A stretch of DNA of 64,000 bases from Sphingobium xanthum. Its GTDB lineage: Bacteria > Pseudomonadota > Alphaproteobacteria > Sphingomonadales > Sphingomonadaceae. This document shows, piece after piece, positions 1 through 64,000 of the stretch (position 1 is its first letter; each line of letters starts with the position of its first letter). The stretch is from positions 1 through 64,000 of the forward strand of contig NZ_JAHKKS010000013.1 in the NCBI RefSeq assembly GCF_019737615.1, given 5' to 3'. Below the pieces are notes generated by a model. The model saw nothing but the letters and a program-made list of their open reading frames with translations. It was not told the origin of the DNA and did no database searches. The position numbers were made by a program, and so were the translations under genes.

Positions 1-1
1 G

Positions 2-121
2 ATGAAGCTGCTATACCTCGTACTCAACAAGGCCGCCGATGAATGGAAACGGCCACCGCGCGAGTGGGCCGAGGCAAAAACCCAGTTCGCCGTGATCTTC
101 GGCGAGCGGTTCGTCATCTGA
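2..121 (+). mobile_element. IS256-family transposase, C-terminal fragment (cut by window edge)
   Basis: Only the last 39 codons are visible, in a frame open to the left edge. The residues LLYLVLNKAADEW followed by PPREWAEAKTQFAVIFGERF match the end of IS256-family transposases, which usually close with a W-(K/T)-x-P-x-R-x-W-x-x-A-x-x-Q-F-A-I-x-F segment. The catalytic DDE domain would lie left of the window. Whether the full transposase is intact cannot be seen. It marks the left side of the window as accessory DNA. Confidence 0.75.
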
Positions 122-556
122 TGACGATAACCGGCCTCGCGCACAAAATATCTGACAGTCCCCCAGTGAGACGTTCAACATCGTCGCTGATCACGGCGAA
201 ATGGCCATCGCGAACCGCGACCTCAAAGCTCACCATATCATCCGAATTCCACGGGAAATTGGCGACCGTCCGATGGTCGATGCGATTGCTTAGCGGGAGC
301 GCGGTGATCGGGACCATCAAACAAACGAGAGACACTCCAGCTCTTTGACGAACAAACATCAACTCTGACTGCCTTGGACTCGACATTGAACCAACGGTCG
401 CTTTCGGGCAGCGCCAAATCACCGCCGAATGACCGGAATCCGGGGTGGAGTCATCGCTACACCGACGCTCGGTTGCTATATTCTGGTTCAGATCTCGCTT
501 GCGACGGAAGCATATGCTCGTGGGTGCGATCCTGGCCAAACCCAGCGTCAATAGGA
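122..556. other. Stretch without a recognised gene
   Basis: No convincing gene was found. On the minus strand an open frame covers about 114-560. Its last 60 residues (around FEVAVRDGHFAVISDDVERL) faintly resemble small DUF1488-type proteins, but there is no clear start or ribosome binding site. It may be a remnant next to the insertion sequence. Confidence 0.35.
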
Positions 557-1147
557 TCACACGCCTCCGCGGGCCGCATCAATGACTGCCGATAATGCGC
601 GACGCTCTCTTTTTGCGAACTCCGCCGCATCATCGAGCGCGAGGCCCGTCGATGTTCCGCGAATGATGAAGAACATCGCATCTGCGATGTGATCGGGTTC
701 GCGTAGCTGAGCCTCGCGGCAAGCTCGTTCCAGCCAATCACGCTGATAGTGGTAATATTCCCGAATGACGTCGTGGGCCGGATGGGCCGGATCGGAGAGC
801 TCCGCCATGCTGTTGCCGAACGGGCACCCGCGCATCCAGACGGAGATCTGGGACACCATCATATCGACCAGGCCATGCAAACGCGCCAGGGCATCATGGG
901 GATAGGCGTCTTCCACCTCGCGCCATTTTTCCTGCGCGGCTGCGGATGTCGCGCGCAGCCATTCGACGATGAGCCGCTCCTTCGATCCGAACCCTCGGTA
1001 GAGGGTCATCTTATTGGAACCAGCCGCCGCGGCGATCTCGTCCACTCCCACCATGTGAATGCCATGACGGTAAAAAAGCTGGCTTGCCGCGCTGAGTATG
1101 CGCTCCCGGGGGGCGTCCTTCGGATTGATCTTCACCCGGGTTTCCAT
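557..1147 (-). CDS. TetR/AcrR family transcriptional regulator
   Basis: A 196-residue one-component repressor. The N-terminal helix-turn-helix (about residues 8-52) has the family pattern RERILSAASQLFYRHG, then VDEIAAAAGSNKMTLYRGFGSKERL. The C-terminal part is the variable ligand-binding domain. I chose the ATG at 1147; an in-frame TTG at 1183 would add 12 residues but would run into the likely operator. The gene is divergent from the TonB-dependent receptor at 1254, with a short shared intergenic region holding an inverted repeat. It therefore probably represses that receptor operon, and itself, until a ligand binds. The ligand is unknown. Confidence 0.88.
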   Translation of the reverse strand: METRVKINPKDAPRERILSAASQLFYRHGIHMVGVDEIAAAAGSNKMTLYRGFGSKERLIVEWLRATSAAAQEKWREVEDAYPHDALARLHGLVDMMVSQISVWMRGCPFGNSMAELSDPAHPAHDVIREYYHYQRDWLERACREAQLREPDHIADAMFFIIRGTSTGLALDDAAEFAKRERRALSAVIDAARGGV

Positions 1148-1187
1148 GCCGATTTCATAGGCGATGCGATCATCAGTTGACAAGAGG

Positions 1188-1205
1188 TGTTACCGGTAAG
1201 TAACA
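1188..1205. promoter_or_regulatory. Candidate TetR operator between divergent genes
   Basis: TGTTAC and GTAACA form 6-bp arms around six bases, and a perfect 10-bp palindrome TTACCGGTAA sits inside the left part (1190-1199). It lies between the TetR gene and the TonB receptor, where a TetR repressor would control both promoters. No binding evidence exists beyond position and symmetry. Confidence 0.55.
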
Positions 1206-1253
1206 TTCACGATAGAGCGCAAAGCTTCTGTGAAAATATAGAGGGGGAGGACA

Positions 1254-3392
1254 ATGACGAACGATCGTGGCACATCGTCGCGGCGGATATTTGCCGGCAT
1301 TGCCGGGGGATTTCTGGTTTCCACCGTAATGACGACTCCGGCGTCGGCACAGGATGATCCACAGCACGGACTGGCCGATATCATCGTGACTGCTCAACGT
1401 ACCGAGGGCAGACTCCAGGACACGCCGGTGTCAGTCGCACTGCTGAGCGGAGAAGAGCTCGCGACGCGGGGCATCTCCGATCCAGCGGCGCTCCAGGGCT
1501 CTCTCCCCGCCGTTCAATTTCAGCCGGTCGGCGACGTGCTCGCCAATATTCGCGGTATCGGCACGTTCAATCTGCAGCCGGGTGCAGATGCAGCGATCGC
1601 CTACAATGTCGATGACATCTACATAGCTCATGCGACAGGCCTCACACCGGTCTTCTTCGATCTTGCCCGCATCGAGGCCCTGCGCGGACCGCAAGGCACG
1701 CTCTACGGCCGCAATACCAATGCCGGCGCGATCAATATCATCACCAATCGGCCGAGACTTGGTCGGCTTTCTGCTGCTGCTCAAGTGCAAGCGGGCAATT
1801 ACGACCTGATTGCAACGGAGGCGATGCTCAACCTGCCATTGGGCGAGACCGTCGCCGTTCGGATCAGCGGCGCGACACAGAAGCATGACGGCTACATGCG
1901 CGATGGCCACAACGACGCGGATATATATGCCGGCCGCATCCGGCTCCTGTTCGCGCCGGATCAAGGCACGGAGCTGCTGCTGACCGGCGAATATTCGAAC
2001 CAATCCGGCCTTGGCGCCGGCGGATCCTCGCCATGTCTCGCCACGTTTGCAGTCGCCGGATGCAACCGGAAGGGATGGGACGCCTATGCCGGCAACGAAA
2101 CGCCAGTGCCGGACGACTTCCGATCTGTGGAGAATATCGGAATCAACGGTCAACTGGCGCATGACTTCACATGGGCGACGCTGACTGCAATCGCGTCTTG
2201 GCGGAGGGTCGATTATGCGAGCCTGACCACCACCGGAGACGCGAATATCCCCTTCGGCGATTTCGGGTACAAGCCCAGCAACGCCAACCAGCTGTTCACG
2301 GGTGAAGTGCGGCTGAATTCGCTGGCCTCGTCACCGGTGCAATGGGTGGTGGGCGCCTATTATTCCCGCGAGAAAATGACCAACCGGATCGATCGGACTT
2401 TCTTGTCCGATACGCTGCTTGGCGTATCTGAAGTCCTTGACCGTTATCGTGCGACCTCGCGCGCACTGTTTGGCCAGGTGACGGTGCCTCTCGGAAGCCG
2501 CATTCGTCTGACAGGCGGCCTTCGCTTCACCGATGAGGAAAAATCGGCGTCCGGGGTGGCGACGAACTATTTCGTGGTTCCGGCTGCAAGTATCGCGACG
2601 GGCGGCGCGGAATCTCATTCTGGCCTGACCTGGAAGGCAGGTATCGAAGCCGACCTCGCCCGCGCGTCGCTTGCCTATGCAAGCGTCAGCACCGGATTCA
2701 AGTCGGGCGGGGTCAACCAAACTCCGGCGGGTTTCGGCATTCCCTCCAGCTATGCGCCCGAGCGGATCACAGCCTATCAAGCAGGTGTGAAGAACCGTTT
2801 CCTCGACAACAAGCTGCAGGTGAATGCCGAGGTCTTCTACTATCGATACACGGGCTTCCAGGAACTGCTGAACATCTTCGCGCCGGGATATCTGGCCTTT
2901 TACACCGTCAACTCTCAAAAGGCGCGCGTCTACGGCGGAGAAATCGAGGTGGTGGCGATGCCCAGCCCAGACGATCGCTTCGAGGCGTCGCTTGCCTTGC
3001 TCGACACGCGGTTCACCCGGTTCGACCTGACATCCTTCGGCGGCGCCGATTATTCGGGCAACGAGCTGCGCAACGCGCCACCTGTAACCGCCAATGTGGC
3101 TTATCAGCATCGCTTCCGCCTCGGTTCGGCCGGTGAACTGACGCCGCGGATCGAAACCGTGATCTCGGACAAATATTACACAGACGCGATCAATTCCGTT
3201 GCAGGCCAGCAGGCGAGTTACACCCAGACAAGTGCGAGCCTGCGCTACCTCAGTGCCAATGGTGGCTGGAGCCTGACAGGCTGGGTTCGTAACCTGGAAA
3301 ATGAGGCCGTAATATATTCCTACTTCGGCGGGCGCGGATATCCGCTGGCGCCGAGGACCTATGGCGTCACACTGCGGTTCGAAACCAGATGA
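1254..3392 (+). CDS. TonB-dependent outer-membrane receptor
   Basis: A 712-residue receptor importing an unidentified substrate across the outer membrane using TonB energy. A signal peptide (about 1-32, ending ASAQ) is followed by a TonB-box-like segment DIIVTAQR at 42-49. The plug domain has LRGPQGTLYGRNTNAGAINI, the hallmark of sphingomonad receptors of this type, and the beta-barrel ends in the aromatic-rich strand VTLRFETR. A strong GGGGGAGG ribosome binding site precedes the ATG. The stop overlaps the start of the DoxX gene, so the two are co-transcribed. The divergent TetR gene is the likely regulator. Confidence 0.93.
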   Translation: MTNDRGTSSRRIFAGIAGGFLVSTVMTTPASAQDDPQHGLADIIVTAQRTEGRLQDTPVSVALLSGEELATRGISDPAALQGSLPAVQFQPVGDVLANIRGIGTFNLQPGADAAIAYNVDDIYIAHATGLTPVFFDLARIEALRGPQGTLYGRNTNAGAINIITNRPRLGRLSAAAQVQAGNYDLIATEAMLNLPLGETVAVRISGATQKHDGYMRDGHNDADIYAGRIRLLFAPDQGTELLLTGEYSNQSGLGAGGSSPCLATFAVAGCNRKGWDAYAGNETPVPDDFRSVENIGINGQLAHDFTWATLTAIASWRRVDYASLTTTGDANIPFGDFGYKPSNANQLFTGEVRLNSLASSPVQWVVGAYYSREKMTNRIDRTFLSDTLLGVSEVLDRYRATSRALFGQVTVPLGSRIRLTGGLRFTDEEKSASGVATNYFVVPAASIATGGAESHSGLTWKAGIEADLARASLAYASVSTGFKSGGVNQTPAGFGIPSSYAPERITAYQAGVKNRFLDNKLQVNAEVFYYRYTGFQELLNIFAPGYLAFYTVNSQKARVYGGEIEVVAMPSPDDRFEASLALLDTRFTRFDLTSFGGADYSGNELRNAPPVTANVAYQHRFRLGSAGELTPRIETVISDKYYTDAINSVAGQQASYTQTSASLRYLSANGGWSLTGWVRNLENEAVIYSYFGGRGYPLAPRTYGVTLRFETR

Positions 3393-3898
3393 AACAAGCG
3401 CGAGCCCCAGAGTCGGCGGTACTCCCTGATCGGGCGACCGTCGTTCGACAGTCTTTGAATGCGTATCCGCCAGGAACCTTCGCCATGGGCGCCGCCTTGC
3501 TTCGGGTGAGCATGGGCGCTCTGTTTCTCGGGCATGTCGGTGTTCGATTGACGGTCATCACGTGGCCTGCGGCGATGCAGTTCTTCCAATCTCTGGGACT
3601 GCCCTGGTTCATGGCCTACGCAGTCACCATCGCGGAAACATGTGTCGGTGTCCTGTTGATCATCGGTTGGCGTGTGAGGATCGCGGCGCTGGTTGGAGCC
3701 GTCGTTCTGATCGGCGCAACGGTCCTCGTTCATGGTGCCAACGGCTTTCTCTTCACCAATGAAGGCGGCGGATGGGAATATCCGGCATTCTGGGCGCTCG
3801 CCCTCATCAGCCAAAGCCTGCTTGGTGCGGGAAGCTGGTCCATCGCACTCGCCGGCGACAAGAGGGAGCCGGGCAGTGCGAGTTCGGATCTGATTTAG
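3389..3898 (+). CDS. DoxX-family membrane protein
   Basis: A 169-residue inner-membrane protein with about four hydrophobic helices. Its pattern is that of DoxX/DUF417-like proteins: LLRVSMGALFLGHVGVRL, then LPWFMAYAVTIAETCVGVLLIIGWRVRIAAL. It starts inside the stop of the TonB receptor gene (ATGA overlap), showing translational coupling. DoxX proteins are thought to be quinone-linked or redox-linked membrane subunits, but the function here is not known. A second small membrane gene of similar type follows 25 bases later. Confidence 0.78.
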   Translation: MKQARAPESAVLPDRATVVRQSLNAYPPGTFAMGAALLRVSMGALFLGHVGVRLTVITWPAAMQFFQSLGLPWFMAYAVTIAETCVGVLLIIGWRVRIAALVGAVVLIGATVLVHGANGFLFTNEGGGWEYPAFWALALISQSLLGAGSWSIALAGDKREPGSASSDLI

Positions 3899-3923
3899 CA
3901 GGCCGTCACATCAGGAGATCCCA

Positions 3924-4349
3924 ATGTCTTTGACGACCGCCAATTCCGAGCGATCCGGCGACCGGACGTTCGGTTTCATGATCGTACGCCTCGTATTCGG
4001 CGCTTGGTTTCTTTTCTCCGGCGCAGAATATTTCTCGCCATTCGATCTGCAGCCGCTCGGCAATACGCCGCTGGCGAAGGAGTTCACGCTGGCGCTGATT
4101 CACAGCGGCCTCTTTGCATGGATCAAAGCCATGGAAATCGTGATCGGCGTTCTGTTGCTGATCAATCGCGCCATCTTGCCCGCCGCACTGGCAACGGCGC
4201 CGCTCACGGTCGTGATTGCGTACTGGAACTTCGTTCTCGACCCCGGCGTCGTGGAATATCTGTTCGGTACCGCAACAGTCGCTTGCAATGCGGTGCTCCT
4301 GTGGCCCTATCGTTCTGAGCTCATCGCGCTGCTGAGGTGGCGAGATTGA
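3924..4349 (+). CDS. Small DoxX-like integral membrane protein
   Basis: A 141-residue protein with four predicted membrane helices (FMIVRLVFGAWFLFSGAEYF near the N-terminus; AMEIVIGVLLLINRAILPAAL in the middle). The layout is that of DoxX/SURF4-like proteins. It follows the DoxX gene in the same direction after 25 bases with a GGAG ribosome binding site, so it is probably the third gene of the TonB-receptor operon. A paired heteromeric membrane complex with the preceding DoxX protein is possible but is inference. Confidence 0.7.
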   Translation: MSLTTANSERSGDRTFGFMIVRLVFGAWFLFSGAEYFSPFDLQPLGNTPLAKEFTLALIHSGLFAWIKAMEIVIGVLLLINRAILPAALATAPLTVVIAYWNFVLDPGVVEYLFGTATVACNAVLLWPYRSELIALLRWRD

Positions 4350-4482
4350 GCCGCGATACGAACAGCAACGGCGAAATGTATCTGCAATCTCGACGGCTTT
4401 CGAAAATCAGTTTTGGCGATAGTATGAAGCTGATCCCTCGGCATGAGGCGCAGTAAGTCGAAAGCATTTCAAGCCAGTGCCC

Positions 4483-5112
4483 TCATGGGGCGAGGAAGGC
4501 GGCCTTGGCGAAAGCTACTGCACGAGTGATCGACTCTTCGACCGAGCGAGCGTTACAAAGTCCATCGGACATGATCTCGAGCCGCTCATTGTCCCAATGT
4601 GTCATGTGCTCGACGCCGAAGGTAAAATGTAGGCGCCAGCAAATCTCCTCCCTGCTGAGATGCGGAAATGCGCGTTGCGCGATGTCGACGGTTTCCCGCA
4701 TCCCGCGAATCCCTGCGTCAACCTCGGCTTTGATTTCCGGCAGAGAACTCATCAGTGCGCGCGCTATAAAGCGGCTCGCCATCGCCCCATCCTCGCCCTT
4801 GCTCCGCATAAATGCGATGGGCGCCATGATGGAGTATAGGAATTTGTCGACATCGGGCACTGCTTGTGCCTCAAGTTCGGCGACCAGCGGCGCTCGAAGC
4901 GCCAAAAGCATGCCAAAACGCTGCCGAAATACGGCCATCAACAGGTCTATTCTCGATTCATAGTGGTGATAGATCACCGAGGGGCTGACGCCTGCGGCCT
5001 TGGCGATGTCGCGCATCGAAACGCTTTCCAGACCATGCTCGGCACATAGTGCCTCTGTGACCTTGAGCAGCCGTTCTGCTGACGAGCCAATCTTCTTTGC
5101 CGTCTTCGCCAT
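4483..5112 (-). CDS. TetR/AcrR family transcriptional regulator
   Basis: A 209-residue repressor. The helix-turn-helix is at about residues 10-55, with ERLLKVTEALCAEHGLE and MRDIAKAAGVSPSVIYHHYES typical of the family. The rest is a ligand-binding domain rich in helices. The start at 5112 has an AGAGGA ribosome binding site; an ATG at 5145 is the alternative. The frame stays open further upstream but that would swallow the operator. It is divergent from the TonB receptor at 5252, with a near-perfect 22-bp palindrome between them, so control of that receptor and of the downstream esterase is likely. Confidence 0.88.
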   Translation of the reverse strand: MAKTAKKIGSSAERLLKVTEALCAEHGLESVSMRDIAKAAGVSPSVIYHHYESRIDLLMAVFRQRFGMLLALRAPLVAELEAQAVPDVDKFLYSIMAPIAFMRSKGEDGAMASRFIARALMSSLPEIKAEVDAGIRGMRETVDIAQRAFPHLSREEICWRLHFTFGVEHMTHWDNERLEIMSDGLCNARSVEESITRAVAFAKAAFLAP

Positions 5113-5180
5113 CACATCCTCTGCAACCTTCGCGGGGCCCCTCATAGCAGTATCCGCTGACCGAATAGCCAGCCTCTTGA

Positions 5181-5202
5181 ATAGAACGAACGTTCGATCT
5201 AT
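5181..5202. promoter_or_regulatory. Near-perfect 22-bp palindrome, likely TetR operator
   Basis: The site has the half ATAGAaCGAAC followed by its mirror GTTCGaTCTAT, with only one symmetric pair (positions 6 and 17) breaking the palindrome. It lies between the divergent TetR gene (start 5112) and TonB receptor gene (start 5252), about 50 bases before the receptor start. Size and symmetry fit a TetR dimer or a pair of dimers. Confidence 0.75.
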
Positions 5203-5251
5203 TGATTGATTCGGAGGTGTCAACGACACCCGATGAGGAGGGGGAGAAATC

Positions 5252-7621
5252 ATGAGAAAAATTGCCCACGTCCATGAGGGGCACCGCGCCGGTCGAACTG
5301 TCAAGCAAACGGCTGATGGCAAGGAATGGTCTCTTTCGATTTTGCCGATCAAAACACTGGCCTTGCTATCAGCATCGCTCGCAGCGAGTTCTGCAGCAGC
5401 GCAGTCGGCTCCACAGGCTCAGGAAGAGGACACAGTCGGAGAGATCGTCGTCACGGCCGAGCGCCGCGCCAGTAACATCCAAACGACCCCCATTTCGGTC
5501 AGCGTGCTGAGCGGCGATACGCTGAGGGAGCGGCAGGTCACCCAGATTCAGGATCTGGAAACGCAGACCCCGGGCCTCTCCTTCACCCAGAACGGCTTCA
5601 CTTCGAACATCAATCTGCGGGGACTCGGCAATACGACCACCTCGCCCAACATCACCACCGGCGTGGCAGTGTTTCATGATGGCCTCTACCAGCCAGAAGC
5701 TATCCTGTTGAACACGCCCTTCTACGACATCGCATCGGTGGAAGTGCTGCGCGGGCCGCAGGGAACCATTGTGGGCCAAAACTCGACCGGCGGCTCGCTC
5801 CAGGTCAACTCGCGCAATCCGGAGCTGAACGACGGTATCAGCGGTTATGTTGAAGCGACGGCCGGCAACTATGCGCTCAAGCGGCTGAGCGGCGCCGTCA
5901 ATCTACCGATTTCCGAGACGCTGGCTGCACGGGCGGCTTTCTACATTGAGGGGCGCAACAGCTTTTATCGGAATCTGAGACCGGTCGTTCCGGCTGCCGG
6001 CTATGAAGGAGTTTCCCAACCCGGCCGTGTTGACGCGCGGCACATGCGTTTAAGTCTCTTGTGGCGTCCGAGCAGCGCGTTCCAGGCTGTCCTCAAGGCT
6101 GAACTAAACTATCTCGACACTGGAGGCCTCACGTCGCGCCCACGACCGGCCTGCACAAGCTGTACCCCCAATAGCAGCTTCTACGGCTTCGGCTATGACG
6201 GACCGAGCGCATTGAACGGGTTCCGGACTCCGGGCACCTACGATCTCGTCTACAATAGCCCGACGATGCAGCAGGACACCGCCAATCGGTTCAGCCTGGA
6301 TATGCGCTACACGTTCGACAACGGCATCGTTCTACGTTCGCTCAGCGGCTATCAGCATCTCAAGGAGGTTCGTGTCGATGATCTCGATGGATCGGCTGCA
6401 CCCGTGGGCTCCGTGCCGCAGGGCTCCGTCGCCTATCACATCATCGGCCCGAGAAATGACTATTATAGCCAGGAAATCAACCTGATCTCACCCAATGAAG
6501 GCGTGCTCACCTGGCTGGCGGGCGCCTCCTATTTCCATCGCGAGACGCCAGTTGGGCTTTCCTTCTACCCGTTTGGCGCGCTGCCCGATGCGGCCGGCAC
6601 GAACGCGACATTCATCCTGAACTCGGTTTCGCGGCAAGAATTGATCGGCCTGTTTGGACAGGTCGGCTACCAGATTACGCCGCGCCTGCAAGTCCAGTTC
6701 GGCGGCCGTTACTCCTTCAGCAAAAATACGGGCGACGGCGCTCTGCAGCTCGCGATTTTCCCTGGTTTCAAGATCACGCTGCCACAGGTTGGCCGTTATG
6801 CTGAAGAGCGCCCGACCTGGAAGGCGACGCTGAACTGGGAGGTGAACGACAGCAACTTCCTTTATGCCTTCTATGCCCGCGGCTTCAAAGATGGCGGCAT
6901 CAATCCGCCCAGCCCGAATTTCGCGCCGGAAATCGTCGATGATTTCGAAGCGGGATGGAAATCCAAACTGTTTGACAATCATGTCCTGCTGCAAGCTGGC
7001 GTTTACTACATGGAGTACAAGGCCATGCAGCAGCCTGTACTCAATCCCATCACGACCACCCAGCAGATTGCAAACATCGGCGATTCTACCATCTACGGCT
7101 CCGAGATCTCCGCGCAGGCGCGGTTCGGAGGGCTGAGCCTCGACTTCGGCTTCGCCTATAATCACTCGAAGCTCGGCAACATCTCTGCCGTTGCCGCATA
7201 CCAGCTCCCTGCCGGGCAATTGCCACCGCAGTGCGCACCCGGCCAGTCTGTCGGTTGTTTCGACTATACGTCTTACATCGTGAACCTGTCCGGTCAGAAG
7301 AATCCCTATTCACCGGAAATCACGCTCAATGCCTCCATTGCCTATGACATCGCGATTGGCGGCGAAGCGAAGCTGACTCCTCGGATCAGCGTGTCGCATC
7401 TGAGCAGCCAATATGCCTCGATCTTCCAGAACACCGATTATTTCCTCATCCCGGGCCGCACCCAATTGGATGCCTCCCTGTTGTTGCGCGCGGGCGATTG
7501 GGACGTGGAAGGCTTCGTGCGCAACTTGACTGACCGCCACTATGTGACCGGCCTCAATAATGCGGCGGCCTTCTATGCCGCGCCGCGGACCTTCGGCGTG
7601 CGCGTATCGCGAAAGTTCTGA
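5252..7621 (+). CDS. TonB-dependent outer-membrane receptor
   Basis: A 789-residue receptor. An unusually long leader (about 1-50, hydrophobic part LALLSASLAASSAAAQ) precedes a TonB-box-like GEIVVTAERR at 63-72. The plug domain contains VEVLRGPQGTIVGQNSTGGSLQV, and the protein ends VRVSRKF with the C-terminal aromatic residue expected for BAM insertion. A GAGGAGGGGG ribosome binding site lies just upstream of the ATG. The secreted esterase at 7711 follows closely, suggesting that the receptor imports a substrate or product of that enzyme. The substrate is not deducible from sequence. Confidence 0.93.
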   Translation: MRKIAHVHEGHRAGRTVKQTADGKEWSLSILPIKTLALLSASLAASSAAAQSAPQAQEEDTVGEIVVTAERRASNIQTTPISVSVLSGDTLRERQVTQIQDLETQTPGLSFTQNGFTSNINLRGLGNTTTSPNITTGVAVFHDGLYQPEAILLNTPFYDIASVEVLRGPQGTIVGQNSTGGSLQVNSRNPELNDGISGYVEATAGNYALKRLSGAVNLPISETLAARAAFYIEGRNSFYRNLRPVVPAAGYEGVSQPGRVDARHMRLSLLWRPSSAFQAVLKAELNYLDTGGLTSRPRPACTSCTPNSSFYGFGYDGPSALNGFRTPGTYDLVYNSPTMQQDTANRFSLDMRYTFDNGIVLRSLSGYQHLKEVRVDDLDGSAAPVGSVPQGSVAYHIIGPRNDYYSQEINLISPNEGVLTWLAGASYFHRETPVGLSFYPFGALPDAAGTNATFILNSVSRQELIGLFGQVGYQITPRLQVQFGGRYSFSKNTGDGALQLAIFPGFKITLPQVGRYAEERPTWKATLNWEVNDSNFLYAFYARGFKDGGINPPSPNFAPEIVDDFEAGWKSKLFDNHVLLQAGVYYMEYKAMQQPVLNPITTTQQIANIGDSTIYGSEISAQARFGGLSLDFGFAYNHSKLGNISAVAAYQLPAGQLPPQCAPGQSVGCFDYTSYIVNLSGQKNPYSPEITLNASIAYDIAIGGEAKLTPRISVSHLSSQYASIFQNTDYFLIPGRTQLDASLLLRAGDWDVEGFVRNLTDRHYVTGLNNAAAFYAAPRTFGVRVSRKF

Positions 7622-7710
7622 ACGAGGGCATGTTCAAGCCAGACATTGTTCAATCCGGCGGCGCGGATCCTCGCGCCGCCGCGCGTATCAACAAGAAAGG
7701 ACAATCGTAT

Positions 7711-8766
7711 ATGTGGAGACAGTTGATGGGCGCTCTCCTCGCCCTCCTACCTGCGCTTGCCGCGGCGCAGGCGCCCGCCCCGCCCCCACTCTTCGGGCCG
7801 CCGCCGGGGCCGCCGCCGACACATGCCAACATCGCCTACGCACCGGCCGAACCCGCCGATGGCAAGGGTCATCTGCTGGATCTTTACTTGCCGTCGCAAC
7901 CGAAGAGACCGGTGCCGATCGTCATCTGGACGGGAGGTTCGGCCTGGATGATGGACAACGGCAAGGATTTCGCCGGCTGGATCGCACCACAGCTCACCAA
8001 GGCGGGCTTCGCCGTTGCCGGCGTGTCTATCCGCTCCAGCTTTCAGACGGTTTTTCCCGGCCAACTCCATGACATCAAAGCAGCAATCCGCTGGCTACGC
8101 GCCAATGGCGCCAAATACGGCGTGGACGGCAGCCGCATCGCCGTGATGGGTGACAGCTCGGGCGGCTGGACCGCTGCCATGGCGGCCGTGACCGGCGACG
8201 TGCCGGATCTGGAAGGCACGATCGGGACCACCGGCGTTTCAAGCGCGATACAGGCCGCCGTCGCCTTCTATCCCCCTACCCGCCTCACGAAGATGGATGC
8301 GTGGGCGACCAAGCCGTGCACGCCCGGCCTCGGGGTCATGCGCGCGGGCATGGGTGGGGGCTTCTGCCATGACGATGCAGATTCGCCGGAGAGCCGGCTC
8401 ATCGGCTGCGCGATCCAGAGTTGCAAGGACAAGACGCTGCTCGCTGACCCAACCCGCTATATCAGCGCCAACGATCCGCCCATCATGATCTTGCATGGCG
8501 AATCCGATCCGCTTGTTCCGCATGCGCAAGGGGAACTGCTCTACCAGGCCCTGAACAAAGCATGTCACGACGCGGTATTCATAAGCCTCCCAAAGGCCGG
8601 TCATGGACCTGCTCCTGCCTTCCTGACGGACGATACAGTGAGAGCCGGCGCTACAATCCGATCGACTGCGAACGCCGGATGCGCCGTCAAGATGCCAGAC
8701 CTGTATACGCCGAGCATCGATAGCATCATTGATTTTCTGCGGACTGCCTTCGGGTCGCAGAAATAG
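7711..8766 (+). CDS. Secreted alpha/beta-hydrolase (esterase/carboxylesterase type)
   Basis: A 351-residue hydrolase counted from ATG 7711, which begins a clean signal peptide (MWRQLMGALLALLPALAAAQA) and has an AAGAAAGGA ribosome binding site. An upstream in-frame ATG at 7630 would put charged residues before the signal. The nucleophile elbow GDSSGG has its serine near residue 149. Acid and histidine candidates are HGESDPLVPH and AGHGPAP. It resembles the BD-FAE/acetyl-esterase branch. The export signal and the TonB receptor just upstream suggest periplasmic cleavage of an imported ester. A proline-rich linker follows the signal peptide. Confidence 0.85.
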   Translation: MWRQLMGALLALLPALAAAQAPAPPPLFGPPPGPPPTHANIAYAPAEPADGKGHLLDLYLPSQPKRPVPIVIWTGGSAWMMDNGKDFAGWIAPQLTKAGFAVAGVSIRSSFQTVFPGQLHDIKAAIRWLRANGAKYGVDGSRIAVMGDSSGGWTAAMAAVTGDVPDLEGTIGTTGVSSAIQAAVAFYPPTRLTKMDAWATKPCTPGLGVMRAGMGGGFCHDDADSPESRLIGCAIQSCKDKTLLADPTRYISANDPPIMILHGESDPLVPHAQGELLYQALNKACHDAVFISLPKAGHGPAPAFLTDDTVRAGATIRSTANAGCAVKMPDLYTPSIDSIIDFLRTAFGSQK

Positions 8767-8941
8767 GGTGTGACCTTATCCCGTAAAATATATCCTTTTG
8801 GAGTAAGGGACTTTTGGCAAGATCAAAGCTGATTGGAGTTGAAGATTTCTTCCCGCGCGATGGTCTGTCGGGGGCAATTTCGGTGAAGATCATTGGCTCA
8901 CGCATCAAGGCGCCACTATGTTTCCGAAGAAAATGCAGCGG

Positions 8942-9328
8942 TCAGTTGAGCAGGGCGTCGGAAGCGAAACCCGAGTCAAAACGCCTGCGTGACTCACGGA
9001 TGTTCGCGTGTTTTTCCACCGACCAGTCGATGAGCTTCCAAAACAACGGAAGAATGGATCGCCCCATCTCCGAAAGGCTGTATTCGACGCTGGGAGGATT
9101 GGTCGGAAACACCGTTCGCGCAATGATGCCATCACGTTCCAGGTCCCGAAGCGTCCGGGTCAGCATGCGCTTGGACACATCCGGAATCGACCGCGCGAGC
9201 ATGTTGAACCGCTGGGGTTCAGCCTCCAGCATGAAGACCACGACCATGGCCCACTTGCTCCCGATTCTATCTAGGACGTCCCGGATGGGACAGTTGCAGG
9301 GATCTCCAAATTCGCTGTCCGATTCCAT
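8942..9328 (-). CDS. HxlR-family winged-helix regulator
   Basis: A 128-residue MarR/HxlR-type regulator. It opens with [20 protein letters not shown], the HxlR signature with a redox-capable cysteine pair near the N-terminus. The recognition region has [21 protein letters not shown] and the wing is VEYSLSEMG. The ATG at 9328 is preferred over one 36 bases earlier because family members begin just before the cysteine motif. HxlR proteins often sense reactive aldehydes or quinones and control a neighbour. The closest candidate is the SnoaL-like gene upstream on the same strand. Confidence 0.85.
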
Positions 9329-9526
9329 GGAATGCCCTCGAAGAAGTAGGGTGCAGATGTGCAACCAGGTTCCGCATTGGTCATAACCCTCATTCGGGCG
9401 AGAGTGAAGCCAAGACTGGGAACTGCGATTTCTTGCGAGCGCCTTGGAACGATCGGATCAGGAATTGCGCTTGCCGGGTCCCGAGCGAGGCGACCGGCTT
9501 CCGTCGGCGCCTCGCTCCGATGCAAT

Positions 9527-9979
9527 TCAAAACATCGTGTTCTCGTTCATCGAGGTTTCGGGCACGGGCTGGACGACATCCCAATGTTCGACGACCTTGC
9601 AGTCCGCCACTCGCACGATGTCGATGATGGCCATCCCGCGGTCGGCCTGGGAAAAGCGCCCATGCGAATGGACAGCGACCAGATTGCCTTCTGCGATGAT
9701 CCTTTTGATCGAATAATCGATGCCCGGATTGGCGGTGAAGAACGGTTCGAGGAATGCGATCGCCGCGTCCCGGCCGTTGGGCGCCATGGGATTGTGCTGA
9801 ATATAAGCGGGTGAAACCCACGTCTCGAACGCCCGCCGAACCTGCTTTTGCACGTAGAAGGTGTCGAAGAACTGTTCGACGATCTGCCGTGGGGTGTATT
9901 GGCAGGATTGGGCGTGAGCAGCGCCTGGCAATGCACCAATTCCAACCGCAGCGGCGACCAAAAGAAGCATTTTTTTCAT
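9527..9979 (-). CDS. Exported SnoaL-like (NTF2-fold) protein
   Basis: A 150-residue protein with a signal peptide (MKKMLLLVAAAVGIGALPGAAHA) and a SnoaL/NTF2-like fold. The fold is suggested by an N-terminal helix IVEQFFDTFYVQK, then YIQHNPMAPNGRDAAIAFLEPFF and the strands NLVAVHSHGRF and IIDIVRVADCKVVEHWDVVQ. Members of this family with the HNP...G motif are often predicted SnoaL-type cyclases or isomerases, but many have no known activity. The AAGGA ribosome binding site supports the start at 9979. The likely partner is the HxlR gene 198 bases downstream. Confidence 0.8.
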   Translation of the reverse strand: MKKMLLLVAAAVGIGALPGAAHAQSCQYTPRQIVEQFFDTFYVQKQVRRAFETWVSPAYIQHNPMAPNGRDAAIAFLEPFFTANPGIDYSIKRIIAEGNLVAVHSHGRFSQADRGMAIIDIVRVADCKVVEHWDVVQPVPETSMNENTMF

Positions 9980-10422
9980 GTGATTATCCTTCACTTGCAT
10001 GGATGTCGTTTTGAACAGCCAGCGGTGCCGCAGCCAGATATCGGCCAGTTCCGCGAGAGCCACGGCAGGGCGCCTGAGCAGCCATTCGACTATTTTTGAC
10101 GCGGGCAGACCCCTATTGCAGAACCTCAAAATTTCCCATCAATATTCCAATATTTTAAATATAATTCCGATATCTTCGATATAAATTAATGACTTATTCC
10201 AAATATATTACCAATATTATTTGATATAACTGTCCGAAACATATAGCAATGATGGACTTTATTTTTACCAGGTGACGCCCATGTAACCTTGCCTGTTCGA
10301 CCAAACATTAAGGTTACACGGTTGTGCCTCCTTGCAAGACCTCGATCATCGCGCAATTTACCTGCCGTCTAACGAGTCACGTAGCGCCATCTAAAGGCAC
10401 GCGGACAGGGGGAGGATTGCAG
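9980..10422. other. Long intergenic region with AT-rich island and inverted repeat
   Basis: No gene seen. The middle (10130-10260) is strikingly AT-rich for this genome, with repeated AATATT, ATATAAT and GATATC-type words. A perfect 9-bp inverted repeat follows at 10282-10318. The region must carry the promoters of the SnoaL-like gene (leftward) and the TonB receptor (rightward). The AT island may be a silencer, a foreign insert or a junction scar. Confidence 0.6.
10282..10318. repeat. Perfect 9-bp inverted repeat upstream of TonB receptor
   Basis: TGTAACCTT at 10282-10290 is mirrored by AAGGTTACA at 10310-10318, with 19 bases between. It sits about 105 bases before the receptor start. It could be two half-operators for a regulator not encoded beside it, or a stem-loop in a leader. 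No adjacent dedicated regulator is present. Confidence 0.55.
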
Positions 10423-12918
10423 ATGAAGAAGATACGCAGGAATGCGCGGGCAACGTCGTGGTCGGCATTGGCATTATGCCTTGCCTGGGCCGCGACACCG
10501 GTCGCGGCCCAGGATACGGGCACCCAAGGGCAGCAGGCGGATAGCGCGCCCAACAACGATGAGATCATTGTTACTGCGCAATATCGCGGGCAAAGGCTGC
10601 AGGACACCCCGATCGCGATTACCGCAGTCACGGGGGAGCAACTGGATGCGCGCGGCCAGACCAGCGTGTATCAAGTCGCCGCGCAGGCGCCCAACGTGAC
10701 ACTCGCGCCAGCTGGCGCTGCCGGTGGGCCGTCGCTGATCGGCTACATCCGCGGCGTGGGACAGGGCAATCTCAATCCATCCTTCGAACCCGGCGTCGGC
10801 CTGTATGTCGATGATGTCTATTATTCGACGCTGGTCGGCTCTGTTCTCGACCTGCTCGATCTCGATCGCGTCGAGGTGCTGCGCGGTCCCCAAGGCACGC
10901 TTGCCGGGAAGAATTCCATCGGCGGGGCGATCAAGCTGTTCTCGCGCAAGCCGGTGGGCGACGGCAGCGGCTCGGTCGAAGCTGGATATGGTTCCTATTC
11001 GGCGATGATGTTTCGCGGTTCGGCCGATTTCGCCTTGGCCGATCGGCTGTTCGCCCGCGTTTCAGCAGCAGCCAGCAAGAGCGACGGCTATGTGGAGCGG
11101 GTCGATTATGCCTGCACGCATCCGGGTTCGAATGTACCCAGTTTCGTCAATGGAACGGATTGCTCGCTTGGCAGCGAAGGCGGCACGCGGCATATCGGCG
11201 GACGATTGGCGCTGCGCTGGGTTCCCTCGGACGCCTTTGAACTCAACCTCTCGGCCGACTATGTCGATCAGCAGGATGAGCCGCCCGCCAACACGCTGAT
11301 CGCGGTTGCCAACAGCGCGCTTTCGGTCGGGATCGATACGGACAACAACGTCAATACCGGGGAAATCGGTTCGTTCTTCGGCCTGTTCCCCTATCTGAGC
11401 GGCTATGATGTGTCCTGGAATGCCCCCGGCGCGCTCGGAGCCTGTCGTTTCATCACCGCTGGTCCGCGCAGCTGCGATCCGGCCAGCCCCAATAATCCCT
11501 ACATGAATTATTCCACCTACATGGACCCGCGCGTGGCCGGCACCGGGGGGCTGGGCGCCAGCGGCTATACGCCCTTTATGGCGAAGCCGCAGCAGACGCT
11601 GGAATCCTATGGCTTTTCCGCAGCCGCCGAACTGCGCCTTAGCGATACTCTGTCCCTGAAGTCGATCACGGCCTATCGGCACTATACCAGCAATTTCTCC
11701 GACGATGCCGACGGCTCACCGTTGCCCGGCGACATCCTCGTGCAGGACTATGCCCACCGACAGTTCAGCCAGGAGCTGCGATTGGGCGGAAGTGCGGGCA
11801 CATTGCTCGACTACACGATCGGCGGGTTCTACTTCGACCAGAAGACGGACACCGTTTCCAGAGTCGATCTGCCGGGAGCCGGCATCGACTTCACGTCCGG
11901 CCCGGACAGCATCCCGGCGACGACCTGGGCGCTGTTCGCGCACGGCGAATGGCATCTGGCCGACAAGCTCGATGTCACGCTCGGCGTCCGCTATACGCAC
12001 GACAGCAAGGACTATAGGTTCGGTCGCAGCAACCCCGATGGCAGCCCGGTTTGCACCGGCGGCTATAATTGCTCGCTCATCGGCCTCAACGGCCAGACCG
12101 CACGGTTCGAGGACGAGCATATCGATTACCGGGCGGTACTCAGCTACAAATGGTCGTCCTCGTTCATGACCTACGCGCAGGTGTCCACCGGCATCAAGGG
12201 CGGTGGGATCAATCCCACGCCCTATTATGTCGCGCAGATTCTGCCCTTCGGTCCCGAAACCCAGACCGCTTTCGAAGCCGGCTTCAAGTCCCAGGCGTTC
12301 GATCGCAAACTGAGATTGAACGCCGCATTATTCTATAGTCGCTATAGGGATATCCAGCTGGGCCTGCTCGAATGCAGCGCGCAGGCCGGAGCAGGCTTCG
12401 GTTTCCCGTGTCTGCTGACGGCCAATGCCGGTAGTGCGAACGTCAAGGGTTTCGAGCTGGAAGCGACACTTCAGCCGGATTCCCACCTCAGCATCGACGG
12501 TTCGCTCAGCTATCTCGATTTTGCCTATCGCGCTGTCGATCCCCTCTCGGGCATCCCGATTTCGGCGGTTACGCCTTTCACCCCGGAATGGAAGGCAAGC
12601 GCCGGCATTCAGTATCGCTTCGATCTTCCCGGTGCGGGATCGCTGACGCCGCGGCTCGACATGGACTATCAGTCCGCAGTGTTCACGAACGCCATCAACA
12701 CCCCGCTTTCAAGGATTGATGGCCGAGTCCTGCTGAATGGGCAGATCACATGGCGATCCGAGGCCGACGATTGGCAGATCAGCCTGGAGGTGCGCAATAT
12801 CGCCAACAAGCTGTATTATCTCACCATCTCCGATTTCACCGGTATCGGCAATGGCTACGCCTCTGGCCAGCCGGCCATGCCGCGAACCTGGCAGCTAAGG
12901 GTCAAGAAATCGTTCTGA
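10423..12918 (+). CDS. TonB-dependent outer-membrane receptor
   Basis: An 831-residue receptor starting at ATG 10423 (GGGGGAGGATTGCAG ribosome binding site). The frame is open 99 bases further up from a GTG, but that lacks a signal peptide. The signal peptide ends VAAQD, then DEIIVTAQYRGQ acts as TonB box. The plug carries VEVLRGPQGTLAGKNSIGGAIKL and the C-terminus is LRVKKSF with the terminal phenylalanine. It has two loop cysteine pairs (for example DYACTHPGSN and NGTDCSL), likely extracellular disulfides. An SGNH hydrolase follows, suggesting a substrate-processing pair. Confidence 0.93.
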   Translation: MKKIRRNARATSWSALALCLAWAATPVAAQDTGTQGQQADSAPNNDEIIVTAQYRGQRLQDTPIAITAVTGEQLDARGQTSVYQVAAQAPNVTLAPAGAAGGPSLIGYIRGVGQGNLNPSFEPGVGLYVDDVYYSTLVGSVLDLLDLDRVEVLRGPQGTLAGKNSIGGAIKLFSRKPVGDGSGSVEAGYGSYSAMMFRGSADFALADRLFARVSAAASKSDGYVERVDYACTHPGSNVPSFVNGTDCSLGSEGGTRHIGGRLALRWVPSDAFELNLSADYVDQQDEPPANTLIAVANSALSVGIDTDNNVNTGEIGSFFGLFPYLSGYDVSWNAPGALGACRFITAGPRSCDPASPNNPYMNYSTYMDPRVAGTGGLGASGYTPFMAKPQQTLESYGFSAAAELRLSDTLSLKSITAYRHYTSNFSDDADGSPLPGDILVQDYAHRQFSQELRLGGSAGTLLDYTIGGFYFDQKTDTVSRVDLPGAGIDFTSGPDSIPATTWALFAHGEWHLADKLDVTLGVRYTHDSKDYRFGRSNPDGSPVCTGGYNCSLIGLNGQTARFEDEHIDYRAVLSYKWSSSFMTYAQVSTGIKGGGINPTPYYVAQILPFGPETQTAFEAGFKSQAFDRKLRLNAALFYSRYRDIQLGLLECSAQAGAGFGFPCLLTANAGSANVKGFELEATLQPDSHLSIDGSLSYLDFAYRAVDPLSGIPISAVTPFTPEWKASAGIQYRFDLPGAGSLTPRLDMDYQSAVFTNAINTPLSRIDGRVLLNGQITWRSEADDWQISLEVRNIANKLYYLTISDFTGIGNGYASGQPAMPRTWQLRVKKSF

Positions 12919-13038
12919 CAGATTTGGAACGATCGGCGCGGCCCACCGTCTCTCTTCCGGCCGCGCCGAATATCTGCGCTTATCGTCGGGACGACATGCG
13001 TCCCAGCCTCGCCGCAATCCGAACGACCGGAGCGCCTC

Positions 13039-14319
13039 ATGAATGCATCACGTCGCATGCCGTCCAGGCTGGTTGGCACGCTCGCCTGCCTCGTCTCCCT
13101 TGTTCCTTCTCCATCGGAAGCGCGGCCGGCCGTAAGGCAATGGGTGACCGGTTGGAGCGCCGCGCCGCAGCCTCCCCTCGCGGCGGGCGGACCTCTGCCG
13201 GCAAGCCCGTCGTTCGGTGATCAGACCGTTGTCCAGATCGTAAGACTCGCCGCGCCGGGCGCGCGCATCCGATTGCGGCTCACCAACGCATTTGGCACAA
13301 ACCCGCTTGCGATTGGCCGGGTTACGGTTGGCGTTGCGACAGCGGACGGAGCGTTCGTCTCAGGCACGGAACGGACGGTGACCTTTTCCGGGCTAGACCA
13401 GATGTCGGTGCCGGCCGGCACACCGCTGGTGAGCGATCCGATCGAACTGGCGGCCGACGCAGGAACCCTTATCGGAATTCGCATCCATCTGCCTGAAGCG
13501 ACCGGGCCTTGCACCTGCCACATGACGGCACTTCAGGGCGGCTGGGTATTGGCGGGCAATCGGACCACGTCCGTCAGCGCTCCCGGCATGGCGGCGAACC
13601 TTTCCGGCGGGCGGGCGTTCATTGCCGCGGTCGATGTCGAAGCACCGCGCTCGGGCGCAACCATTGCAGTTCTGGGCGATTCACTCGCGGACGGGATGGG
13701 ATCGAGCGAGAATGCAAATCATCGCTGGCCGGATTTCCTGTCCCAACGCCTGAGCTCGAGGGGCGGAGCGGTGCGTGGGATAGCCAATCTCGGAATTTCC
13801 GGAAATCGCCTGCTTGCCCCGGGCGCGGGTGAAAGTGCTCTAGCCCGTTTTGACCGAGATGTGCTTTCACAGCCCGGCGTGCGCTATCTGGTGGTGTCGA
13901 TCGGCATCAACGACATCGGCGCTTCCCAGCTTGGCAAGAAGAGCGGGCCGATCGTCGATCTCTTGCGCTCGATGTTTCCCGATGCGGGGGCGATCAACCC
14001 GGAAACGCTCATCGCCGGCTATCGCCAATTGATCGCCCGCGCTCATGCCAGGGGGATCATGGTCTACGGAGCCACTTTGACCCCATTCGGCGGGGCGATC
14101 CTGCATACGCCCGCTGCCGAAGAGATGAGGCAGGCAGTCAACAGCTGGATCCGCACGAGCAACGAATTCGATGCCGTCATCGACTTTGACGCGGTCTGGC
14201 GAGATCCCGCACAACACGCATTCATCCGCGAAGAATATCAGAGCGGAGACATGCTGCACGGGAATGACGCGGGCTATCGCGTTTTGGCAGAATCGATCGA
14301 TCTTGAACTTTTCGAATGA
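13039..14319 (+). CDS. Exported SGNH/GDSL hydrolase
   Basis: A 426-residue enzyme with an N-terminal leader (GTLACLVSLVPSPSEA) and a beta-rich accessory region (about 30-200) before the SGNH domain. Block I is VLGDSLADG with the catalytic Ser near 215. Block II is NLGISGNR, block III is GINDI, and block V is DMLHGNDAGYR with Asp 404 and His 407. This is the arrangement of secreted acyl- or carbohydrate-esterases of the lysophospholipase L1-like group. It lies 120 bases after the TonB receptor in the same direction, so the two probably handle the same ester-bearing compound. Confidence 0.88.
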   Translation: MNASRRMPSRLVGTLACLVSLVPSPSEARPAVRQWVTGWSAAPQPPLAAGGPLPASPSFGDQTVVQIVRLAAPGARIRLRLTNAFGTNPLAIGRVTVGVATADGAFVSGTERTVTFSGLDQMSVPAGTPLVSDPIELAADAGTLIGIRIHLPEATGPCTCHMTALQGGWVLAGNRTTSVSAPGMAANLSGGRAFIAAVDVEAPRSGATIAVLGDSLADGMGSSENANHRWPDFLSQRLSSRGGAVRGIANLGISGNRLLAPGAGESALARFDRDVLSQPGVRYLVVSIGINDIGASQLGKKSGPIVDLLRSMFPDAGAINPETLIAGYRQLIARAHARGIMVYGATLTPFGGAILHTPAAEEMRQAVNSWIRTSNEFDAVIDFDAVWRDPAQHAFIREEYQSGDMLHGNDAGYRVLAESIDLELFE

Positions 14320-14687
14320 AGCAGGATCGGCATCGCGGCGGACATCATCTCGTGGCGCCATTTGTAGGTCGTCTTGGCAATGCACGGCATCACATTCGCC
14401 TCCGCGTTGTGGCGCGTTCGCTAGTGCCAGTCAGGAAATGCATTCTTCCCTGAGTGGTATTCGCTGCAATGACTATTGTAGTTGATACGCATGGCTGATG
14501 GCTGGAGATCACTATCGAGCATGACGGACGTCGCCACCGCGTGTTGGCATCTCAGCTGGTGCATCGACCTATGCAGCCGTCCCATGACTGATGAACGACT
14601 AACGGCCTTCGGGAAGCTCGATCACGACCTCGGACGTCCGAAATAGAGGGCAAAGTCATTCCCCATCCGTCCATCCGGTTCGGCATC
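14320..14687. other. Intergenic stretch, nothing recognised
   Basis: No gene with a credible start, ribosome binding site or family pattern is visible on either strand. It separates the SGNH hydrolase from the convergently oriented histidine kinase gene, so terminators for both are expected here. No strong stem with a T-tract was seen. Confidence 0.5.
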
Positions 14688-15755
14688 TCAGTTACGCCGA
14701 CGGATTTCCATGCAGAAGCAGGCACCGCCATTGATCGTTTCATAGGTCGCGTCACCGCCATGGGCCTGGGCGATCACGCGAACGACCGACAGGCCAAGGC
14801 CACTGCCCTTCGCGCTGTCACCTTGTTCCATGTAGCGCCGGAACGGTTCGAAGGCATGCCGGGCGAAGTCTGGGGACAGGCCCGGGCCGCGATCGGTGAC
14901 GCTGAGGCGAACATGCCGCTCGTCGATCTGGAGCGCCACGTCGATGTGCGCGGGTCTCGCGTGGCGCCGCGCATTGTCGAGCAGGGCGATCAGCGCCTGG
15001 TGCACGCGCGCCGTGTCAACCTCGCACAAGCCCTTGTCGAGCCGCGTCGTAACCGCGAAGCCGGCAGCTTCGAGACCAGGTTGCATGAGGCGGACGACAG
15101 CCTCGACCTCCTCAGACAACTCCACCGACCGGAACCGCATCTCCATGCGCCCGCCTTCGAGCAGGCTGACGGTGCGCAGATCCTCAATGAGGCGCGCCAG
15201 CGCATCGACCTGTGCCACGAGGGAGCGGAACAGCGTCGGATCCGGCTTGAACACGCCGTCGGCAAGTCCCTGCAGACGGCCGCTCAGGATCGTCACCGGC
15301 GTGCGAAGTTCGTGCGCGATGCTTGCGTTCCAGCGTGTCAGCGCTTCGGATGCGCGCTCGAGGCGATCGGCCAGATGATTGAAGTCCTCGACCAGCATGG
15401 TCGCTTCGGACGTGGCGCGATCCCCGGTTTCCGCGCGCGCCGCAAGGTCGCCAGCAACGATGCTGCGCGCACTCTGCGCGACCGAGACGAGCGGTTGCAC
15501 CATTCGCCGGGCAACGCGCGTCGAGACGAACATGGCGATGCCGACTGCGGAAATGCACAGCACCACGATCATGATCCACTCGATGCCGCGTGGCAGCCAT
15601 TGATCGGTGAGCGGGAACAGCAGCTCGGGCGCGAGCCGGATCACCACGCCATAGAAGATATAGAGGCCCGTGATCGCGACGAGGACGGACGCAACCGTGG
15701 CGATCACCGTGGACAGGATGATCTCGCGGCCAAGCCCGCCGGACGGACGCTTCAC
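14688..15755 (-). CDS. Sensor histidine kinase of an efflux-pump two-component system (AdeS/BaeS-like)
   Basis: A 355-residue membrane kinase. Two transmembrane helices (about 12-36 and 58-78) flank a short periplasmic loop, and a HAMP region follows with VARRMVQPLVSVAQSARSI. The H-box is SIAHELRTPV with phospho-acceptor His 148. The N-box is ALLDNARRHA, and the G-boxes are DRGPGLS and GSGLGLSVVR. Its start overlaps the stop of the response-regulator gene by four bases. The pair is divergent from a complete RND pump, the same order as adeS-adeR/adeABC, so it most likely senses envelope stress or a pump substrate. Confidence 0.9.
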   Translation of the reverse strand: MKRPSGGLGREIILSTVIATVASVLVAITGLYIFYGVVIRLAPELLFPLTDQWLPRGIEWIMIVVLCISAVGIAMFVSTRVARRMVQPLVSVAQSARSIVAGDLAARAETGDRATSEATMLVEDFNHLADRLERASEALTRWNASIAHELRTPVTILSGRLQGLADGVFKPDPTLFRSLVAQVDALARLIEDLRTVSLLEGGRMEMRFRSVELSEEVEAVVRLMQPGLEAAGFAVTTRLDKGLCEVDTARVHQALIALLDNARRHARPAHIDVALQIDERHVRLSVTDRGPGLSPDFARHAFEPFRRYMEQGDSAKGSGLGLSVVRVIAQAHGGDATYETINGGACFCMEIRRRN

Positions 15756-16453
15756 GAGAGATCCGCCAGCCGGAAGCCGACGCCGCGCACATTGTTGACG
15801 AAGCCGGGCGCGCCGGCATCTTCGAGCTTGCGGCGCAGCTTGCTCAAATGGGTGTCCACGGTCCGATCCAGCGCGTCGCCGCCCGGAAGGCAGGCGTCGA
15901 CCAGTTCGCCGCGCGAAAAGGCCCGGCGCGGCGCCCGCACCATATGGGCGAGAATGCGAAACTCGGTGAGCGTGAGCGGCAAGGTCGTGCGATCAGGCTC
16001 GGCGCCCGCAACCACACTCGCCACATGGCTTTCCAGATCGACCTCGATCGGCCCGACCCGCAGGATGGAGCCATGGCTGTTGCCGGCCCGGCGCAGCACG
16101 GCACGGGCGCGCGCCGCCACTTCCACCGCGTTGAACGGCTTCACCACATAATCGTCCGCGCCGATGCGCAGCGCCTGCAGCTTGTCGATATCCTGATCCA
16201 GCGCCGTCAGCATGATGACCGGCGTATCGCCGCGCCGGCGCAACTCGGCCAGCACTTCCCAACCGTCGACGCGCGGCATCTGCACGTCGAGCATGACGAG
16301 ATCGGGCTTGAGCGCCAGATGCAGGTCGAGTGCCGCGCGCCCGTCCGACGCGCGAACGGTGCGAAATCCCTCGCGCTCCAGATAGGCGGCGATCACGTCT
16401 GCGATCTCCGGTTCATCTTCCGCGACCAAAATCAGAGCATTGTTGGAATTCAT
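15752..16453 (-). CDS. OmpR/PhoB-family response regulator (AdeR/BaeR-like)
   Basis: 233 residues. The receiver domain has the acidic pair EDE at 12-14, phospho-acceptor Asp 56 in LVMLDVQMP and the lysine in YVVKPF. The C-terminal winged helix (about 130-230) has LTLTEFRILAHMVRAPRRAFSRGEL and VDTHLSKLRRKL. ATG 16453 begins the canonical receiver strand; the frame is open upstream, but that would cover the repeats used as binding sites. It is the first gene of the regulator operon, facing away from the RND genes, and probably activates the pump through two direct repeats at 16516-16552. Confidence 0.92.
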   Translation of the reverse strand: MNSNNALILVAEDEPEIADVIAAYLEREGFRTVRASDGRAALDLHLALKPDLVMLDVQMPRVDGWEVLAELRRRGDTPVIMLTALDQDIDKLQALRIGADDYVVKPFNAVEVAARARAVLRRAGNSHGSILRVGPIEVDLESHVASVVAGAEPDRTTLPLTLTEFRILAHMVRAPRRAFSRGELVDACLPGGDALDRTVDTHLSKLRRKLEDAGAPGFVNNVRGVGFRLADLS

Positions 16454-16515
16454 GACCCGTGGCTTTCCATCTCGGCTATCTAGCGCGAGACGGCAGCGTG
16501 GCGCCATGCATCTCC

Positions 16516-16552
16516 ACACTCGCTCAACAAAACGCCGACACTCGTTCGACAA
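16516..16552. promoter_or_regulatory. Two tandem direct repeats, likely response-regulator binding site
   Basis: ACACTCGCTCAACAA (16516-16530) and ACACTCGTTCGACAA (16538-16552) match at 13 of 15 bases with a 22-bp period, two helical turns, so both copies lie on one DNA face. This is the normal layout for OmpR/PhoB-type regulators. It lies between the response regulator and the pump operon, 44 bases before the pump start. Confidence 0.7.
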
Positions 16553-16595
16553 TGCTCATCCAGAGGCCGTGTCGACAGGAAGCTCTGAGCCACAC

Positions 16596-17744
16596 ATGAT
16601 AGCACATACCCTCCCCGGGCGCCCTTACGCCCTGCTCGTCATGGCAGCGGCCCTGGCGCTTTCTGCCTGCTCCGGAGACGCACCGCCCCCCGCGCCTCCG
16701 CCGCCAGACGTGTCGGTCGTCAAGGTTGCCCCCAGCCCGATGGCCGTGGCGGACGAACTGCCGGGCCGGGTCGTCGCCTTCCGCGTGGCCGAGATACGGC
16801 CGCAAGTGAGCGGCGTGATCCAGCGCCGGCTGTTCGAGCAGGGCAGCAAAGTCCGTGCCGGACAGGCGCTCTTCCAGATCAACCCCGCCCCGTTCGCCGC
16901 CGATACCAACAGCGCGGCCGCGACCGTGCAGCGCGCACAGGCCGCGCTCGCCCGCGCCAGCCTGCAGGAAAGGCGCCTGGCCCCGCTGGTGAAGGCCGAC
17001 GCGGTGAGCGGTCAGGATTATGACGATGCCGTCGCCGCGCGCGATCAGGCAGCCGCCGACCTCGCGATGAGCCGCGCCGAGCTGGCGCGCCGCCGGGTCG
17101 ATCTCGGCTTCGCGACGGTGCGCTCGCCGATCAGCGGTCGCATCGATCAGGCGGTCTTCACCGAAGGTGCGCTCGCCAGCATGACCGGCGAGCAACCGCT
17201 CGCCACCGTCCAGCAGATTGACCGCGTCTATGTCGACGTGCGTCAGCCGGCCGCCCGCCTCGAAATGCTGCGCGAGGCGGCGCGTGCCGGCACGGTCGAT
17301 CAGGGCGCGCCGGTCGACATCGTTTCCAGCGACGGCCGTACCTTGCCGGTCAAGGGACGGCTGCTCTTCTCCGGCATCAGCGTCGACCCCAGCACCGGCG
17401 AGGTGATCGCCCGCGTCGAGGTGCCCAATCAGGATCGCGCGCTGCTGCCCGGCATGTTCGTGCGGGCGCGCCTGCCGCGCCTCGCCATTCCCGATGCCCT
17501 GACCGTGCCCGAGCAGGCCGTGCAGCGCGATCCGGCCGGCAAGGCCAGCGTCAGCGTCGTCGGCAAGGACGGCAAGGTCTCGCCCCGGCCCATCCAGACC
17601 GGCGACACGCGCGACGGCAAGGTCATCGTGACCGGCGGCCTCAAGCCGGGCGAGACGGTGATCGTCGAAGGGCAGGACCGCGTCCAGCCCGGCGCGGTCG
17701 TCAAGCCGCAACCCTGGCGCGGCGCCGCGCCGGCGCAACGCTGA
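16596..17744 (+). CDS. RND efflux periplasmic adaptor (membrane fusion lipoprotein)
   Basis: A 382-residue adaptor. The lipoprotein signal has the lipobox ALSACSGD, so it is anchored to the inner membrane by a lipidated cysteine near residue 25. A proline-rich tether follows. The biotinyl-lipoyl-like domain halves are EIRPQVSGVIQRRLFEQGSKVRAGQALFQI (split in the chain) and VRSPISGRIDQAVFTEGA, around an alpha-hairpin with QAALARASLQERRLAPL. ATG 16596 begins the signal; the frame is open to 16440 but without a signal. It is first in a three-gene pump operon, 12 bases before the RND permease. Confidence 0.92.
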   Translation: MIAHTLPGRPYALLVMAAALALSACSGDAPPPAPPPPDVSVVKVAPSPMAVADELPGRVVAFRVAEIRPQVSGVIQRRLFEQGSKVRAGQALFQINPAPFAADTNSAAATVQRAQAALARASLQERRLAPLVKADAVSGQDYDDAVAARDQAAADLAMSRAELARRRVDLGFATVRSPISGRIDQAVFTEGALASMTGEQPLATVQQIDRVYVDVRQPAARLEMLREAARAGTVDQGAPVDIVSSDGRTLPVKGRLLFSGISVDPSTGEVIARVEVPNQDRALLPGMFVRARLPRLAIPDALTVPEQAVQRDPAGKASVSVVGKDGKVSPRPIQTGDTRDGKVIVTGGLKPGETVIVEGQDRVQPGAVVKPQPWRGAAPAQR

Positions 17745-17756
17745 GCGGCGACACCC

Positions 17757-20700
17757 ATGCCCCGTTTCTTCATCGACCGGCCCGTCTTCGCCTGGGTCAT
17801 CGCGATCGTCATCGTGCTGCTCGGCGTCATCTCCATCCCCCAATTGCCGATCGAGCGCTATCCGAGCATCGCGCCGCCCAGCATCAGCATCACCGCGACC
17901 TATCCCGGCGCGACGCCGCAGACGATGAACGACAGCGTCGTCAGCCTGATCGAGCGCGAGCTCTCCAGCGTGAAGAAGCTGCTCTATTTCGAGAGCTCGG
18001 TCGACACCTCCGGGCAAGCGACGATCACCGCGACCTTCCAGCCCGGCACCGACCCGGAGCTGGCGCAGGTCGATGTGCAGAACCGTCTGAAAACCGCCGA
18101 GCCACGCCTGCCGCAGGTAGTGCGTCAGCTCGGCATCGTGGTCGAGGCGGCGAACCCGAACTTCCTCCAGCTCGTGAACATCGAATCCAGGAATGGCGAC
18201 CTCGATGCGACCGCGCTGACCGACTATGCTGCGCGCTACGTGGTGGAAGACCTCAAGCGCGTGATTGGCGTCGGCCGCGTCCAGCTCTTCGGTTCCGAGC
18301 GCGCCATGCGGATCTGGGTGGATCCGGCCAAGCTCGCCTCCGTCAACCTCGCGATGAACGACGTGACCCAGGCAATCGCGGCGCAGAACGCCCTCATCGC
18401 ACCGGGCGCCCTCGGCAGCGAGCCGACCGCGAACGGCCAGCGCGTCACCGTGCCCCTGCTCATCGACGGCCAGCTGCAGACGCCCGAGCAATTCCAGCAG
18501 ATCGTGCTGCGCGCCAACGCCGACGGATCGAGCGTGAAGCTCGGTGACGTCGCCCGGGTCGAGCTCGGCTCGCAGGCCTTCTGGTTCAAGACGCGCTCGA
18601 ACGGCAAGCCGGTGGCGCTGGTCGCCGTCCAGCTCGCACCGGGAGCCAATGCGGTTGCCACCTCCGCGCTGGTCAAGGAGCGGATGATCGAGCTCGCCAA
18701 GGCGATGCCGAACAACATCACCTATCGCATCCCGTTCGACACCGCGCCCTATGTCCAGATCTCGATCGAGAAGGTACTCACCACGCTGGTCGAGGCGATG
18801 GTGCTCGTCTTCCTGGTGATGTACCTGTTCCTCCAGAAATTCCGCTACACCTTGATCCCCGCCATCGTCGCGCCGATCGCGCTGCTCGGCACCTTCTCGA
18901 TCATGCTGCTCGCGGGCTTCTCCATCAACGTGCTCACCATGTTCGGCATGGTGCTGGCGATCGGCATCATCGTCGACGACGCGATCGTCGTCGTCGAGAA
19001 TGTCGAGCGCATCATGGCCGAGGAAGGGCTCTCGCCGCTGGAAGCGACGCGCAAGGCGATGGGCGAGATTACGGGTGCGATCATCGGCATCACGCTCGTG
19101 CTCACCGCCGTGTTCATTCCGATGGCCTTCTCCTCCGGATCGGTGGGCGCGATCTATCGCCAGTTCACCATCTCGATGGCGGTCTCGATCCTGTTCTCGG
19201 CGTTCCTCGCCCTGACGCTGACCCCGGCGCTCTGCGCCACTCTTCTGAAGCCCGTACGCGGCCATGAGGAGAAGCGCGGCTTCTTCGGCTGGTTCGACCG
19301 CAAGTTCGATGCGATGGCCAATGGCTATCAGAGCTGGGTCACGAAGCTCCTGAAGCGCACCGGCCGGATGATGGCGGCGTTTGCCGTGGTGCTCGTGTTG
19401 CTCGGCGTCGGCTTCCTCAACGTGCCCTCGGCCTTCCTGCCCGAAGAGGACCAGGGCTATTATCTCACGCTATTCCAGCTGCCGCCGGACTCGACGTCCG
19501 AGCGCACGCTGGAAGCCATCAACGTGCTGGAAAAGCATAATGTAGGCCGCAAGGGCGTCGCCGATATCGAGGCGGTGGCTGGCTGGGGCTTCAACGGCGC
19601 GGGCTCGAACGTCGGCATCGCGTTCACCATCCTCAGCCCCTGGGGTGAGCGCGAGGGCGCAACCGCGGCGGGCGAAGTCGGCGGCGCCAATCAGGCGACC
19701 GCCGTGGTGCGCGAAGGCATGATCATGAGCGTCATGCCGCCCTCGATCGACGGCCTCGGCACAACCAGCGGCTTCTCGCTGCGTCTGGAGGACCGCGCCG
19801 GCCATGGCACGCAGAAGCTGATGGAAGCGCAGTTCCAGCTGCTCGGCATGGCGGCGCAGAGCCCGGCGCTGGTCGGCGTCTATCCCGAGAACCTGCCGCC
19901 CGGCAGCAGCATCAAGCTGGAGATCGACCGGCAGAAGGCGCAAGCGCTCGGCGTACCCTTCGAATCCATCGCCGCCACGCTCGGGACGGCCATGGGCTCC
20001 ACCTATGTGAACGACTTCCCCAACAAGGGCCGCATGCAGCAAGTGATCGTGCAGGCCGAGGCGACAGCCCGCATGCATCTCGACGATGTGCTCAAGCTCT
20101 ATGTGCGCAACAGCGCGGGCCAGCCCGTGCCGCTCGCCGAGGTGGTGACGCCGAAATGGGAGAAGAGCCCGCTGCAGCTCGTGCGCTACAATGGCTATCC
20201 GGCGATGCGCATCTCCGGCGCCGCCGCCCCCGGCACGTCGAGCGGCGAGGCCATGGCCGAAATGGAGCGCCTGGCGGCGCAGCTGCCGCCCGGATTCGCC
20301 GTCGAATGGAGCGGTCAGTCGCTGCAGGAGCGGCTCGCCGGCGATGAGGCGCTGATCCTCATGGGCCTCTCGATGCTGGTCGTCTTCCTCGTGCTTGCCG
20401 CGCTCTACGAAAGCTGGGCGATCCCACTCTCGGTGATGCTCGTCGTGCCGCTCGGCCTCATCGGCGCGGTGCTGGCGGTGCTGCTGCGCGGCTTCCCCAA
20501 TGACGTGTTCTTCAAGGTGGGCCTCATCACGTTGATCGGCCTGTCCGCCAAGAATGCGATCCTCATCGTCGAGTTTGCCAAGACGGCGAAGGAGCAAGGC
20601 ATGTCGACCGTCGAGGCGACGATCCATGCGGCGAAGCTGCGCCTGCGCCCGATCCTGATGACCAGCCTCGCCTTCACCCTCGGCGTCGTGCCGCTGATGA

Positions 20701-20891
20701 TTGCCGGCGGTGCCAGCAAGGAGACGCAGCAGGCGATCGGCACCGGCGTGTTCGGCGGCATGATCACCGCCACGGCGCTCGCCATCTTCTTCGTGCCGGT
20801 GTTCTTCGTGGTCGTGCTGGGGCTGGTCGAGAAAGTCCGGCGGCGGCGCAAGGGCGACGACACGCCGGTGACGCCTGTGGTGGAGGGCTGA
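17757..20891 (+). CDS. RND-family multidrug efflux permease (HAE1/AcrB-MexB-AdeB type)
   Basis: A full-length 1044-residue inner-membrane proton/drug antiporter. It opens with the family start MPRFFIDRPVFAWVIAIV. Helix 4 contains GIIVDDAIVVVENVERI with the two adjacent aspartates used for proton relay, and helix 10 has LSAKNAILIVEFAKTAKEQG with the matching lysine. Two large periplasmic loops (about 30-330 and 560-870) form the drug-binding porter and docking domains. With the adaptor and the outer-membrane channel it forms a tripartite pump. Substrates cannot be predicted from sequence alone. Confidence 0.95.
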   Translation: MPRFFIDRPVFAWVIAIVIVLLGVISIPQLPIERYPSIAPPSISITATYPGATPQTMNDSVVSLIERELSSVKKLLYFESSVDTSGQATITATFQPGTDPELAQVDVQNRLKTAEPRLPQVVRQLGIVVEAANPNFLQLVNIESRNGDLDATALTDYAARYVVEDLKRVIGVGRVQLFGSERAMRIWVDPAKLASVNLAMNDVTQAIAAQNALIAPGALGSEPTANGQRVTVPLLIDGQLQTPEQFQQIVLRANADGSSVKLGDVARVELGSQAFWFKTRSNGKPVALVAVQLAPGANAVATSALVKERMIELAKAMPNNITYRIPFDTAPYVQISIEKVLTTLVEAMVLVFLVMYLFLQKFRYTLIPAIVAPIALLGTFSIMLLAGFSINVLTMFGMVLAIGIIVDDAIVVVENVERIMAEEGLSPLEATRKAMGEITGAIIGITLVLTAVFIPMAFSSGSVGAIYRQFTISMAVSILFSAFLALTLTPALCATLLKPVRGHEEKRGFFGWFDRKFDAMANGYQSWVTKLLKRTGRMMAAFAVVLVLLGVGFLNVPSAFLPEEDQGYYLTLFQLPPDSTSERTLEAINVLEKHNVGRKGVADIEAVAGWGFNGAGSNVGIAFTILSPWGEREGATAAGEVGGANQATAVVREGMIMSVMPPSIDGLGTTSGFSLRLEDRAGHGTQKLMEAQFQLLGMAAQSPALVGVYPENLPPGSSIKLEIDRQKAQALGVPFESIAATLGTAMGSTYVNDFPNKGRMQQVIVQAEATARMHLDDVLKLYVRNSAGQPVPLAEVVTPKWEKSPLQLVRYNGYPAMRISGAAAPGTSSGEAMAEMERLAAQLPPGFAVEWSGQSLQERLAGDEALILMGLSMLVVFLVLAALYESWAIPLSVMLVVPLGLIGAVLAVLLRGFPNDVFFKVGLITLIGLSAKNAILIVEFAKTAKEQGMSTVEATIHAAKLRLRPILMTSLAFTLGVVPLMIAGGASKETQQAIGTGVFGGMITATALAIFFVPVFFVVVLGLVEKVRRRRKGDDTPVTPVVEG

Positions 20892-20893
20892 TC

Positions 20894-22291
20894 ATGTGGA
20901 AGCTTGCCTTCGTCGCACTGCTCCTCACCGGCGCCTGCTCGATGAACCCGAAGCTGGACGTGCCGGCGGCACCGGTCGCGCAGGCCTATCCGGATGCGGA
21001 AGCCGCCGAGGCGGCGAGCGTGGCCGGGATCGACTGGAAGACCATGTTCGGCGATCCGCGCCTGCAGCGGCTGATCGCGCTGGCGCTCGAGAACAACCGC
21101 GACCTGCGCGTGACCACGCTCAACGTCGAGGCGGCGCGGGCGCAGTTCCGCGTGGCGCGGGGCGCGCAATTCGCGCAGGTCGACGGGACGGCGAGCTATG
21201 CGCGCCAGCGCACCTCGGCGGCCGCCGCGACGGGCGGCGAGGCCACGCCGGGCGGCGTCGAGTTCGAGCAATATACGGCAAGCGCGGCGCTCACGAGCTT
21301 CGAGATCGACCTGTTCGGGCGACTGCGATCGCAGAGTCAGGCAGCGTTCGAGCGCTATCTCGCCTCCGACGAGGGGCGGCGCGCGGCGCGGATCGCGCTG
21401 ATCGGATCTGTGGTCGACGCCTATCTCGACGAGCGGCTGGCGCAGGAGCAACTGGCGCTGACCGAGCAGACCCTCCGCGACTGGACGACCTCGCTCGACA
21501 TCACGCAGAAGCGCCATGCGGCGCGGCAGGCGAGCGGTCTCGATCTGGCGCAGGCCGAGGGGCAGGTGAAGCAGGCCGAGGCCGATCTGGCGATGCGGAC
21601 GCGCGCACTCGGTCAGGCGCGCAATGCGCTGCAGCTGCTGCTCGGCGCGCCGCTGCCGGCGGACCTGCCGGCGCCGGTCGCGCTGATGGAACAGCCGATC
21701 AAGACAATGCTCGCCGCCGGCCTGCCGTCCGACCTTCTGCGCAACCGGCCGGACATCCGGCAGGCCGAGCATGAGCTGGTCGCCGCCAATGCCGATGTCG
21801 GCGGGGCGCGGGCGGCCTTCTTCCCGCGCCTCTCGCTCACCGCGATGTTCGGCTTCACCAGCCTCGCGCTCGACGGCCTGTTCGATGGCGGCAACCGGAC
21901 CTGGTCCTTCTCGCCGCAGATCACCCAGCCGATCTTTCGCGGCGGCAGCCTGAGCGGCGAATTGCGGCTGGCCGAAGTCCGCAAGTCGATCGCCGTCGCG
22001 CAATATGAGCGTGCCATCCAGGCCGCGTTCCGCGAAGTCGCCGACGGCCTCGCCGGACGGGCGACCTTCACCCGCCAGTCCGATGCGCAGCGTCAGGCGG
22101 CAGCGGCAGCGGCACGGCGGGTCGCGCTTTCGACCCTGCGCTATCGCGCCGGCCTCGACAGCCGGCTCGAACTGCTCGACGCCCAGCGCAGCGACTATGT
22201 CGCGCGTCAGGCCCTGCTTGACCTGCGGCGGCAGGAGCTCTCCAGCGCGGCCGGTCTCTACCGCGCCCTCGGTGGCGGAGATGAAACGTAG
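20894..22291 (+). CDS. Outer-membrane efflux channel lipoprotein (OprM/AdeC/NodT type)
   Basis: A 465-residue TolC-family channel. The lipoprotein signal MWKLAFVALLLTGACSMNP has its lipobox cysteine near residue 15. Two repeats of the outer-membrane efflux domain follow; characteristic pieces are IDWKTMFGDPRLQRLIALALENNRDL (interrupted here for length), SFEIDLFGRLRS, LLRNRPDIRQAEHEL and SLTAMFGFTS. It lies two bases after the RND gene and completes the pump operon. No regulator or terminator structure is visible after it. Confidence 0.93.
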   Translation: MWKLAFVALLLTGACSMNPKLDVPAAPVAQAYPDAEAAEAASVAGIDWKTMFGDPRLQRLIALALENNRDLRVTTLNVEAARAQFRVARGAQFAQVDGTASYARQRTSAAAATGGEATPGGVEFEQYTASAALTSFEIDLFGRLRSQSQAAFERYLASDEGRRAARIALIGSVVDAYLDERLAQEQLALTEQTLRDWTTSLDITQKRHAARQASGLDLAQAEGQVKQAEADLAMRTRALGQARNALQLLLGAPLPADLPAPVALMEQPIKTMLAAGLPSDLLRNRPDIRQAEHELVAANADVGGARAAFFPRLSLTAMFGFTSLALDGLFDGGNRTWSFSPQITQPIFRGGSLSGELRLAEVRKSIAVAQYERAIQAAFREVADGLAGRATFTRQSDAQRQAAAAAARRVALSTLRYRAGLDSRLELLDAQRSDYVARQALLDLRRQELSSAAGLYRALGGGDET

Positions 22292-22539
22292 ATCGTGATG
22301 CGGCGGCAGCAATACTTCGTACAAGGTGGACGGCGAGAATACATCGGCCGCTGTCGGGCAGGCGAAATTCGATCATGAATGTCCGAAATCAGGGGTGTAT
22401 CAGACCACGGACTTTGCAAGAGTCTTCAACCCCGCTTCCGGCTGTGGTTCAGTGAACCGCCGCATATTGTTTGCCGAGTGGACCGCGACGGCTTGAATTG
22501 AAGGCAACGACGCGAACGTTTTCGGTCAAGATGGCTCTT

Positions 22540-22866
22540 TCAGGACCTATCAGCTTCCCTCATCAGCCGTGACATCGTCCTCCGGAAAAGGGTAACGCCC
22601 TTATCGCCGGCCAGGCTGTTCAACGCTACGTCGTAGCCAGACAGAAGCGTCTCAAATTTCTCGCTCTTGTAATCGATGACCACATCGACTCCCAGACGCT
22701 TGACCAGATCGACGTTGGCCTTGCTGGTCGTGGTCGCAACCTCAGCGCCCAAATGCTTGGCCAGCTGGATGGCGAATGTCCCCACGCCACCGGAGCCGCC
22801 GCGAATGAGAATTTTCTGCCCTTCTTTCAGTCGCGCCTGCTCGACCAGCACCGGACAGTGGGCCAT
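22540..22866 (-). pseudogene. Fragment of a zinc-type alcohol dehydrogenase / quinone oxidoreductase
   Basis: About 80 recognisable residues survive: VEQARLKEGQKILIRGGSGGVG with the nucleotide-binding glycines, TFAIQLAKHLGAEV, VVIDYKSEKF and YDVALNSLAGD. These are the Rossmann part of medium-chain NADPH:quinone reductases. The GroES-like N-terminal half and the C-terminal third are missing, and the chain runs into unrelated residues at both ends. The open frame is longer (to 22935) but its first residues do not belong to the family. The fragment sits beside the left att-like repeat, fitting a deletion or insertion scar. Confidence 0.75.
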
Positions 22867-22903
22867 CAAAAACCCTCGTTTTCCAATGCTTTTGCGGCCC
22901 GCT

Positions 22904-22958
22904 ATGGACGCTGATGGACGAGGGAAAGAGAACAAATGGTGCCGGGGACGGAGTCGAA
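22904..22958. repeat. Left att-like site: copy of tRNA-Phe 3' end with flanking repeats
   Basis: TGGTGCCGGGGACGGAGTCG plus AA at 22937-22958 repeats the 3' end of the tRNA-Phe gene found at 55071-55093 in the same orientation, with one C missing. No other part of a tRNA is present here. Left of it, at 22904-22920, ATGGACGCTGATGGACG matches 14 of 17 bases with the segment left of the tRNA copy (55048-55064). Both the core and its integrase-side flank are therefore duplicated. It marks the left limit of a genomic island. Confidence 0.72.
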
Positions 22959-23307
22959 AATTATCGAGTTATTCGCGGTTTTATGAAGATCTCGCATTTT
23001 GGTCAGCGAGAATGGCCCCCAAAAACAGAGATTTGGGCGCCGCTAAGCGCGATTTTGAGCGAGGTTTCCCAACGAGTTTGACGAGCGGGTCTGCGACTTC
23101 CGTCGACCGAGCGTGTTCATCCAACTACCTTCTCATCCAGCCTTGTTCAAAGAAGTGAGAGCGTTCCATATTTCCAGATATCCAGGCCGATCGTGTCAAC
23201 CATTCGTCGGCGGAGGTCTAGGCGCACGCGGGAATTGCTGATCAGAGCCGAAGATGGAACAGGCTTAAATCGACCCTTCACATCAGGGTTGGTGCTGATA
23301 CTGCTCG
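22959..23307. other. Left inner edge of island, no gene seen
   Basis: Between the att-like copy and the LysR gene neither strand shows a credible gene. Stops are frequent and no ribosome binding site precedes the short frames. Nothing repeated or strongly palindromic was noticed. Confidence 0.45.
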
Positions 23308-24153
23308 TCAACCAAGGTCGGCATCCATCCGTTCGCGAGCGCTGTTTATCATGACACTCACGACTTCCTCGTTCATGGAGGCGCGCCAGCAGGCAAACGG
23401 AGAGAAGTCCAGGGTCGGCATGTCTTCAATCATCGAAAGTCGGCCTTGTCGCAGAAGCGGCCTTGCCAGGCGCTCTGGAACGAAGCCGCAGCCTCCAGTG
23501 GCAACAAGCCAGTTCAAAGACAGCACGCCGAGGTCTAACTCGAGGCCCGCGGCGGGCAGGTCGCCGAGGAGGCCGGTGAGTTCGAGACTTGTGGCCTCGC
23601 TCCAGTTTATACGAACGAAATTCTCCCGCCAGTCCAGTCCCTGGTCAGCCGTGACCATGACGAGGCGATCGGACGCGATGCGCTCCACCCTGATGCCTTT
23701 GCGCAAAATGGGATCGTAGAGAAAAGCGATATCGAGATCTTCCTCTTCCAAAGCGCGATTGAGCTGACCTGATGCCCCGGCAGAAGCAATGAGAGCCAGA
23801 TCCGGATAGGCATCCTTGATGGCCTGCAGCCAGGGGATGAGCAGCGACGGCCACAAAGCATGTTGTCCGCCTATACGGATCGTGTTGCGAAATCTCGATG
23901 GCAGGGCGAGGCGCGCGCGCCCCTGATCCCAGACACGGACCATGGCTTGAGCCGTCTCCACAAACCGACGTCCCGCCGGCGTCAAGCTGCAGCCCCGCTT
24001 GTCCCGCACGAACAATCTAGCCCCAAGCAAATGCTCCAGTTGCTTGATCCGCTCGGTCACGGTCGACGGGCTTGCATGAATGCGCTTGGACGCTCCCAGG
24101 AAACTCCCTGTCGATGCAGCGGCTAAAAAGGTGCGAGCCGATTGAATGTCCAT
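23308..24153 (-). CDS. LysR-family transcriptional regulator
   Basis: 281 residues from ATG 24153. The N-terminal winged helix (about 1-60) follows the family: MDIQSARTFLAAASTGSFLGASKRIHAS (in pieces), STVTERIKQLEHLLGARLFVRDKRG and LTPAGRRF. The C-terminal two-lobe effector domain begins near IRIGGQHALWPSLLIPWLQAI. It is the first gene inside the island and is divergent from the small-gene cluster at 24366, which it may regulate. The co-inducer is unknown. A second ATG 15 bases earlier is possible. Confidence 0.88.
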   Translation of the reverse strand: MDIQSARTFLAAASTGSFLGASKRIHASPSTVTERIKQLEHLLGARLFVRDKRGCSLTPAGRRFVETAQAMVRVWDQGRARLALPSRFRNTIRIGGQHALWPSLLIPWLQAIKDAYPDLALIASAGASGQLNRALEEEDLDIAFLYDPILRKGIRVERIASDRLVMVTADQGLDWRENFVRINWSEATSLELTGLLGDLPAAGLELDLGVLSLNWLVATGGCGFVPERLARPLLRQGRLSMIEDMPTLDFSPFACWRASMNEEVVSVMINSARERMDADLG

Positions 24154-24365
24154 GAATTTGGATATCATGAATTGTAAATAATAACAATTTCGTGACGGCT
24201 AATGCTCATCGTCCGCTATGGTCAGCTTGCTCGTTCAAGAGCCCAAGAGATCGCAGGTTTGGGAGACCTTAGGAGGGGATGGCTGCCCTGCGGTCGGTTG
24301 GGTAGCCCCCGTCCGGACGGGGCGGAGCCGACGCCAAAATCAGAAGTGGAGATGGAGGTTTTGCA

Positions 24366-24749
24366 ATGCTGGTCGGAAAGATCTCTGCGTCAAACCGTCC
24401 TGCTTCCGCCACCATTCAAGAACTCCAGCGCACGCGCCTCGCCGGCTTTGCCGAAATCAATCGGCTGGAAAAGCTGCGGGTGAAGGCCGAGCAACGGCTT
24501 TTGGCACGATATCACGATCTCATTCGGGCTCGGGCGCATCTCAGGCGCTCGCGTTCAGCGTCGGCTTCGCAATCCGACGCGAAAGAGGCCGTAGATGCCG
24601 CGGAGCGAACTTGGGATCAGGCGGCCGATGAGCGACTGAATATTGTCGTCCGCCTTCTGTCCATTTGCCGTCTCCTGTCAAAAACGCAGGCCGAAAATGG
24701 CGGCTTGGCTCACCACCGGACCCGGCGTCCGCCAACGCAGAGAGACTGA
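24366..24749 (+). CDS. Hypothetical coiled-coil protein
   Basis: A 127-residue soluble protein, very rich in Arg, Ala and Glu, with long heptad-like helices (INRLEKLRVKAEQRLLARYHDL, split for length, and KEAVDAAERTWDQAADERLNIVVRLLSI). No known domain was recognised. A GGAGATGGAGG ribosome binding site supports the start, and its stop overlaps the start of the next gene, arguing that it is real. It leads a cluster of small envelope-type genes before the MscS channel. Confidence 0.6.
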   Translation: MLVGKISASNRPASATIQELQRTRLAGFAEINRLEKLRVKAEQRLLARYHDLIRARAHLRRSRSASASQSDAKEAVDAAERTWDQAADERLNIVVRLLSICRLLSKTQAENGGLAHHRTRRPPTQRD

Positions 24750-25159
24750 TGACGGCACAAACTTCGCCCTATTTGCCGGGACCCGGCGGGATGCTGGCAA
24801 GCGCGGTCTCTCTTGTCGCCAATGTCGGCCTGTCTGCCTGCAGCGACCCCATTCCTGTCCAGGCGTTCCGCGTCTTCGTAACCGATCAATCCGGTCGCTG
24901 CGAATTTCGGGTCGACGGCGACATCGTCTCCATTTCCAACTTGGTTCGCATCGCCCGCTTAAGGGATGGACGCCGCGTCGATGCTCGCATCGTTTCACCG
25001 GCCTCCGGTGTGATGCCTAAATGCGCTGAACTGGCGCAACGATCCCTAGAACATGCGCGCTTTGCGACGGTCACTTTCAGCTCCAGGCACCAAGCCAGCC
25101 GATCCGGCGGTGTCGCACTTGGCCCGCGACATTTCGATGCAGACAGCAGGAAGGATTAG
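24749..25159 (+). CDS. Hypothetical protein, possibly with an ExbD-like C-terminal domain
   Basis: 136 residues, starting in the TGATGA overlap with the preceding gene. An N-terminal mildly hydrophobic stretch (GGMLASAVSLVANVGLSAC) is followed by a small alpha/beta region: CEFRVDGDIVSISNLVRI, DARIVSPASGVM and HARFATVTFSS. The order of strand, helix and strand recalls the periplasmic part of ExbD/TolR, but the classic ExbD membrane helix with its aspartate is absent, so this is only a hint. It precedes a one-helix-pair membrane protein. Confidence 0.55.
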   Translation: MTAQTSPYLPGPGGMLASAVSLVANVGLSACSDPIPVQAFRVFVTDQSGRCEFRVDGDIVSISNLVRIARLRDGRRVDARIVSPASGVMPKCAELAQRSLEHARFATVTFSSRHQASRSGGVALGPRHFDADSRKD

Positions 25160-25164
25160 CGCCC

Positions 25165-25350
25165 ATGCTTTTGGCTTTGTTACTGATCCTGACCTCAATC
25201 GTCCTGATGCTTGGCGCAAATTGGTTCCTTCATCGGTGGCCGGCTCTGTCGATTGGCAAATCCCTGCTCATCTTCGCGGTCGCCAGCGCGCCGGCCTTTT
25301 TGGGCGGCTTCCTGCTGTTCGCGCGCCATATCGTGGTTGCTCACGGCTGA
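25165..25350 (+). CDS. Small integral membrane protein
   Basis: 61 residues with two membrane helices: LLALLLILTSIVLMLGANWF and LLIFAVASAPAFLGGFLLFA. No family recognised. It follows the preceding gene by five bases and precedes the TPR protein, so it is likely part of the same operon. Its size and topology suggest a small subunit or anchor, which is inference. Confidence 0.6.
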   Translation: MLLALLLILTSIVLMLGANWFLHRWPALSIGKSLLIFAVASAPAFLGGFLLFARHIVVAHG

Positions 25351-25414
25351 TGGAAATGACCGCGATATGCCTTCTCAACACGGCAGATTGTTCCCGAACA
25401 GGAGAAATGACCGC

Positions 25415-26110
25415 ATGACCCAACGCCTTTTGATGGCTGTTCTATTGACTGCGGCGGCACTGCCGGCATCAGCCCAGGAAGCCACGTCCCAGCCTTCGCT
25501 CAGCGCCGATCAGACAAACGCCTTCAACGCTGCGATCAACGACTTCATGGCGGCGCAAAAGGCCCAGCAGGCCGGCGACAATGCAGGGGCACTTTCTGGC
25601 TATGAGCGTGCGCTCCCCGCAATTCGAAAGGTCGTCGAGGTTCAGCCCGACAATCTCGCGAATGTGAAGTTTCTGGCGAACGTGCTCTACGTAACCGCCA
25701 TCGCCAAAGCCTCTACGCAGAGTTTCGACGCGGCCGTACCGTTGCTGGAGGAGAGTCTGCCGCAATGGCGCAAGATTGTGGCGCAGGAAGGCTCCGACGT
25801 CCAAAGCCAAACAGTATTTACCAACATACTGACCCAGATGGGCAACGCCAAATTGGGAAAGCAGGACAAGGCGGGCGCCTTGCCGCTTTATGCGGAAGCC
25901 ATCAGACTAGCGCGGCAGACGCTGGCGGAAAAGCCTGACAACGCCAGCAAGAATCTTCTTCTGGGGGCTTTGATCGGTGCGAGCCAGGCAGGCGACGATC
26001 CTGCCATCAAGAGCGAAGTTGCGGCAATGTCCAAGGCCATGATCGCGAATGGCAGCGTCGATGCAGCCAACAAACCTTCCGCGCAAGTTCTTGCCGGCGC
26101 CGGACGCTAG
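25415..26110 (+). CDS. Exported TPR-like repeat protein
   Basis: 231 residues from ATG 25415 with a GGAGAA ribosome binding site. A signal peptide (MTQRLLMAVLLTAAALPASA) is followed by helical repeats spaced about 35-45 residues: AGDNAGALSGYERALPAIRK, VQPDNLANVKFLANVLYVTAI, FDAAVPLLEESLPQWRKI and KAGALPLYAEAIRLARQTL. The pattern fits tetratricopeptide repeats acting as a periplasmic scaffold. No enzyme motif. It lies in the small-gene cluster upstream of an MscS channel. Confidence 0.75.
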   Translation: MTQRLLMAVLLTAAALPASAQEATSQPSLSADQTNAFNAAINDFMAAQKAQQAGDNAGALSGYERALPAIRKVVEVQPDNLANVKFLANVLYVTAIAKASTQSFDAAVPLLEESLPQWRKIVAQEGSDVQSQTVFTNILTQMGNAKLGKQDKAGALPLYAEAIRLARQTLAEKPDNASKNLLLGALIGASQAGDDPAIKSEVAAMSKAMIANGSVDAANKPSAQVLAGAGR

Positions 26111-26198
26111 GGCCTGTCCGATGCGCCCGGAATAGCCGCGAAACCGGCTAGCTGAGAATGCAAAGCATAGGGGGCGACACCAATGCGAAGGATTTACA

Positions 26199-26438
26199 AT
26201 GAGTATGACCCTTAAATTTGTCGTGATGGGCATCGCGGCCATGCTAGCGTTCAGTTTCATCTGGCTGCGGACGCGATCGGAGCGGAGTCCGTCCGTCAGG
26301 CCGGCCGGTAGCGGGCTGTCCGACGAGATGGCTGCCGCCTTCGACGATGTTTCGTCGGAATTTCTGCAGTCAGAACGGGCACGCGATCATCCACAGGCAG
26401 ACAAGCCCGGCGAAGCGAAGCGACCCGGCAAACAATAA
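26199..26438 (+). CDS. Small membrane-anchored hypothetical protein
   Basis: 79 residues: an N-terminal membrane helix (LKFVVMGIAAMLAFSFIWL) and a hydrophilic tail with acidic and basic clusters. No domain recognised. It lies just before the MscS gene in the same direction and may be an accessory factor. The coding potential is moderate. Confidence 0.5.
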   Translation: MSMTLKFVVMGIAAMLAFSFIWLRTRSERSPSVRPAGSGLSDEMAAAFDDVSSEFLQSERARDHPQADKPGEAKRPGKQ

Positions 26439-26520
26439 AACTACATGAATGAACGACCGATCGCACGACCGTGCCAAAGTGTCGCACAGATAAAGATCGG
26501 TCTGGTTAACGGAACACATT

Positions 26521-27612
26521 ATGCGTAGCTTTTTGACCGGTAGCCTGGGATTGCCGGCCACCGGTGCTGACATTGTCGCCAATATTCTCGTGCTCGCCAT
26601 CGCGATCGCGACTGCCATCATCTTTCATCGCGTCGCTATGTCCGCGCTCTATCGAATTTCCAGTCGAAGCGAGACCAAAGCAGACGAGATTGTGCTCAAT
26701 CGCGTCACCACACCGGCCCTCTGGATAGCGATCGCCGTCGCGCTCAGTTTTTCTGCGCGGGGATTGTCCCTTGCCCCTTGGTCAGCGGCATTGTGGCAGC
26801 GGGCGGCCGGCTTCATCGTCCCGGGTCTCGTCGGCTGGCTGGCGATTGCGATCATCAAGGCCATGAGTGACATCGTCATTTTGCGCAATGACGTGAGTGT
26901 CGCCGATAATCTTCATGCACGCCGCCGGCGCACGCGTGTCGCCATCATGGCCCGCATTGGCATTTTCCTGGTCGCCTTTCTGACTCTTTCCATGATGCTC
27001 TTGAGCATACCGGCGATACGAAGCGTCGGCGTGACCTTGATGGCGTCCGCCGGGCTCGCCGGTTTGGCTGTCGGCGCTGCCGCCCAGCCCGCGCTCAAGA
27101 ATCTCATTGCAGGCATTCAACTCGCATTTACCGAGCCGATCCGCCTCGACGATGTCGTGATCATGGACGGTGAATGGGGACGTATCGAGGAGATCCGCCT
27201 CACTTATGTCGTGATCAAGATCTGGGATGATCGACGTTTGATCGTGCCCGTCAGCAAATTCCTTGAGGAGAGTTTTCAGAACTGGACACGGTCGAGCGCT
27301 CAAATCCTGGGCTCGGTCTATCTCTATGTCGACCCGGCGAGTGATATCGACGAGCTGCGCTCCAAAGCAGAGGCCGTGATCACCGAAAATCAATTGTGGG
27401 ATCGCCGTTTCTGGAACCTCATGGTGACCGATGCCAAGGCTGAAGCGCTGGAATTGCGTCTCCTGATGACCGCGCGCGACGCTTCGACCGCCTTCGATCT
27501 TCGGTGCGACGTCCGGGAGAAAATGACGACTTATATTGCCCGGGAGATGCCGCAAGCGATCTCCCGCAAGCGCATCCTGTCCGCCCTCTCGCCGCAAATG
27601 GGTGCGGCGTGA
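26521..27612 (+). CDS. MscS-family mechanosensitive ion channel
   Basis: 363 residues. Four membrane helices lead into the pore helix, with the alanine/glycine-rich segment TLMASAGLAGLAVGAAAQPALKN typical of the MscS pore, then the beta domain IRLDDVVIMDGEWGRIEEI and a mixed C-terminal cytoplasmic vestibule. Such channels release solutes on osmotic downshock. Its stop overlaps the GTG start of otsB (GTGA), so channel and trehalose metabolism are translated as one unit, which makes sense for osmotic adaptation. Confidence 0.9.
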   Translation: MRSFLTGSLGLPATGADIVANILVLAIAIATAIIFHRVAMSALYRISSRSETKADEIVLNRVTTPALWIAIAVALSFSARGLSLAPWSAALWQRAAGFIVPGLVGWLAIAIIKAMSDIVILRNDVSVADNLHARRRRTRVAIMARIGIFLVAFLTLSMMLLSIPAIRSVGVTLMASAGLAGLAVGAAAQPALKNLIAGIQLAFTEPIRLDDVVIMDGEWGRIEEIRLTYVVIKIWDDRRLIVPVSKFLEESFQNWTRSSAQILGSVYLYVDPASDIDELRSKAEAVITENQLWDRRFWNLMVTDAKAEALELRLLMTARDASTAFDLRCDVREKMTTYIAREMPQAISRKRILSALSPQMGAA

Positions 27613-28360
27613 CGAGTCCGTTTACCCCAGAGCTGCCACTGCCACCGGTCTCATTGCTGACCGGCGCGAGTCTCTTCCTGGACATCGATGGGACGTTGCT
27701 AGACCTGGTCGATGATCCGGATTCTGTCGTGGCAGATGACGTGCTGCGGTCTTTGATCCTGCACGTCGCTGACGCGCTTGCGGGGCGTGTCGCGATCATC
27801 AGCGGGCGCTCGCTCGCGCAGATCGAGGCCATGTTCGGGCCGGTTGCCCAGCTGGTTGCGCTGTCTGGGAGCCATGGTAACGAACATCGATGGCGCGGGA
27901 TCGAAGCGCATCCCATTCGCCCGCCATCGCTCGATCTGGCGACCGCTGACTTGCGGAGCGTTTTGCCGGTACGGACGGTATCCTGATCGAGGAAAAGAGT
28001 TTCGGCGTCGCGGCGCATTTCCGGCGGGCGCCCCACGTCGCAGAGGAGCTTCGAAAAATAACGCAGGCACTCGCAGATCGGCATGAATTGCAGGTACAGG
28101 GCGGGAACATGATGATCGAACTGCGTGTCGGCGGAGGCGACAAGGGCGGAGCCCTTCGTCGCCTCATGGGCCGAGCGCCCATGGCAGGTACGAAGCCCAT
28201 ATTCGTTGGAGATGATCTGACCGACGAACCCGCCTTTGTCACCGCGATCGACCTTGGTGGGGCCGGGATTGTGGTTGGCGATCGGCAGGGGACGCGAGCG
28301 CAGTATCGCTTGAGCGGTCCTGTCGCCGTGCGGGCATGGCTGGAGGCTTTCGTCGCATGA
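27609..28360 (+). pseudogene. otsB: Trehalose-6-phosphate phosphatase, frameshifted
   Basis: The product would dephosphorylate trehalose-6-phosphate to trehalose. The first frame has the HAD motif LFLDIDGTLLDL (nucleophile Asp in DIDGT) and AIISGRSLAQIE, then stops at 27984-27986. The second frame continues in register with GTDGILIEEKSFGVAAHFRRAP, LQVQGGNMMIELR and the HAD motif FVGDDLTDEPAF. Restoring one C near 27950 (GAC-CTT instead of GAC-TTG) joins both halves, so the lesion is a single-base deletion. Start GTG 27609 overlaps the MscS stop. It is either a recent mutation or a sequencing error. Confidence 0.85.
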
Positions 28361-28400
28361 TGCTGCGACCCCGCAAGCGTCGCCGACCGCGCTACATCAT

Positions 28401-29795
28401 ATGCGCCTTCGGGCAGTTGCCGTGACAAGGCTCATCATCGTGTCCAACCGAGTCCAGGCGACCTCGGCAGACGCCACCGCGAACCAGGGTGGCCTGGCCG
28501 TCGCGCTCTCATCGGCGTTGCGACAAACCAATGGAATCTGGTTTGGATGGTCCGGGAAGGAAACTGAAACATTCTCCGGAAGCATCGATCTGCAGAAGCG
28601 AGATGGCGTCACGACCGCGACGATCGATCTCGAGCCACAGGACGTCGAGGAATATTATAATGGCTATGCCAACCGGACATTATGGCCATTATTTCATTAT
28701 CGCGTCGATATGGCAGAGTTCGAGCGCGGCTTCGCAGGAGGCTATGAGCGCGTCAATGCCCGCTTTGCCGACACCATCCTGCCGCTGATCGAGCCGGCCG
28801 ATCTGGTGTGGGTCAACGACTACCATCTCATTCCACTGGGTCGGGAGTTGCGGCGGCGCGGTTGCGACAACCGGATCGGCTTCTTCCTGCACATACCCTG
28901 GCCACCCATGCGCCTGCTGCTGACGTTGCCGAGCCACAGGGAGTTGGTGGAATCACTTTTTGCTTATGATGTGGTCGGCTTCCAGACTGATGACTGGATG
29001 CAATCCTTCTTCGATTATGTCCGTGGCGAGCTGGCGCTCGAGGTCGGCGACGATGGCGAAATCTCCTTTGCTGGACGAACAATCCGCGCAGTCGTCTGCC
29101 CGATCGGCATCGACGTTTCGGATTTTGTGCCGCAGGCAGAAGGAGAAGTCGCGGCACGAACCTGCAAGGCAATGATGGTCAGCGCAAATGACCGCGCAAT
29201 GATCATCGGGGTGGACCGCCTCGATTATTCGAAAGGCCTGCAAGAGCGCTTTCTTGGCTATGATCGTTTCCTGGCGTCGCGGCCAGACCTTCACGAACAA
29301 GTGTTCCTCCTGCAGATTGCGCCGCCATCGCGCGCCGATGTTCAAAGCTACCAGGAGATCCGCGCAGGCCTCGACGCGCTGTCCGGCCGGATCAACGGCG
29401 AATATGCCAGCGCTGAGTGGGTGCCGATCCGATATGTGAATAAGGGCTATCCTCGTGATCGTCTGGCCGGAATGTATCGCGCTGCCAAGGTTGGGCTCGT
29501 CACACCCCTGCGCGATGGAATGAACCTTGTGGCCAAGGAATTTGTCGCTGCGCAAGATCCTGGCGATCCGGGCGTCCTGATCCTCTCGAAGTTCGCCGGC
29601 GCCGCAGCGCAGCTCAAAGAAGCTATTTTGGTCAACCCCTATAGCGCAGAGGACATAGCCGACGCGTTGGCACAGGCCCTCGAAATGCCCATCGAGCAGC
29701 GACTGGCAAGATGGCGCGCGCTGATGGATAATGTCGAGCGGGAGGATGTGCTTTGGTGGCTCCAGACCTTCGTCAAGGCAATGTCGAGGGACTGA
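28401..29795 (+). CDS. otsA: Alpha,alpha-trehalose-phosphate synthase (GT20)
   Basis: 464 residues, complete. The enzyme joins a nucleotide-activated glucose and glucose-6-phosphate to trehalose-6-phosphate. Family motifs in order: [52 protein letters not shown] and [19 protein letters not shown] at 28422 directly before RLIIVSNR is a good alternative start. It follows the broken otsB, so in this sequence the pathway intermediate could be made but not dephosphorylated unless another phosphatase exists. Confidence 0.93.
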
Positions 29796-29837
29796 AAGCG
29801 GCGGTGCCCTCCAGCTTCCGTCGATTTCCGACGACCA

Positions 29838-31115
29838 TCAGGCTGTCGTGCTCTCGCCAGGCGCGGTTCGAATATGCACGTCGCGCTGCGGGAATGGGAT
29901 CTCGATTCCATGTTCGGCGAACAACACCCAGATTCGATTGAGAATGTCGGACCGAACATTTCCCACGCCAAGTTCGGGATCCATAATCCAGACGAGAATA
30001 TCGTGATCTACGGAGCTGTCTCCAAACGCCTTCAGCCAGACGGACGGCTTGGGATCGGCAAGAACCCGCTTTGCCGCCGTTGCTGCCTCGATCATCAGCC
30101 GCTGTGCCAGGGCAAGATCGCAATTATAGCTGACGCCGACCGACACATGGACGCGGACATTTTTGCTGGAATAGGACCAATTCTCGACCGGCTCGGTCAT
30201 CAGCTGCTCGTTGGGGATGAGATGTTCCTTTCCGTCGCGCGTGACGACGGACACGGCGCGAACCCCGATCTTGCTCACGGCGCCGAACGTGTCTCCAACG
30301 ACAATCACGTCGCCCGGCTTTACCGACCTGTCCATCAGCAGGATCAGCCCTGCAATGAGATTGCCGAACGTCTTTTGCAGGCCAAAACCGATTGCGAGGC
30401 CGGCGGCGCCGGAGAAGACGGTGAGGGCCGTGAGATCGATCCCGAGCAGGTCGATGCCCAAGAGGATCGCAACGACGATGACTGCTATACCGGCGAGTTT
30501 TTGCACAAGCACGCTCTGCGCGACGTCGAGCGCGCTCGACCGGCCGATCAAATGGACCAACACATGATTGACCGCCTTGGCGACGACATAAAGAAGCGCG
30601 ACGATTGCGATCCCATTGAAAACCGCGAGCAACGAGAAGCGTCGCGCGCCCACCGTAAATCCGACCGCATCGAGACTGTCGATGAGTGGCGTCAGGCCGC
30701 CAAGTGTCGCCGCTGTCGTCGCGACCAGGCCAAGCAAAGCAAGACCGGTTGCGATCATGCGGCTGATCCGAAACGCGACGAACAGCCGGAAAAGAAGGAT
30801 TGCAACGGACATGCCCAGCGCAAATGCCAGGATCATCAGCGCCAGCGGGCTCAAGCGTACCGCGTTGCCGACGATCAGCAGCAACAACGCGACAATCGTA
30901 CAGCGAATGATCGAGGTTACCAAGCCAGACGTCAGGACGTTCCTCGAGGCTCCAAAGCGATGAAGTCTCCCGGCGACTGCAGATCCTGCGCGCGCAGCGA
31001 TGAACCACCCAATCGCACACGCGCCCACGATGAGGACGATCACAACCATGATCGATTCCAGATCGGGGGCGTCGGGCAGTTTTACGCCCAGGTCCCGTAT
31101 CCATTGCAGTGACAT
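29838..31115 (-). CDS. MscS-family mechanosensitive ion channel
   Basis: 425 residues from ATG 31115 (GGAGAGCC upstream). Several membrane helices precede a pore region with TVFSGAAGLAIGFGLQKTFGNLIAGLILL (read in two parts) and the MscS beta domain SVKPGDVIVVGDTFGAVSKIGVRAV, then HLIPNEQLMTEPVENWSYS. It is larger than the classic MscS and closer to the YbdG/MscK-like group with extra helices. It is convergent with otsA and divergent from the permease at 31353. It is the second osmotic channel in 3 kb. Confidence 0.9.
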   Translation of the reverse strand: MSLQWIRDLGVKLPDAPDLESIMVVIVLIVGACAIGWFIAARAGSAVAGRLHRFGASRNVLTSGLVTSIIRCTIVALLLLIVGNAVRLSPLALMILAFALGMSVAILLFRLFVAFRISRMIATGLALLGLVATTAATLGGLTPLIDSLDAVGFTVGARRFSLLAVFNGIAIVALLYVVAKAVNHVLVHLIGRSSALDVAQSVLVQKLAGIAVIVVAILLGIDLLGIDLTALTVFSGAAGLAIGFGLQKTFGNLIAGLILLMDRSVKPGDVIVVGDTFGAVSKIGVRAVSVVTRDGKEHLIPNEQLMTEPVENWSYSSKNVRVHVSVGVSYNCDLALAQRLMIEAATAAKRVLADPKPSVWLKAFGDSSVDHDILVWIMDPELGVGNVRSDILNRIWVLFAEHGIEIPFPQRDVHIRTAPGESTTA

Positions 31116-31352
31116 GATCGGAGGCTCTCCATCTTTCAAAGCCCGCAGACCCGGGAAAGGTTCCGGAGTGCGTGGCACGGCCGGCGAGGTGTGACGGGGC
31201 AATATTTCACGCCACGTCTTTCCTGAGACAAAAATCGCTTTCGCGAGCTAAGTGAATGGCGACGCAACCAGATCGGGCAAATCTATTAACCATTCAACCA
31301 TCATAGGCCGGACCTGCAAACTTACAGGCGTACGCGTGCCCGAGGTGCGCCG

Positions 31353-32564
31353 ATGATCGTCGCTATGGCTGTCATAGCCGGTCTGATCGTTGCAGCCGTA
31401 CTGAGTTTCGGAAAGTTCGCCAGATCTACGGATTGGCGCGCCACGGTCACGCCGCTTGCCTCGATCATCGGAAGCGGCTTCCTCATCTGCGGACCTTTGC
31501 TCGCGCGCGAGTTTGGCTCTGGCGCGGTGGTTGCCATGGCTGCGCTGCTGGCGATCGCCTATGCCGTCGGTGCGGTCATCCGCTTCAATATCGTCCATAT
31601 TGAGAATCTCGCGCCGGCGCTGAGCCTCAACGACCCGATCGCTTGGGCCATGCGCGTCGCGCAAGTGATGCTTGCCATCGCTTATGCCGTCTCGGTTGCA
31701 TATTACCTCAAGCTTCTCGCCGAGTTCACGATGAAGCCGCTGGCCGTTCCGGTCGGTTGGCACGACCTTCTCGCCAACGCCTTCGTCACCCTCATCATCG
31801 TCGCGTTCACAGCGTTGACGTTTTCGGGCGATATCAGGAAAATCGAGCATGCTGCCCATGCCAGTGTCTCGGTCAAGCTCGGCATTATCGCGGGTCTTCT
31901 GGCCGGCCTCGGGACATGGTGGATCATGCGATCCGGCCTGCCCCTTGATCTTCCGCCGGCGCAACTTTCTTACTCCGGCATACCGCTGCTTCTTGGACTG
32001 CTGATCACCGTGCAAGGTTTCGAGACCTCGCGTTATCTTGGCGGCAGTTATGATCAGCTCACGCGCGTCCGCACGATGCGCTATGCGCAATGGCTGTCGT
32101 CGGCCATCTATCTCGCGTTCATTGCCCTTCTGACTCCATTCCTTCGAGAAGCCCAGCATGCGGAGGGCGTGGCCGGCATCCTCGACATCATGGAACTGGT
32201 CGCGCCGATCCTGGGCATCTTCGTACTGATTGGTGCGGTCTCGAGCCAGCTGAGCGCCGCCATTGCGGATTCAATCGGGTCGGGCGGTCTCATGATCGAA
32301 GTCTCCCGCCGCAAGCTCGGGGTTCGTAGCGCCTTCATCGCCGCCAGTGCGCTTTCGATCGCCGTGGTCTGGCTAACTAATCCCTTTTCTGTCATCGCCC
32401 TCTCGTCGCGCGCCTTCGCGCTGTTCTACGCGATGCAGGCCGTCCTTGCCTTGTGGGTGTCGTTCCGGACTGGCGCGGGGAGCTGGGCCGCAAGGGTTGG
32501 TTTTGCAGTCGTCGGCCTGATCTGCGTCGTCGCGGCGGTCGCCGGCGCACCCGCCGAGAGCTAA
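31353..32564 (+). CDS. Multi-pass permease, APC-superfamily-like
   Basis: A 403-residue protein with about ten to eleven membrane helices. Pieces such as LASIIGSGFLICGPLLAREFG near the N-terminus and ITVQGFETSRYLGGSYDQLTRVRTMRYAQW in the middle (two segments) resemble amino-acid/polyamine/cation transporters, where a broken helix 1 carries GSG. I do not recognise a specific substrate. It opens a same-direction run of transporters reaching to 38558. Confidence 0.65.
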   Translation: MIVAMAVIAGLIVAAVLSFGKFARSTDWRATVTPLASIIGSGFLICGPLLAREFGSGAVVAMAALLAIAYAVGAVIRFNIVHIENLAPALSLNDPIAWAMRVAQVMLAIAYAVSVAYYLKLLAEFTMKPLAVPVGWHDLLANAFVTLIIVAFTALTFSGDIRKIEHAAHASVSVKLGIIAGLLAGLGTWWIMRSGLPLDLPPAQLSYSGIPLLLGLLITVQGFETSRYLGGSYDQLTRVRTMRYAQWLSSAIYLAFIALLTPFLREAQHAEGVAGILDIMELVAPILGIFVLIGAVSSQLSAAIADSIGSGGLMIEVSRRKLGVRSAFIAASALSIAVVWLTNPFSVIALSSRAFALFYAMQAVLALWVSFRTGAGSWAARVGFAVVGLICVVAAVAGAPAES

Positions 32565-32648
32565 CGGCCATCATTCTTGCAATGGATCGGCGAGAATGCG
32601 CTAGAACCCGGCTTCTCAATCAAAATCCGAACTCGGCGAGTGAATAGA

Positions 32649-34217
32649 ATGTCCGACACAACGACCGCCCCGGTCACCGAGCATCCATATGCGTCCCGCC
32701 GATGGGATCATGTTCCGCTCTATCGCTGGTGGCGTCGGTCCGTGGTTGGCTCGGTCGATCAGGGCGAGGTAAGTGCGCGCATCATCGAGGAGAGTGGCTG
32801 GTCGCCTCGCTACCTCTTCATGACGATGATGTCCGCTGGCATCGCCGTTCTCGGGCTGCTGTTGTCGTCGCCGGCCGTCGTGATCGGCGCGATGCTCATC
32901 TCGCCCCTGATGAGCCCGATTCTGGGTCTGGGCTTCAGTCTCGCGCTGTTCGACTTTGCCGAGATGCGCCGGTCGCTTTCGGCGCTGGCGGTCGGTGCCA
33001 TTGCCGCTCTTCTCTTCACCGCGCTGATCGTGCTGGCTTCACCCCTCAAGGCGCCCACGGCGGAAATCCTGGCACGCACGCGTCCCAATCTTTTCGATCT
33101 GCTGGTCGCGCTGTTTGCTGCGCTGGCCGGAACATTCGCGATCATCCGCGGCCGTGGTGAGACAATTGTTGGCGTTGCGATCGCGACAGCCCTGATGCCG
33201 CCCCTCGCTGTGGTGGGCTATGGTTTAGCGACCTGGAACATGCCGATCATGGGTGGCGCGCTGGCGCTGTTCGTCACCAACTTCGTGACCATCGCGCTCG
33301 CTGCCATGATCATGGCACGTTTCTACGGCTTTGGCCATTATCTCTCCAGCCAGCAGAGCTGGACCCAGACAATCTTGCTCGCGCTGGTGTTCGTGGTGAT
33401 GGCTGTGCCGCTTGGAATCTCGCTAAGCCGCATTGCCCGCGAAGCAGTTACGGTTGGCCAGATTCGGTCCTTCCTGTCGGACCGGTTCGGCGCATCATCG
33501 CGCGTAAGCCAGCTCGACGTCGACTTCGAGCGCGCGCCCCTGGGCGTCAGGACGGTCGTCATTGCGCCGCGCTCGCGCGCCGAAAGCAACGCATTGCTGC
33601 AAAGCGATCTCAGCGACCGGCTCGGTCGCCCGGTTGCGCTTCAGGTGGATCAAGTCCTGCTCGATCCGGGATCCGGATCGGTCGAAGCGCAACGCGCGGA
33701 GTTGCGGCAGGCGAGCGAGGCGGCCGAGGTCGAAAGCCGGATCGCCGGCACGATCGTCAACCTTGTGTCACTCGCGGCAGGTGTTGCGCCCGATGCCGTG
33801 ACGCTCGACCGGGAGCATCGCCGTGTCACCGCGACAGCTGCGCCGCTCCCGGGCGCCGATCTCTCCACCTACGCCGCGCTGGAGCGTCGCGCCAAGACTT
33901 CTGCGCCGGATTGGGAGGTTGCGATCGTTCCACCGCTCGCGCAGCTCCCGCTGATTGCGTTTCCAGACAATGACGATGCGCTCGACGGCCCGGCGCGAGC
34001 GGCGGTCCTTCTGTCTGCCTGGGCTGCGAGGCGCTGGAACAGTCCCCAACTCGGCGTGCCAGGACTTCCAGACACTGCGCCCGAACGGCCGACGCTGAGC
34101 CAGAGACGCGCGCTCGCGATCGCGGCCCTTCTCAAGGAGCAAAGCATCGCTGCCGTGCCCGCGCCAGCCTCCGGCCAGCGGTTTCGACTAACGGGTGGAC
34201 TGCAGGCGGACCAATAG
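32649..34217 (+). CDS. DUF389 membrane protein
   Basis: 522 residues from ATG 32649; the frame is open upstream but the family start fits here. The DUF389 core is clear: SPRYLFMTMMSAGIAVLGLLLSSPAVVIGAMLISPLMSPILGLG (several adjoining helices), then GRGETIVGVAIATALMPPLAVVGYG. The C-terminal third is soluble. The function is not established, though family members are often near ion transporters. The stop lies two bases before the SLC13-type gene, so the two are probably coupled. Confidence 0.85.
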   Translation: MSDTTTAPVTEHPYASRRWDHVPLYRWWRRSVVGSVDQGEVSARIIEESGWSPRYLFMTMMSAGIAVLGLLLSSPAVVIGAMLISPLMSPILGLGFSLALFDFAEMRRSLSALAVGAIAALLFTALIVLASPLKAPTAEILARTRPNLFDLLVALFAALAGTFAIIRGRGETIVGVAIATALMPPLAVVGYGLATWNMPIMGGALALFVTNFVTIALAAMIMARFYGFGHYLSSQQSWTQTILLALVFVVMAVPLGISLSRIAREAVTVGQIRSFLSDRFGASSRVSQLDVDFERAPLGVRTVVIAPRSRAESNALLQSDLSDRLGRPVALQVDQVLLDPGSGSVEAQRAELRQASEAAEVESRIAGTIVNLVSLAAGVAPDAVTLDREHRRVTATAAPLPGADLSTYAALERRAKTSAPDWEVAIVPPLAQLPLIAFPDNDDALDGPARAAVLLSAWAARRWNSPQLGVPGLPDTAPERPTLSQRRALAIAALLKEQSIAAVPAPASGQRFRLTGGLQADQ

Positions 34218-34219
34218 CC

Positions 34220-35944
34220 GTGTCGCAGGCCGCACTGAGCGCGATCATCCTGGTCGGCGCGCTGCTGCTTTTTGTGTCCGAGCGGGTTCGGCACGACCTG
34301 GTCGCCCTTCTGGCGCTCTTCGCATGCCTCCTGCTCGGGCTGACAACGCCGGTGAAGGCCTTTCAGGGTTTTGCCGACCCGGCGGTGCTTGCCGTCGCGG
34401 CGATTCTTGTCGTCGGGCGAGCCGTTGAACTGTCAGGCATTGCGGGACGGTTCGCGCATGTCCTGATTCCCGAGCGTGCAAGTTTTGGCGTCAGGCTGTC
34501 GGCCCTGCTCATTGTTGCAGCGATCCTCTCTGCCTTCATGAACAATATCGCCGCGCTGGTCATTACGATGCCGCTCGCGACCGAAATCGCCCGCTCTTCG
34601 AAACTCGCGCCGGCCGCAACGCTGATGCCGCTCGCCTTCGCAACAATCTTGGGTGGCATGACCACCCTGATCGGCACGCCGGCTAACCTCATCTTGTCGT
34701 CGGTGCGCGAGAATGAGATGGGAGCGCCATTCGGCTTCTTCACGATGACCCCGGTTGGCGCGGCCGTTGCCTTCGTAGGCTTGGGCTATCTTGCCGTCAT
34801 GGGCTGGAGGTTGTTGCCCGTCCGTGAATCTGCCGCCCAGCGCGGGCGACCGCCCTGGCGCGTCTATGAGTTAAGCCTCACGTCAGCTATGCCAAACTCG
34901 CCGCTGCTCCTGCCGGCCATGCGGAGCGCCGCTGCGCGCCTCCTGTCCGTATTTCGGGACGGGCAGCGCGTCGTATTGGGCGACGGAGAATCCCTCCTTG
35001 CAGGCGACCGATTGCTTATCCTGTCGCGCAACAATCAGTGGATCACGGCGGAGCGGCTTGGTCTCAAGGCTGATACGTATGAGGCGGCCAATCCGGGCGC
35101 GGTGACCGCGCGCGTCGCGGTCGCACATGGCTCATTCCTGATTGGGCTGCCCCATGCGGAAATCAGTACACGAAGCAATGGTGACCTAGTGGTGGTGGCC
35201 GTTGGGCCGCGGGCCGCTCGGCGTAAAATGCCACTCAACACCCTGCGCATTGAGGCCGGCGACCAAATCTATATCCGCGGCACGCCCGACACACTGGCGC
35301 GCTTCGCAACCAGCGCACGCCTTCTGGAAATCGATCGGCTTGATCCAGTCCCCGTTGCGAAGGCGCGGGCGGTAGCGATCCTCGGTGTGTTCGTCCTCTC
35401 GATCGGCGCGATCGTCGGTTTCGGTGTATCGCCAGCGCTCGCATTCCTTGCGGCCGCCGTCATCCTCGCGGCGACCAGGCTCATTCCGACCGACGAAGTC
35501 TACCGATCGATCGACTGGAGTGTCATCGTCCTTCTTGCCGCAATGATACCGGTCGGCCAGAGTTTCGAGACCAGCGGCGCGGCGGCGATCGCCGCCCAAA
35601 TGCTTGGCAATGCGCTTGGCGGACTTCCTCTCGTGCTGGTGCTCGCTGCCATCTGTGCCGTGACATTGCTGCTGTCGATCTTCCTCAACAATGTTGCAAC
35701 GGCGATCATCATGGGGCCGCTAGCGATCGATGCGGCACAATTGCTCCACGTCAGCCCGGACGCCGCCTTGCTCTCGGTTCTGATCGGCACGTCCGCCGAC
35801 TTTCTGACACCGATCGGACACCAGAATAATCTGCTCGTCATGGGACCGGGCGGGTATCGATTTACCGACTATGCCAGAATGGGTGCCGTTCTCGTTCTGC
35901 TTGTCGTTGCGACCGCCGCTGTCACATTGTCGCTGCTCTACTGA
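34220..35944 (+). CDS. SLC13/DASS-type anion carrier with TrkA-C domains
   Basis: 574 residues, GTG start two bases after the previous stop. Membrane halves (about 1-200 and 380-574) carry the repeated asparagine hairpins FMNNIAALVITMPLA and FLNNVATAIIMGPLA and the loops GGMTTLIGTPANLI and GTSADFLTPIGHQNN, a hallmark of this ion-transporter fold. Between them are two TrkA-C-like cytoplasmic units (about 210-370), with VVLGDGESLLAGDRLLIL and IEAGDQIYIRGTPDTLARF. Likely sodium-coupled or anion transport regulated by ligand binding. The exact anion is unknown. Confidence 0.87.
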   Translation: MSQAALSAIILVGALLLFVSERVRHDLVALLALFACLLLGLTTPVKAFQGFADPAVLAVAAILVVGRAVELSGIAGRFAHVLIPERASFGVRLSALLIVAAILSAFMNNIAALVITMPLATEIARSSKLAPAATLMPLAFATILGGMTTLIGTPANLILSSVRENEMGAPFGFFTMTPVGAAVAFVGLGYLAVMGWRLLPVRESAAQRGRPPWRVYELSLTSAMPNSPLLLPAMRSAAARLLSVFRDGQRVVLGDGESLLAGDRLLILSRNNQWITAERLGLKADTYEAANPGAVTARVAVAHGSFLIGLPHAEISTRSNGDLVVVAVGPRAARRKMPLNTLRIEAGDQIYIRGTPDTLARFATSARLLEIDRLDPVPVAKARAVAILGVFVLSIGAIVGFGVSPALAFLAAAVILAATRLIPTDEVYRSIDWSVIVLLAAMIPVGQSFETSGAAAIAAQMLGNALGGLPLVLVLAAICAVTLLLSIFLNNVATAIIMGPLAIDAAQLLHVSPDAALLSVLIGTSADFLTPIGHQNNLLVMGPGGYRFTDYARMGAVLVLLVVATAAVTLSLLY

Positions 35945-36030
35945 CCAAAAGGCGCTCTAAGTGCTGAGAACTCGACGGCTCGGACCGGCTTTGGGTGGCC
36001 GGAAGCGGCATCTTTCGCTAGGCCTGCCCT

Positions 36031-37218
36031 ATGCAAACGAGTGACCTTGTGATCCGCCCCTTTTCGATGATGCGTAAGTTCCTGGCCACCGAAGCGGCAG
36101 GGGGCATTGTCCTGATCGGCGCGGCAGCCCTGGCCCTGATTGTCGCCAACTCATCCTTGTCGGAGGGCTATTTTTCGGCGCAGCACATTAGATTTGGCGG
36201 GCTGAGCCTGCTGCACTGGATCAACGATGGCCTGATGGCGCTGTTCTTTCTCGTCGTCGGTCTCGAGATCAAGCGGGAAGTTCTCGATGGGCAGCTGTCG
36301 CGCTGGTCGGATCGCCTGTTGCCGGGCATTTCGGCCGCCGCAGGCGTGGCACTCCCGGCGCTCATCTATATCTGGATCAACCTTGGCAATCCGGGTGGCG
36401 GGCGTGGGTGGGCGATCCCCGCTGCCACGGACATCGCCTTTGCACTTGGCGTTCTGGCACTGCTGGGGTCGCGCGCACCCACGTCGCTCAAGATTTTCCT
36501 CGCTGCCGTGGCCATTATTGATGACCTGATCGCTGTCCTCATCATTGCCCTGTTCTACACGGCCGACCTGGGTCTTCCTGCACTCGCCGGTGCAGCGTTT
36601 GGCCTCCTCATCCTCGCGCTTCTCAACCGTTTCGGCGTGACGATGCTGACGCCATATCTCGTGATGGGAGCGATCATCTGGTTTTTCGTTCTCAAGTCCG
36701 GCATCCACGCCACGCTAGCCGGCGTTGCGGTGGCCATGACGATCCCCCTGACACGAACGCCCGGGCGACCGGACGCACATGGTTCGCCATTGCATCGGCT
36801 CGAACATGGGCTGCATCCGTGGGTCGCATTTGCGATCGTACCGATCTTCGGCTTTGCAAATGCCGGCGTGGCTCTGGGCGGGTTCGCGAGCGGTGACATG
36901 GTCGCTTCGGTCCCGCTCGGCGTGGCACTTGGCCTGTTCGTGGGAAAACAGATCGGTATCTTCGGTTCGGTTTGGTTGTTGGTCCGTTTGAAGTGGTCGG
37001 ATCGGCCGCGCGATGCTGGATGGCTTCAAATTTATGGCGTCGCCTTGTTGTGCGGCATCGGTTTCACGATGAGTCTCTTCATCGGCGGCCTGGCATTTGG
37101 TGATGGGTCTCACCAGAACGACGCCGCAAAGCTCGGAGTGCTGCTGGGTTCGATCGGATCTGCAATTTTCGGTTTTCTTGTCTTGCGATTTGCACCCTCC
37201 GAGGATGCACGTCCGTGA
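36031..37218 (+). CDS. nhaA: Na+/H+ antiporter NhaA
   Basis: 395 residues, full length for the family. It exports sodium in exchange for protons at high pH or salt. Visible markers are [42 protein letters not shown] with the key aspartate, [21 protein letters not shown] with the paired ion-binding aspartates, and [15 protein letters not shown]. Its end overlaps the GTG start of the ClC gene by four bases, so sodium/proton and chloride transport are produced together. Confidence 0.95.
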
Positions 37219-38558
37219 GACCGAACGCTCCTTTCGCGAAGGCGAGTGCCTATCTGAAGGCACTCTTCTCGTCAGATGAGCCATCATCCACCCAGGACGC
37301 GTTGGCAATCTTCCGCCGTCGCATCGCGACTGGCGTCGGCGCCGTGCTTCTCGGCCTCCTGGCTATTGCCTTTGCCAAGCTGGGCGATCTTGCCCAGACG
37401 CTGTTTCTGAGCTTTACCAGCGCGTCGCCCTTAGGATCCGTCTTCCTGACTCCGGCGATCTTTGCCGGTGCGGTCTTTCTTACACAGCGATGGGCGCCAG
37501 TGGCTCGCGGATCGGGCATTCCCCAGGTTATCGCCGCTTCGCGCAATCCGGGCAGTGAGGCGCTGGGACCGCTGGTATCGATCAAAACCGCGTCGCTGAA
37601 ACTTGTCATGACGATAGTCATGCTGGGTGCCGGTGCCTCGGTCGGCCGCGAGGGCCCCACTGTCCAGACCAGTGCGGCCGTCATGGTCGCCATTCATCGT
37701 TTCCTGCGTGTTCCGATCACAGCCGGTGTTCTGATCGCAGGTGGCGCGGCAGGCGTGGCCGCTGCGTTCAACACGCCGCTTGCCGGCGTCGCATTCGCAA
37801 TCGAAGAACTGGCGGCCGCCTATGAGCAGCGGGTCGCCGTGCTTGTCATGGCGGCGGTGATGATCGCCGGTCTCGTCAGCTTGGGCATCGCGGGCGACTA
37901 TATTTACTTCGGCGCGATGCGACAGACGCTCGATCTGCGCGGCGTCTTGCTCGTCGCACCTGTCGCCGGAATCGCCGGTGGGTTGACGGGCGGCTTGTTT
38001 TCCCGCGCCTTGCTCGCCTTTGCCAATCCCGGGCGCACCTGGCTCGCCGCTCTCAAGCGGCGGCCGATCCTTTTGGCGACAGTGTGCGGCCTGGTCGTTG
38101 CGCTCCTTGGGATCTCCAGTGCGGGGGCAACATGGGGAACGGGGTATGAGGCGACGCGCAACCTGGTAGAGGCCAAGGATGGCTCGCTCTGGTTTGGGCC
38201 CGCCAAATTCATCGCGACACTGGCAACGGCTCTGAGCGGCGCTCCGGGCGGCATTTTCGCGCCATCACTGGCAGTCGGCGCCGGACTGGGAGATCTGCTC
38301 ACGGCCATCTTCCCCGACGATCCGCGCGGGGCGATCGTTCTGCTCGGTATGATTGGGTATTTTGTTGGCGTGGTAAGAGCGCCGCTGACGGCCGTCATCA
38401 TCATCACTGAGACAACCGCGAGCCGGGGCATGATTATCCCCTTGTTCGCAACGGCGCTGATCGCCGACTTCGTCAGCGCTATTGTTTGTCGTGAGCGCCT
38501 CTATCACGGCTTGGCCAAGGCCTTTTCGCACGCGTCGACGGCCCCCAATCATAACTGA
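37215..38558 (+). CDS. ClC-type chloride channel/transporter
   Basis: 447 residues. The selectivity-filter motifs are present: [10 protein letters not shown] and [13 protein letters not shown] with the gating glutamate in GREGP. About ten to twelve membrane helices follow, with [19 protein letters not shown] (the third filter segment) near residue 350. The gating glutamate suggests either a proton/chloride exchanger or a gated channel. No CBS domains follow. It is coupled to nhaA by a GTGA overlap, a pairing that would balance charge during pH or salt stress. Confidence 0.92.
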
Positions 38559-38917
38559 CGGGGCTTGGGGGTAGTACGCACTCAAGCGGTCGAAGGCTTT
38601 CCGGAGTTCGCGAAGCGGCTCCTATTCCGGCTCAAGGCGACACACATCTGAATTGTCCTGGAACATCAATCGGCCCGGATCCAGACGCCCCGCACTTGGG
38701 CAGCGACATCTGCGTGCAGGCTCTGGCTATGCTCCGTGCACTATCGCACTCATTGTTAGGAACGAACTGCAGCATCCCGCGTTCTGGTCTGGTTCAGGCC
38801 GTGCCGGTCTGACCGCCGGACTACGGAATTTCGAAAGCAAAACCGTCGAGGCCAATTGGGGGTTCGGGATGACCAGATCGGGACGAATGTCCGGCGCATC
38901 GCTGCGGCTGCCCGACA
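38559..38917. other. Intergenic region before hybrid kinase
   Basis: No gene with a credible start is seen. It contains a candidate general-stress promoter at 38759-38783. A short plus-strand frame (38653-38925) has no recognisable features and overlaps the next start, so I do not call it. Confidence 0.5.
38759..38783 (+). promoter_or_regulatory. Candidate EcfG-type general stress promoter
   Basis: GGAAC at 38759-38763 is followed after exactly 16 bases by CGTT at 38780-38783. This is the pattern known for EcfG sigma factors in alphaproteobacteria. It lies about 135 bases before the hybrid kinase gene start. The same motif was looked for upstream of neighbouring island genes and not found. 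Confidence 0.5.
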
Positions 38918-40552
38918 ATGAATAGCGTGGTAAGCCCCACAGCTAAGACGCCGAGGGTTTCTACCCGTTGGTTGTTCCTTCCTCCTTGGGCCACGTATCC
39001 GTTGGCGCTGATCGTAACGGCATCGGCCACACTTCTTCGCTTAAGTCTCGATTCCGTTGATCCCGGTATCGTGCCCTTCGCCCTATTTTATCCCGCCGTG
39101 CTAATTTCCGCTGTGTGTTGCGGGGCAGGGCCCGGGGTCGTAACGCTCGTGGGGTCTGGGATTATTGTGACTTATTTTTGGCTGCCACCCAAGGGGAGCC
39201 TGTTGTTCACGCACACGAGCATATTGAACCTGAGCCTTTTTGCCGTGACGGCCGGGTCGATCATAATCGTGGGCCATATTCTAAGACTGAGCCTGCAGCG
39301 AAGCGCGATCATCACTTTGGCGCTCTCTCAGAACTCGGACCAGCTTGAAGGTCTCGCTCGCGAACTTGAAGCAAGGGTAGCCAGCACCGTTGTCGAGCGT
39401 GAAATGGCTCTTCAGCAGCTTCATGAAACGAGGAAAGCTGAAACAATTGGTCAATTAACCGGCGGAATCGCCCATGACTTCAACAATCTTCTCACACCAA
39501 TTATCGGAACGCTCGACCTGCTCAACAGTCGTGATGTGCCTGCTGCGCGATCGCAAAGACTGATAGCGGGAGCGCTCGCTGCCGCCGAGAAAGCGAGCAC
39601 GCTCGTTAACCGAATGCTTGCCTTTGGACGTCGCCAACTCTTGCAACCCCGCGCTGTCAACGTCACCTCGTTGCTGATCGACCTCTCTGATCTCCTCCAG
39701 CGTTCGATCGGGCCGACAACAAGGCTGGTGATGGACCTGCCTCATGATTTGCCGGCGATCCGTGTTGACCCGAACCAACTTGAGCTGGCCCTGCTGAACC
39801 TGGCGGTGAACGCGCGAGACGCAATGCCCAACGGCGGGACATTGACGATTAGTGCGCAGGCGGATGTGTCGAGCGATGATCCAGCAAGCATAGACCAGAT
39901 CAGAATATCGGTGGTCGACACGGGGACAGGCATGGACGAGGCAACACTCCAGCGAGCGACCGAACCATTTTTCACCACGAAGAAAACGGGCCAGGGCACG
40001 GGACTGGGCCTGTCGATGGTCCACGGATTGGCAGCGCAATCGGGCGGTAGATTGGTCTTGTCCAGCATGCTGGGTGTGGGAACACGCGCAGAGCTCTGGT
40101 TCCCGCCGACTGATGAGCAGATTGCGGAACCGGAACTGGCCGAGGAGCGTCAAATTTCCGTCTCGCAGAATCTCCGGATTCTTCTGGTGGATGACGAACC
40201 CCTGGTCCGCGCTGGCCTGGCCGAGATGTTGCGAGAGGCTGGTCATGAAATCGTGGAAGTTGAAAGTGCACGCGAAGCACTGTCCCTGGTTGATGACTGT
40301 GCCGCTTTTGACCTCATTCTCACCGATCATCTCATGCCTGGCATGACCGGTGGTGCATTGGCGCTGAAACTGCGCGACAGTCACCCCTATCTGCCCATCC
40401 TATTGATCACGGGGTACGCCGGCTCGGAGGCCGATGTGCCCGACGGGATCAACAAGCTTCGCAAGCCGATCCGCCAGACTGAATTGCTTGGGGCAATTGA
40501 CGCGGCTTTTGAAGCGACAAGCAATGTGATCAGATTGCCTGCCTCAAATTGA
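38918..40552 (+). CDS. Hybrid sensor histidine kinase with C-terminal receiver
   Basis: 544 residues. About four N-terminal membrane helices (25-125), DUF4118/KdpD-like, with FALFYPAVLISAVCCGAGPG. A coiled coil (about 140-175) leads to the H-box GGIAHDFNNLLTP with His 186. ATPase motifs are LALLNLAVNARDAM, VVDTGTGMD and GTGLGLSMVHGL. The receiver (418-540) has VDDEP and phospho-acceptor Asp 470 in ILTDHLMPG. Such HDFNNL-type kinases with an attached receiver often belong to phosphorelays. No DNA-binding response regulator is adjacent. It ends the stress block; a stress-type promoter lies upstream. Confidence 0.9.
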   Translation: MNSVVSPTAKTPRVSTRWLFLPPWATYPLALIVTASATLLRLSLDSVDPGIVPFALFYPAVLISAVCCGAGPGVVTLVGSGIIVTYFWLPPKGSLLFTHTSILNLSLFAVTAGSIIIVGHILRLSLQRSAIITLALSQNSDQLEGLARELEARVASTVVEREMALQQLHETRKAETIGQLTGGIAHDFNNLLTPIIGTLDLLNSRDVPAARSQRLIAGALAAAEKASTLVNRMLAFGRRQLLQPRAVNVTSLLIDLSDLLQRSIGPTTRLVMDLPHDLPAIRVDPNQLELALLNLAVNARDAMPNGGTLTISAQADVSSDDPASIDQIRISVVDTGTGMDEATLQRATEPFFTTKKTGQGTGLGLSMVHGLAAQSGGRLVLSSMLGVGTRAELWFPPTDEQIAEPELAEERQISVSQNLRILLVDDEPLVRAGLAEMLREAGHEIVEVESAREALSLVDDCAAFDLILTDHLMPGMTGGALALKLRDSHPYLPILLITGYAGSEADVPDGINKLRKPIRQTELLGAIDAAFEATSNVIRLPASN

Positions 40553-40560
40553 TATGCCGG

Positions 40561-41211
40561 TCATTCTATCTTGGCCGCGATTTGTCTCAGGATATGTGCG
40601 AAAACGGCGGCAGGCTGGCCGCCCGAAATAAGATATTGGTCGTTCACGATGATCGCCGGGACGGCATTGATCCCTCGTGACATCGAAACTTCTTCCGACA
40701 TCCGGACATATCGCGAAAATTTCCCTGATTGGAGCACTTCCGCAGCGCCTTCGCGTTCGAGGCCCACGTTTTGCGCGATGTCGGCAAGGACTGCATGGTC
40801 GCTCACGTCGCGCTTTTCGGACAGGTAGGCAGTGAACAGGGCCTGTTTCAATTCCCGTTGTTTGCCCTCGAGCTTCGCCCAATGCAGCAGCCGATGGGCG
40901 TCGAAGGTGTTGTAGAAGCGGTCATCATGGGCGAGCGCGACATCCACGCCGACTTCCTTGGCCCGGTCGCTCAGGCTAGGCTGGTCCGAGGGCAAATGGC
41001 TGGCGGCTTCGCCATATTTTTCCCGGAGATTCTCGCCAACATTCTGGCCCTCCGGCGGAAGGTCGGGGTTAATCTCGAAGGGGTGGAAGATGAGGTCTGC
41101 ATCGACCTCGTCGGCGAGGCTGGCAAGCGCTTCATCCAGGCCCTTCAGGCCGATCGCACAAAACGGACAGGCGATATCGGAAATGAAGTCGATCTTGAGG
41201 TGCTTGGGCAT
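40561..41211 (-). CDS. DsbA-family oxidoreductase (FrnE-like)
   Basis: A 216-residue thioredoxin-fold protein without a signal peptide, so cytoplasmic. The active site CPFC is at residues 15-18 (DIACPFCAIGLKGLDEAL), and the rest follows FrnE-type proteins: FEINPDLPPEGQN, AHRLLHWAKLEGKQRELKQAL and INAVPAIIVNDQYLISGGQPA with the cis-proline. It could act in thiol/disulfide exchange. It is on the same strand as the bufD-bufA1 genes, 85 bases downstream of bufD, so it might belong to that operon, but this is not certain. Confidence 0.85.
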   Translation of the reverse strand: MPKHLKIDFISDIACPFCAIGLKGLDEALASLADEVDADLIFHPFEINPDLPPEGQNVGENLREKYGEAASHLPSDQPSLSDRAKEVGVDVALAHDDRFYNTFDAHRLLHWAKLEGKQRELKQALFTAYLSEKRDVSDHAVLADIAQNVGLEREGAAEVLQSGKFSRYVRMSEEVSMSRGINAVPAIIVNDQYLISGGQPAAVFAHILRQIAAKIE

Positions 41212-41296
41212 GAGATCTCACAGTCCTTCGGCGCCACATCTTCCTCCACTTCGATTAACACGACAAGCCGTTCGGTTTGTTCGGGATAGTGAGCGG

Positions 41297-41734
41297 CTAC
41301 CTGAAGATCGCCCAGTCGAGCGACCAGGCTCCGCCGCCGCGCAGGATAAGGGGAAGCAAAAGTCCCGCCCAACTCAAATGGGTTGCCCATGCATCGGGAT
41401 AGACGAAGATCTCAATGACCGCTGTCATGCCGAGCAAAGCGAGCGCCGCGCCTCGCGTGAACAATCCCAGCACCAGCAGGATCGGGAAGAAATGCTCCGA
41501 GTAGGTCGCGGCATGTGCGGCGATTTCCGGCGGCACCAGCGGCAGCGCATATTCTGTGCGGAATAGCTCATATGTGCCATCCGTAATGTGGAGCAGCCCA
41601 TCCACTTTCGTCCGGCCGGACTGGAAAAAGACGGCTGCGATGCCGAGGCGCGCAACCAGAAGCGGCAGGGCATCAGGCACGCGGGCGGTCAGGCGCTGGA
41701 CGGCGAGAGTGCCGGCCGCAAGGGGCGTTGTCAT
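41297..41734 (-). CDS. bufD: DoxX-family protein of the bufferin locus (BufD-like)
   Basis: 145 residues with four membrane helices: [61 protein letters not shown] (two helices) and [15 protein letters not shown]. The HSEHFFP-like motif and the position directly after a bufferin precursor gene match the DoxX gene of bufferin clusters. Its role is thought to be in the inner membrane, perhaps redox or quinone-linked, but is not proved. It lies 59 bases after bufA1, separated by a strong stem-loop. Confidence 0.82.
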
Positions 41735-41760
41735 AACGAAGATCCTCGAATGGCGCGTTT

Positions 41761-41785
41761 GCCGGGAGGACCAACGCCTCCCGGC
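41761..41785 (-). terminator. GC stem-loop between bufA1 and bufD
   Basis: GCCGGGAGG (41761-41769) pairs perfectly with CCTCCCGGC (41777-41785) around a 7-base loop. There is no T-tract, so it looks more like an attenuator or RNA-stabilising hairpin than a full terminator. It would let the precursor mRNA exceed the downstream mRNA. Confidence 0.6.
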
Positions 41786-41793
41786 CCCCCGCT

Positions 41794-42066
41794 TCAGGCC
41801 TTGGGAGTCAGCGAGCCATTGCCCTTGGGCGTCTTGATGGTCGTGCAGGTGCCGGCCTTGACCAGCTTCCAGGCATTGCCCTGATAATTAACCTTGGAGG
41901 TGCCTGCGCAGCTGGTGCCGGCGCCGGCCTTGCAGTCATTCTTGCCGGCGAGCGACACGCCATAGCATTTCTCCATCGGGGTCTTGTCGGCGGCGGATGC
42001 CGAGGTCGCGGTGGCAGCAATGGCGAGAGCGAGGGTCGCGGCGAGGGTGGCGTGGGTCTTGATCAT
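41794..42066 (-). CDS. bufA1: Bufferin precursor, BufA1/DUF2282 type
   Basis: A 90-residue precursor. The signal peptide (about 1-25, ending TSASAA) exports it to the periplasm. The DUF2282 core has [20 protein letters not shown] and [18 protein letters not shown], with four cysteines at 34, 45, 53 and 74. In characterised bufferins, an MNIO enzyme turns two cysteines into thiooxazoles and the peptide then binds copper. ATG 42066 has an AAGGAGA-like ribosome binding site. It is transcribed leftward from a promoter of the same pattern as the sigma gene and bufA2. Confidence 0.9.
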
Positions 42067-42118
42067 TTTCTGTCTCCTTGAAAGGGGTGTCCGGGCAATC
42101 GCCGGACATGCCCCGGAG

Positions 42119-42144
42119 TTCGCGGAGGGCGACGCGCCGGTTAC
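42119..42144 (-). promoter_or_regulatory. SigF-like promoter for bufA1-bufD
   Basis: Read on the minus strand, GTAACC (42144-42139) is followed after 16 bases by CGAA (42122-42119), about 53 bases before the bufA1 ATG. The pattern equals the one I recall for Caulobacter sigma-F. The same boxes occur at two further promoters in this locus. Confidence 0.68.
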
Positions 42145-42189
42145 GCAGGGCGCTGGACAAATATTTTCATCGTTCGATGCGCCCGACAT

Positions 42190-42214
42190 GTAACCTTCGA
42201 GCGTCAGAGACGAA
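42190..42214 (+). promoter_or_regulatory. SigF-like promoter for sigma/nrsF
   Basis: GTAACC (42190-42195) and CGAA (42211-42214) are separated by 15 bases, 22 bases before the sigma gene start. This suggests positive autoregulation of the sigma factor. The spacer is one base shorter than at the bufferin promoters. Confidence 0.62.
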
Positions 42215-42236
42215 TGCACCTGTCACAGGAGCATGA

Positions 42237-42773
42237 ATGCGGGCGAACGAGGATCAGTTGCGGGCCTGGATGGTGGGAGGACTGGACGGCGTCGCGGCCG
42301 ACCATGCCTGCCTGTTGCGCGCACTCGTGCCCATTCTGTCCGCTTTCTACAGCCGGCGCGTGTTCGCATCGGACGATATCGAGGATCTGGTGCAGGAAAC
42401 GCTTATCGCCGTGCATAGCCGCCGCGCAACCTATGACCGGGATCGCGCCTTCACCGCCTGGCTGTTTTCCATCGCGCGCTACAAGATGATCGATCATTTC
42501 CGCCGCAGCCGCTCCGTCGTGCCCATCGAGGAACTGGAAGACATACTGATGGTCGAAGGCTTCGAGGCCAGCAGCGGTGCACGACTCGACATCGAAGATC
42601 TGCTCGGCACCCTGCCGGCCAAACAAGCGCGGATGATCCGCGCAACACACATAGACGGCGCCACCGTCGCCGAGGCGGCCGCTGCCAGCGGCTATGGCGA
42701 GTCAGACGTGAAGGTCTCGATCCATCGCGGCCTCAAAGCATTGGCGGCGCGCATCCGAGGCAGCGAAACATGA
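42237..42773 (+). CDS. sigF: ECF sigma factor (SigF-like) of the bufferin locus
   Basis: A 178-residue ECF sigma factor. Region 2 is at about 20-95, with DIEDLVQETLIAVHSRRATYDRDRAF in pieces and WLFSIARYKMIDHFRR (region 2.4). Region 4 is at about 120-172, with LGTLPAKQARMIRATHIDG and YGESDVKVSIHRGLKAL. Its stop overlaps the start of the NrsF anti-sigma gene (ATGA). The two flank a bufferin cluster as in Caulobacter, where the sigma controls bufferin expression in response to excess metal. The promoter copies around it fit that role. Confidence 0.88.
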   Translation: MRANEDQLRAWMVGGLDGVAADHACLLRALVPILSAFYSRRVFASDDIEDLVQETLIAVHSRRATYDRDRAFTAWLFSIARYKMIDHFRRSRSVVPIEELEDILMVEGFEASSGARLDIEDLLGTLPAKQARMIRATHIDGATVAEAAAASGYGESDVKVSIHRGLKALAARIRGSET

Positions 42774-43411
42774 ATACCGACCAGCTCATCGACAGTCTCG
42801 CGAGTGACGTGAAGCCGGTTCGCCGGAGCGCGCTTGGCGCGCGGCTCGGGTTCGGCATGCTGATCGGCGCGCTCGTCTCCGCAGCTCTCGTTATCATGCT
42901 CCTTGGCGCACGCCCGGATCTGGCAAGCGCCATGAATGGCTTCGCCTTCTGGATGAAGTGGACCTACACGCTTTCGCTCTCTGCCATCGCGGTCTACGCG
43001 ACGGCGCAGTTGGCGCGACCCAATCCGGGCAATTTGCGGGTTCTCTGGCTGATCGCCATTCCTGTGACCCTTCTTGCGGGCGTGGGCGTGCTGGAACTCG
43101 CGCATACACCGCCGGGCGAATGGCTCGCCATGTGGCTCGGCAGCAGCTGGAGCAAATGTCCCTGGTATGTGTTCGGGCTCGCCATGCCGATCTTCATCGG
43201 GCTGCTCTGGTCGTTCCGCCGGCTGGCGCCGACGCGGCTGCGCGCGGCGGGCGCCGCAGCTGGGCTGGCGGCGGGTGCGTTCGCCGCGACCGTCTATTGC
43301 CTACATTGCCCCGAGGTCTCGGCGATCTTCGTGCTGACCTGGTACACGCTCGGCATATTGCTCGCCGCCAGCCTTGGCGCGCTGGTCGGCCCGCGTCTTT
43401 TGCGCTGGTGA
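42770..43411 (+). CDS. nrsF: NrsF-family anti-sigma factor (DUF1109)
   Basis: A 213-residue inner-membrane protein with six predicted helices, starting inside the sigma stop. DUF1109/NrsF proteins hold an ECF sigma at the membrane until a signal frees it. Visible pieces: IDSLASDVKPVRRSALGARL in the cytoplasmic N-tail, SSWSKCPWYVFGLAMPIFIGLLW and a C-terminal YCLHCPEVSAIFVLTWYTLGI. The two cysteine motifs (KCPW and HCPE) are the likely sensing cysteines of this family. Confidence 0.88.
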   Translation: MNTDQLIDSLASDVKPVRRSALGARLGFGMLIGALVSAALVIMLLGARPDLASAMNGFAFWMKWTYTLSLSAIAVYATAQLARPNPGNLRVLWLIAIPVTLLAGVGVLELAHTPPGEWLAMWLGSSWSKCPWYVFGLAMPIFIGLLWSFRRLAPTRLRAAGAAAGLAAGAFAATVYCLHCPEVSAIFVLTWYTLGILLAASLGALVGPRLLRW

Positions 43412-43412
43412 T

Positions 43413-43438
43413 GTAACCGGCGGCCGCGTTGCTCCGAA
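43413..43438 (+). promoter_or_regulatory. SigF-like promoter for bufA2-bufB-bufC
   Basis: GTAACC (43413-43418) and CGAA (43435-43438) are spaced by 16 bases, 42 bases before the bufA2 ATG. Box sequences and spacing match the bufA1 promoter on the other strand. Confidence 0.7.
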
Positions 43439-43479
43439 CAAGAGATGCCAACCCGGCACAATCATTCGGAGATACCTTC

Positions 43480-43743
43480 ATGAACAGCTTCCGTACCGGC
43501 GTCAGCTTCGCCGCTTCCGCCGCCCTCATCGCCATCAGCGCCGCCGCCGTGCCGACGGCCGCAGTCGCCAAGGGGGCGACCAAGATCCATTGTTACGGCG
43601 TCAACACCTGCAAGGGTACTTCGGACTGCAAGACGTCGAAGCACGACTGCAAGGGCATGAATGACTGCAAGGGCACCGGTTTCAAGGAAATGTCGGTGAA
43701 GCAGTGCTCGGCCGCTGGCGGCACCACGACCGAAGCGAAGTAA
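43480..43743 (+). CDS. bufA2: Bufferin precursor, BufA2-like, six cysteines
   Basis: 87 residues with a signal peptide (about 1-30, ending AAVA). The short mature part is unusually rich in cysteine and lysine, with cysteines at 38, 44, 50, 57, 63 and 76. The first five lie about every six residues in repeated (N/D)xCKG-like units: NTCKGTSDCKTSKHDCKG, then MNDCKGTGFKEM. Position before bufB and bufC and the export signal mark it as a bufferin-type metallophore precursor, but it is different from DUF2282. An AGATACC spacer and CGGAG ribosome binding site precede ATG 43480. Confidence 0.85.
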   Translation: MNSFRTGVSFAASAALIAISAAAVPTAAVAKGATKIHCYGVNTCKGTSDCKTSKHDCKGMNDCKGTGFKEMSVKQCSAAGGTTTEAK

Positions 43744-43754
43744 CCCCCTCGGCT

Positions 43755-43787
43755 CGGCGGGCATCCCCCTCCCGAACCCGCCCGCCG
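43755..43787 (+). terminator. GC stem-loop between bufA2 and bufB
   Basis: CGGCGGGC (43755-43762) pairs with GCCCGCCG (43780-43787) around a 17-base loop; no T-tract follows. It takes the same place as the bufA1/bufD stem-loop and probably reduces or processes transcription into bufB-bufC so that precursor exceeds enzyme. Confidence 0.55.
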
Positions 43788-43816
43788 GGCCACCCTTCTT
43801 CGATGCGAGACCCGCA

Positions 43817-44647
43817 ATGATCCCTTCCTTTGCCGGCTTCGGCCTCGGTTTGCGCAAGCAACATTACGCAGAGTTTCTCGAGCACCGCGTCGCCGTTGAT
43901 TTCGTCGAGGTGATCTCGGAGAATTTCATGGTCGATGGCGGGCGGCCCCGGCGCATCCTGCGGGAGGTGCGCGAGCGCTATCCCGTAGCACTGCATGGCG
44001 TTTCGATGTCCGTCGGTTCGGCAGACGGCGTGGACCGTGCCTATCTCGTGCGGCTTCGCGCGCTCGTCGAAGAGATCGAGCCCCTGTTTGTCTCCGACCA
44101 TCTCTGCTGGACGCAATCTGGCGGCTTTAACTCGCACGACCTGCTCCCGCTGCCCTACACGCAGGAAGCGCTCGATATCGTCTGCGCGAATATTTCCATC
44201 GCCCAGGATGCGCTCGGTCGCGAGATGCTGATCGAGAACCCATCGAGCTACATTTCTTTCGAGAACGACATGATGAGCGAATGGGCCTTTCTCGACGCGG
44301 TCTGCGCGCGCACCGGCTGCGGCCTGTTGCTCGATGTTAACAATGTGTTCGTCAGTGCCACCAACCATGGCTTCGATCCTGTCGCCAATCTGGACGGCGT
44401 CCCACATGAGCGCGTGCGCCAGATCCATCTCGCCGGCCACGCTCAAGGCGAGACTATGCTTATCGACACGCATGACAGTCCGGTGGCCGCTTCGGTGTGG
44501 GATCTCTACCGCCATATCCTGCCACGCCTCGGCCCGGTCGCGACGATGATCGAGCGCGATGACGCCATTCCGCCGCTGCATGAACTGCTTGCCGAACTTG
44601 GCCAGGCGCGCGCGATCAACGCCCAGACCGGTCGCCTGGCGGCATGA
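43817..44647 (+). CDS. bufB: MNIO-family bufferin maturase (DUF692)
   Basis: 276 residues, a TIM-barrel multinuclear iron oxidase. In this family two or three irons oxidise cysteine to a thiooxazole on the precursor peptide. Candidate metal ligands, in order: His 60 (VALHGVSMSVG), Asp 94-His 95 (SDHLCW), Glu 140 (LIENPSSY), Asp 173-Asn 175 (LDVNNVFVSATNHGFD), His 204 and His 208 (HLAGH), and Asp 217 with His 219 (IDTHDSP). It is cytoplasmic and acts before export. Its stop overlaps the bufC start (ATGA). Confidence 0.92.
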   Translation: MIPSFAGFGLGLRKQHYAEFLEHRVAVDFVEVISENFMVDGGRPRRILREVRERYPVALHGVSMSVGSADGVDRAYLVRLRALVEEIEPLFVSDHLCWTQSGGFNSHDLLPLPYTQEALDIVCANISIAQDALGREMLIENPSSYISFENDMMSEWAFLDAVCARTGCGLLLDVNNVFVSATNHGFDPVANLDGVPHERVRQIHLAGHAQGETMLIDTHDSPVAASVWDLYRHILPRLGPVATMIERDDAIPPLHELLAELGQARAINAQTGRLAA

Positions 44648-45393
44648 ACCTCGCCCGGCTCCAGCGCGAATTCAGCACATGGCTGCAGGCGGACAAGCCA
44701 GCCGACGCTGCGCCGTTTGGCGAGCGAGCGCGGCTTGGCCTCGCCATCTATCAGAACAACTTCCGCGCCCAGCTTGCCACCTGTCTGGAAGACAGCTTCG
44801 ACAAGACTCGGCAATGGATCGGCGGCGAGGCGTTTCATGAAGCCATCGTTCACCATGTCGAGCGCGTGCCGCCGAGCAGCTGGACCCTCGACGCCTATCC
44901 CCGCGACTTCCCCGCAACCCTGGCAATGCTCTATCCTATCGACCCTGAAGTCGCGGAACTTGCAGCGCTCGAACTGGCACTGGCGGACGCCTTTGTCGGA
45001 CCAGATGTGAACAGGCTCGCGGCCGAGCAGATCGCGTCGGCAGACTGGGACTGCGTAACTTTGCTCTTTGTACCCATGCTTGATCTCCTCCCGATGACGA
45101 CCAACGCTGCTGCGATCTGGACTGCACTTGCCGAGGAGGCTTCGCCTCCGATGAGTGCATTATTACCAACAGCTGGTGCACTGTTGGTCTGGCGCGACGG
45201 CGAAACACCGCGGTTCCGTGCGATCGAGGCAATGGAGGAGCGCGCGATCCTGCTCATGCGGGGCGGTATGACGTTCGCGCGACTGTGCGCGGACCTTGTC
45301 GAAGACGTCGGCGAAGCCGAGGGCGTGACACTTGCGGGGGCTTGGTTGGGTCAGTGGTTAGCGGACGGTCTGGTCAGCGATCTCATTGACTGA
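44644..45393 (+). CDS. bufC: Bufferin maturation partner (DUF2063, HvfC/BufC type)
   Basis: 249 residues, starting inside the bufB stop. The N-terminal DUF2063 domain (about 1-95) has MNLARLQREFSTWL, GLAIYQNNFRAQLATCLEDSF and WIGGEAFHEAIVHHVERVPPSSWTL in pieces. The C-terminal half is a compact helical region (GMTFARLCADLVEDVG) that may bind the precursor. In related systems this protein is required with the MNIO enzyme for substrate recognition. No DNA-binding or catalytic motif. Confidence 0.9.
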   Translation: MNLARLQREFSTWLQADKPADAAPFGERARLGLAIYQNNFRAQLATCLEDSFDKTRQWIGGEAFHEAIVHHVERVPPSSWTLDAYPRDFPATLAMLYPIDPEVAELAALELALADAFVGPDVNRLAAEQIASADWDCVTLLFVPMLDLLPMTTNAAAIWTALAEEASPPMSALLPTAGALLVWRDGETPRFRAIEAMEERAILLMRGGMTFARLCADLVEDVGEAEGVTLAGAWLGQWLADGLVSDLID

Positions 45394-45487
45394 ATCTAGT
45401 CGCCATCAACGGGCAAATATAGGTCTCTGCCTACCTTGGGCATCCAAAATGCCGTTTTGACTAGCTGACAGCTGCCGGCCGCCACGT

Positions 45488-46137
45488 TCACAAGCTGCGG
45501 AGGAGATCAAACAGACTGCGCAGCTTTAGTAGCTCCCCCGCGCACTGATCGGGGCCATCGGCGCCAAGCGCGGCCTTGGTGTCCGCACTGTCGATCCAGG
45601 CCGTGAGCCCCTTGCGGCGAAGCAGGGGCGCTCGAGGGTGGTCTGCAGCGTAGGGCGCGGGCATGCGCTTGAGATCCGGTTCGCCTATGCGGACGCCTGT
45701 AGCGTCGAGCTGACTGAGCATTTGCGCAGTCGCTTCGCCCTCATCGCCTGCCACTCGCTCGCGCCATGCTGCCAGTTGCGCCATGGAGAAGGCGAAGATG
45801 CCCACACCAAGCGTCAGTCTATCTGGATCGAGCCCGAACATCCACGCAGGGCCGCCGTCCCTGCATCCTCCTCCTGGCGACAGGGATATGTGCAGATGAG
45901 CGTTATAGGGCGTCTTGTTCTTGGCGAAGCGTATGTCGCGATGGACACGGAAGATGCGATAAGTGTGCGGTTCGCCGGTGGCTGATTCCAATTCGCCGGC
46001 AAGCGCCTGGGCAAAGCACTCAGCCGGATATTTGAGATGGTCTTCGTAGTCGGCCTTGTGCGCCTCGAACATCCTCTGTCGTTGTTAGCGCGCAGCCCGG
46101 CGAGGAAGTCGATCGTGTCGCAGGTCAACAGCGTCAT
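45488..46137 (-). pseudogene. DUF2461 family protein, single-base frameshift
   Basis: The N-terminal piece MTLLTCDTIDFLAGLRANNDRG is in one frame and FEAHKADYEDHLKYPAECF onward in another. Adding one G near 46070 (GGA TGG TTC) restores the family sequence NNDRGWFEAHKADYE. The body then has RVHRDIRFAKNKTPYNAHL and ISLSPGG, the DUF2461 hallmarks. Its start overlaps the TfoX-like stop by four bases. If the deletion is real the gene is dead; an internal ATG at 46072 could give a 194-residue product lacking the N-terminus. The function of DUF2461 is unknown. Confidence 0.8.
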
Positions 46138-46472
46138 TTGGGCGGCAGGCTTCGCGCATGGGCCAGGGCGACATCGAGCCAGCGCCGTAGCAACGCATCG
46201 TCGCAGCGCTCAGCGTCGACAAAATAGAAGCCCCGCATTGGCCGGTCGCCGAGAACCATCGGTACACCCTCGGGCAGAACCGATGCGGCATCATTGCCCT
46301 TGCCGACGCGGAACATGAAGCGGGGCTCACCCTCCTTCGACCGGTCGGCGCCGCACACCATGTTGCGGTTCAAGAAAAAGCAGACGCCGCCCATCATTCG
46401 CTTTTCGGAAATGCCGGGCCCGTCGCCAAGGGCCGCGCGCATCCGCAGAGTTACGGCCTCGTCAACGGCCAT
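46134..46472 (-). CDS. TfoX/Sxy N-terminal-domain protein
   Basis: 112 residues: the single TfoX_N domain with GPGISEKRMMGGVCFFLNRNM, FMFRVGKG and MRGFYFVDAER. This small domain also occurs outside competence regulation, and no C-terminal Sxy part is present, so a competence role should not be assumed. It overlaps the DUF2461 start and follows the GFA gene by three bases, forming a small operon of unrelated domains. Confidence 0.85.
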   Translation of the reverse strand: MAVDEAVTLRMRAALGDGPGISEKRMMGGVCFFLNRNMVCGADRSKEGEPRFMFRVGKGNDAASVLPEGVPMVLGDRPMRGFYFVDAERCDDALLRRWLDVALAHARSLPPK

Positions 46473-46475
46473 GGT

Positions 46476-46916
46476 TCAGAGCTCCGCGACCACCGCCTGC
46501 GGACCGCCGTCGGGCATCGTGTCGAACACGGGCTTGCTGCGGTCGAGTGGCGCCCAGGTCGGCGCCCGGCTGGCATATACGGTCATTTGGGGCTCAACCT
46601 CATCGGGGTTGTCGAGGCTTGACACACGGAGGAATGTCATCCCGGGCATCCCCGCGTTGCGCGAAAGGATCGCCGAGCCGCATTCTGGGCAGAAGCCACG
46701 GCTGACCATGGCGCCGCTGTCCGCGGCCCGGTCATGAATTCTGATCTCGCCGGTAACAAAGAAAGCTGCGTCAGGCACCAGCGCATGAGTGCAATGGCTT
46801 GTGCCACTGCTCCTGCGGCAGTCGATACAGTAGCAGTTTCCTACCATCATCGGCAGCGTCGTCACCCGATAGCGGACCGACCCGCACAGGCAGCCACCCT
46901 CCAAAACTTCGCTCAT
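46476..46916 (-). CDS. GFA-family (glutathione-dependent formaldehyde-activating-like) zinc protein
   Basis: 146 residues with the zinc-binding GFA pattern: EGGCLCGSVRYRV, GNCYCIDCRRSSGT and GFCPECGSAIL, giving the CxC, CxxC and CxxC cysteine sets. Members are related to S-(hydroxymethyl)glutathione synthase, but most are uncharacterised. It is the first gene of the leftward operon with TfoX-like and DUF2461 genes and is divergent from an HxlR gene; an inverted repeat lies between. Confidence 0.88.
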   Translation of the reverse strand: MSEVLEGGCLCGSVRYRVTTLPMMVGNCYCIDCRRSSGTSHCTHALVPDAAFFVTGEIRIHDRAADSGAMVSRGFCPECGSAILSRNAGMPGMTFLRVSSLDNPDEVEPQMTVYASRAPTWAPLDRSKPVFDTMPDGGPQAVVAEL

Positions 46917-46956
46917 CGTTCAACTCCCCTTGATTCGATCGGCGCCCCGGCGGATA

Positions 46957-46979
46957 GTAACTTTAAGATTGCAAGTTAC
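46957..46979. promoter_or_regulatory. Inverted repeat, likely HxlR operator
   Basis: GTAACTT (46957-46963) and AAGTTAC (46973-46979) are perfect arms around 9 bases. The site lies between the divergent GFA gene (start 46916) and HxlR gene (start 46990), only 10 bases before the latter, so binding would repress at least the regulator and probably the GFA operon. Confidence 0.68.
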
Positions 46980-46989
46980 AAGGGACTCC

Positions 46990-47337
46990 ATGACTATATA
47001 CCGTTCGCCTTGCCCGATCGCCACCACGCTCGACATCGTGGGCGATCGCTGGACACTCGTCATCTTGCGCGATCTGCTAACGGGCAAATCACGCTATTCG
47101 CAGTTTCTGACCTCGCCCGAGCGGATCACAACCAATGTCCTCGCCGACCGGCTCGAGAAGATGGAAGCCGCCGGCTTGGTAGCGCGATCGCCGTACCAGC
47201 AGCGCCCAATCCGCAACGACTATCGCCTGACCGAGATGGGGCGAGCGCTCCATCCAATGCTGCGCGACATGTGCCGTTGGGCTAACCAACATATCCCCGG
47301 AACATGGACACCGCCCGAGAGCTTCATGCGGGAGTGA
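46990..47337 (+). CDS. HxlR-family winged-helix regulator
   Basis: 115 residues with CPIATTLDIVGDRWTLVILRDLLTG, then ERITTNVLADRLEKMEAAGLV and a wing with YRLTEMGRALHPML. The single cysteine (CPIA) is in the family position. ATG 46990 follows the inverted repeat closely. Divergent from the GFA-TfoX-DUF2461 operon, which it probably controls, perhaps in answer to an electrophile such as an aldehyde. Confidence 0.87.
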   Translation: MTIYRSPCPIATTLDIVGDRWTLVILRDLLTGKSRYSQFLTSPERITTNVLADRLEKMEAAGLVARSPYQQRPIRNDYRLTEMGRALHPMLRDMCRWANQHIPGTWTPPESFMRE

Positions 47338-47561
47338 GTTGCCATCCAAGGCGCCCGGCCAACCGTGGTGGGCAGATTGGCAAAGACCTGGCGAGGATAT
47401 CCGGCTAAGGCTTTTGTGCGCTGCTCTCTGGGGCAGCTGCCGCCGGGTCTTAGACATTCGATAGCTTTCGAGTCTTCCCGAAACCCGTTCGTCCAGATCG
47501 TGACGCTATGCGCGAATTTGGGGCGCGATCATGTGGGCGACAGCGCGCGCCGATCATGTTC

Positions 47562-48209
47562 CTACCAACGCAAGATGCGCGGAATGAGCAGGCGCCCAAC
47601 GGCCCCACAAACGGCGACCGGAACAGCGTGCCAGACTCCAAAATGCACGATCGAATTTATGGGGCAATGAAGACCATAGCCGAAAATGCCGATTGCGCCG
47701 GCGGCTATTCCTACCAGCAATCCGGCACGCGCCGGATGCACCGGAGCGCCGCGCCTGAGCCAGGCTATCAGAACGATGGCGGTCAACAGGCCTGCGCATG
47801 TCCCGACCAAGGCGCAGACCGTGTCATCCAAGCCAAAATATATCCGTGATGCTGGCCAGTCGCGGCTAGCCGTTACGACTGCAGCAAGCGGGAGAAGGCC
47901 CGCCATGGCCAGAGCCCACTTCCAGCCCTCGTGCTGATTCCCGACCTGAGGGCTGGCCATGCCGACCGCAGTCGACGCTGCTGCCAGCGCGAGAACAAGA
48001 AGCACGCCGTTCGAGACGATGAAGTTGATCGACAACAAGCCAGCCAACAGATCCGGTCGCAGGCCCGTGGCGGCTGCAACGATTGCTACGTTGATCGTTG
48101 CAGCCCCCATGACGCGAACCATACCCTTACGGAACGTCATTGGTGACACAGGCTTGAGGCCTGCGGCCAGGTTTTCGATCAGTCGATCCGTATCGGGGCT
48201 TACTGTCAT
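47562..48209 (-). CDS. NrsF-family anti-sigma factor (DUF1109), second copy
   Basis: A 215-residue membrane protein with six helices. Features shared with the other copy: an N-tail IENLAAGLKPVSPMTFRKGMVRVM, then FGLDDTVCALVGTCAGLLTAIVLIAWL (in parts) and GYGLHCPINSIVHFGVWHAVPVAV with the conserved HCP. It overlaps the ECF sigma stop by four bases. It presumably sequesters that sigma at the membrane. The 3' side (47338-47561) has no gene. Confidence 0.87.
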   Translation of the reverse strand: MTVSPDTDRLIENLAAGLKPVSPMTFRKGMVRVMGAATINVAIVAAATGLRPDLLAGLLSINFIVSNGVLLVLALAAASTAVGMASPQVGNQHEGWKWALAMAGLLPLAAVVTASRDWPASRIYFGLDDTVCALVGTCAGLLTAIVLIAWLRRGAPVHPARAGLLVGIAAGAIGIFGYGLHCPINSIVHFGVWHAVPVAVCGAVGRLLIPRILRW

Positions 48210-48733
48210 TGTGCTTTCTCGATCAGGGCAGTCAGTTTTTTCAAACCTCGATGAATGTTCACCTTGACCAGTGACTCGCTCTGCCCGCTGATCCTCGCCG
48301 CCTCGGTGACGCTTCGGCCGTCAATCTTGACCAGTATGATCGCTCGAGACTGGGCAACCGGGAGTTCCGCCAGCAGACGGTCAAGGCTGACCCTCGCCAT
48401 GACATCATCCTCGATCGAACCGTCATCGACCTGCTCCGCGATTTTCAGATCCTGAGCGCGGTAGGCCCGGCTGAGATGATCGACCCAGCGATAGCGGGCG
48501 ATGGCCGCGAGCCAAGGCAGAAAAGGCCTTGCGGGATCGTAGCTAGCCAGTTTGCTATGGAGTGACAGCAGTGTGTCCTGCACAAGATCGTCGATCTGCT
48601 GCGGCGGCAGCCGCCGATAATAATATCGGCGCAACCACTTGGCGCATTCCTTCAACAGCGCCGCATAGGTCGATGCATCACCGCCCTGCGCCTGCTTCAT
48701 GAGACGGGCCAAGGACGCCTCGTCGGCAATCAT
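48206..48733 (-). CDS. ECF sigma factor paired with second NrsF
   Basis: 175 residues. Region 2 has QQIDDLVQDTLLSLHSKLASYDP and WLAAIARYRWVDHLSRAYR; region 4 has LAELPVAQSRAIILVKIDGRS and SGQSESLVKVNIHRGLKKL. It is clearly related to the sigma at 42237 but distinct. No GTAACC/CGAA promoter was found before it, so its own promoter pattern differs or it is driven by another sigma. A nearby candidate target is the spondin-type PEP-CTERM gene at 48882-49688. Confidence 0.88.
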   Translation of the reverse strand: MIADEASLARLMKQAQGGDASTYAALLKECAKWLRRYYYRRLPPQQIDDLVQDTLLSLHSKLASYDPARPFLPWLAAIARYRWVDHLSRAYRAQDLKIAEQVDDGSIEDDVMARVSLDRLLAELPVAQSRAIILVKIDGRSVTEAARISGQSESLVKVNIHRGLKKLTALIEKAQ

Positions 48734-48881
48734 GTGTTGCTGCGCGCAATCGAAACAGGGTCGCCTTCGTTCAACAAATCTGCCTCATTCCCGCCGAAAC
48801 TTGATTTCACGAGAGCTGCTCTCAACTGTTCCGCCTGTGTTGAATCGGCGGGCGGCACGCTCGCCCGCCAACGCATGAATG

Positions 48882-49688
48882 TCAGGCCAGGACTGCGGCG
48901 GCCCTGCGATGGCGCAGCGCACTTCCCGCGAGTGCGAAACCGCCGATCATCATAGCCCAGGTCGCAGGCTCAGGCACTGCATTCGCCGTGAAGCTGATCC
49001 GATAGATCGGCGTCGAGTCAGAGAGGCCGGCATCGCTGAACGTATATCCGGCCGCTGTGGTCAGCCCGTTGAAGACTGCGAGTTCTGAACGATCGAAAGC
49101 AACCGTGCCATTCTCAGGCGTGCGCAAATCATTATTGCCGCCGACGACAAAAGCGGCATTCGCCGGATCGGCGACTTCGGAATTGGCATCCCAGATCCGG
49201 TTCGCAGTGAGGGTAATCTGGTTGATCAGCAGATTGCCGGCCATATCGAATATCTGAAACATCGCGGGATTGTCGTTGCCAATGAAAAGGTCGTTGCTCG
49301 GAATGACCATGCTGGCGAATGTGAAGTAGCGATTGATTGTCGAATCGACCAGGAGGGGCGAACTCATATGGGAGGCTCCCGGGGTCAGAGCACCACCGAT
49401 CGTCGAAATGACGGCCGTTGGATCGGCAGAAGCGAACGCCGGCAGCCAGGCCGATCCCGAGCCTCCCTCGGCGATGGAAATGATCGCTGCGCCGCCGACG
49501 CTTCCGGAATTGAAAGCGTCGAACGTCCCGTTGTGAATGCCGAAATGAAGCGGGGCGAAAGATACGCTGTTCGTCGGCGCGAGATTTTCGACTTTCACCG
49601 TCAGTTTTACATTTTGAGCATTCGCCCCGGTGCCGGCCACGAGCAGGCCAGCTCCCATCAGTGCCGCTAAAGATATAAATCTACGCAT
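48882..49688 (-). CDS. Spondin-domain PEP-CTERM exported protein
   Basis: 268 residues from ATG 49688. A signal peptide (MRRFISLAALMGAGLLVAGTGANA) is followed by a spondin_N-like domain (about 27-225: VKLTVKVENLAPTNSVSFAPL, HFGIHNGTFDAF, FTFASMVIPSNDLFIGND). At the end is the PEP-CTERM sorting tail, VPEPATWAMMIGGFALAGS then LRHRR, used for cell-envelope or exopolysaccharide-linked surface display. It lies 148 bases upstream of the second ECF sigma operon on the same strand and may be its target. A GTAACC box with AGAA after 16 bases (49757-49732, minus) sits upstream. Confidence 0.85.
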   Translation of the reverse strand: MRRFISLAALMGAGLLVAGTGANAQNVKLTVKVENLAPTNSVSFAPLHFGIHNGTFDAFNSGSVGGAAIISIAEGGSGSAWLPAFASADPTAVISTIGGALTPGASHMSSPLLVDSTINRYFTFASMVIPSNDLFIGNDNPAMFQIFDMAGNLLINQITLTANRIWDANSEVADPANAAFVVGGNNDLRTPENGTVAFDRSELAVFNGLTTAAGYTFSDAGLSDSTPIYRISFTANAVPEPATWAMMIGGFALAGSALRHRRAAAVLA

Positions 49689-50090
49689 CTCCACTCTCCC
49701 ATGATCTCGGCGATCAATCGCCGGGAGCAGGTTCTCGCGACAGGCCTTGTTGGTTACAGAGGCTGCGGGTCGCAGCGCCTTTCTGCATGTCCGACCACGC
49801 CCGCTATACAATTGCCGCGGTTAAACCCGACGAAAAATGGTCAGTTCAGGCTGGACCTTTCAAGGCGAAGCCGCGAGCGAGCTTCACAGATAGGTGCCGC
49901 GACTATTCTGGCATAAGAAGGGCAAGATCTCGCCGTGGTGGCTTCAATGATGAGTGCACCGGCTTCGCGACTGTGCCGCTCATCTTTGCATTGGCAACCC
50001 GCTGCCGCCAACAAAGCGGCCGCTCCCGCCGCTCGAAAGCGGCTTCGCAACCTGCCGTCCGTTCATGGCACGGCGGCAGGCGATCGGACA
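49689..50090. other. Intergenic region between PEP-CTERM gene and TetR operator
   Basis: No credible gene. It contains the GTAACC-like box at 49752-49757 (minus) that may serve the spondin gene. The rest up to 50090 shows no repeats I could find; the large TetR palindrome begins immediately after. Confidence 0.45.
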
Positions 50091-50136
50091 CCATAGGACA
50101 ATTGACCTAGACGCATATAGGTCAATTGTCCTATGG
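50091..50136. promoter_or_regulatory. Perfect 19-bp inverted repeat, likely double TetR operator
   Basis: The arm CCATAGGACAATTGACCTA (50091-50109) is mirrored exactly at 50118-50136 after 8 bases. Each arm is itself a near palindrome (GGACAATTGACC, one symmetric mismatch), with centres 24 bp apart, so it looks like two operators for TetR dimers. It ends seven bases before the TetR ATG, where binding would block transcription initiation. Confidence 0.82.
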
Positions 50137-50143
50137 CTAGTTG

Positions 50144-50722
50144 ATGGCGGAGATTCGCTCACCTTCCTCAGTTCGTTCCCGTATCGTCGAAGTGGCTGAT
50201 CGACTGTTTTACGAGCGGGGTTTCGAGGCAACGTCCTTTGCCGATATCGCCACCGACACCGGTCTTTCGCGCGGAAACTTCTATTATCATTTCAAAAGCA
50301 AGGACGAGATCCTTGCAGCCGTGATTTCGCTGAGGATGGCCCGGACACGCGAAATGCTGACGGTTTGGGAAAGCGAGACTCCTGAACCTGCGGACCGAAT
50401 GCTGGCCTTTGCCAACATCCTCATCACCAATCGCGCGAAGATCATGGCGCATGGTTGTCCTGTCGGCACGCTCTGCGCGGAACTGGCCAAGCTGGAACAT
50501 GGCGCCCAAGACGAGGCGGCCACGATCTTCACCCTGTTTCGCGACTGGCTGACCCGCCAGTTTGTGGCACTCGGCCGTGCTGATAACGCCGATGCGCTGG
50601 CCATGCATGTGTTGATGCGCAGTCAGGGCATTGCCAGCCTTGCGACTGCTTTTCGCGACGAGGCTTTCATTGCCCGCGAGGTTGACGCCCTGGCCGCATG
50701 GCTGTCCCATCCCAAGCTATAA
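50144..50722 (+). CDS. TetR/AcrR family transcriptional regulator
   Basis: 192 residues from ATG 50144. Helix-turn-helix: RSRIVEVADRLFYERGFEAT and FADIATDTGLSRGNFYYHFKSKDEI. The ligand-binding half has a central cysteine-containing segment MAHGCPVGTLCAELAKLEH seen in the TetR_C_6-like group. It begins immediately after a perfect 46-bp double palindrome, so autorepression is very likely. Downstream genes (YciI-like and tag) are in the same direction and may be co-regulated. Confidence 0.9.
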   Translation: MAEIRSPSSVRSRIVEVADRLFYERGFEATSFADIATDTGLSRGNFYYHFKSKDEILAAVISLRMARTREMLTVWESETPEPADRMLAFANILITNRAKIMAHGCPVGTLCAELAKLEHGAQDEAATIFTLFRDWLTRQFVALGRADNADALAMHVLMRSQGIASLATAFRDEAFIAREVDALAAWLSHPKL

Positions 50723-50735
50723 TCGGAGACCCGCC

Positions 50736-51020
50736 ATGTTTGTCATACTCCTCAAATTTGCCGACAAGGCAAAGGCTCCATCGCTGATGGCCGGGCACAA
50801 TGCCTGGCTTCAACGCGGCTTTGAGGATGGCCTGCTGCTGTTGGCGGGAACGGTTCAGCCTGCGGCCGGCGGCGCGCTCCTTGCGCATGGGGTCACGCGG
50901 GATGCAATCGAGGCCTTCGTCGCCCAAGACCCCTTCGTGGCTGAAGGCGTTGTCACCGCCGAGATCCTCGACATCACCCCTACCCGCACCGACACCCGTT
51001 TCGCCTTTCTGAATGACTGA
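50736..51020 (+). CDS. YciI-family protein
   Basis: 94 residues, a dimeric alpha/beta ferredoxin-like fold: MFVILLKFADKAKAPSLMAGHNAWLQRGF (read as start strand and helix), GLLLLAGTVQP and QDPFVAEGVVTAEIL. The conserved His in GHNAWL is present. The reaction is unknown for most members. It lies 13 bases after the TetR gene with a GGAG ribosome binding site, so it is likely in the same operon. Confidence 0.83.
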   Translation: MFVILLKFADKAKAPSLMAGHNAWLQRGFEDGLLLLAGTVQPAAGGALLAHGVTRDAIEAFVAQDPFVAEGVVTAEILDITPTRTDTRFAFLND

Positions 51021-51023
51021 GGG

Positions 51024-51632
51024 ATGAGCGTCACGATCTCTGGCCCTGACGGCCTTCCCCGCTGCCGATGGTGTGCCGCCACGCCGGACTATATGGCCTA
51101 TCACGACACCGAATGGGGGTTTCCCGTAGCAGATGATCGACGCTTGTTCGAGAAACTGACGCTGGAAGGCTTTCAGTCCGGGCTTAGCTGGCGCACGATC
51201 TTGACCAAGCGGGAGAATTTTCGGACGGCCTTTCACGGCTTCGACTTCCATCGCATTGCCGCCTTTGATCAGGGTGATGTCGAGCGCCTGTTGCGCGATC
51301 AGGGGATTGTGCGTCATCGCCGCAAGATCGAAGCTGCCATCAACAACGCCAGGCGCGCGGTAGAAATGGTGAAAAGCGAAGGTTCGCTAGCTGCTTTCTT
51401 CTGGCGGTTTGAGCAAGTGCCGGAAGCAGACGCCGTGCCGCAGACTGTCTCAACATCCTCTGTGTCGGTGGCGCTGTCCAAAGATCTTAAAAAGCGCGGC
51501 TGGTCATTCGTAGGACCTACCACCGCATACGCCTTTATGCAGGCGATGGGACTGGTCAATGATCACGCTATGGGCTGTGTAGTCAGGGACCGGGTTTCGC
51601 AGGCGCGCAGCAACTTCAGCCCGCCGCTGTAA
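51024..51632 (+). CDS. tag: DNA-3-methyladenine glycosylase I
   Basis: 202 residues. Removes 3-methyladenine from alkylated DNA. Family motifs: CRWCAATPDYMAYHDTEWGFP with the zinc-binding cysteine near the start, LFEKLTLEGFQSGLSWRTIL, and KDLKKRGWSFVGPTTAYAFMQAMGLVNDH with the C-terminal His. It starts three bases after the YciI stop, suggesting one transcript with the TetR gene. A role against alkylating or electrophilic stress fits the neighbourhood. Confidence 0.93.
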   Translation: MSVTISGPDGLPRCRWCAATPDYMAYHDTEWGFPVADDRRLFEKLTLEGFQSGLSWRTILTKRENFRTAFHGFDFHRIAAFDQGDVERLLRDQGIVRHRRKIEAAINNARRAVEMVKSEGSLAAFFWRFEQVPEADAVPQTVSTSSVSVALSKDLKKRGWSFVGPTTAYAFMQAMGLVNDHAMGCVVRDRVSQARSNFSPPL

Positions 51633-51743
51633 CTTCAATAATGGTCGTTCTGCCTTCATAGTCGTCGTTCAGCAGTTCAAGTCAGCTCTCCGATAGCTGC
51701 CGCTGGTTCACATTAGGTTTGGCGTAACGAGGTTAGGCAGCCC

Positions 51744-52100
51744 TCAAGCTTGTCCGGCGCTCGCTCGCTTACAGACGAGCGCCGCAATTTGGCCGTCGTG
51801 ATGCGTTCCCCATTCGCACATCGGCGCCAGCGTCAGAGCCAGGCTGCGCCCGAAGTCGGTCAGCTCGTACTCGACATGCGGTGGGACTTCCCGGAAGTCG
51901 ATCCGACGGATGACACCGTCGTCCGTCAGTTCCTTCAGGTGCTGGATGAGCATTTTCTCGCTCACTTTGGTGACGAGCCTGCGCAACTGCCCGGTGCGCT
52001 TCGGACCGCCGGTCAGATGATAGACGATAAGCGGCTTCCACTTCCCTCCGAGGATCGTGAGAACCGCTTCCAACCCGCAGTTGAAGCGCGCTTCGCTCAT
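51744..52100 (-). CDS. HxlR-family winged-helix regulator
   Basis: 118 residues: FNCGLEAVLTILGGKWKPLIVYHL, VSEKMLIQHLKELTDDGVI and a wing VEYELTDFG. The cysteine is in the usual N-terminal position. It is divergent from the SnoaL-like gene at 52309 with about 200 bases between, so it probably controls that gene and the cupin after it. This is the third HxlR gene in the window. Confidence 0.87.
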   Translation of the reverse strand: MSEARFNCGLEAVLTILGGKWKPLIVYHLTGGPKRTGQLRRLVTKVSEKMLIQHLKELTDDGVIRRIDFREVPPHVEYELTDFGRSLALTLAPMCEWGTHHDGQIAALVCKRASAGQA

Positions 52101-52308
52101 TTCCGACCGCCCATTCAGGCACTTACAAAATAGTCAGTACTGGAACAAAATCCACCGTCCTCCTAGCTGGGGTGGGAGGGCGTGTCGACCCCCAGAAGGC
52201 TACGCGGTTGATCGACGCGGAGGGCGCCATGCGCGGAACCTCGGTCTGCGTCGAGCAACCAAATCGCCATGCGCGCGCTCGATAACAAGATCCAGATGGA
52301 GAACCAAA

Positions 52309-52740
52309 GTGCCCACCAACGAAGAAATAGTGAGAGAGGTTTACGCGGCTGCCGAAGCCAGGAACCTGGATCTCGACAAGTTCGCCTCCCTCTTCGGGGA
52401 TGACGGCTACTTCCTCGACATGGCCTCTGGCATGAAGTGGATCGGAGCGGATGTCCGCCAGCCGATGGAGGGCCTTGAAAAGCCGTTCCCCGACTTCCAT
52501 CGCGAGCTGCTGAATATTCATTCCGCCGCCGACGGCGTGGTCGTGGTCGAACTCAGGCTGCAGGGCACCCAACAGGGCGACTTCCCGATTCCGGGCGGCG
52601 GCATGCTGCCCGCTTCCGGAAAAAAGTTCGACGTGCCCTGCTGCGACGTGCTTGTCGTCAAAAATGGAAAGGTGAAGGCATTCCACTGCTACAACATGAG
52701 GTCCGCATGGATCGAGCAACTGAATGCCTCTGACGACTGA
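52309..52740 (+). CDS. SnoaL-like (NTF2-fold) protein
   Basis: 143 residues from GTG 52309 (GGAGAACCA upstream). Sequence: EIVREVYAAAEARNLDLDKFASLF, WIGADVRQPMEGLEKPFPDFHRELLNI and VVVVELRLQGTQQGDF, ending DVLVVKNGKVKAFHCYN. Typical small cytoplasmic NTF2-fold protein; many act as isomerases, hydrolases or ligand-binders. It is followed by a cupin 79 bases later, and divergent from an HxlR gene. Confidence 0.82.
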   Translation: MPTNEEIVREVYAAAEARNLDLDKFASLFGDDGYFLDMASGMKWIGADVRQPMEGLEKPFPDFHRELLNIHSAADGVVVVELRLQGTQQGDFPIPGGGMLPASGKKFDVPCCDVLVVKNGKVKAFHCYNMRSAWIEQLNASDD

Positions 52741-52819
52741 TCGCCGCTTGATCGGATGCAGGAGCCGGGCCCGCAGAGAGCTAGGGTCCCCCATCCTCGC
52801 ATGATTGGAAAGGAACGAC

Positions 52820-53170
52820 ATGAAAGTCCGCAAATACGATCAGACCGACGCAAAATTCGAACGTTCGCCCGGACAGGATGCCGACATCTTCGCCGGAAAT
52901 CTCGCCGATCAGCGCCATGGAGGCCCAATGACGATTGGCTACGGTCGATACGGACCTGATCAGGTTCTCGAGACCGACATCGTCGTCGATGACGTAATGG
53001 TGGTTCTCAAGGGGAAGGTCTCCGTGGAAGCGCACGGCGAGATACTGACTGCCGGCCCTGGCGAGATAATCTACATGCCAAAAGGCAATTCGGTGGTCAT
53101 CCGCTCGCACGCAGAGGGGGCCCAGACCGCCTATGTGACATATCCCCACTGGTCGGAGGCTGAACGATAG
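52820..53170 (+). CDS. Cupin (EutQ-like) protein
   Basis: 116 residues from ATG 52820 with AAAGGAA upstream. Single-domain cupin: TIGYGRYGPDQVLETDIVVDDVMVVLKG (in parts), VSVEAHGEILTAGPGEIIYMPKGNSVVIRS, then AYVTYPHWSEAER. It resembles EutQ-like cupins but lacks several usual metal-binding histidines in motif 1, so metal binding is uncertain. Next to the SnoaL-like gene, probably same operon. Confidence 0.82.
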   Translation: MKVRKYDQTDAKFERSPGQDADIFAGNLADQRHGGPMTIGYGRYGPDQVLETDIVVDDVMVVLKGKVSVEAHGEILTAGPGEIIYMPKGNSVVIRSHAEGAQTAYVTYPHWSEAER

Positions 53171-53451
53171 AAGGCTGGCAAGCCGTAACAGCTCTCGCCC
53201 CGAACCCGGACATTCATGATCAAGTTTCAACTGCCCGGAAGCGGCCGTCCGTTCATTCCACTCAGAAGGGCGCGAACTGCGACAAACCTGTCGCTCCGAA
53301 GCGTAAGGTCGAATGGCCGCTGTTATCAGGAGCCGACAATCGGGGTTGTCTAACCGGCGTCAACAGGTGACAGAAATTTCACTGACAATTACTTGCAGTT
53401 TTAAGGTGCTAACTTGCGGAAGGCGGCCTGCAGGGGCGGCATTTAGGCCAC
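53171..53451. other. Right inner end of island, no gene seen
   Basis: No coding frame with support. The region lies before the broken gene and integrase remnant and may hold deletion scars. I saw no direct repeats in it. Confidence 0.4.
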
Positions 53452-53910
53452 TCATGAACAAAGGTCGCCGATCTCGCGTTCGACGAGCCGGAAACGCTCC
53501 TTGATCTCCTCACCCGCGTAAAAAGCGAGCATGTCTTCTTTAGTGAGAGTTCCCTCGGCGAGGAACTTGATGAGATAGCGCTGATTGAATTCGGCGAGGA
53601 GGATGCTTTTCTCGATCTGCGCGAGAATCTGCTTCATATTGTCGATATTGGCAGTGATGAGAGTCTTCACCAGCGCCATGTCGCGGGCATCCTTGATCAG
53701 TCGATTGACGATGATCTTGAGCACGTCGGTGTCGAGCTCCATCGTCTTCGCATTGAGAGCGATGTCGCGCGCGAGCATGTAGGCGATGGCAAGGTTGCGA
53801 TAATCACCCTTCTGGGAATCGATGATCGCGATCAGACCGACACCGGGCAAAAACTTCAGATCCTGCACCGCAACCAGGATGCTGTTATCGACGAGCGAGG
53901 CGTCGAACAC
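53452..53910 (-). pseudogene. 5'-truncated gene fused to integrase remnant, function unknown
   Basis: 152 residues, helical, no recognised domain (DLKFLPGVGLIAIIDSQKGDY; IAYMLARDIALNAKTM). The annotated GTG at 53910 is only nominal: the frame stays open upstream to about 53970 as FDRPTDERELLEAQANRDGQ then AGIIVFDAS, overlapping the end of the integrase in another frame. So an older gene lost its start when the integrase was cut. Codon and residue use look genuine. Confidence 0.55.
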
Positions 53911-54896
53911 GATGATCCCGGCTTGGCCGTCGCGATTAGCCTGCGCTTCCAGGAGTTCTCGCTCATCGGTCGGGCGGTCGAACGAATGGAAGGGAAGATG
54001 AGACCTGCGGGACCGACCCGAAGTTCATGCAGCCGCTGAAGGATTTCGATCGCCTGCCGCGACAGCGGCACGTGATGCGGTCGACGCATTTTCATCCGCG
54101 TGGCCGGGACGGACCAGACCGCTGCGGCGAAATCGATCTCGTCCCAAGTCGACATGCGCAGTTCGCCGGGACGCAAAAAGACGTGCGGCGAGAGCTGCAG
54201 GGCATATTTGGTCAGATAATTGCCTTCATAACCGTCGATCGCGCGAAGCAACGCCCCCACCCCCTTCGAATCGACGATCGCCGCAAGATGCTTGGATCGC
54301 GGCGCTGTGATGGCCCCGCGAAGATCGCGCGTCGGATCAGCTTCGAGCCGCGCGGTCGCAACCGCGTAGCGAAACACATTGCCGGCCAGCTGCAGGAGAC
54401 GTCGTGCTGTCTCGAGATTGCCCTTGGCTTCGACGCGGCGCAGGATCGCCAACACATCGGCGGGCCGAATCTCCGAGACCGGAAACTTGCCGATGTTGCC
54501 GTCGAAATGCTCGAGCAGCCAGTTCGCCTTGGCGATGGTGGATGCGGACCAGCCTTCGCGTGTCCGCTTCGCAACGAACTCCTTCGCGACATCCCCGAAC
54601 TTGGAGCTGACGCTCGACTTTGCCAGCGACTTTGCCCGCTGCTTTTCCAGTGAGGGGTCGGCGCCGGTAACAAGCAACCTGCGAGCCACGTCCCGTGCAG
54701 ATCGCGCCGCGGCGAGGCTGACCTCGGGATATGTGCCGATGCCGAGCTTCTTCTCCTTGCCGTCCACGCGGTATTTGAGCCGCCAGAGCTTCCCGCCGCT
54801 TGGCTGCACCAGAAGAAAAAGGCCCCCAGTATCGCCCATTTTATAGGGCTTTTCGCGTGGCTTCGCTTTCCGAACAGAGACATCCGTTAATGCCAT
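53856..54896 (-). CDS. P4-type tyrosine integrase, C-terminally truncated
   Basis: 346 residues against about 400 in intact members. DUF4102-type N-terminus: MALTDVSVRKAKPREKPYKMGDTGG and LWRLKYRVDGKEKKLGIGTYPEVSLAAARSAR (two parts). Core-binding helices follow at about 90-200. The catalytic domain keeps the first arginine (FLRPGELRMSTWDEI) and the HHVPLS segment, but the HxxR and final tyrosine box are gone; after MSEN (about 53960) the frame runs into unrelated sequence. It lies 174 bases from the tRNA-Phe 3' end, oriented away from it. Likely inactive. Confidence 0.9.
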   Translation of the reverse strand: MALTDVSVRKAKPREKPYKMGDTGGLFLLVQPSGGKLWRLKYRVDGKEKKLGIGTYPEVSLAAARSARDVARRLLVTGADPSLEKQRAKSLAKSSVSSKFGDVAKEFVAKRTREGWSASTIAKANWLLEHFDGNIGKFPVSEIRPADVLAILRRVEAKGNLETARRLLQLAGNVFRYAVATARLEADPTRDLRGAITAPRSKHLAAIVDSKGVGALLRAIDGYEGNYLTKYALQLSPHVFLRPGELRMSTWDEIDFAAAVWSVPATRMKMRRPHHVPLSRQAIEILQRLHELRVGPAGLIFPSIRSTARPMSENSWKRRLIATAKPGSSCSTPRSSITASWLRCRI

Positions 54897-54960
54897 TTGG
54901 GGGCCACTTTCCCTCTAGCAGGGGGCCACGATCAAAATGGCCCCTAATCTGGCCCCCAAA
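54896..54960. repeat. Iterated GGGGGCCA sites and inverted repeat upstream of integrase
   Basis: TTTGGGGGCCA (54896-54906) is the exact mirror of TGGCCCCCAAA (54950-54960). Between them are a second GGGGGCCA (54921-54928) and TGGCCCC (54938-54944). Four copies, two each way, lie exactly at the integrase start, between the gene and the attachment site. These are probably arm-type integrase or excisionase sites, or an operator for the integrase gene. Confidence 0.62.
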
Positions 54961-55047
54961 ATTTCCGGCTGTCGATGTTCACGTGTGGATGCAGCAAGAT
55001 GAAGGCCGGCCAAATATGGCAGATTTCTGCCATTTGTAAAGGATCAG

Positions 55048-55093
55048 ATGGACTGCGATGGACGGGTTAATGGTGCCCGGGGACGGAGTCGAA
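55048..55093. repeat. Right att site: tRNA-Phe 3' end and integrase-side repeat
   Basis: TGGTGCCCGGGGACGGAGTC and GAA (55071-55093) are the last 23 bases of the tRNA gene and are copied at 22937-22958 with one base less. ATGGACTGCGATGGACG at 55048-55064 lies on the integrase side and has its relative at 22904-22920. The integration left the tRNA intact. Confidence 0.7.
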
Positions 55094-55146
55094 CCGCCGA
55101 CACTGCGATTTTCAGTCGCATGCTCTACCAACTGAGCTACCCGGGC
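55071..55146 (-). tRNA. tRNA-Phe (GAA)
   Basis: 76 bases including an encoded CCA. The acceptor stem GCCCGGG pairs with CCCGGGC. The D arm is GCTCAGTTGGTAGAGC, the anticodon stem is GCGA/TCGC with loop CTGAAAA giving GAA, and the T arm has GGTTCGACTCC. The discriminator is A. It serves as the integration site of the island on its 3' side. Confidence 0.97.
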
Positions 55147-55339
55147 ACGGGTCTGGCGCCGCGGAGGACCGGGCGAAGGCGAGCGCTATAGGCAAGAGCG
55201 TATGCCCCTGTCCACCCTAATGATGCTTAATGCGTTGCCGGGCTGACTACCGGCATTTCGCACGAAATCCGCTTGCCCCGCCGCGCAGTCCTGTCATGCT
55301 GATCTCAGCCCAAAATCAGATGCTTGGCGGAGACATGCC

Positions 55340-56827
55340 ATGGCCTTGTTTGGAGAGAGCGATCGCACTGGCCTCACGCCCGCGGAGGAGGCCGAGCCGC
55401 GCACGCCGCTGCCGGTGCGCATGGTGGCCAGCGAGGAATATCTGCCGATTCCCCAGACGGCGCGCCAGCGGGAGACCGAGGCACGGCTTTATGCGCTGGC
55501 GGACGGGATCGCGCCGAAGCTCGGCCTGACGCGCCGCCGCTTCTTCCAGACCTCGGCCGGCATGGCCGCCGGCTTCGCCGCGCTCAACGGCACGTTCGGC
55601 GATCTGTTCGAAATCGGCCGCGCCGAAGCGCAGACGCCCGAAGCGGCCGACGAGCGTGCCAAAGCGCTCTCCGGCCAGTTCATCATGGACATGCACACGC
55701 ATTTCCTGCGCGACGACACCAAGCTCACCGGCTTCGTGAAGATGCGCGAGGGCGTCGCGGCGCAAGGCTGGAACCCGCAGCTCAGCGCTGCCGGCCCGCA
55801 GACGCTGGAGAGCCTCAAGTTCGGCAATTATTTCAAGGAAGTCTTCCTCGACAGCGACACCAAGATCGCGCTCATCTCCTCCGCCCCTTCGGACATTCCG
55901 GACGACTGGTTCCTCACCAATGCGCAAATGGCCAAGGCGCGCGAGACGGTGAACGGCCAGGCCGGATCGAAGCGCATGATGACCCATGCGATCATCACAC
56001 CCGAGGCGCCAGGTTGGCTGGACGCGCTCGACGCGGCAATCGCGCTCAAGCCCGACAGTCTCAAGGGCTATACGGTCGGCGACAACACCCACAAGGAACT
56101 GGCCCGCTATCCCTGGCGGATGGACAGCGAGGAAACCTACAAGGGTTATGAGAGGGCCGTGAAGGCCGGCATCCGGAACATTTGCGTCCATAAGGGCCTG
56201 TGGGGCCGCGCGCTCGACACCCGCTTCCCGCACCTCGCCGCGCATGCCCGCGTCGCGGATATCGCCAGGGCCGCGAAGGACTGGCCGCAGCTCAATTTCA
56301 TCATCTATCACGCCGCCTATCGCCTCGACGATCCGGACTGGGCACTGGCCGAATTTCACAAGACCGGCCGTGTCGACTGGGTGACGGACCTGGCCGAAAT
56401 CCCGGCAAAGCACGGCGTCACCAACGTCTATGCCGATCTCGGCCAGATCTTCGCGCAGACCTTGGTCGCGCAGCCCGCGCTCTGCGCCGCGATGATGGGC
56501 CAGCTCGTCAAGGGTCTCGGCGCCGATCATGTCTGCTGGGGCACGGACGCGGTGTGGACCGGATCGCCACAGTGGCAGATCGAGGGCCTGCGCCGCCTCG
56601 AAATCCCCGAGGACATGCGCAAGACGCATGGTTTCGCCGAACTCGGCCCGGCCGATGGCCCGGTCAAGAACGCGATCTTCGGCGGCAACAATGCGCGGCT
56701 CTATGGCCTCGAACAGGCCGAAGCGGACGCCGTGATGGCCGATCGCTTCGCCGCGCTGCGTAGCGACTATCTGGCCGCCGGGGCTTCACCGTCCAACCGG
56801 CGCTATGGCTATGTGCAGCGGGGTTGA
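55340..56827 (+). CDS. Amidohydrolase-family metal-dependent hydrolase with Tat-like signal
   Basis: 495 residues. An unusually long N-terminal stretch (1-63) precedes a twin-arginine-like signal LTRRRFFQTSAGMAAGFAAL at about 64-83. The amidohydrolase barrel begins with FIMDMHTHFL (metal-binding HxH), later FIIYHAAYR and VCWGTDAVW with the conserved Asp. It resembles the Amidohydro_2 group (decarboxylases and hydrolases). The signal predicts folded export to the periplasm. It is the first gene after the tRNA, so outside the island. Confidence 0.87.
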   Translation: MALFGESDRTGLTPAEEAEPRTPLPVRMVASEEYLPIPQTARQRETEARLYALADGIAPKLGLTRRRFFQTSAGMAAGFAALNGTFGDLFEIGRAEAQTPEAADERAKALSGQFIMDMHTHFLRDDTKLTGFVKMREGVAAQGWNPQLSAAGPQTLESLKFGNYFKEVFLDSDTKIALISSAPSDIPDDWFLTNAQMAKARETVNGQAGSKRMMTHAIITPEAPGWLDALDAAIALKPDSLKGYTVGDNTHKELARYPWRMDSEETYKGYERAVKAGIRNICVHKGLWGRALDTRFPHLAAHARVADIARAAKDWPQLNFIIYHAAYRLDDPDWALAEFHKTGRVDWVTDLAEIPAKHGVTNVYADLGQIFAQTLVAQPALCAAMMGQLVKGLGADHVCWGTDAVWTGSPQWQIEGLRRLEIPEDMRKTHGFAELGPADGPVKNAIFGGNNARLYGLEQAEADAVMADRFAALRSDYLAAGASPSNRRYGYVQRG

Positions 56828-56863
56828 TTAGTCCTCTCCCTGACCGCCAGAGTCAGGAGAGAG

Positions 56864-57385
56864 ATGCCCGTGAAGCCCATTCAATTGGCGTGCCTCGCGC
56901 TCGCCCCCGCCCTACTCGCCGTCGCGGCGCCCGTCGCCGCTCAGAAACCGTCCGCACCGAAGCTCGAATTTGTACTGGAGGAAGTCGTCTTCCTCGCCGA
57001 GCGCATCCCCGCCGGCAAGACGCCGCTCGGCGAACGCTTCATCATCCCGATCACCGGCGGTACCTTCGAGGGGCCGGGCCTCAAGGGCATCGTCATGCCC
57101 GGTGGATGGGATTGGCAACTCCTGCGCCCGGACGGCTGCCTGCAGGTGAAAGCGGACTATTTTCTCAAGACCGACGACGGCGCGATCATCAATGTCGTCA
57201 ACACCGGTAACATCTGCCCCGGCGCGGACGGCAAGCCGGCGCCCGTGCGCACGCATCCGGTGCTCGAAGCACCGGTCGGTAAGTATGAATGGCTCGGGCG
57301 CACCGCTTTTACGGGCACGCTCGAGCCAGTGTTCGATGGCGGCAAGGTCACCGCCGTCCGTATTCGCTTTTACAAGGCGCTATAG
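56864..57385 (+). CDS. Exported DUF3237 protein
   Basis: 173 residues, with a signal peptide (LACLALAPALLAVAAPVAAQ) and a DUF3237 beta-barrel domain: LGERFIIPITGGTFEGPGLKG, WDWQLLRPDGCLQVKADYFL, and YEWLGRTAFTGTLEPV. The function is unknown in this family. It follows the amidohydrolase after 36 bases in the same direction with an AGGAGAGAG ribosome binding site, so they likely form one transcript. Confidence 0.85.
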   Translation: MPVKPIQLACLALAPALLAVAAPVAAQKPSAPKLEFVLEEVVFLAERIPAGKTPLGERFIIPITGGTFEGPGLKGIVMPGGWDWQLLRPDGCLQVKADYFLKTDDGAIINVVNTGNICPGADGKPAPVRTHPVLEAPVGKYEWLGRTAFTGTLEPVFDGGKVTAVRIRFYKAL

Positions 57386-57399
57386 CGCAAGACTCAAGC

Positions 57400-57741
57400 T
57401 CAGCGGTTGCGGCGCAGTACGTCGTCGCAGGCGCGGTTGGTGCCACTGCCCTTGCCGATGAGATTGCCGGCGAGTGCGCCCGCGCCCGCCGCGAGCAGCG
57501 TCTCTCCGACATTGCCGCCGGCGATCACCGCCGTGCCAGCACCACCGGCCGCGCCGATGATCGTGCCCTTCTTCGCGCCCTTCTTGCGCTGGATGAGACA
57601 ATAGCGGACGTCATCGCGCTCGCCCGGTGCGGCGCGCGCGACGCGGACGCGATCCTTGGGGCCAAGCGTGGTTTCGGCGAGCACCGGCGTCGCCACCAGG
57701 CTGGCGCCGACAAGACCGATCAAAATCTTTGCGGTTTTCAT
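57400..57741 (-). CDS. Exported glycine-zipper protein
   Basis: 113 residues from ATG 57741. A signal peptide (MKTAKILIGLVGASLVATPVLA) is followed by a hinge with one cysteine (RYCLIQRKKGAKKG) and a glycine-zipper region: IIGAAGGAGTAVIAGGNVG and LLAAGAGALAGNLIGKG. Glycine zippers form membrane-associated oligomers of unknown role. Convergent with the DUF3237 gene. The upstream frame starting at 57819 lacks a signal peptide. Confidence 0.8.
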   Translation of the reverse strand: MKTAKILIGLVGASLVATPVLAETTLGPKDRVRVARAAPGERDDVRYCLIQRKKGAKKGTIIGAAGGAGTAVIAGGNVGETLLAAGAGALAGNLIGKGSGTNRACDDVLRRNR

Positions 57742-57893
57742 ATGACCCGCTCCCTTCTTTGCGTCGTTGTGCAGCCGGCGTTTCTCGCCAGCCTGCATGC
57801 TGGAACTACGCCCGAACATGGCCGAAAGTTCCGGAACCGGGGATGAACGGGCTTTGGGGTCTCGTCTCGCAACAGGCTCCGTTGGACGATAGC

Positions 57894-58064
57894 CTAACCC
57901 TCGTCGCGCTCCGTCGAATCCTGCTCGTCCGCCGCGACCGGGACGCGGTAGCTCTCGTCCGCCCAGCTGATGAAATCGCGATCACGGCAAGCGCTCGAAC
58001 AGAAGGGCCGGAACTCGTGCACCGTGGGCTTCCGGCAGATCGGGCAGCGCGTCTTAATGGGCAT
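57894..58064 (-). CDS. yacG: DNA gyrase inhibitor / zinc-binding protein YacG
   Basis: Only 56 residues. The YacG zinc finger is clear: TRCPICRKPTVHEFRPFCSS and ACRDRDFISWADESYRVP, with two CxxC-type sets (CPIC; CSSAC). YacG binds and inhibits DNA gyrase in E. coli. Start ATG 58064 lies 11 bases inside the end of the RNase E/G gene, so they are coupled, as usual in alphaproteobacteria. Confidence 0.93.
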   Translation of the reverse strand: MPIKTRCPICRKPTVHEFRPFCSSACRDRDFISWADESYRVPVAADEQDSTERDEG

Positions 58065-59067
58065 GATGGCCTCCGATGGCGAGCGTCTCGTCGCCGACGA
58101 TCTCGACAGCCCCGCCCCGCCGCCGCTCCAGCAGCCGGAGCCACTCCGGATGCGCCTTGATGTCGCGCGCGACGGCGGGCGCGACGCTGAGCTTCAGCGC
58201 ACCCGCGCCGCCACTCGCGCCCTCATGCCGCTCGGCCGCACGCAGCGCCGCGAGGGACGCCGTGCGCACCGGATCGGCGCGCAGCAGCTCGATGAGCGAG
58301 GCGCGCTCGCGCTTGCGGATGATCTGGACGAAGCCGAAGCCGTTGACCGCCGTGCGCTCGAACGGCTGGGGCAGGAACTTGTCGATCTGAGCGGCCGCCA
58401 CCAGCCGCTCGTCCTTGTTGTTCATTGTCGGCAGGTCGATGCCGATCGACCCCGCAATCCCCAGCCGCCTTATCGTCTGCGCGGCAAGCTTCGCGCCCTT
58501 GGGGCCAAGCTGCGCCGGCGGCAGGCTGCCATCGACATCGATGAGCGTCATGGCCGGTGTCGGGAACAGGCGCAGCGCCGCATCCTCGGCGCCGACTTCG
58601 CCGCTCATCGCCTCGGCCAGCAGCTCGCTCCAGCCCGAGGCCTCGAACCGGTCTTCCTCGTGCGCGGGACACGGCATGACCGGCACATCGCCAGCCGAGA
58701 GGCGCTGATAAAGCGTCGGCCCCGGCCCGGCCTGCATGCCCGCCTGCGCGATGCGACCCTTGGCCAGCTTCTCGCGCTCCTCATCCAGCCCCGGCTCGCT
58801 GATCGCCTCGCGCAAAATCTCCACGCGCACGACGGAGCCTTCCGCCACCTTGGGCGGGATCGGCTCGATCAGCACCAGTTCGCCGCTGTCGAGGCGGACA
58901 AGGCCGCGCTTGCGCTGGATGAGCGTGCTTGCCAGCCGCCCGCCATGCACGCCACCGGCACGGACACGCTTGTCGTCGCGCTCGATCTGCGCCTCGATGA
59001 TGCGGCCGTTATGGACCAGCGCGGCGCGCGCCTCGCCAATGCCTTCTTCGTAGAGCCACTCAGCCAT
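58054..59067 (-). CDS. Ribonuclease E/G-family protein (short form)
   Basis: 337 residues from ATG 59067; shorter than E. coli RNase G (about 490). It has the S1-like N-terminus MAEWLYEEGIGEARAALVHNG and EAQIERDDKRV, and the DNase-I-like catalytic core with MTLIDVDGSLPPAQLG and GSIGIDLPTMNNKDER (the Asp metal-binding pair). The zinc-link CPxxxC motif of larger members is absent. This is the usual form beside maf in sphingomonads. Overlaps maf by eight bases. Confidence 0.87.
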   Translation of the reverse strand: MAEWLYEEGIGEARAALVHNGRIIEAQIERDDKRVRAGGVHGGRLASTLIQRKRGLVRLDSGELVLIEPIPPKVAEGSVVRVEILREAISEPGLDEEREKLAKGRIAQAGMQAGPGPTLYQRLSAGDVPVMPCPAHEEDRFEASGWSELLAEAMSGEVGAEDAALRLFPTPAMTLIDVDGSLPPAQLGPKGAKLAAQTIRRLGIAGSIGIDLPTMNNKDERLVAAAQIDKFLPQPFERTAVNGFGFVQIIRKRERASLIELLRADPVRTASLAALRAAERHEGASGGAGALKLSVAPAVARDIKAHPEWLRLLERRRGGAVEIVGDETLAIGGHHAH

Positions 59068-59635
59068 TGAGAATTCCCGCACTCGCGAGCAGCGCCCGCG
59101 TCTCGAACAAAGGCAGGCCGATCACGCCGCTATGGCTGCCGGCCAGATATCGCACCCAGGCTTCGGCCCGGCCCTGAATGGCATAGCCGCCCGCCTTGCC
59201 CAGCCCTTCGCCGCACGCGACATAAGCTTCGATCTCCGCGTCGCTCAGCCGCTTGAAGGCGACGATCGTGTCGGCCAGCCGCGTCCGCGCCTTGCCCGCA
59301 GCATCAATCACGCAGACCGCCGAGAGCGCGTGATGGCGACGGCCCGAGAGACGCTTTAGAAGATCGCGCTGGATTTCCTCGGTCTCGGCAGGTGGCAGAA
59401 TCATGCGGCCGCAAGCGATCGTCGTGTCGCCCGCAAGGACGACCTCGCCCTCGCCGCGCTCCACCGCGCGCGCCTTCTCCTCCGCCAGGCGGAGCGCATA
59501 GACGCGCGGCAGCTCGTTCTTCTTCGGGCTCTCGTCGATATGCGGGCCGACGATCCGATCCGGCACCACGCCGATGCGCGCCAGCAGATCGCGCCGGCGC
59601 GGGGACGTCGAGGCCAGAACCAGTTTCAATGTCAT
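59060..59635 (-). CDS. Maf-like nucleoside triphosphate pyrophosphatase
   Basis: 191 residues. Hydrolyses non-canonical or dTTP/UTP-type nucleotides to limit misincorporation. Family motifs: LVLASTSPRRRDLLARIG at the start, VVLAGDTTIACGRMI, LSGRRHHALSAV, and YAIQGRAEAWVRYLAGSHSGVIGLP (in parts). Upstream of RNase E/G with an eight-base overlap and downstream of infA by 37 bases, in the conserved infA-maf-rng-yacG operon. Confidence 0.93.
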   Translation of the reverse strand: MTLKLVLASTSPRRRDLLARIGVVPDRIVGPHIDESPKKNELPRVYALRLAEEKARAVERGEGEVVLAGDTTIACGRMILPPAETEEIQRDLLKRLSGRRHHALSAVCVIDAAGKARTRLADTIVAFKRLSDAEIEAYVACGEGLGKAGGYAIQGRAEAWVRYLAGSHSGVIGLPLFETRALLASAGILNG

Positions 59636-59672
59636 GAGCGGCCCCTAACAGGCCACGCGCGCGATGAGAATA

Positions 59673-59924
59673 TCAGGGCCGGTCAGGGCCGGGGCCACCA
59701 CGGCCAGGCATATAGCGATAGGTGATCCGACCCTTGGTGAGGTCATAGGGCGTCAGCTCGACGAGGACTTCGTCGCCGACCAGCACGCGGATACGGTTCT
59801 TGCGCATCTTGCCTGCCGTGTGCCCGAGAATTTCGTGGTCATTTTCGAGACGGACGCGGAACATCGCATTCGGCAGCAGTTCGACTACCTGCCCGCGCAT
59901 TTCGAGGAGTTCTTCTTTGGCCAT
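59673..59924 (-). CDS. infA: Translation initiation factor IF-1
   Basis: 83 residues, with the OB-fold of IF-1: [40 protein letters not shown] and [18 protein letters not shown]. The C-terminus carries about ten extra residues ([11 protein letters not shown]) compared with most IF-1, common in sphingomonads. First gene of the maf-RNase-yacG operon, and highly expressed in core cells. Confidence 0.97.
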
Positions 59925-60000
59925 GTGCTTCCAGTTTTTCGCGAATGGCGCCCCATAGCGGCAAAACCGGCCATTGGAAAGTCAAGAGCAACCGGTCGTA

Positions 60001-61257
60001 TCAACCGGTCAGCGCGTCGATGGCATTTCCGATGGCCGCGAAGGCGCGCGCGATCTCCGCGGGCGTCGTGCAATAAGGCGGCATGAGATAGATGGTATTG
60101 CCGAGCGGCCTTAGCAAGAGGCCCTCGGACAAGGCGGAAGCGCGCAGTTTCGGTGCAACATCGGAGAGATAACCGGAGTCCCCCGCCCGCAGATCGATCG
60201 CGCCGATCGCGCCGATCCGCCGTGCGTTGTGCAGACGGGAATGTGCAGCAAATTGGGACAGTCCCTCGTCCAATGCCGCGCCGAGCGCATCCACACGCCC
60301 CAGCACATCCTCCTCGCGCCAGATATCGAGGTTGGCATTGGCGGCCGCGCAGCAGATCGGGTTCGCCGTGAAGCTCGACGAATGGAAAAACATCCGCGCG
60401 CGATCATTGCTGCGGTGACTTTCGAAAATTGCTGCGCTCGCCAGCGTCGCCGCCAGCGGTACCGCGCCGCCGGTCAGCCCCTTGGCGAGGCACATGAGGT
60501 CCGGCGTCACCCCGGCCTGCTCGCAGGCAAACAAAGTGCCGGTCCGACCCCAGCCGGTCATCACCTCATCGGCAACGAACAGCACATCATGCTGCGCACA
60601 AATCGCCGCCATCTGCCGCAGGATGTCGGGCGAATAGACCAGCATGCCGCCCGCGCCGAGGATCAACGGCTCGACGATGAACGCAGCAGGCTTGTCCGGC
60701 GCGCGGCAGAGTTGTTCGAGCGCATCGAGGCAGTCTTGCTGTGCCCTTTCGGCCGGAAACGGAACGGTCGCCACATCGAACAGCAGCGGCTCATAGGCCC
60801 GGTTGAACACGCTTCGCGCGCCGACCGACATCGCGCCGATCGTATCGCCATGATAGCTGTGCTCCAGCACGAGGATGCGGTGCCGCGCCTCGCCGCGATT
60901 GTGCCAATGGCCAAGCGCCATCTTGAGCGCGACCTCCACCGCGGTCGATCCGCTGTCCGAGAAGAACACATGATCGAGCCCCGGCGTCAGCGCGACGAGC
61001 GACCGCGCCAGCGCCTCCGCCTGCGGATGCGTGTAGCCCGCGAAGATCATCTGATCGAGCTGCCCCGCCTGCTCGGCAATCGCCGCCGCGATGCGCGGCT
61101 CGCAATGGCCGTGGGTGATGACCCACCAGCTCGAAATCCCGTCGAGCAGCCGCGTGCCGTCCGCGCAGTCCAGCCAGGCGCCCGATGCGGAAACGATCTC
61201 CGGGATCGCCTCCTCCAGCCCATGCTGCGTGAACGGATGCCAGACCGGCGAGCTCAT
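60001..61257 (-). CDS. bioA: Adenosylmethionine-8-amino-7-oxononanoate aminotransferase
   Basis: 418 residues, PLP enzyme. It transfers an amino group from S-adenosylmethionine to KAPA, giving DAPA in biotin synthesis. Motifs: VWHPFTQHGLEEAIP at the N-terminus, SWWVITHGHCEPRI, FFSDSGSTAVEVALKMA, FVADEVMTGWGRTGTLFACE and the PLP lysine in LMCLAKGLTGG. It overlaps bioD by four bases (ATGA) and is the last gene of bioF-bioD-bioA. Confidence 0.95.
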   Translation of the reverse strand: MSSPVWHPFTQHGLEEAIPEIVSASGAWLDCADGTRLLDGISSWWVITHGHCEPRIAAAIAEQAGQLDQMIFAGYTHPQAEALARSLVALTPGLDHVFFSDSGSTAVEVALKMALGHWHNRGEARHRILVLEHSYHGDTIGAMSVGARSVFNRAYEPLLFDVATVPFPAERAQQDCLDALEQLCRAPDKPAAFIVEPLILGAGGMLVYSPDILRQMAAICAQHDVLFVADEVMTGWGRTGTLFACEQAGVTPDLMCLAKGLTGGAVPLAATLASAAIFESHRSNDRARMFFHSSSFTANPICCAAANANLDIWREEDVLGRVDALGAALDEGLSQFAAHSRLHNARRIGAIGAIDLRAGDSGYLSDVAPKLRASALSEGLLLRPLGNTIYLMPPYCTTPAEIARAFAAIGNAIDALTG

Positions 61258-61901
61258 GCCCCCAGCCCTATGGCCGCGCGCAATCCCGAGAGATCGATAT
61301 GCTCGTTCATGGCCCGCGCCAGCGTCGGCGCATCGAGCGGATCAAGCACCGGCAGTCGCCCGAAGCTGCGCACGCCACCCAGCGCCGGGATCGTTGCCTC
61401 ATTGTCCTCATGCGCCTCGCCAACGAACAGCAGCCCGGCGACCGGAACGCCGCGGGTGCGCAGTACCTCGATGCTGAGCAGGCTGTGATTGATCGTCCCG
61501 AGCGATGTGCGCGCCACCAGCAGCACCGGCGCGCCCCAGAGCGCGAACCGGTCAATCATCAGATGCGGCGGCGCACGGCGAATCGGCACCATCAGCCCAC
61601 CCGCGCCTTCCACGATCAAGGGCCGCACGTCCGGAAGGCTCAGCCGATCATCCTGCAGGTCGATGCGCTGCCGCTCGGCTGCCAGATGCGGCGAGGCCGG
61701 AAGATCAAGCCGATAGGCCTCGGGCAACACGCGCTCGTCCTGGACACCAAGCGAGACGGCACGACCACTGTCCGTCCCGTCCTCAAGTCCCGCCTGAACC
61801 GGCTTCCAGTAGGAGCTCCCCAGCGCCGCCGCCAGCCCGGCCGCGACCACCGTCTTGCCGATGCCGGTGTCCGTGCCCGAGACGATGAGCACACCGCTCA
61901 T
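61254..61901 (-). CDS. bioD: Dethiobiotin synthase
   Basis: 215 residues. Makes dethiobiotin from DAPA and CO2 with ATP. Markers: the P-loop SGTDTGIGKTVVAAGLAAAL at the start, WKPVQAGLEDGTDS, and VEGAGGLMVPI. It overlaps both neighbours by four bases. The next enzymes, bioB and bioC/bioH, are not in this window. Confidence 0.95.
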   Translation of the reverse strand: MSGVLIVSGTDTGIGKTVVAAGLAAALGSSYWKPVQAGLEDGTDSGRAVSLGVQDERVLPEAYRLDLPASPHLAAERQRIDLQDDRLSLPDVRPLIVEGAGGLMVPIRRAPPHLMIDRFALWGAPVLLVARTSLGTINHSLLSIEVLRTRGVPVAGLLFVGEAHEDNEATIPALGGVRSFGRLPVLDPLDAPTLARAMNEHIDLSGLRAAIGLGA

Positions 61902-63040
61902 GCTTGCTCCACCGCCAGTGCGGCCTGCAGCGCTTCACCGAGCGCCTCAACGATCGCTTCATCCACGTTCAGCGTCAGCGAGATACGCAGCCGCGCCGTC
62001 CCGCGCGGCACGGTCGGCGGCCGAATGCCGCGCACGTCGAAGCCCGCCGCCTGCAATGCCGTCGCCATGCGCATCGTCCGCGCATCATCACTCAGGATCA
62101 CCGGCAATATCTGGCTCGTCGGCGCGGCCAGACCCAGCGGGGCGCAAATATGCTGCGCAGCATGATCGATCAGCCGGGCCAGCCGCGCCCGCCGATCGTC
62201 CGCTGCCAGCATGCGCTCCAGCGCCGCCGCGACGCCGACCGCCATCAGCGGCGAGGGCGCCGTCGAGAAGACGAAGCTGCGCCCGCGATTGACCAGCAGA
62301 TCGATGATCGGCCGCGCCGCCGTCACCAGCGCACCTTCGACACCTAACCCCTTGCCGCAGGTGTGCAGCGCGATGACATCCTCGCGCCCTTCCAGCGCCG
62401 CGCCGATGCCGCGCCCGCCCGGCCCATGCACCGCCGTCGCATGTGCCTCGTCGAGGATGAGCATGCCGTCATGCCGCGCCGCGACCTGCGCCAGCGCCCC
62501 GACCGGCGCGACATCGCCGTCCATCGAATAGAGCGTCTCCACGACGATCCACGGCCGCCCGGTCCCGCCCCCCGCGCGCCATCCCGCAATCGCATCGTCG
62601 AATCCCTGCGGGTCATTATGCGCCACCAGCACCGATGTCGCCCGGCTGAGCTTCATCCCGTCATGCGCGCTCGCATGGATCAGCGCATCGGCAACGATCA
62701 GATCCTCCGGCCCCGGCAACCCTGCGAGCAGGGCCATATTGGCCGCGAAGCCATTGCCGAGATATAGTGCCGCCTCGCTGCCGAAGATCGCCGCAGCCCG
62801 CGCCTCCAGCGCCTCATGCTCGGGCGCATTGCCGCGCAGCAGCCGCGATCCGCCCGAACCCGCCGGCACGCCCCGCGCCACCGCCTGCGCGATCGTCGCA
62901 CCGATCACCGGATCGCCCGCCAGGCCGAGATAGTCGTTGGACGCGAAATCATGCCCCGCGCGCGGCATGAGCACGCGCCGCCGCGCTCGCCGCTCCAGCG
63001 CGTCGAGCTGCGCACGAAAGGGATCGAGCGTCGCCGTCAT
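61898..63040 (-). CDS. bioF: 8-amino-7-oxononanoate synthase
   Basis: 380 residues, PLP enzyme of the alpha-oxoamine synthase family. Condenses pimeloyl-ACP/CoA with alanine to KAPA. Motifs: FASNDYLGLAGDPVI, GSGGSRLLRGNAPEHEALE, ILDEAHATAVHGPGGRG and the PLP lysine in ALHTCGKGLGVEG. First gene of the bioF-bioD-bioA operon. Confidence 0.95.
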   Translation of the reverse strand: MTATLDPFRAQLDALERRARRRVLMPRAGHDFASNDYLGLAGDPVIGATIAQAVARGVPAGSGGSRLLRGNAPEHEALEARAAAIFGSEAALYLGNGFAANMALLAGLPGPEDLIVADALIHASAHDGMKLSRATSVLVAHNDPQGFDDAIAGWRAGGGTGRPWIVVETLYSMDGDVAPVGALAQVAARHDGMLILDEAHATAVHGPGGRGIGAALEGREDVIALHTCGKGLGVEGALVTAARPIIDLLVNRGRSFVFSTAPSPLMAVGVAAALERMLAADDRRARLARLIDHAAQHICAPLGLAAPTSQILPVILSDDARTMRMATALQAAGFDVRGIRPPTVPRGTARLRISLTLNVDEAIVEALGEALQAALAVEQA

Positions 63041-63082
63041 GCCGGGCCTATAGCCGCCCCTGTCCCCTCTGGCTACGCGCGC

Positions 63083-64000
63083 TCAGGCCGGATTGTGCGC
63101 AGCGAGAAACTTCTCCAGCCGGTCCAGCCAGTCCTTGAGATTCTCCGGCTTGTCGAGGCCATGGCCCTCGTCCGCATAGCTGTGCGTCTCGAACTTCTTG
63201 CCCGCCAGCTTGAGCGCATCGATCAGCATCTTGCTCTGCCGGGGCGGCACCGTTGTGTCCTGCTCGCCATAAGCGATCAGCACCGGCACCTGGAGCTTTG
63301 CCGCCTGCTGCACCGGGGAGACCGACGCCATGTCAAAATCCGCCGCGCCACGGACCTTTTCGCGCCAGTCGTTCTGATATTTCTTGCTGATGAAGAAATC
63401 GAGCTGATAGCTCAGTTGCCGCTTGAGGTCCGTCACGCCCGCGAAGCTCACCGCGCAGCGATAGCGCTCGGGATTGCGGATCGCGCCCCAGAGCGCGGCG
63501 TAACCGCCATAGGACGAGCCCACGAGACAGACCCGTTTCGGGTCGATGATCCCTTCCTTGGCGAGCCAATCCATGCCGTCGTCGAGATCGTCCTGCATGG
63601 TGCGGCCCCACTGGCCATAGCCCTTGTCGGAAAACTCCTTACCATAGCCGCTCGACCCGCGAAAATTGGGCTGTAGCACCGCGTAGCCGCGATTGACGAG
63701 GAACTGGACTTCGGTGTTGAAGCTGAGGTCGTCGCGCACGCCATAGGGCCCGCCATGCGGCAGGATGACCAACGGCAGACCTTTAGCGGGCCGCCCCTTG
63801 GGCAAGGTAAGATAAGCGGGGATTTCGAGGCCGTCTCGCGCCTTGTAGGTGACATAGCGCGTCTTCGGCAGGTCCGCCGGCTTCAGTCTCGCAAAGGGCA
63901 CGAAATAGCGGGTCATCTTCCCTTGTGCGGGTTCGAAGATGTAGTAGCGGCCCGGGTCATTGCTGTCCCCGCTCCACACCATGATGACGCCTTTATTCCT
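63083..64000 (-). CDS. S9 family peptidase (prolyl oligopeptidase/acylaminoacyl-peptidase type), C-terminal part
   Basis: 305 codons are visible and the frame stays open to the window edge; the start and beta-propeller lie outside. The catalytic domain has LPLVILPHGGPYGVRDD, the nucleophile in LVGSSYGGYAALWG, the acid in YGEQDTTVPPRQS and the histidine in YADEGHGLDKPEN. It ends 42 bases before bioF on the same strand. Likely a secreted or periplasmic peptidase, as usual for this S9C group, but the signal is not visible. Confidence 0.9.
   Translation of the reverse strand, partial: RNKGVIMVWSGDSNDPGRYYIFEPAQGKMTRYFVPFARLKPADLPKTRYVTYKARDGLEIPAYLTLPKGRPAKGLPLVILPHGGPYGVRDDLSFNTEVQFLVNRGYAVLQPNFRGSSGYGKEFSDKGYGQWGRTMQDDLDDGMDWLAKEGIIDPKRVCLVGSSYGGYAALWGAIRNPERYRCAVSFAGVTDLKRQLSYQLDFFISKKYQNDWREKVRGAADFDMASVSPVQQAAKLQVPVLIAYGEQDTTVPPRQSKMLIDALKLAGKKFETHSYADEGHGLDKPENLKDWLDRLEKFLAAHNPA

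Follow-up and report, generated by a model that had tools for sequence, protein, structure and literature searches.

A divergent bufferin locus of Sphingobium xanthum combining two precursors with one BufB/BufC pair

The closest described counterparts of the locus analyzed here are the Buf1 and Buf2 operons of Caulobacter vibrioides/crescentus (CC3254-57 and CC2907-05; PMC3511200, PMC8224329), which draw on the same precursor families and on the same MNIO, DUF2063, and DoxX proteins. SigF/NrsF and the promoter motif are also alike, and a single sigma factor serves both precursor types: C. crescentus SigF drives both bufferin operons (PMC3511200, PMC8224329), copper induces its regulon, and mutation of sigF makes the cells copper sensitive (PMC8224329). 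Caulobacter, however, keeps a separate operon with its own BufB/BufC for each precursor, whereas in the window, meaning the whole 64,000-nucleotide stretch of Sphingobium xanthum DNA that was analyzed, one locus holds two precursors and one pair. Another counterpart is the Pep4 cluster of the Pseudomonas fluorescens group, listed without interpretation (PMC8719888), which comprises a DUF2282 peptide, DoxX, a short peptide with no domain, DUF692, and DUF2063. Pep4 is apparently the collinear form of the cluster described here, from which it differs in lying on one strand, in having a hydrolase in between, and in listing no sigma/NrsF.

Tandem precursors, as well as genomes with several precursors and one MNIO/PME1 pair, have been reported; shared use of one pair by several precursors was proposed as a possibility and left open (PMC12452194). 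The main text of that study contains no dual Buf1 and Buf2 lineage, divergent form, or natural experiments with a single maturase. Our literature search, which covered main texts and few subscription papers, likewise returned no description of a dual-precursor lineage or of the divergent sphingomonad form, although this form may be drawn in supplementary tables or figures. The captophorins fontiphorin, oxazolin, and gonophorin resemble the present system in their MNIO and PME1 pairs, which install 5-thiooxazoles on Cys-rich, Cu-binding peptides, and differ in their EGKCG-repeat precursors and Lys-Cys type active site (PMC13097082).

Gene content and layout

All named domain-bearing genes of the locus match Pfam above cut-off. 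On the reverse strand lies bufA1 (41794-42066), encoding a Buf1 (DUF2282) precursor of 90 amino acids from its ATG (PF10048, E 6.4e-24) with four Cys in the Buf1 pattern; an alternative, longer GTG start would extend the gene to 41794-42219 on the same strand. It is followed 59 bp downstream by doxX (41297-41734, reverse strand), a DoxX-family membrane protein gene (PF07681, E 5.9e-18), which adjoins bufA1 in nearly all split relatives among our annotated loci. The forward strand carries sigF (42237-42773), an ECF sigma factor gene (PF04542 and PF08281), and nrsF (42770-43411), which encodes a membrane anti-sigma factor (PF06532, E 1.5e-73). Farther along the same strand are bufA2 (43480-43743), bufB (43817-44647), and bufC (44644-45393); the sigF/nrsF and bufB/bufC pairs overlap by 4 bp each. 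Pfam matches and gene coordinates bear out the initial annotation in placing two bufferin precursors on opposite strands, each with part of the machinery, and a sigma/NrsF pair (PF04542, PF08281, PF06532) between the arms.

The bufA2 product, of 87 amino acids, has no match to any Pfam family, and its assignment as a Buf2-type precursor follows from its six Cys in the Buf2 pattern and its position 73 bp upstream of bufB, rather than from the published Buf_6/12Cys profile. It contains several Cys-Lys pairs, and a profile that we built finds it at the same position in relatives. By eye, both BufA1 and BufA2 begin with a short basic start, a hydrophobic stretch, and an AxA-like site.

BufB is an MNIO maturase of the MbnB_TglH_ChrH family (PF05114, E 3.4e-111) with an ERDD active-site motif of the Cys-Lys type. 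Its relatives in the PDB are 3BWW, MbnB, and TglH, and its alignment with 3BWW shows the common motifs HG, SDHL, EN, LDVNN, NHG, IHxAGH, DTH, and ERD. BufC combines a DUF2063 domain (PF09836, E 1.8e-16) with an RRE-like domain. Its AF2 model (pLDDT 93.8) matches the folds of NGO1945 (3DEE; E 3.3e-6) and TglI (E 2.9e-5), as would be expected for a PME-type-1 partner, and weakly matches lasso-peptide recognition elements.

The layout departs from published clusters in two respects. Unlike the one-strand Buf1 order bufA-bufB-bufC(-doxX), bufA1-doxX is divergent from bufB-bufC, and sigF-nrsF lies directly upstream of bufA2, contrary to published Buf2 clusters, for which, unlike Buf1 clusters, sigma/NrsF has not been reported (PMC12452194). 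A DsbA/FrnE-like gene at 40561-41211 on the reverse strand was rejected as a cluster member, being absent from annotated relatives; it falls inside the interval that the initial annotation had assigned to the locus.

SigF-type promoters

Exact matches to a SigF-type promoter stand before each of the three transcription units: GTAACC-N16-CGAA for bufA1-doxX (42119-42144, reverse strand), GTAACC-N15-CGAA for sigF-nrsF (42190-42214, forward strand), and GTAACC-N16-CGAA for bufA2-bufB-bufC (43413-43438, forward strand). The sigma-F motif published for C. crescentus is GTAACC-N16-CGAA (PMC3511200). By chance, 0.11 sites of the form GTAACC-N15-17-CGAA are expected per window; a fourth exact match, at 24878, lies far from the locus. 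Across 101 annotated loci, namely the window and 100 loci from genomes of the family, the motif occurs 125 times and the reversed pattern 5 times. In the whole genome, by contrast, the exact motif (13 sites) is outnumbered by its reversed pattern (36), which leaves only the three sites in the locus looking meaningful. A wider SigF regulon was rejected on this count, as the ten sites elsewhere in the genome look like chance and none precedes recognizable regulon genes. A second sigma/NrsF pair in the window (47562-48733) was also dismissed as a bufferin regulator, having no GTAACC-N-CGAA motif upstream and a PEP-CTERM protein as its neighbor.

With SigF promoters before bufA1, sigF, and bufA2, what the initial annotation had described as split half-operons would instead form one SigF regulon, a logic that is well supported through homology to the Caulobacter system. 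The half-operon picture is also at odds with the conservation of the gene set as a unit across three classes.

Distribution of the gene set and the BufB lineage

Among 201 genomes of the family, a DUF2282 protein is found in 68, an MNIO in 72, and both in 66 (Fisher p 3e-43). In the 100 loci annotated from these DUF2282 and MNIO searches, the common arrangements are two divergent forms, one being that of the window, with doxX-bufA1 to the left and sigF-nrsF-bufA2-bufB-bufC to the right, and the other having sigF-nrsF downstream of doxX. Canonical bufA1-bufB-bufC-doxX operons are also present in the family, as is sigF-nrsF beside a Buf2 operon with no bufA1 nearby (L091, L098, and L114). By hand tally, 33 genomes of the family carry a divergent locus with both precursors; its BufB is the sole MNIO in 25 of them, 23 of which are at least 90% complete, and a second MNIO occurs elsewhere in the other 8.

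Of the 80 nearest relatives with names, 41 records from Sphingomonas, Sphingobium, Novosphingobium, and related genera show the window's form and 3 the second divergent form. In another 28, bufB-bufC and both precursor genes share one strand; these counts overlap with those from the family genomes through shared strains (for example L119/L231 and L114/L228) and are not additive. The order in the 28 collinear records is mostly bufA1-doxX-bufA2-bufB-bufC, and they come from Cupriavidus, Burkholderia, Caballeronia, Pseudomonas, Dyella, Luteibacter, Duganella, Massilia, and Undibacterium, as well as one uncultured Caulobacter. The gene set is a conserved unit in Alpha-, Beta-, and Gammaproteobacteria; many carriers have it in collinear form, the sphingomonads in divergent form, and it is not a broken bufABCD operon. 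Conservation in dozens of species rules out chance or recent rearrangement, and the locus represents a long-established and widespread variant among known bufferin clusters. DUF2282 and MNIO searches showed that two genomes of the same genus as the window (G078 and G146) lack the locus, and in other sphingomonads similar loci are carried by large replicons recorded as plasmids; it may therefore be horizontally mobile.

A BufB tree of 174 rows, built by a quick method, groups 65 rows from Buf1-only operons and 20 from Buf2-only operons, and places the BufB of the window together with the collinear BufBs in a separate clade of 73 rows (SH-aLRT 99). By hand count, 60 members of this clade are accompanied by both precursors, 7 by bufA2 only, and 6 by bufA1 only. 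A smaller and more careful BufB tree agrees for the sphingomonads. We consider it likely that this distinct lineage is an ancient one with dual specificity, accepting two structurally different families encoded side by side, the DUF2282 peptides and the six-Cys peptides with Cys-Lys, and that it defines a third, dual-precursor class of bufferins spanning Alpha-, Beta-, and Gammaproteobacteria, under SigF control in sphingomonads.

One maturase pair and two precursors

The explanation that we favor, and regard as probable, is a dual-precursor bufferin cluster under SigF control in which one BufB/BufC pair matures both BufA1 and BufA2 for periplasmic copper sequestration. Metal stress, most likely copper, would free SigF from its membrane-bound anti-sigma factor NrsF, and SigF would then fire the three promoter copies, driving transcription of sigF-nrsF itself, of bufA1-doxX to the left, and of bufA2-bufB-bufC to the right. 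In the cytoplasm, the single BufB/BufC complex would convert Cys of both precursors to 5-thiooxazoles, the targets being the two central Cys of BufA1 and probably the Cys-Lys cysteines of BufA2. Sec would export both peptides after modification, and both would sequester periplasmic copper. We infer the thiooxazole chemistry from published relatives; that copper is the signal and that the peptides act in the periplasm is likewise inferred.

That one pair serves both precursors, as the initial annotation had proposed, is supported, though not proven, by comparative evidence and by the content of the genome. The whole assembly (4.06 Mb, completeness 100%) encodes one MNIO, one DUF2063 protein, and one DUF2282 protein, and the search for a second DUF692/DUF2063 pair that the initial annotation had called for found none; as the assembly is a 24-contig draft, the absence of a second MNIO, DUF2063, or DUF2282 protein is not absolute. 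A second maturase elsewhere in the genome was rejected on these grounds. Maturation of BufA1 by another enzyme, whether its gene lies elsewhere in the genome or on a replicon that the assembly lacks, seems very improbable to us: nothing speaks positively for it, although a second MNIO does occur in relatives (8 of the 33 split-locus genomes), and against it stand both the complete assembly, with no further MNIO or DUF2063, and the 23 near-complete relatives that have both precursors and no second MNIO. We give just as little credence to the idea that the bufA1-doxX arm is a decaying and now unimportant remnant of a double locus whose own BufB1/BufC1 were lost. One genus (g22) does have a double divergent locus with its own BufB and BufC in each arm (L121; L112 with L156), possibly an ancestor of the present form or a secondary gain. 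The complete split-locus bufA1 genes, however, all retain four Cys, doxX, and usually the SigF promoter, and collinear forms in other classes keep bufA1-doxX within the same unit with no second BufB.

It is also conceivable, though unlikely, that BufB/BufC modify BufA2 only and that BufA1 works alongside DoxX in unmodified form, as a periplasmic thiol or copper peptide with disulfides. Unmodified precursors have been considered possible (PMC12452194), and the active-site residue of BufB is of the Cys-Lys (Buf2) type. In Cys-Lys MNIOs, BufB2-Asp251 contacts the substrate Lys (PMC13097082); the corresponding residue, located by motif, is Asp in the BufB of the window (within ERDD) and remains so in 77 of 81 split loci. 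Buf1-type BufBs have Asn or Thr there. This Buf2-type Asp counts against sharing, as BufA2 could be the preferred or the only substrate. On the other hand, BufB of the window's lineage also occurs with only Buf1 precursors beside it. In one genus (g44; L110, L115, and L123) the same BufB stands opposite bufA1 and bufA2 is gone, with no Cys-rich open reading frame in the translated intergenic regions to suggest a missed bufA2; that these genomes encode a second DUF2282 protein elsewhere counts against sharing. In another locus (L118) it lies behind two tandem Buf1 genes. A shift at the Lys-contacting position, which is Glu, Glu, and Asp within g44 and Asn in L118, counts in favor of sharing.

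Loss of the enzyme is informative as well. Counted on whole open reading frames, four Cys are kept in 79 of 80 split-locus bufA1 genes, and the remaining one is truncated where its contig stops. In two MNIO-less genomes of a single genus (L163 and L164; g54), the Cys missing from the DUF2282 protein are exactly the inner two, which are the published modification targets, and the outer two are still there; this speaks against modification of BufA2 alone, as does the persistence of bufA1 beside BufB of this lineage across classes. Two MNIO-less drafts from another family (G400, 92% complete, and G568, 77%) nevertheless retain a four-Cys DUF2282 protein, in keeping with an unmodified BufA1, so that conservation of Cys alone is no proof of modification and the argument from their loss stands on one genus only.

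Maturation of both precursors by the one pair would bear directly on a question raised previously (PMC12452194), namely, whether one MNIO/partner pair can serve several unlike precursors and how these are recognized. Useful material for it comes from a genome with a single maturase, from relatives that lost either a substrate or the maturase, and from a candidate specificity residue whose identity changes along with these losses. With this locus, the ability of a single enzyme to act on two dissimilar peptides can be put to the test directly.

Genes near the bufferin locus

A second pair of ECF sigma factor and NrsF genes lies 2 kb past the bufferin locus (47562-48733, minus strand), adjoining a PEP-CTERM protein gene (48882-49811). 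As the SigF-type motif was not found upstream of this pair, it probably belongs to a different regulon from that of the bufferin locus. A DsbA-family (FrnE-like) gene is located 86 bp downstream of doxX (40561-41211, minus strand), and none was found at the corresponding place in the annotated loci of relatives. About 8 kb from the bufferin locus, a phage-type integrase gene encoding an arm DNA-binding and a catalytic domain (53856-54896, minus strand) possibly marks a mobile element.

DUF2282 proteins and paired loci in other genomes

The lipoprotein-like DUF2282 proteins of loci L163 (genome G053) and L164 (G130) retain only the outer two cysteines, and both genomes lack MNIO genes. Stand-alone four-cysteine DUF2282 genes (L166-L174) are distant from any MNIO gene, which their host genomes encode elsewhere. 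Most of these genes carry lipoprotein-like signals, and a SigF-type promoter accompanies several of them. Double divergent bufferin loci, with separate BufB and BufC for each arm, are present at L121 (G021) and at L112 plus L156 (G169).

A lysine in the BufA1 core

In the locus form to which the window belongs, BufA1 carries a lysine directly after the first central cysteine (second cysteine overall; window position about 41930), a feature of 45 of 79 split loci versus 4 of 55 scored canonical loci. This residue matches the Cys-Lys preference of the BufB in that form, but it may simply be a trait of the lineage.

Follow-up and report, generated by a model that had tools for sequence, protein, structure and literature searches.

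In Caulobacter crescentus, the promoters of the ECF sigma factor SigF were mapped by 5' RACE and primer extension as GTAACC-N16-CGAA, and their lacZ activity needs both the -35 element and sigF (PMC3511200). The SigF-NrsF regulon of this species (CC3253-CC3252, CC3254-3257, CC2907-2905 and CC2748) consists of sigF-nrsF, both bufferin operons and MsrPQ, and is inducible by chromate, cadmium and copper (PMC3511200; PMC8224329). Copper was reported to act on the whole regulon, bufferin genes included, and a sigF mutant to be copper sensitive (PMC8224329). ECF16 sigma factors paired with NrsF-family anti-sigma factors are likewise found in Brucella (BcrS-AbcS) and Sinorhizobium (RpoE7-EcfR7) (PMC8315932; PMC6180224). 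For Brucella the consensus is given as (T/C)GTAAC-N17-CGAA (PMC8315932); its spacing is equal, the last C being counted in the spacer. The targets differ from those considered here: in S. meliloti they are four genes divergent from rpoE7-ecfR7 and orthologous to CC3254-3257, and in Brucella they are HOCl-inducible genes of the methionine-rich-peptide and MsrQP types (PMC8315932; PMC6180224). In a survey of bufferin clusters, sigma and NrsF genes accompanied Buf1 clusters and not Buf2 clusters (PMC12452194).

The locus studied here lies in Sphingobium xanthum, within a stretch of 64,000 nucleotides that was analysed as a whole and is called the window below. Three sites in it are very probably promoters recognised by SigF (ECF16), and the copper/metal-stress regulon that they would form is compact and predicted not to extend beyond the locus. 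The motif, its position, its conservation, its link with NrsF and the presence of a single MNIO gene were observed in the present analysis.

Probable promoter sites and genes of the locus

The window contained exactly three matches to GTAACC-N15/16-CGAA, compared with a mean of 0.07 and a maximum of one in shuffled sequences, none of which had three. The sites before bufA1 (42119..42144, minus strand; GTAACCGGCGCGTCGCCCTCCGCGAA) and bufA2 (43413..43438, plus strand; GTAACCGGCGGCCGCGTTGCTCCGAA) are exact copies of GTAACC-N16-CGAA, and the site before sigF (42190..42214, plus strand; GTAACCTTCGAGCGTCAGAGACGAA) is GTAACC-N15-CGAA, with a spacer one base shorter. The arrangement of an ECF16-type promoter, i.e., (T/C)GTAACC at -35, a 16-nt spacer and CGAA at -10, was thus found apart from the N15 at sigF. 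The end of CGAA is 52 nt from the ATG of bufA1, 22 nt from that of sigF and 41 nt from that of bufA2. The preliminary description had located the three sites at these same positions, 20-55 bases from the start codons, and both statements hold, with no further match in the window. Its identification of the motif with the Caulobacter sigma-F pattern was also correct, as the published consensus is identical (PMC3511200), and the promoter type is accordingly already known and not new. The -35 element of the bufA2 promoter begins only 2 nt past the stop codon of nrsF, and therefore sigF transcripts may read through into bufA2; a terminator scan found no terminator-like site on the plus strand between the sigF promoter and bufA2.

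Matches to Pfam and NCBIfam profiles agreed with the bufferin, ECF sigma and NrsF identities proposed earlier. On the minus strand, bufA1 (41794..42066) encodes a Buf1-type bufferin precursor (DUF2282) of 90 aa with four cysteines, which scored over the cut-off for PF10048 (2.9e-24) and has a signal peptide by eye; it is the only DUF2282 gene in the genome. Downstream of it are a doxX/HvfX-like gene (41297..41734, minus strand; PF07681, 5.9e-18), which was found in nearly all buf loci of the relatives, and a gene for a DsbA-like thioredoxin-fold protein (40561..41211, minus strand; PF01323), which was absent from the relatives' loci and does not belong to the conserved gene set. On the plus strand, sigF (42237..42773) encodes an ECF16/SigF-type sigma factor of 178 aa with Sigma70_r2 and r4_2 domains, whose best NCBIfam matches, PRK12539/PRK12536, were slightly below cut-off. 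It overlaps by 4 nt with nrsF (42770..43411, plus strand; PF06532, 1.5e-73), which encodes a membrane anti-sigma of 213 aa, so that an ECF sigma with regions 2 and 4 stands beside an NrsF/DUF1109 anti-sigma as in ECF16. The two cysteines C130 and C180 of NrsF, whose counterparts C131 and C181 are needed in Caulobacter, were kept in 78 of the 79 sequences. A third cysteine, C177, three residues ahead of C180 (CLHC), occurred in 77 of the 79 and is beyond the two reported for Caulobacter. The remaining genes on the plus strand are bufA2 (43480..43743), encoding a Buf2-type precursor of 87 aa (NF050166, 1.1e-29; 102.5 bits with a cut-off of 60), bufB (43817..44647), encoding an MNIO bufferin maturase of the Buf2 lineage (NF050167, 1.8e-115; 384.7 bits with a cut-off of 310), and bufC (44644..45393), encoding a DUF2063 maturase partner (PF09836, 1.8e-16). 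The only MNIO gene in the genome is bufB.

Conservation and the link with NrsF

The search with NrsF yielded 79 related loci, almost all of them in Sphingomonadales, in which conservation was scored with GTAACN-N15/16-CGWA and the window was included in the counts. The motif was present upstream of bufA1 in 59/59 genes compared, upstream of bufA2 in 57/57 and upstream of buf-linked sigF in 58/58, the last comprising 55 with N16 and 3 with N15. The N15 sigF promoters were those of the window, L042 and L097 only, and all other sites had N16. All three promoters were kept in each of the 54 relatives' loci carrying bufA1, sigF and bufA2. When the letters of the motif were permuted, the mean match rate in the relatives' upstream regions was about 0.1%, compared with 98% for bufA1 and bufA2. 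The distance from the motif to sigF was nearly fixed (16-23 nt in nearly all relatives). Apparent gaps at bufA1 of L050 and bufA2 of L081 were due to miscalled start codons, and the motif was present in both. One genome, of Sphingomonas oligoaromativorans, has two complete sigF-nrsF-buf loci (L101, L076), and in both the buf genes are preceded by CGTA promoters. The promoter code of Caulobacter SigF is thereby extended to sphingomonads with broad comparative support.

The -10 element in the relatives was either CGAA or CGTA. One clade of NrsF had CGTA at all three promoters and the other clades had mostly CGAA. Examples of the CGTA clade are L052, L058, L076, L079, L091, L094 and L104-L106, in which the change is accompanied by R83 in place of K83 in the sigma factor; this residue, which adjoins region 2.4, was the one best separating the two sets. 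Strict coevolution of sigma factor and promoter was considered and rejected, because essentially one change at the level of a clade was involved and some sigma factors with K83 have CGTA at their own promoter. The association of CGTA with R83 may for this reason be taken as a lead and not as proof of altered specificity. Since the -10 element at each of the three promoters goes with the clade of the sigma factor, the group would offer a simple system for studying joint change in an ECF sigma and the small set of promoters it serves.

Genomes with and without NrsF were also compared, as bufA1 is present in genomes of the same order that lack NrsF altogether. The motif preceded a buf gene in 26/27 loci from genomes with NrsF (a hand count) and in 0/23 from genomes without it (Fisher p=2e-13, uncorrected for relatedness). 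This link is in part phylogenetic, because most of the NrsF-negative controls were from one other family; three negatives were from the window's own family. In this family, 19 loci have an alternative layout with sigF placed behind bufA1-doxX. In 18/19 of these loci sigF lacks a motif of its own, and the divergent bufA1 and/or bufA2 promoters retain it, which indicates that both bufferin outputs stay coupled to the sigma factor despite the rearrangement.

Possible feedback, a second sigma factor and the predicted extent of the regulon

The identity of the sites as promoters, the mechanism of NrsF and induction by chromium, cadmium and copper are taken from the Caulobacter literature. By analogy, SigF presumably acts on the three sites in Sphingobium xanthum, and copper would be the signal for the locus. 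In the resting state, SigF would be retained by the membrane protein NrsF; metal acting on the conserved periplasmic cysteines of NrsF would set it free, and RNA polymerase with the freed SigF would then initiate at the three GTAACC-N15/16-CGAA promoters. The leftward transcript would be bufA1-doxX, and the rightward transcripts would be sigF-nrsF and bufA2-bufB-bufC, the latter being also reached by read-through from sigF. The matching promoters would ensure that the BufA1 precursor is produced whenever its presumed maturase is, because the sole maturase of the genome, bufB, is on the bufA2 side. The locus may be regarded as a minimal, locus-confined switch for copper stress.

The regulon had been described as self-amplifying. 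A SigF-type motif is present at sigF itself, and positive feedback on sigF is likely in principle, but it is inferred. In Caulobacter, autoregulation of sigF is weak under chromium and cadmium, and a second, unknown regulator of sigF exists (PMC3511200); the N15 spacer may weaken the feedback here further. The sigF site could even be weak and near-constitutive, with basal transcription provided by another regulator, no real feedback, and only the two buf promoters mattering. This seems unlikely to us, although it has to be weighed: besides the Caulobacter findings, the N15 spacer is restricted to this sigF promoter and those of two relatives, and in the alternative layout sigF is usually without a motif. 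On the other hand, copper raises sigF and nrsF of Caulobacter by log2 fold changes of about 2 to 5 (PMC8224329), every one of the buf-linked loci retains the motif before sigF, and in the alternative layout sigF is located inside a bufA1 operon that is driven by SigF, which would also give feedback.

The claim that the regulon is governed by one ECF sigma and its NrsF stands as to the sigma/NrsF pair and the small size, but not as to "one", since there is a second ECF16-like pair in the window at 47562-48733. It consists of a sigma gene (48206..48733, minus strand), 40% identical to sigF, and a gene of an NrsF-family anti-sigma (47562..48209, minus strand; PF06532, 5.4e-43). The pair is situated 2.2 kb from bufC and beside a PEP-CTERM gene. 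Shared control by the second sigma is possible, because 6/15 of its relatives bear GTAAC-N17-CGAA upstream of themselves. In that case the three promoters would be common to SigF and its paralogue, each with its own NrsF, and the locus would integrate two signals. We consider this improbable. The two sigma/NrsF pairs are inside 6 kb, the sigmas have a similar region 4.2 helix (SESLVKVNIHRGLK vs GESDVKVSIHRGLK), and relatives of the second sigma have GTAAC-N17-CGAA or GCAACC-N16-CGAA upstream of themselves. However, region 2.4 differs between the two, and genomes whose only NrsF is of the first type retain the buf locus. Moreover, the GTAACC motif was not found upstream of the second sigma in this genome; its promoter has apparently lost the motif or never had it, and the second sigma may have drifted to another specificity. 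A stretch GGAAC-N16-CGTG upstream of it resembles, by eye, a general-stress promoter.

Elsewhere in the genome, 13 other copies of GTAACC-N15-17-CGWA were examined, along with one more that emerged when the -35 was relaxed. The majority were inside other genes, none in the whole-genome scan was at a convincing promoter position, and the off-locus totals were below those of the backwards-pattern control (16 vs 79; 5 vs 33). No convincing copy was found upstream of the two Oxidored_molyb (MsrP-type) genes of the genome. The best candidate among them, at G000 C3:115311 (N17) and immediately before a gene, was discarded, as 19 relatives of the same genus have no such -10 and carry a TTAA-N7-TAACCAT box in its place, which we take to resemble a CtrA site. 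With no other promoter-like copy in the genome, the regulon is predicted from the scan to be the locus alone, in keeping with the small size suggested in the preliminary description. That the motif is a repeat or is bound by a different regulator, and is not a sigma promoter, is hardly credible, as nothing specific speaks for it (the one off-locus GTAACC copy just mentioned belongs to another conserved type of box), whereas the motif is the exact sigma consensus mapped by 5' RACE, has a fixed N16, a near-fixed distance to sigF and a gene-ward orientation, and is absent without NrsF.

A possible shared maturase, leader hairpins and comparison with Caulobacter

BufB belongs to a subclade of the Buf2 lineage in which bufA2-bufB is beside a separate bufA1 without a maturase of its own. 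In a hand count, 15/17 genomes of the divergent layout had exactly one MNIO and one DUF2282 gene. Two readings are open: both precursors are matured by one enzyme, or Buf1 is left unmodified; the matching promoters fit the former, and BufB would then act on BufA1.

Conserved hairpins are present in both leaders, close to the expected 5' end. That of bufA2, TGCC-AACCC-GGCA (43446..43458, plus strand), was found by folding near the predicted start of the mRNA; GCC..GGC was present at this position in 55/56 leaders, compared with 1.8% in shuffles, and the tiny TGCC-N5-GGCA hairpin is possibly an mRNA stabiliser. The leader of bufA1 in the window is short and has one hairpin, GUCCGG...CCGGAC (42088..42108, minus strand), which alone is not significantly stable (z -1.7). 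The 28 long bufA1 leaders of relatives have two covarying stems, with 84% of cells paired vs 33-44% when slid, and 31 double-changed cells vs 9 in shuffles. In L044-L113, the bufA1 leaders are about 105 nt long, with two conserved stems and compensatory changes (e.g., L103:5228-5347, L051:5242-5349). The GCCTC loop and a downstream GAGGC of the long leaders could form a pseudoknot. An Rfam search of the leaders gave no meaningful match. A base pairing between the ribosome-binding site of bufA1 and the 5' CTCC in its leader was dropped, because CTCC precedes the expected start of transcription. It is tentatively proposed, at somewhat less than even confidence, that in sphingomonads one MNIO of the Buf2 lineage matures both Buf1 and Buf2 precursors, with matching SigF promoters replacing a precursor-maturase operon, and that the conserved 5' stem-loops set the stability or translation of the transcripts. 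The locus makes it testable whether one MNIO matures two bufferin families, a question raised in the published survey for tandem precursors only.

Compared with the clusters of that survey, the window shares the core of BufA, MNIO, DUF2063 and DoxX, and differs in that sigF-nrsF is between the Buf1 and Buf2 precursors, which apparently share one MNIO of the Buf2 lineage (PMC12452194). The GTAACC-N16-CGAA consensus, a sigF adjoining the Buf1 operon, an NrsF with two conserved cysteines, and Buf1 and Buf2 operons in the regulon are common to Caulobacter crescentus and the window. In Caulobacter the bufferin genes form two separate operons that each include an MNIO, and MsrPQ is in the regulon too, whereas the window's genome has one MNIO, bufA2-bufB-bufC directly follows nrsF, and bufA1 has no adjoining maturase. 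Neither an MsrPQ promoter nor a separate Buf1 maturase operon of the Caulobacter type was found, and the predicted regulon is smaller than that of Caulobacter, which adds the second maturase operon and MsrPQ. What appears to be new relative to Caulobacter is the presumed use of a single maturase of the Buf2 lineage for two separately transcribed precursors, together with the predicted conserved 5' hairpins in both leaders. The locus is thus of a known kind, in a variant more compact than the arrangement in Caulobacter.
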